From Candidatus Parcubacteria bacterium (GTDB lineage Bacteria > Patescibacteriota > Patescibacteriia > PEXW01): a DNA stretch of 14,957 nucleotides. The translations under genes were made by a program, and so were the position numbers. The stretch lies in assembly GCA_003597955.1 (NCBI GenBank), contig QZJU01000017.1:1-14957 (forward strand), read 5' to 3'. The notes under the pieces were generated by a model. It searched no databases. It was given only the letters and a program-made list of their open reading frames with translations, and was not told the DNA's origin. This document shows, in pieces, positions 1 through 14,957 of this stretch (the first letter of the stretch is position 1; every line of letters starts with the position of its first letter).

Positions 1-54
1 TTTAATCAGCGGTGAAAAAACTCTGAATTTATTAGGTTTTCAATTTAACAAAGC

Positions 55-83
55 AGTATATATCCCTTTAATGCTTGTGTCAA
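55..83 (-). promoter_or_regulatory. Leftward promoter for a gene outside the window
   Basis: Read on the minus strand, TTGACA (78-83) and TATACT (55-60) are separated by exactly 17 bases, an almost perfect housekeeping-sigma promoter. Transcription would start near base 48 and run out of the left edge, so the gene it serves is not visible. Two tandem palindromes (91-126) lie directly upstream of the -35 box, which suggests that this promoter is regulated. Confidence 0.7.
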
Positions 84-90
84 GGGTGAA

Positions 91-126
91 TTTGGCTAAG
101 ATTAGCCAAAAGGGCTAAGGTTAGCC
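91..126. promoter_or_regulatory. Tandem operator-like palindromes
   Basis: The first palindrome is TTTGGCTAA-GA-TTAGCCAAA (91-110, perfect 9-base arms). The second is GGCTAA-GG-TTAGCC (113-126, perfect 6-base arms). Their centres are 19 bases apart, about two helix turns, so dimers bound at both would sit on the same face of the DNA. They begin 8 bases upstream of the -35 box of the leftward promoter at 55-83, a position that suits an activator or a cooperative repressor. A related half-perfect copy occurs at 11781-11809. The binding protein is unknown. Confidence 0.5.
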
Positions 127-157
127 AAAAAATGACATGCTGTTATAACTTAATGAC

Positions 158-306
158 CATCCGAAAACTAAAAAATCTTGTTTTTTGTCATCCTGAACTT
201 GCCCACCCCGCTTCGCGGAGCGAGGCCGGGGTTTCAGGATCTCAATTTTTAATAAAATTTTTTGCCATAGATTCTGAAATAAATTCAGAATGACGGTTTT
301 CGGATG
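158..306. repeat. Nested-palindrome element (MITE/REP-like)
   Basis: This roughly 150-bp element is bounded by a perfect 11-base inverted repeat (CATCCGAAAAC at 158-168, its complement at 296-306). Inside is a second inverted pair, GTCATCCTGAA (187-197) against TTCAGAATGAC (284-294), with one mismatch. Inside that are two hairpins: TCCTGAA...TTCAGGA (191-238, with a GC-rich inner stem) and ATTCTGAA-ATAAA-TTCAGAAT (270-290). It has no coding capacity and I see no clear target-site duplication. The architecture fits a dispersed non-autonomous element. It lies just after the exopolysaccharide operon, so it may also act as that operon's transcript end, although there is no strong U-run. Confidence 0.55.
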
Positions 307-365
307 TCTTCTTGAATTACAAAAACATAATCATTCGAATAATTAAATAATTATATTTTTATTAA

Positions 366-2609
366 CTATTTCTTCAACACCACCCCGTAATATTCGTCGT
401 GAAGTAAGTCCGCGCTTATGCGCCAGGAGGAATTATCCGGCACAAAAACTTTGGCCGTACTGCCTGACCAGACTGCCTGCCAATCAGCCGGCGCGGTTAA
501 GGTTGAAGTAAAAGCTGGATTGGTTCCTGGCTGTTTTTGAACCAAGAGGCTGTATTCATCCGACCGATTAAATAAACCACCCACTTCAAATTTGAAAGGC
601 AGAACATAAGTTAAACTGGCTTTTGCGGTTTCGCCAACGCCCACGCCCAGCCAGTTTCCAAAAACCGTGTAGCCTAGTTCCTCGCTGATTTTCGTGCCCG
701 AGGCCTCATCGACAATCGCGCCAGAGTCAAGTTTTTCCACTTCGGGATCAGGCAGCCGATCAGGCAATGGCGCCATAAACCGTTTGGGGTCGATTTTTTC
801 AAAACCTGAAGCGGAAATCAATTTACTGCCTTTAGGCACATAAACCCTCAAGTATTCAACATTCCGGTCGCCCGTAAATTTATCGGCCGGCAGACCGGTA
901 TGCTTTCGTATAATGTTTAAGGTGGTGGTCAGCGTACCGTCAGCCGACACCGACACATTGTGAACATCGATTTCTTCAATAACCCCGTCGGTTTTGCCGC
1001 CGCCCAAGTTCGCTCGGTTAATCATTAAAAAGTCCTTGTTGGCCTTTCGCGTTTCGCCTGCCCAGCCCAGATCTGAAACTTGTTTTTGCAATCCCGGTTC
1101 GGTGAAGAAAAATTGGATGTCGCGTTCTATTAAATGATTCTGCAGCAGACCCAGCATTTGCCAAAGCTTGGCTTGATCCAGCTCAAAGGCGCGTGCCAAA
1201 ATCTTGGGTGCCAAATATCCCAAAACCAGTTTGGGTTTTGTGTAATCCTTTTTTTCAGCTTCTTTTATGGTCTCCTGAATCTTTCTGACCACATTTTCAG
1301 CCGTAAAAGTTTCCTCGACTTCCGGCACTTCCACGGGTCCAGTCAATGCCAAAAAGCTTTCCAGCACGGCGGGCGTGATCGCCACAATGCCTTCGACCTT
1401 CGCGGTGTTAGTTGCGGAATCATAAAAATCCAAAATTTTCTTGGCGGATGTGGGAAAATCCGGAGACCAATTTGCGTCTTGCAGATTCCAATTCGCCTGC
1501 ACCAAATGCAAGGGCTTGGGCGCAATAAGTTTAAGGCTGGTTTGACCGCTTAGATCGTAAATCCCGCCAGATGGCACTTCAATCTTTTCCACCTGGCCAG
1601 CGCGGATTTCCGCAATGGCCAAACTGCCCAAGAAGCCGCCCGTCGGCCGCAGCTCATTATTATTTTGAAAAGCGAACATATACTGGCGAGATACATTGTC
1701 GGCGGCTAAAAAACTGTTAAGAAAATCTCCGACCTGGGTCAGCCTCTGAAACTGCAAAGTCAAGCTTGGTAATTGCTGCTGAACTTGAATAAATATAGCT
1801 GCGGCGCTTTCGGGCAAATCTTCCGGGTTGACTTCAGCCAGATTATCGGCCGCCACCTGGAGACTCTGCATCGCCGGCTTGAGAGCCTGATCGAATTCTT
1901 GTAAAACCTGGATTAGCGCCGTGGTACCGACCGGCGTGCCCACGAGGTGTCCCGCGCTTTCGGCCAAAAAACTGGAAGCTTGGACCACTGCCTGGCCGGC
2001 TTTTAATAACTTGTCTGCGCTTTGGATTTTTCCCAAACCCGGAAGGTTTTTTAAAACCCCGGCCACATTTTCCAGATCTGATTGGGCGGCCAAGAATGCG
2101 GCTTGGGCGGCCGCTAATTCAGTCTGGGTGATGCCGAATTGCATATTTTGAGCGGCCGCCCCAGCTGCGGCCAAACGGTTAAGCGCTTCGGTGGAGGCGC
2201 CCAGGACTTCGCCTTTGGCGATTTCCAACCGGCCCAAATAGCTGGCGCCAAAAATTAAAATCGCCACTACGGCCAAACTTATGGAAAAGCGAACGACTTG
2301 GCCGTATGGAATCCGGGTCTGCCCGGCGCTTGGAACAAACGGCTTTTCCGCTCTTGACCGCCGACTTTGCTTTGGCTGGTCGGTTTCCGTTTCCGAAGTT
2401 CCCGCTTCTGGGCCTTTGGACGCAAACCAAACCTTGAATTTCCGCCAAAGGGCGTTCTCGCTGTTTTCTACCAAAGACAAAAAATCCACGTGCCCTTCAG
2501 GCTTAGTTTTTTGGGGTTTTGGGTTTTCATTCACCTCAGCTTCTTTGGGCGAACGCAAATCCAAGATATTTTCTTCGGGAATGTCTTTGAGTGATCGAAA
2601 TGCCTTCAT
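366..2609 (-). CDS. DUF4012-domain membrane protein
   Basis: A 747-aa protein ending in TAG. The first 105 residues are hydrophilic, charged and proline-rich, probably cytoplasmic. One membrane segment lies at about 106-125. An alanine- and glutamine-rich, probably helical stretch follows (about 130-300). The DUF4012 region begins near 310 and carries the characteristic NNNELRPTGGFLG (316-328). DUF4012 proteins are commonly found in surface-polysaccharide clusters of Gram-positive bacteria and candidate phyla, but their biochemical role is not established. A part in glycan attachment or export at the cell surface is inferred from position only. It is the last gene of the operon, and its ATG overlaps the stop codon of the upstream glycosyltransferase by four bases (ATGA), which implies translational coupling. 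No Shine-Dalgarno site precedes the start. Confidence 0.88.
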   Translation of the reverse strand: MKAFRSLKDIPEENILDLRSPKEAEVNENPKPQKTKPEGHVDFLSLVENSENALWRKFKVWFASKGPEAGTSETETDQPKQSRRSRAEKPFVPSAGQTRIPYGQVVRFSISLAVVAILIFGASYLGRLEIAKGEVLGASTEALNRLAAAGAAAQNMQFGITQTELAAAQAAFLAAQSDLENVAGVLKNLPGLGKIQSADKLLKAGQAVVQASSFLAESAGHLVGTPVGTTALIQVLQEFDQALKPAMQSLQVAADNLAEVNPEDLPESAAAIFIQVQQQLPSLTLQFQRLTQVGDFLNSFLAADNVSRQYMFAFQNNNELRPTGGFLGSLAIAEIRAGQVEKIEVPSGGIYDLSGQTSLKLIAPKPLHLVQANWNLQDANWSPDFPTSAKKILDFYDSATNTAKVEGIVAITPAVLESFLALTGPVEVPEVEETFTAENVVRKIQETIKEAEKKDYTKPKLVLGYLAPKILARAFELDQAKLWQMLGLLQNHLIERDIQFFFTEPGLQKQVSDLGWAGETRKANKDFLMINRANLGGGKTDGVIEEIDVHNVSVSADGTLTTTLNIIRKHTGLPADKFTGDRNVEYLRVYVPKGSKLISASGFEKIDPKRFMAPLPDRLPDPEVEKLDSGAIVDEASGTKISEELGYTVFGNWLGVGVGETAKASLTYVLPFKFEVGGLFNRSDEYSLLVQKQPGTNPAFTSTLTAPADWQAVWSGSTAKVFVPDNSSWRISADLLHDEYYGVVLKK

Positions 2610-3739
2610 ATTTTTTGCGCTTTGACCACGGCTTCATAAGTCGCCAGAGTGGTTTTGGCCATTTCCAACCAGTTATATTTCTTCACTTGCGTCAGGCCTT
2701 TGGCAATCATAATTTGCCGGTAATTTTGATCGCGGTCAAGGGTCAATAACGCTTCAATCATACCATTCACATCCAAAGGATCAAAGTAGGTTACGGCACC
2801 GCCCAAAACTTCGGGCAGGCTTGCTTTATTTGAAGATAAAACCGGCACGCCCAAGGCTAGGGCTTCCAGGGGCGGTAAGCCAAAACCTTCATATAAAGAT
2901 GGAAAAATAAAAGCGTGCGCATGCTGGTAAAGCGCACCCAGTTCTGCGTCAGGCACAAAACCCGTGAATATAAAGCGGTTTTCAAGGCCGGAAGCCTTTA
3001 GCTGGCTCACTAAATTATTCAAGAAATAGTCCGGTTTGCAGACAATGACCATTTTCAGGTTCCGGTAGTTAGGCGGCAAGGCTTTGAAAAACTCAATAAG
3101 TTTTTCTAGGTTCTTGTGGGGGTAGGCGTTGCCGACATACAAAAGGTAGGGTTTTTGAATATAGTATTTTCTCAAAATTTCATCATCGGGAACCTGGGTT
3201 TGAGGAAACCCGTCAACCGCTTCATAAGCCACGACGATTTTCCGAGGATCATAGCCAAAATATTTTTGAATGTCTTTTTGGGTGAAATTGGAAACCGTTA
3301 AAATCCTTTCCGCCTTCTGGACCGCTCGGCTTAAAACCATTCGGTAAGCCAGCTGTTTAAACCAATATTTAATCGGGCCCAAAGTCGTGGCTCGCCGCGT
3401 GGGAAAATGCGTCAAAATCAAATCATGAATGGTGACTACGAAAGGCTTGGGTGAAAAAAAAGGCACGTTAAAATGCGGGTAGTGAATCAAGTCTAAATGA
3501 TTAGCCCGCAACAACGCCGGGAATTTTCTTTGCTCTTCAAAAGTGTACCACTGGAAGTCGGCTAATTGTTTGGTGAAATTTTTTGCGCTGGGTTGATATT
3601 CGTCGTAATTTTCCTTCCGCAGAAAAATTACAAACTCGTGTCGGGCGATTTTTTCCAAATACGTTATCAACCTCTCGGTGTAGCGACCCAGGCCTTTGCC
3701 AATGGAGCCGTAAAATCTGGCGTCAATTCCTATTCGCAT
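2606..3739 (-). CDS. GT4-family glycosyltransferase
   Basis: A 377-aa GT-B fold retaining glycosyltransferase of family GT4, likely transferring a sugar from a nucleotide donor onto a lipid-linked glycan at the cytoplasmic face of the membrane. The N-terminal acceptor domain opens with MRIGIDARFY and a glycine-rich loop (GKGLGRY, 14-20). IHDL at 104-107 and LTVSNFT at 147-153 are typical of the family. The C-terminal donor-binding domain contains YVGNAYPHKN (201-210) and the E-x7-E motif (E284, E292 in EGFGLPPLE). Length is normal for the family. It starts 14 bases after the preceding glycosyltransferase and overlaps the DUF4012 gene by four bases. It is not closely similar to its neighbour at 3754-4806 beyond family motifs. 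Donor and acceptor sugars cannot be read from the sequence. Confidence 0.92.
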   Translation of the reverse strand: MRIGIDARFYGSIGKGLGRYTERLITYLEKIARHEFVIFLRKENYDEYQPSAKNFTKQLADFQWYTFEEQRKFPALLRANHLDLIHYPHFNVPFFSPKPFVVTIHDLILTHFPTRRATTLGPIKYWFKQLAYRMVLSRAVQKAERILTVSNFTQKDIQKYFGYDPRKIVVAYEAVDGFPQTQVPDDEILRKYYIQKPYLLYVGNAYPHKNLEKLIEFFKALPPNYRNLKMVIVCKPDYFLNNLVSQLKASGLENRFIFTGFVPDAELGALYQHAHAFIFPSLYEGFGLPPLEALALGVPVLSSNKASLPEVLGGAVTYFDPLDVNGMIEALLTLDRDQNYRQIMIAKGLTQVKKYNWLEMAKTTLATYEAVVKAQKI

Positions 3740-3753
3740 CTTTTTGAATTTTT

Positions 3754-4806
3754 TTAAGTTAATTCCAGGAAAACCCTGGCCGTCTGCTCAGCGCAATTCG
3801 ACCACTTGAATTTTTGGACTTGCGCGTGACCCCGCCGGATGAATTCTTGCCGTAAATTATCCTTTTGTAAAATGGTTTCCAGGCCCCGCGCCAAATCATT
3901 CGGATCAAAAGGGTCAACCAGCAAGGCCGCATTGCCCAGCACTTCGGGCAGACTGGTGGAAAAAGCTGCCAGAGCCGGTACGCTTAAGCGGAAAGCTTCC
4001 AGGGGCGGAAAGCCAAAACCTTCATACAGTGAAGGGTAAACCAAAACTTCGGCATTGGCTAAAGCCCGCCAATGTTCATTTTTGGAAAGGTACGGCTGAA
4101 TGATTACCCCCGGACCCGGCTGACAATTTGTGCCCACCAAAACCAGGGGCACTTTTAACTTGGGGTATATCCGGGCATGGGCTTTAAGCAGGTTAACTAG
4201 GTTTTTTCGGGGCTCACTGGGCGCAAAAGCTAAAATATATTTCTCCGGCCAGTTCTTCGGCCGCGGCTGTGGCGCCAAGGGCGTGTGATCCGCTCCGGAA
4301 TAAACCACCCGGATTTTTTGCGCCGAACCTTTAACCAGATTCTCAATATCCGCGGCGGTGTGCTCGGAAACGGCGATCAAACGGTCAGCCCTTTCTATTA
4401 ATTTCTGGATTTTTAAAAATCGGTGCCAAAATCTTTGACGGGAGGTGAAAAATTCCGGATGTTCTACGAAAGACAGGTCGTGAACGGTCAGCACGAATTT
4501 CGTTTTTGGCTTTAAAGCCAGATACTTGGGCGTGGGTGCGAAAAAAAATTCCGCTTCATTCAACCAATTTTCCAATTTCGGATAACCCGCGCTAATTAGG
4601 GAAAAATTCAAAAGCTTATTCGGCCAGTTTATTCGCCTGATCGAAAAAGGCAGATCGATTTCTCGAATTTTCAAGCCCGAAAGCAAACCCAAAAAATCCC
4701 AAGTTGACAAAGCCGCCGACAGCCGAGGTAAAAGCTCTTGCGCGTAAACCGCAATCCCGCCCGGCTGGCCTTCATTCAGACATCGCAAGTCCACGCCTAA
4801 ACGCAT
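3754..4806 (-). CDS. GT4-family glycosyltransferase
   Basis: A 350-aa GT4-type glycosyltransferase with the usual two Rossmann domains. The N-terminus has MRLGVDLRCLNEGQPGGIA, a glycine-rich acceptor loop. TVHDLSFVEHP (107-117) and LIAVSEHTAADI (143-154) follow the GT4 pattern. The donor domain shows FAPSEPRKN (194-202) and the E-x7-E pair E262/E270 in YEGFGFPPLE. The HD-LS-F and SEPRKN variants resemble the mannosyltransferase-like branch of GT4, but I would not assign a sugar. The gene starts 8 bases after the Wzz-like gene, inside the same leftward operon, and has no visible Shine-Dalgarno site. It probably adds one residue of the repeat unit made by this cluster. Confidence 0.92.
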   Translation of the reverse strand: MRLGVDLRCLNEGQPGGIAVYAQELLPRLSAALSTWDFLGLLSGLKIREIDLPFSIRRINWPNKLLNFSLISAGYPKLENWLNEAEFFFAPTPKYLALKPKTKFVLTVHDLSFVEHPEFFTSRQRFWHRFLKIQKLIERADRLIAVSEHTAADIENLVKGSAQKIRVVYSGADHTPLAPQPRPKNWPEKYILAFAPSEPRKNLVNLLKAHARIYPKLKVPLVLVGTNCQPGPGVIIQPYLSKNEHWRALANAEVLVYPSLYEGFGFPPLEAFRLSVPALAAFSTSLPEVLGNAALLVDPFDPNDLARGLETILQKDNLRQEFIRRGHAQVQKFKWSNCAEQTARVFLELT

Positions 4807-4814
4807 TTTGGGTT

Positions 4815-5450
4815 TTAGACTTCAAAGCTTCGCTGGCGGTAAGCCGGCAGCAAAACCCGAAGCAGGCCAAAAACCAGGACGGCTAAAAAGCCGCCGATGA
4901 CCAGGCCGACAAAGCCCACCAACGGCAACTGCTTACTGTCTTTGACGGTCACGGGTTTTGACCCAATGACTTCGAACAGGGCTTTTCGATCGGCGCTTTG
5001 GTTTAGTTGCGCGGATTTAGCCTCCACCGTGTCTATCACGGCTTGCGCTAATTTTTCGGCCGAGGAAGGTGAATCCGAAGAAAACTTAACCACCAAATTC
5101 TGAGAAGAGTATTTTTTTATCTTAAAACGGGAAGTCAGGCTGGAAAGGCTTTCCACTTGCGGATTCAGGCCGGCGTGATCGTACATCTCAACAATAACCG
5201 AAGGCGTTAAAAACCAGCTCACCACCGTGTCGGAGAATAAATCCGAAGCCTGCAGGGCGTAATAGCCGTCAAACTGATATTCGGCTGTGGACTGCTTATT
5301 AATCCGGTTCACCGTAAAGGCGATGGAAGTCGTGTATTTGTCCGGCCGGGTGGCAGCAAAAACCAGGGCTGCAGCAATCGGCACCAAGATAATAAACGCG
5401 AACAACAGCCAATATTTCCCTAGAATTTTTATTGAGGCAAGAAGTTGCAT
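4815..5450 (-). CDS. Wzz-like polysaccharide chain-length protein
   Basis: A 211-aa protein with the topology of polysaccharide co-polymerases: membrane segment 1 at about 13-33, an extracytoplasmic region of about 140 residues, and membrane segment 2 at about 175-201 followed by a short basic tail. The motif after the first segment (TRPDKYTTSIAFTV) matches the start of the Wzz/chain-length-determinant domain. It is shorter than enterobacterial Wzz (about 330 residues). It has no proline-rich stretch just before the second membrane segment and no attached tyrosine-kinase domain, so it resembles the stand-alone membrane half of CapA/Wzc-type systems. It would set polymer length together with a Wzy polymerase, which is not encoded here. 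It lies 42 bases after the upstream glycosyltransferase, the largest gap in the operon. Confidence 0.78.
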   Translation of the reverse strand: MQLLASIKILGKYWLLFAFIILVPIAAALVFAATRPDKYTTSIAFTVNRINKQSTAEYQFDGYYALQASDLFSDTVVSWFLTPSVIVEMYDHAGLNPQVESLSSLTSRFKIKKYSSQNLVVKFSSDSPSSAEKLAQAVIDTVEAKSAQLNQSADRKALFEVIGSKPVTVKDSKQLPLVGFVGLVIGGFLAVLVFGLLRVLLPAYRQRSFEV

Positions 5451-5492
5451 AGGCTTATTTTTACTCTTTTAGTCGAATCTGTCCACCAAGTC

Positions 5493-6596
5493 TCAAACTC
5501 GGCCGGTTTGTTTAAAAGTCTGATAAGTTTTTTTCGTAAATTCGTCGATTTTTGCTTGAAAAACTTTTCGGTCGAATAAAAGCGCATGGGCGCGAATTTT
5601 TTGGGAATCAAAACTTTTGGCCTTGAATCTCACTACCGTGTCGGCCAAAGCTTCCCAAATCTGCTCGTCGAAAAACATGCCGGTTTCGCCTTCCACCACG
5701 GTTTCCTTGGCGCCGCCCGCCCGGAAAGCGATGACCGGCCGACCACAAGCCATGGCCTCCACCGGCGCAATGCCAAAATCTTCCACCTGTGGGTTAATGA
5801 AGGCAATGGCGTGTTTTAAAATTTCGCCGCGGTTGACGTGGTAGCCCAGAAATTCAATGTTCGGCCGAGCGATTTTCCGCAGATACTCTTCTTCTTCGCC
5901 CGTGCCGATTATTTTCAAAGGGATGTTCAAGGCGTTAAAAGCCTGAATAGCCAAGTCGAATTTTTTATAAGGCCGCAATCTGCCCATCATCACATAGTAA
6001 TTTCCGATGTCCGGACTGATCTGGAATTTGTCTGTATCCACGGGCGGATAAATGACTTCGGCTTCCCGCCGGTAATATTTATGAATTCTTTGCGCCACGA
6101 ATTTGGAATTCGCGATAAACACATCCACGCGGTCGGCCGCCTGCCGATCCCAATTACGCAAATAATTCAGAGCAAAAGGCAACAATTTTTTCACCAATTT
6201 TGGCACCCGGACTTCATTCGGGTAAGTGTGCGCGTCGCTCCATAAATACCGGGTCGGCGTGTGGCAATAGCAAATATGCAGCGTTCCCGGCGGCACAATA
6301 ATGCCTTTGGCAAACGCCGAGGCGTCGGAAATCACCACATCAAAACCGTTGAAATTAAAACTTTCAATGGCCGCGGGCATGGCCAGAAGATACCACTTGT
6401 AAAATCTTTTGCCGCCGGGCAGGCGTTCAATTATCGAGGATTGGATTTTCCAATCTCTGAAAGTCTCGCCGACCCGGCGCGTGTCGTGCACTAAAGTAAA
6501 AACCGGCGCTTCGGGGTAAAGCTCGTGCAAGGCTTCCAAAACCCGTTCGGCGCCGCCCAACTGATTTAAATATTCGTGGACCAAAGCTATGCGCAT
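5493..6596 (-). CDS. GT4-family glycosyltransferase (WbaZ-like)
   Basis: A 367-aa GT4 glycosyltransferase, second gene of the operon and only 5 bases after the sugar transferase. MRIALVHEYLNQLGGAERV is the classical opening with the GGAE acceptor loop. CYCHTPTRYLWSDAHTY (109-125) is characteristic of the WbaZ-like mannosyl/rhamnosyltransferase group. The donor domain has YYVMMGRLRPYKKFD (200-214), and the E-x7-E pair is E272/E280 in VEDFGIAPVEAMACG. Because it follows the initiating transferase directly, it is the best candidate for adding the second sugar to the undecaprenyl-linked primer. That is inferred from gene order and family, not from a substrate signature. Length is typical. Confidence 0.93.
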   Translation of the reverse strand: MRIALVHEYLNQLGGAERVLEALHELYPEAPVFTLVHDTRRVGETFRDWKIQSSIIERLPGGKRFYKWYLLAMPAAIESFNFNGFDVVISDASAFAKGIIVPPGTLHICYCHTPTRYLWSDAHTYPNEVRVPKLVKKLLPFALNYLRNWDRQAADRVDVFIANSKFVAQRIHKYYRREAEVIYPPVDTDKFQISPDIGNYYVMMGRLRPYKKFDLAIQAFNALNIPLKIIGTGEEEEYLRKIARPNIEFLGYHVNRGEILKHAIAFINPQVEDFGIAPVEAMACGRPVIAFRAGGAKETVVEGETGMFFDEQIWEALADTVVRFKAKSFDSQKIRAHALLFDRKVFQAKIDEFTKKTYQTFKQTGRV

Positions 6597-6601
6597 ACCT
6601 T

Positions 6602-7990
6602 TTAAACCGCGGCCTTCCGGGAAAAAATCACCTTGGGAGTTTTTAAAATTATCATCAGGTCGGTGGCAAATGACCAGCTTTCAATGTAGGCGATGTCCAG
6701 CTTCGCCTCTTCGTCAAAGCTCAAAGCGGAACGGCCGCTGACTTGGGCCATGCCGGTAATGCCTGGTTTGATCGTAAGCAGGCGCCGATGCCACGGCTGA
6801 TATTTCTCAACCTCTTCTGGCTCGTGCGGCCGCGGCCCCACCACGCTCATCTGTCCGACGAGCGCGTTGAAAAACTGCGGGATTTCGTCCAAACTGGTTC
6901 GGCGTAAGAAGCGGCCCATGCGGGTGATCCGCGGATCATTTGTCATTTTAAACAAGGGCCCGTCGCGTCGTTCATTCTTGTCCATTAAAGCCGGCTTCAT
7001 GCCGTGGGCGTTTTTTATCATCGAGCGGAATTTCAACAGTGTGAAAACTTTGCCTTTTTCGCCCACCCGGCGCAACTTGGCAAAAACCGGCCCGGCGGAG
7101 TCCAGCTTGATAAGCACGGCGATGACCAGCATTAAAGGTGAGGTAATAATTAGGGCCAATAGCGCAAAAACAAAATCAAAAAGCCTTTTCCAAATCCGGC
7201 CCCAACCTTCCAACTTGGTTTTTTTGACTTCCACCACTGGTTCACCAAAAAGCGTGTTGACGGCCAAATGCCCGGCGTGGGTCGAAAATAAATCCGCAAT
7301 GTAGTAAAAATCCAAATGCTGGTTTTGAGCGGAATCCAACAAAGCCAAAACCTGGGGTTGAGGAAGGTTGGTCGAGGCCAGAATTACGGCGTCAGGCTTT
7401 TTTTCGTTAATCAGCTTTAAAAAATTCTGCTGCTCATTCTCCCCAAAATCATCTAACCGGGCCACCAAGCGAAAACCTTCACCTCGGCCTTCGTATAAAT
7501 CTTTCACCATCCTGTCTGCAGTCTCGCTTTCGCCCACCATAACCAGCCTCTGCAAGCCCACGCCCTGTTTTTTCAGTAAACCCACAATCAGCCTCACCAG
7601 CATCCGCGCTAAGGTTAAGTACAGAATTGCCAAAAGCCAGCCGACAATAATGATGAAACGGGAAGAAAAAAGTTCCCGACGGAAAAAAATGAATAAAATT
7701 ACCGCGGTCATGGCCGCGGACGAAGCTAAAATTATCCGACCCAATTCTTTGATGGCTACCGGCCGGCGGAGATTGTAAAGACCGCCCAAAGCCAGACACC
7801 CGATCCAAATGATGGCAATCCCAAAGGTTATGAAAATGAAATCCCGGAAAGACAGTTCGGCAATAACGGGCCGCAAATCGGCAATAGCGCTGTTAAAGCG
7901 CAGTGTGTAAGCGGTCAGGCCGGCCAAGACCACCATGGCAAAATCCAGGGGCACCAAAATCGCGGCAGTGATTACTTCAAGTTTTTTCAT
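6602..7990 (-). CDS. Polyprenyl-phosphate sugar-1-phosphate transferase
   Basis: A 462-aa initiating enzyme of exopolysaccharide synthesis (WbaP/WcaJ-type polyisoprenyl-phosphate hexose-1-phosphate transferase). It moves a sugar-1-phosphate from a UDP-sugar to undecaprenyl phosphate in the membrane. Domains: four N-terminal membrane segments (about 7-31, 50-74, 84-104, 111-135); a Rossmann-like domain (about 146-250, with VMVGES at 150-155); then the bacterial sugar transferase domain, with a hydrophobic re-entrant segment (272-297), KFRSM (320-324), the catalytic pair D368-E369 in SLDEIPQ, and GPRP (385-388). The C-terminus has the family's WSFATDLMIILKTP pattern. Full length and intact. It is the first gene of the operon; the ATG lies 5 bases from a -10-like box, so its mRNA may be leaderless. 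Confidence 0.95.
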   Translation of the reverse strand: MKKLEVITAAILVPLDFAMVVLAGLTAYTLRFNSAIADLRPVIAELSFRDFIFITFGIAIIWIGCLALGGLYNLRRPVAIKELGRIILASSAAMTAVILFIFFRRELFSSRFIIIVGWLLAILYLTLARMLVRLIVGLLKKQGVGLQRLVMVGESETADRMVKDLYEGRGEGFRLVARLDDFGENEQQNFLKLINEKKPDAVILASTNLPQPQVLALLDSAQNQHLDFYYIADLFSTHAGHLAVNTLFGEPVVEVKKTKLEGWGRIWKRLFDFVFALLALIITSPLMLVIAVLIKLDSAGPVFAKLRRVGEKGKVFTLLKFRSMIKNAHGMKPALMDKNERRDGPLFKMTNDPRITRMGRFLRRTSLDEIPQFFNALVGQMSVVGPRPHEPEEVEKYQPWHRRLLTIKPGITGMAQVSGRSALSFDEEAKLDIAYIESWSFATDLMIILKTPKVIFSRKAAV

Positions 7991-7995
7991 TTTTT

Positions 7996-8024
7996 AATCT
8001 AGTTCACCCAGCACCACTTTCCAA
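7996..8024 (-). promoter_or_regulatory. Putative exopolysaccharide operon promoter
   Basis: On the minus strand, TTGGAA (8019-8024) and TAGATT (7996-8001) are separated by exactly 17 bases, each box matching the consensus at four of six positions. The -10 box ends only 5 bases before the ATG at 7990, so transcription would begin at or next to the start codon and give a leaderless message. The spacer and most of the -35 box lie inside the left arm of the 18-bp inverted repeat at 8006-8112. Confidence 0.45.
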
Positions 8025-8112
8025 CCCAACACTTTTAAAAATTATTTTGAGATTCAGCTGGGTTAATATCTTCACCTAAAATTTAAGTTTATTTTGGAAA
8101 GTGGTGCTGGGT
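8006..8112. repeat. Perfect 18-bp inverted repeat with 71-bp centre
   Basis: ACCCAGCACCACTTTCCA (8006-8023) is the exact reverse complement of 8095-8112. The 71-bp centre is AT-rich and carries a minor inner pair, AACCCA (8023-8028) against TGGGTT (8059-8064). The pair lies between the RNase P RNA gene and the exopolysaccharide operon, both transcribed leftward, and the left arm overlaps the operon promoter. Possible readings are a small mobile element, an invertible segment, a long operator pair, or a large hairpin in read-through RNA. No recombinase gene is visible in the window. Confidence 0.75.
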
Positions 8113-8158
8113 AAAATAAGCACTACGCCATAAGCTTTTTGGGGTAATGCTCATTTGT

Positions 8159-8653
8159 GCCCACGCCAACTTATAAGCCGAATTCTGTCTGCCATTTTTT
8201 GAAAAATGGGAGACGGCTATCTCTCTTGACCCCGCATTACTGCGGGATTCTAGCAGCCAACCCGTCCCAGTACCAATCGCTTTCGCTTCCGGTACGGGAC
8301 CTACTTGGCCTTGCACTAAAGAGGGTTTGCCACAAGCCGCATCACTGCGGGCTCGCGTGGTCTCTTAAGCCACGATTTCACCCTTACTCACCTCCGCGCG
8401 CTAAAAGCGAGCGAAGATGGGCGGTATATTTTCTGTTGCTTAAAGAATAAAGTCGCCTTTATTCTTTAAATCCCGTACCGCATTTTGCAGCACAGGACAC
8501 TTTCCCGAGGCTTGGAATGTTCAAAAACTCGCGAGGACTTTTTGAACACTCTTACTCCTGGTTGCCGTTAGCAACTCTCCTTTGCTCCGCTTTTTGCGGA
8601 GAGTGTTCGGACTTTCCTCCCTGTAAAAGGGCAGCCGTCTTGTTGACGTAGGC
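8159..8653 (-). ncRNA. rnpB: RNase P RNA (class A)
   Basis: The catalytic RNA of ribonuclease P, which trims tRNA 5' leaders. Read on the minus strand, it contains the conserved GGAGGAAAGTCCG near the 5' end, GAGTAAGGGTGAAA in the middle and GACAGAATTCGGCTTATA near the 3' end, all universally conserved parts of the bacterial class A core. The ends are set by helix P1: 8642-8653 and 8159-8170 form 12 consecutive pairs (two are G-U). The length of 495 nt is slightly above the usual 350-450, with room for extended peripheral helices such as the AT-rich stem (AAAGAATAAAG...CTTTATTCTTT) near 8440-8470. A promoter with the right spacing lies directly upstream, and no clear terminator follows. Confidence 0.95.
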
Positions 8654-8660
8654 AAATTGT

Positions 8661-8689
8661 AAACTACTAAAAAACCCCGTTTTTGTCAA
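8661..8689 (-). promoter_or_regulatory. rnpB promoter
   Basis: On the minus strand, TTGACA (8684-8689) is followed after exactly 17 bases by TAGTTT (8661-8666). The expected start, about seven bases further on, falls at 8653-8654, which is exactly the 5' end of RNase P helix P1. This independent agreement supports the assignment although the -10 box is weak. The nearer TACAAT (8656-8661) is a better -10 match but would start the RNA inside P1. Confidence 0.65.
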
Positions 8690-8718
8690 ATAAAAAAGGT
8701 ATTAAAACATAATCGTCG

Positions 8719-8747
8719 TTGACGAAGGCTTATTTTATGCTAATAAT
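8719..8747 (+). promoter_or_regulatory. Promoter of the tRNA-Tyr locus
   Basis: TTGACG (8719-8724) and AATAAT (8742-8747) are separated by 17 bases, each matching the consensus at five of six positions. The start would lie near 8754, ahead of the first tRNA segment at 8767. The transcript would cover the whole nested tRNA locus and probably the 70-aa ORF at 9083. Confidence 0.6.
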
Positions 8748-8766
8748 TGATTATTGAGTTGTCGTG

Positions 8767-8796
8767 GGGTGGATACCGAAGTGGTCAAACGGGGCA
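8767..8796 (+). pseudogene. 5' segment of an interrupted tRNA-Tyr
   Basis: These 30 bases are identical to 8819-8848, the first 29-30 positions of the intact tRNA-Tyr (acceptor strand, D arm and half of the anticodon stem). The match stops abruptly after the A at 8796, where an AT-rich sequence begins. Together with 8924-8929 and 8960-9010 they would add up to a full tRNA-Tyr. Alone, this segment cannot fold into a tRNA. Confidence 0.8.
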
Positions 8797-8809
8797 AATA
8801 ATAATCACT

Positions 8810-8910
8810 AGGATGGGTGGGTGGATACCGAAGTGGTCAAACGGGGCAGACTGTAAATCTGCTGGCCTTGCGCCTTCGGAGGTTCGATCCCTCCTCCACC
8901 CACCCATCCT
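8810..8910 (+). repeat. 16-bp inverted repeat extending the tRNA acceptor stem
   Basis: AGGATGGGTGGGTGGA (8810-8825) is the exact reverse complement of 8895-8910. The inner seven pairs are the acceptor stem of the intact tRNA-Tyr. The outer nine pairs extend this helix beyond the mature tRNA ends. The precursor would therefore carry the tRNA on a continuous 16-bp helix that RNase P and the 3' processing enzymes must open or cut. Confidence 0.75.
8819..8902 (+). tRNA. tRNA-Tyr (anticodon GTA), intact
   Basis: A complete class II tRNA of 84 nt: acceptor GGGTGGA (8819-8825) with TCCACCC (8895-8901), D stem CCG/CGG, anticodon stem GCAGA (8846-8850) with TCTGC (8858-8862), loop CTGTAAA with anticodon GTA (8853-8855), a long variable arm (8863-8877), T arm GGAGG-TTCGATC-CCTCC (8878-8894) and discriminator A at 8902. 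The G1-C72 pair and A73 are bacterial tyrosine identity elements. The mature CCA is not encoded (CCC follows), so it must be added after transcription. The cognate synthetase gene tyrS lies convergent at 9357-10520. It sits inside an insert that splits a second tRNA-Tyr copy. Confidence 0.96.
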
Positions 8911-8929
8911 ATTAGATTCTAGAGACTGT

Positions 8930-8959
8930 TCCGCCATAGGCGGATCCGGCTCTGCCGGA
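8930..8959 (+). repeat. 30-nt double hairpin inside the interrupted tRNA-Tyr
   Basis: Two perfect 15-nt hairpins stand back to back: TCCGCC-ATA-GGCGGA (8930-8944) and TCCGGC-TCT-GCCGGA (8945-8959). They are placed exactly between GACTGT (8924-8929) and AAATCTGC (8960 on), sequences that are contiguous in the intact tRNA-Tyr, so the block interrupts the anticodon between its second and third bases. It looks like a small palindromic insertion. Confidence 0.7.
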
Positions 8960-9010
8960 AAATCTGCTGGCCTTGCGCCTTCGGAGGTTCGATCCCTCCT
9001 CCACCCACCA
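8960..9010 (+). pseudogene. 3' segment of an interrupted tRNA-Tyr, with CCA
   Basis: The 50 bases 8960-9009 are identical to 8855-8904 of the intact tRNA-Tyr: third anticodon base, 3' anticodon-stem strand, variable arm, T arm, acceptor strand and discriminator. Unlike the intact copy, this one continues with a genome-encoded CCA (9008-9010). It is preceded by the 30-nt double hairpin and, before that, by the anticodon-loop piece GACTGT (8924-8929). Confidence 0.8.
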
Positions 9011-9082
9011 AATCTATTAAAAATATTTATTTTTAAAAATGTTTTTAGAGAGTTAAACGTAAAAAACCAAAGGAGGTGTGTA

Positions 9083-9295
9083 TTGGGAACTTTTACTGAG
9101 AAGTTGAAAACGGCCACCTACTCGGTCCACCATAATCCAAACTGTCCAAGCCCTTTTCAAGTCCGTCTTGTCGGACGAAAAGCTTGGAGGTTAGACAATC
9201 TTCCACCTGGAAAAACTCAAGATATTATCGGACATGGAACTTCCATGGAAGAGGCCGCTAAAGATGTATGGCTGAAGAAACACCAAAAGCCGTAA
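9083..9295 (+). CDS. Small protein of unknown function (70 aa, TTG start)
   Basis: The reading frame is open far upstream, but that part runs through the tRNA locus. The real start is set by a strong Shine-Dalgarno AGGAGG (9071-9076) six bases before TTG (9083-9085). The 70-aa product is basic and begins MGTFTEKLKTATYSVHHNP. It has an internal VRLVGRKAWRLDNL stretch that looks like paired beta strands, and ends with a helix (TSMEEAAKDVWLKK). The beta-beta-helix order with an EEA helix faintly recalls HicB-like or dsRNA-binding small folds, but I do not recognise the family. It probably shares the tRNA-Tyr transcript and is convergent to tyrS. Function unknown. Confidence 0.7.
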   Translation: MGTFTEKLKTATYSVHHNPNCPSPFQVRLVGRKAWRLDNLPPGKTQDIIGHGTSMEEAAKDVWLKKHQKP

Positions 9296-9308
9296 CGAAA
9301 TTTAAGCA

Positions 9309-9330
9309 AGGGGAGGCCTTGACTTCCCCT
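9309..9330. terminator. Weak bidirectional terminator-like hairpin
   Basis: AGGGGAG pairs with TTCCCCT (9309-9315 with 9324-9330) across an 8-base loop. It lies between the convergent 70-aa ORF and tyrS and could end both transcripts, but the following sequences are only moderately T-rich, so it is a poor canonical terminator. Confidence 0.35.
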
Positions 9331-9356
9331 ATTCTCTAAAAATATTTTAAATCGAA

Positions 9357-10520
9357 TTAGCTTTTCTTTTTCAGCTTCACGAAATGACGCTTACCTTTTT
9401 TATATAATCCCAACTTTGCTCTTTCATTTGGATCCTTTATCACTTTACCTTCATAACTGACGCCGCCTTGTTCGATGTCGCGCCTAATTGCGGAAACAGA
9501 TTGCCCAAACGCCTCAGCTAAGACCTTGGCGACTGATTGATTTGTTTTGGTGGAAATCTGTATTTCCGGGATATCTTCTGGAATTTCTTTTTGCTTATGA
9601 ACTTTATCAAACTCTTCGGCGACTTTTTCTGCCTCAGCATAGGAATGGAATTTTGAAACGATGTCTTTCGCTAATTTAATTTTCAAAGCTTTTGGATTTT
9701 TAGGGTCAATAAATTCTTGTTCGTCAAGATTAGTCAAAAGTTCAGCATAAGATGGCATCGCGGAATCCGGCAAAGACATAATTTTCCCAAACATTTCTTT
9801 CGGCGACTCTGTAACTCGGATGTAATTCCCAAGGGTCTTGCTCATTTTATCTTTTCCGTCCAAGCCGACCAAAATTTTCATCGTGATTATCTGCTGGGGA
9901 TTTTGGCCAAAAAATTCCTGCAAGGACCTGGCCTGCAATTCATTGAAAGTCTGATCCGTACCAATAACGGTCAAATCGGATTTCAGCATAACCGAATCAT
10001 AAGCCTGCAGAACGGGGTAAACAGGTTCGTGCAGGCCAATTTCATCTTGGGCTTTTAAGCGTTTTTGAAACATATCCCGCTCCAGCATTCTGGAAACGGT
10101 GAAATGACTCATCAACTTCAAAAGTTCTTCCGCTCGCATATTCTCGTACCATTCGCTGTTGCGCCGAATTTCCAACTGTTTCTTATCCAAAATCTTGCCG
10201 ATTTGCTCCAGATAAGTCTGCGCGGCTAATTCGACATCGGCTTTGGATTGCAGACTACGCGACTTTATTTTGTCCGTGGGATCGCCGAAGCGAGCCGTAA
10301 AATCTCCAATCAAAAAAACTACGGTGTGGCCCAATTCCTGGAATTGGCGCAATTTGCGATAAATCACGGCATGCCCCAAATGCAAATCCGGCTTGGTCGG
10401 ATCCACGCCGTGCTTAATTCTTAATTTCTTCTTGCCTAAAAGCAACCGTTCAAGCTCATCGCGCTTGATCACATCCTGGACCCCGCGGCTTAGCAATTTT
10501 TCTAGAGTTTCCGGTAACAT
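9357..10520 (-). CDS. tyrS: Tyrosyl-tRNA synthetase
   Basis: A 387-aa class I aminoacyl-tRNA synthetase charging tRNA-Tyr with tyrosine. Signatures: HLGH at 47-50 (HIGH motif) in DPTKPDLHLGH; GDFTARFGDPT (72-82); the tyrosine-binding YPVLQAYDSVML (168-179) and GTDQTFN (187-193); and KMSKT at 225-229. A C-terminal S4-type RNA-binding region follows (about 320-387, including SVSAIRRDIEQGGV). The GTDQ..N pattern and overall length fit the TyrZ-like branch rather than the E. coli TyrS branch. All catalytic motifs are intact. Its own substrate gene, tRNA-Tyr, lies beyond its 3' end in convergent orientation. The upstream -10 box ends only 6 bases before the ATG, so the message may be leaderless. 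Confidence 0.97.
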   Translation of the reverse strand: MLPETLEKLLSRGVQDVIKRDELERLLLGKKKLRIKHGVDPTKPDLHLGHAVIYRKLRQFQELGHTVVFLIGDFTARFGDPTDKIKSRSLQSKADVELAAQTYLEQIGKILDKKQLEIRRNSEWYENMRAEELLKLMSHFTVSRMLERDMFQKRLKAQDEIGLHEPVYPVLQAYDSVMLKSDLTVIGTDQTFNELQARSLQEFFGQNPQQIITMKILVGLDGKDKMSKTLGNYIRVTESPKEMFGKIMSLPDSAMPSYAELLTNLDEQEFIDPKNPKALKIKLAKDIVSKFHSYAEAEKVAEEFDKVHKQKEIPEDIPEIQISTKTNQSVAKVLAEAFGQSVSAIRRDIEQGGVSYEGKVIKDPNERAKLGLYKKGKRHFVKLKKKS

Positions 10521-10526
10521 GACTTA

Positions 10527-10556
10527 ATCTTACTGCGGCTTTGGGCCTTTGGTCAA
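10527..10556 (-). promoter_or_regulatory. tyrS promoter, predicted leaderless start
   Basis: On the minus strand, TTGACC (10551-10556) and TAAGAT (10527-10532) are separated by 18 bases. Six bases lie between the -10 box and the ATG (10518-10520), so the expected first nucleotide is at or next to the A of the start codon. No T-box-like leader can exist between this promoter and the gene. Confidence 0.5.
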
Positions 10557-10575
10557 AATCTTGTGAATTTTAGAT

Positions 10576-10604
10576 TTGACAAGCCGCGAGAAATAAAATA
10601 AATA
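10576..10604 (+). promoter_or_regulatory. Promoter of the 116-aa gene
   Basis: TTGACA (10576-10581) is a perfect -35 box, followed after 17 bases by TAAATA (10599-10604), a weak -10. It is divergent from the tyrS promoter and points to the gene at 10643, giving a leader of about 30 bases. Confidence 0.5.
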
Positions 10605-10642
10605 GCAGATAGAAACCAAAAACGCTTTTTCATGGAGGAAAA

Positions 10643-10993
10643 ATGGTCAAATGGTACAATCGCCAAGCTGGAATAAACAAAAATGGCACGGTTTATCCCA
10701 ACCATATTAAAATCGAAGTTAAGCCCGAAACACAACGGCCACTTTACATTCCCCAACCCCATGACCGGATTAGAATCCGAACTATTAGCGGGAAGACCCT
10801 GATGGGAACAGTCACCCGTATAACTAACGAAACCTCGATTCTTTGCTTCGAATTCCGCGCTGATGGTGGCAACCTGAAACACCCGGCAACCTGGAAATGT
10901 ACTTGGTTTCCAGGCGCCAGTAGCCGTTCAGCCACTTGGATGTTGAATGGTCATGGTTTGCCAGCCGGATTGAGATCTTTGGAAAAAATCTAA
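10643..10993 (+). CDS. Protein of unknown function (116 aa)
   Basis: A 116-aa basic, soluble protein without membrane segment or signal peptide. The start is supported by GGAGG (10634-10638) five bases before the ATG, by a promoter upstream and by a strong terminator directly after the stop. The central part (DRIRIRTISGKTLMGTVTRI) alternates hydrophobic and charged residues and has the G-x-V-x-x-I pattern of small beta-barrels such as Sm-, SH3- or KOW-like folds. The C-terminal third is rich in W, H and G (KHPATWKCTWFPG). I do not recognise a family. It is monocistronic between tyrS and the HU gene. A nucleic-acid-binding role would be a guess from the fold-like pattern alone. Confidence 0.75.
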   Translation: MVKWYNRQAGINKNGTVYPNHIKIEVKPETQRPLYIPQPHDRIRIRTISGKTLMGTVTRITNETSILCFEFRADGGNLKHPATWKCTWFPGASSRSATWMLNGHGLPAGLRSLEKI

Positions 10994-11003
10994 TATTTTT
11001 TTG

Positions 11004-11031
11004 AAAACCTCGCAAGTTTGCGAGGTTTTTT
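11004..11031 (+). terminator. Intrinsic terminator of the 116-aa gene
   Basis: AAAACCTCGCAA (11004-11015) pairs perfectly with the sequence at 11018-11029, forming a long stem with a GC core (CCTCGC/GCGAGG) that runs into six T residues (11026-11031). It begins 10 bases after the stop codon at 10993. The A-rich 5' side makes it usable on both strands. Confidence 0.9.
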
Positions 11032-11080
11032 GTTTCTCAAGCCCTAAAAAACCTGATTTTATTGGCTTTTTGAATGGCTA

Positions 11081-11120
11081 TTGACAAAATTAGGCGAAAT
11101 CCTAAGAAATATGCTATATT
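11081..11120 (+). promoter_or_regulatory. Putative HU gene promoter
   Basis: A perfect TTGACA stands at 11081-11086. The best -10-like boxes, TATGCT (11110-11115) and TATATT (11115-11120), are 23 and 28 bases away, too far for a standard promoter. At the normal distance there is only TAAGAA (11103-11108, spacer 16). A promoter is expected here because a strong terminator lies upstream, but the exact boxes are uncertain. Confidence 0.35.
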
Positions 11121-11150
11121 TTTTTTACATCATTATTAACCCATGAAACC

Positions 11151-11432
11151 ATGGCAAAAGGCATGAGCAAATCGGCCTTCATCGCTTTCCTGGCGGAGAA
11201 GTCCGGGCACAGCAAAAAAGAGGTTTCCACACTTTGGGACCTCATTGTGAACACGGCGTATGCCGAAGCAAAAAAGGGTGAAATCACCCTGCCGGGCCTG
11301 GGCAAGCTGATGAAAAAGCATCGCGCTGCCCGCAAAGGCCGAAACCCAGCCACTGGCGCGGAAATCCAAATTCCGGCCAAAACTGTGGTTAAATTCCGTG
11401 TCGCTAAAGCGGCGAAGGACTCAATTCTCTAA
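11151..11432 (+). CDS. HU-family DNA-binding protein
   Basis: A 93-aa histone-like nucleoid protein that would bind and bend DNA as a dimer. The N-terminal helices carry KSAFIAFLAEKSGHSKKEV. The beta-arm region includes GEITLPGLGKLMKKHRAARKGRNPATG, with the family signature GRNP-x-TG (about 68-74) and the conserved proline that intercalates DNA. The C-terminus IPAKTVVKFRVAKAAKDSI matches the final strand and helix. Length is typical (about 90). There is no Shine-Dalgarno site. A seven-codon out-of-frame ORF starting at ATG 11143 overlaps the start and ends at 11166, which might affect translation. The 3' end is copied into the 110-bp repeats that follow. HU versus IHF subtype cannot be decided here. 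Confidence 0.95.
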   Translation: MAKGMSKSAFIAFLAEKSGHSKKEVSTLWDLIVNTAYAEAKKGEITLPGLGKLMKKHRAARKGRNPATGAEIQIPAKTVVKFRVAKAAKDSIL

Positions 11433-11499
11433 GGAAAATCCTTCTATCAGTAAAAAAGCCTCCATAATTTGGGGGTTTTTTTATGAGGTCCTTCGCCGC
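11409..11499. repeat. 12-bp inverted repeat spanning the HU stop codon
   Basis: GCGGCGAAGGAC (11409-11420, last codons of the HU gene) is the exact reverse complement of 11488-11499, just past the first terminator hairpin. The RNA could fold so that the end of the coding region pairs with sequence beyond the terminator, which would compete with or enclose the terminator hairpin. Confidence 0.55.
11459..11482 (+). terminator. HU gene terminator (repeat unit 1)
   Basis: CCTCC (11459-11463) pairs with GGGGG (11471-11475, one U-G) across a 7-base loop and is followed by seven T residues. The stem is short, which may be why it is backed up by the hairpin in unit 2. Confidence 0.6.
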
Positions 11500-11566
11500 C
11501 CCGAACATTGTGAGGGGCCTTTGGAATAGCTCGATCCTCTAGGAAAGCTACTGTTTCTGATCAGGA

Positions 11567-11592
11567 GACCTCCATAAAAATTGGGGTCTTTT
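11567..11592 (+). terminator. Second terminator (repeat unit 2)
   Basis: AGACCTC pairs with GGGGTCT (seven pairs, one U-G) across a loop of about 11 bases and runs directly into TTTT. It sits at the same unit offset as the unit 1 hairpin but has a longer stem. The covarying bases (AGA/TCT added on both sides) suggest that the hairpin has been kept by selection. Confidence 0.55.
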
Positions 11593-11780
11593 TGAAAGTC
11601 TTTGGCCGCCCAAAGTCAGACAAATGGCCTTTGAAAAAGTTCAATTCTCCAAGGGATATCCTTCTATCAATAAAAAATGCACCATAATTTGGGGGTTTTT
11701 TATGAAATCCTTCGCTACCAAGTGTAAAGTGAAGGGCTTTCAAAACAAAGTAGTTCCATTAAGAAATAAAAACCTTCATT

Positions 11781-11809
11781 TTTGGCTCATTTTAGCCAAG
11801 ATTTGCCAA
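11781..11809. promoter_or_regulatory. Operator-like motif related to 91-126
   Basis: TTGGCT (11782-11787) and AGCCAA (11794-11799) form an inverted pair, followed by a further half site, TTGCCAA (11803-11809). The half sites are those of the palindromes at 91-126, and the T-run before them is also shared. It lies about 40-65 bases upstream of the -35 box at 11847. The same regulator may act at both places. Confidence 0.4.
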
Positions 11810-11846
11810 AAATCCCAAACTTATACTAAAATAATATGAGTTAACA

Positions 11847-11875
11847 TTGACAAAAAAAGGATTTTATTTTCTAAT
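11847..11875 (+). promoter_or_regulatory. Promoter for the adhesin gene
   Basis: TTGACA (11847-11852, perfect) and TCTAAT (11870-11875, five of six) are separated by exactly 17 bases. Transcription would start near 11882, about 240 bases before the adhesin ATG. A weaker alternative, TTGCCA (11803-11808) with TAAAAT (11827-11832), has an 18-base spacer. Confidence 0.6.
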
Positions 11876-12122
11876 CCTCTTGACAACTCATACAGATTTG
11901 CTTAAGTTTAACCCACATTTTTTAGGGTTAATTAAAAGGAGGGGTTTAAAAAGAAGTCTTCGGTTTTTAATGCCACTGCCTATGACAAAACCCACTTACC
12001 AAATTTCCACCCAAAGCCGTCTTGGTTTTTCGGGTTTTCTTGCATTTCAAAAATCAATCGCCATTATTAGGCACAATTTAACTTTTACTTTAATTTAATT
12101 AAATTATTAATTTTTTAAGTAT

Positions 12123-14957
12123 ATGACAAACTTTTTAAAGAAAAATTGGTCAAGAAAGTCAGCCGACTTTCTTAAACCAAAAGTCGTCAAACGCCGGGCG
12201 TGGAAAACCTTGAATGTGCTTTCCACTCTGGCGATCGTTTTTAATACTGGTTTGGCTGGAATTTTAATTGCGCCGAGCCCGGCAAGTGCGGCTGCGGCGG
12301 CCAACCTCGACCAATGCCGCAATGGCTCAAGCGCCAGCCCCCAAAACTGCTTGGATGTCCCAGGTAGTCTTGGCTGGGAAAACGGCAACGCAGGGGCAAG
12401 TAACGCCCACTATTTAGAAGGTCATTCAATACCCTATCGCACTCTTTTAACCGACTTGCCAACTGATGGAACTACTGTTGAACTCACTATCGGCTACGAC
12501 ATCAAGCACAGCAGCAAACACGCTATAGACTACCTGACTTCCTTCAACCGGCTTGAGCCACATTCCTTTTTTGGCCACGCGCCTGAAACCGTTGACCCAA
12601 CTGACGGCATTACTGGTATTTCTGGATCGGCTTCTGATACTTTCCCAATTCCAGCACCAAGCTCGGCCGGTTCTCCGGTGGCTGGACAGCCTACTGCAAG
12701 TTTTAATGAACTTACGGCTTCGGAAAAATTAATGTCTATCTGGAACGGCGACATTACAAATGTTCAATATGTAAGCGAGGGGAATCTTGCTTCCTCACAA
12801 GCAGAAACTACAGTTAAAATTTCTTTCGTTCCTTCAAACGACAAAGTCTTACTAGCCTGGGGTGGACACATCGCCAGTTACGAGGACTGGGGCCCTGGCA
12901 AGTCAGCCGCGAGTATCAGTGGATCGCCTTATCATATGCGTCTTAAGACCTGGAATATCGGGAATCTAGGCAATCAAGACCACTCTCTTTCGGCTGACGC
13001 TGTTCCTGGTCAATGTGTTTTAGAAATTACAAAATCTCAAGAAAATCTTACTCACCCAAATGGCCCTGCTTCTCCTGGGGATTTATTAAAATACACGTTA
13101 AACTTCAAAAATATCGGTTCGGCGAATTGTACTGGCGGTGGCGTTAGGGTTGATGATGTTATTCCAACTAACACAACTTACGCTAATTGGCAAAACCATA
13201 GCACTGATGTAAGTTTTGGTTATAGCGCCAACCCAGACAAATTCGGACCCGACAATCCTGGATTTAATGGATCAATGTTAAGCTGGAATGCCGGCACCTT
13301 AATCCCTAACGAAAGCGAATGGGTAGAATTTAAGGTTAGCATCAACCAGCTTCCTCAATGTACGGAAACTAATATCCGTAATGCCGGTAAAATCTATTCT
13401 GACCAAATTCCAGCCGGTTTACTTTCAAACGAGGTCGTAACAAATGTAACAACCAGTTGTAAAGGCAACCTCACTGTCAACAAAAAATTCGACGATAACG
13501 GCGACGGCACTTTTGATCGCATCAACCCCGCGGGTTGGACCTGGGACATCACTAACGGCGACCAAGACATCCCCGGTGGTACGACAAAAACCTTAACGCC
13601 TGGAACTTACCAAATCACCGAGGATGCAATAACGGATTATTCAACTACCTGGATTTGCTCTGATGAAACCAGTGGTACGGGCACAAACTTTAATGTGAAT
13701 GTCTCAGCTAACGGAAATATGGTCTGTTGGTTTAAGAATACCCGCAACACCGGCCGGGTGATTTTTGAAAAAATCGTGGTCGGCGGCGATGCCCAGCCCA
13801 GCACCTTTACTTTCACTGTTGACGGCAATACCTACACTGACGGCGAAAGCGCGAGTTTCCCAACTAACACTTATCCGCTCACTGAAACCGGTCCTGACGG
13901 CTACACCTTAACCGCTGCGTCCGGGATTTGTGAAAAAACCGAAAACGGCGTGGTCTTAAATGTCACCACCAATGGCGGAAAATGCACAATCACGAATACC
14001 CGCGACACCGGCACTGTCATCGTTCACAAAGATGTAGTTGCCCCAGACGGCCAAACTGATATCGCTGACAATCACGACTTCACCGTGACTTTAGATGGTT
14101 CAAACAACCAAACTATCAATGAAACAAATGCTCATACCTACACAGATGTCACCACAGGCGCGCATGTTATTGCGGAATTAACAGACGCCGATTATGCCTT
14201 AGTATCAATTACCGGCGACGGCAATATTACGGTAAATAAAGGCGAAACGACGCATGTCTATGTGGTTAATAAACAGAAAGTGGGCAAAATTTCTGGTTAT
14301 AAATGGAATGACTTAGACGGCGATGGGATTTGGGACCAGGGCGAACCCGGTCTCCCAAATTGGCAGATTAACCTCTCGGGCGACAAGACAGACTCCACCA
14401 CGACTAACCAAGATGGCTACTATGAATTCAGCAACCTTTATCCAGGTTCATACAACCTGAGCGAAACCTCGCAGAGTCACTGGGTGCAAACCCATGCCCC
14501 ACAAAATCCGGTTGAGCTCAAATCCAATGGCGATGTCACCGACCAGAATTTCGGTAACTTTAAGAAAGCCAGATTCGCCGGCAAGAAATGGGAGGACAAA
14601 AACGGTAACGGGATCTTGGGCGAAGAAGGCGAAGGCCGTCTGCAGGGCTGGACCATCAAAGCCACCAAGGGCGACCAAGTCAAAACCACGACAACCGACG
14701 GGACTGGTACTTATGTCTTTGCATTCGGACCGGAAGATGTTGGCACTTGGACAATCAGCGAAGTGCTTCCAACTGGCTGGACGCAAACCTATCCGGTGGG
14801 TGGCACTTATATTTTTGAGGTCTTTTCCGGCGCTGACGAAAGCCCCAAAGATTTCGGCAACTTCAAAAACATTGACATTACGGTTTGCAAATACATTGAT
14901 GTTAACGGTAATGGCGTGATTGACGAAAATGACCCGCTGTACACAGGCGAAGGCGGC
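12123..14957 (+). CDS. Large secreted adhesin-like protein, partial
   Basis: A 945-codon open frame runs off the right edge. The ATG at 12123 is the only sensible start, because an in-frame stop lies at 12108-12110; there is no Shine-Dalgarno site. A long basic n-region (KRRAWK at 23-28) precedes a hydrophobic core (29-50) and a likely signal peptidase site after PSPASA (51-56). Residues about 60-297 form an N-terminal domain with WGGH-x-AS-x-x-DWG and SGSPYH motifs that I recall from other bacterial surface proteins. Residues 298-446 are DUF11-like. About 447-718 are several beta-rich Cna-B/prealbumin-like repeats, each closing with a NTRNTG- or VNKQK-like linker. SdrD B-like repeats start near 721, 817 and 917, each with a calcium-type DxDGDG or DxNGNG loop. 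It is probably a surface adhesin or S-layer-like protein; the anchor would lie beyond the window. Confidence 0.9.
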   Translation, partial: MTNFLKKNWSRKSADFLKPKVVKRRAWKTLNVLSTLAIVFNTGLAGILIAPSPASAAAAANLDQCRNGSSASPQNCLDVPGSLGWENGNAGASNAHYLEGHSIPYRTLLTDLPTDGTTVELTIGYDIKHSSKHAIDYLTSFNRLEPHSFFGHAPETVDPTDGITGISGSASDTFPIPAPSSAGSPVAGQPTASFNELTASEKLMSIWNGDITNVQYVSEGNLASSQAETTVKISFVPSNDKVLLAWGGHIASYEDWGPGKSAASISGSPYHMRLKTWNIGNLGNQDHSLSADAVPGQCVLEITKSQENLTHPNGPASPGDLLKYTLNFKNIGSANCTGGGVRVDDVIPTNTTYANWQNHSTDVSFGYSANPDKFGPDNPGFNGSMLSWNAGTLIPNESEWVEFKVSINQLPQCTETNIRNAGKIYSDQIPAGLLSNEVVTNVTTSCKGNLTVNKKFDDNGDGTFDRINPAGWTWDITNGDQDIPGGTTKTLTPGTYQITEDAITDYSTTWICSDETSGTGTNFNVNVSANGNMVCWFKNTRNTGRVIFEKIVVGGDAQPSTFTFTVDGNTYTDGESASFPTNTYPLTETGPDGYTLTAASGICEKTENGVVLNVTTNGGKCTITNTRDTGTVIVHKDVVAPDGQTDIADNHDFTVTLDGSNNQTINETNAHTYTDVTTGAHVIAELTDADYALVSITGDGNITVNKGETTHVYVVNKQKVGKISGYKWNDLDGDGIWDQGEPGLPNWQINLSGDKTDSTTTNQDGYYEFSNLYPGSYNLSETSQSHWVQTHAPQNPVELKSNGDVTDQNFGNFKKARFAGKKWEDKNGNGILGEEGEGRLQGWTIKATKGDQVKTTTTDGTGTYVFAFGPEDVGTWTISEVLPTGWTQTYPVGGTYIFEVFSGADESPKDFGNFKNIDITVCKYIDVNGNGVIDENDPLYTGEGG

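Follow-up and report, generated by a model that had tools for sequence, protein, structure and literature searches.

By analogy, the nearest known case to the bacterial GIY-YIG elements described below would be SegB of phages T4 and T6, a free-standing GIY-YIG homing endonuclease encoded in the tRNA region. In the sections of the source considered here, SegB cuts inside tRNA genes, with RAWTSGAAC as its preferred motif, and amplification of the tRNA-Tyr segment depends on this enzyme (PMC13096335). On the opposite strand, this motif matches the tRNA T-arm (GTTC..). RNA hairpins near the start can regulate T4 homing genes, according to the part of a second article that was covered (PMC2988022). 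As far as these excerpts go, the phage and bacterial systems are alike in that a GIY-YIG gene lies beside tRNAs and the range of isotypes is wide (PMC13096335; PMC2988022). They are unlike in that SegB is encoded by a phage gene, for which the excerpts describe no displaced tRNA fragments with double hairpins, whereas the elements analyzed here reside on bacterial contigs, flanked by a fragment and an intact copy of a tRNA, and encode putative cutting enzymes.

Islands located in tRNA genes offer a second comparison. In the portion of the Islander article used here, such an island has a tyrosine integrase, and its target is split, with a displaced fragment and a regenerated gene (PMC4383910). 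A regenerated target and a displaced fragment are found at our loci too; unlike the islands of that excerpt, the unit spans a few hundred bp, contains a GIY-YIG gene and is associated with fragments that bear hairpins (PMC4383910).

By sequence, the nearest solved structures to the encoded proteins are those of UPF0213-type small GIY-YIG proteins (PDB 1zg2 and 1ywl), which are similar in size and whose solved examples are named hypothetical. Double-hairpin elements, composed of two GC-rich hairpins in tandem, occur in fungal and algal mitochondria. Tandem GC-rich hairpins are also present here, in the loops of RNA genes; judging by partial accounts of the mitochondrial elements, the difference is that ours are bacterial and are tied to tRNA fragments and GIY-YIG genes. 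In archaea, split and intron-bearing tRNA genes are known, i.e., genes that are in pieces or interrupted in the anticodon region. Both features recur in the tRNA-Tyr locus reported below, but there the anticodon is interrupted after its second nucleotide, an intact copy accompanies the pieces, and neither a splicing endonuclease nor RtcB was found.

In this study, we analyzed a contig of 14,957 bp (the window, i.e., the whole stretch of DNA examined) from a Patescibacteria genome of approximately 990 kb that is 98.5% complete. The window contains an intact tRNA-Tyr gene nested between two halves of a second one. We consider it likely that the intact copy is the functional tRNA-Tyr gene and that the outer halves are relics, displaced when an element encoding a small GIY-YIG endonuclease invaded the tRNA-Tyr gene.

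The tRNA-Tyr locus of the window

All features of the locus are on the forward strand. The intact tRNA-Tyr (8819-8902; anticodon GTA; Rfam RF00005, 58 bits) has no encoded CCA. It sits between a displaced 5' fragment at 8767-8796, which corresponds to nt 1-30 of the intact copy (30/30 identity), and a displaced 3' fragment at 8960-9010, in which 8960-9007 correspond to nt 37-84 (100% identity) and 9008-9010 encode CCA. Thus, the first-pass annotation, which described a tRNA-Tyr flanked by copies of its own 5' and 3' parts, was correct on this point. The covariance-model check that it proposed was carried out with Rfam, along with ARAGORN, and both detect the inner tRNA alone, which is the sole full tRNA-Tyr gene found in the genome. 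The 27 nt directly before the 5' fragment (8740-8766, CTAATAATTGATTATTGAGTTGTC) are identical in a sister species, G001, in which they also directly precede the 5' fragment; judged from this conservation, they would probably have served as the promoter or leader of the original tRNA-Tyr gene.

The six nucleotides missing between the outer halves, GACTGT (nt 31-36), are found by direct reading at 8924-8929, where they begin the 3' fragment. When 8767-8796, 8924-8929 and 8960-9010 are joined, the product is exactly the intact tRNA-Tyr plus CCA, as had been noted. This parse is slightly ambiguous, since AGACTGT at 8923-8929 is a 7-nt match. A junction composed of GACTG, the hairpins and the 3' half is common to the window and two relatives (G001 and G003) and is therefore not due to chance. 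The exact sum of the two outer pieces, however, is probably a coincidence in part, because the corresponding pieces overlap in G001. The interruption of the outer copy within its anticodon, previously described as a 30-nt insert, was confirmed and can be described more precisely: it consists of two adjacent perfect 6-bp hairpins (8930-8959; TCCGCC-ATA-GGCGGA followed by TCCGGC-TCT-GCCGGA; -18.7 kcal/mol), placed between nt 2 and 3 of the fragment's anticodon.

It had also been suggested that the nested locus is a genuine precursor, from which the interrupted outer copy would be matured by splicing or other processing into a second tRNA-Tyr, with an encoded CCA. In favor of this view, the unmutated halves add up to a perfect tRNA followed by CCA, and in the fold predicted for the entire region they are paired around the inner tRNA. 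Nevertheless, we regard this explanation as very improbable. Splicing endonuclease (PF01974) and RtcB (PF01139) have no match in the 98.5% complete genome. Rfam searches yielded no match to a group I intron or any other intron family in the window, where only RNase P RNA and tRNA reach gathering scores. In addition, the outer copies in G001 and G003 are damaged by deletions or further inserts, and the genome has both an intact tRNA-Tyr and a match to the CCA-adding enzyme family.

The locus in relatives and other tRNA genes of the genome

The genomes used for comparison were Patescibacteria, two of which, a Kerfeldbacteria MAG and a Parcubacteria MAG, belong to the same class. A DNA search found separate tRNA-Tyr pieces at one place in 7 of 57 genomes, as counted from the match list. 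The most informative arrangement is that of G001, in which the shared upstream sequence is followed by a 5' fragment, a decayed GIY-YIG gene (PF01541 match at G001:C35:614-766, E=2.7e-8), the intact tRNA-Tyr and a hairpin-interrupted 3' fragment, with hairpins in both outer pieces. G003 matches the window at 8924-8989, i.e., the hairpins and the start of the 3' half, with 97% identity. In G008, two units composed of a fragment and an ORF lie upstream of the intact tRNA-Tyr, and G056 has one such unit. A simple array of three whole, decaying tRNAs, which the first-pass annotation had named as an outcome in relatives that would refute it, was not seen in the genomes compared.

The window itself has no ORF between the fragments and the intact tRNA, only gaps of approximately 20 nt, and PF01541 is absent from it, although this domain is encoded elsewhere in the genome and in relatives. 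The spacer at 8797-8818, which with its 3' part provides the leader arm for the extended helix described below, resembles the tail of the decayed gene in G001; together, spacer and tRNA start agree with this tail at approximately 17 of 22 positions, counted by eye. The spacer is thus probably what remains of the tail of a GIY-YIG gene that has been deleted, and the window would most simply derive from a G001-like state by loss of the ORF, a deduction drawn from one sister species and a short spacer.

These comparisons also bear on assembly error. Short repeats at the locus could favor such an error, but the upstream flank, the junction and the unit of hairpins and 3' half are shared by independent assemblies of relatives, and the same nesting occurs at a second locus of the genome, so that we give assembly error next to no credence. 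The second locus is that of tRNA-Ala(tgc), in which a fragment with nt 1-35, the intact gene and a fragment with nt 36-76 follow one another as in tRNA-Tyr.

Fragments adjoin intact genes for many other tRNAs of this genome. BLAST detected them for Tyr, Ala(tgc), Val(gac), Val(tac), Phe, Ala(ggc), Asp and others, whereas those beside Glu, Leu(tag) and Ser(cga) tRNAs were recognized by reading; the BLAST thresholds undercount fragments broken by several hairpins and missed these three. Their order is fragment, hairpins, small GIY-YIG nuclease ORF and intact tRNA. In Val, fragments with the same T-loop hairpins occur on both sides of the intact gene. Tandem GC-rich double hairpins in the loops of RNA genes thus include not only 8930-8959 but also inserts in D-, anticodon and T-loops, such hairpins being present in many fragments, among them those beside the Val, Glu, Leu, Ser, Phe and Asp genes. 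In Tyr, Glu and Ser alike, the anticodon insert separates anticodon base 2 from base 3.

Two further loci were observed. A small GIY-YIG gene of the same genome lies directly downstream of the tmRNA gene (L035:936-1713). At L042:1834-2106, ARAGORN calls a tRNA with an anticodon-loop intron, which reads as tRNA-Thr(GGT) interrupted by a group I-like insert; this insert has no Rfam intron match at gathering score, and a 5' fragment is located just upstream.

GIY-YIG ORFs and double hairpins at tRNA genes across phyla

The anatomy of the locus, its recurrence and its association with GIY-YIG genes are observed well outside tRNA-Tyr. GTDB genomes were scanned with a single protein from G056, yielding 40 loci from Patescibacteria, Bacteroidota, Chlorobiota, Omnitrophota, Margulisbacteria, KSB1, Raymondbacteria and Acidobacteria. 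In 34 of the 40, no more than approximately 160 nt separate the ORF from a tRNA, with both invariably on one strand and with many isotypes represented; as the query is itself tRNA-adjacent, this sample is biased towards relatives of a tRNA-adjacent gene. A less biased sample was composed of small PF01541 ORFs (n=35) from nine genomes. Eighteen of these are within 150 nt of a tRNA, with approximately 0.4 expected (P ~6e-27), and all 18 are on the tRNA strand. In 28 of the 35 G056-derived loci that hold an intact tRNA, BLAST also detected a piece of that tRNA, compared with 5 of 882 control queries with other isotypes; at the thresholds used, such counts are too low where several hairpins break up a fragment.

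Three forms of the arrangement were distinguished. In the first, a tRNA fragment, usually with a double hairpin in the T-loop or anticodon loop, is followed by a nuclease ORF of approximately 230 bp and the intact tRNA. The second is its mirror image, with the intact tRNA followed by the ORF and a 3' fragment. In the third, hairpin-bearing tRNA arms lie on both sides of a unit composed of ORF and tRNA. In the 22 loci that were read, the fragment extends to the T-loop, with the double hairpin between GGTTC and GAATCC, and a short stretch, the ORF and the intact tRNA follow; in the alternative order, the intact tRNA with its own 3' flank precedes the ORF and a 3' fragment with T-loop hairpins. 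In some loci of mirror order, a copy of the tRNA 3' flank follows the 3' fragment.

Across the 40 loci, a strict motif of GGTTC, two hairpins and GAAT was counted 15 times; the 15 copies are distributed over 11 loci and invariably share the strand of the ORF, and shuffled sequences yielded none. The hairpin arms of the motif vary between loci, yet remain complementary. The same pattern was not found in the loci scanned in the window's own genome, where the inserts have other flanks (e.g., in Val and Glu). Two loci, L138 and L139, have identical T-arm double-hairpin repeats near a GIY-YIG ORF and no recognized tRNA within the stretch examined around it.

The pattern could alternatively reflect unequal recombination in a tandem tRNA-Tyr array and its subsequent decay, with generic palindromic repeats in dead copies and incidental GIY-YIG genes. 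Consistent with this possibility, fragment ends vary, tandem arrays are found at three loci (L145, L150 and L155), and some fragments, including those of the window, have no ORF. We nonetheless consider it unlikely: the GIY-YIG ORFs are strongly and strand-specifically tied to tRNAs and to a fragment of the same tRNA, and the hairpins recur in matching positions of the loops, as well as in the form of direct repeats that bound ORF and tRNA. Recombination between tandem copies, also raised in the first-pass annotation, may contribute to the formation of the repeats. Similarly, a relic of a phage or island that was integrated in the tRNA gene by a tyrosine recombinase would explain a displaced fragment and a regenerated gene, the usual island footprint in the part of the source considered (PMC4383910). 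However, no tyrosine integrase lies between fragment and gene: in the loci read, this gap is a few hundred bp and holds a GIY-YIG ORF, and in the window it is approximately 20 nt. Double hairpins in the fragment are likewise not part of the footprint in that excerpt (PMC4383910), and such an origin appears highly improbable.

The proposal of a mobile, tRNA-carrying insert fared better, as relatives have a GIY-YIG gene between fragment and tRNA and the arrangement recurs across tRNAs and phyla. On balance, the data favor an undescribed class of miniature mobile elements, in which a small GIY-YIG gene would both target tRNA genes and carry them along as cargo, bounded by double-hairpin tRNA arms. 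The class would include members in Patescibacteria, Bacteroidota, Omnitrophota, Margulisbacteria and others, and the window would be an ORF-less descendant. No description of the bacterial element was found in the literature searched, preprints and most subscription papers being outside its scope.

Cutting, homing and the roles of the hairpins are inferred as follows. The nuclease would cut tRNA genes at a conserved arm, and repair of the break would copy in the ORF along with as much of the tRNA as is needed to make the gene whole again, leaving the displaced piece outside. As the SegB motif on the other strand corresponds to the T-arm, which is the hairpin site in many bacterial fragments, we propose that the bacterial ORFs encode homing-type nucleases. 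The hairpins split the T-arm sequence in fragments and might split the cut site or serve as ends of the element. The intact tRNA retains the T-arm sequence and would seem exposed to renewed cutting if the nuclease recognizes that arm, which counts against the homing interpretation. A further point against it is that, in the window, the hairpins are located in the anticodon loop rather than at the T-arm motif. Each new round would split the current intact gene, so that the intact gene is innermost and relics lie outside; the window would then have lost the ORF along with its left hairpin. Hairpins ahead of ORFs may have a second role in regulation, as for T4 homing genes.

Isotype-specific homing was considered and rejected. 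Mapping of tRNA isotypes on the GIY-YIG tree gave 23 changes, compared with a mean of 24.3 after shuffling, and only Ser showed weak clustering. Since the ORFs do not group by isotype, they appear to move between tRNA genes, and any target specificity would be loose. One such ORF matched seven phage records, all with less than 60% identity.

Several small GIY-YIG genes with no obvious role are present per genome in these streamlined bacteria, and many of them are likely to be selfish dwellers of tRNA genes. This role would explain why essential genes are surrounded by hairpins and pieces of broken tRNA, and would connect a phage mechanism, that of SegB, with bacterial chromosomes. Such loci also provide a testing ground for how selfish genes can live in RNA genes that are essential while the host stays viable.

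The extended acceptor helix and neighboring genes

The inner tRNA was initially described as sitting on a perfect 16-bp helix. The helix is real, and the 5' arm at 8809-8825 pairs with the 3' arm at 8895-8911 at 17 of 17 positions. We tested the idea that it insulates the inner tRNA from the outer halves. When the leader arm was randomized, mean acceptor pairing decreased from 0.98 to 0.69, and it was restored together with complementarity. Pairing with randomized leaders was also 0.69 when the outer halves were omitted, which indicates no specific insulation, and the idea was rejected.

The inner tRNA-Tyr is directly followed by CCC instead of CCA. By ARAGORN boundaries, 39 of the 43 listed tRNAs of the genome end in CCA, a count that includes the Tyr copy, whose ends ARAGORN shifts. 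A match to the CCA-adding enzyme family is present in the genome; judged from this match, the inner tRNA-Tyr could gain its CCA from such an enzyme, which weakens the argument that it is non-functional for want of CCA. Leader-trailer pairing extends the acceptor stem by at least 7 bp in 7 of the 43 tRNAs (control, 0.7%). Among these are Pro(tgg), Pro(ggg), Ser(tga) and Tyr, in all of which CCC occupies the expected position of CCA.

Directly 3' of the tRNA locus, a small ORF without a Pfam match is located at 9083-9292 on the forward strand. Compared with the Rfam model, the RNase P RNA gene on the reverse strand (8158-8650) contains approximately 100 additional nucleotides as an insertion, which falls in a stretch rich in short inverted repeats.
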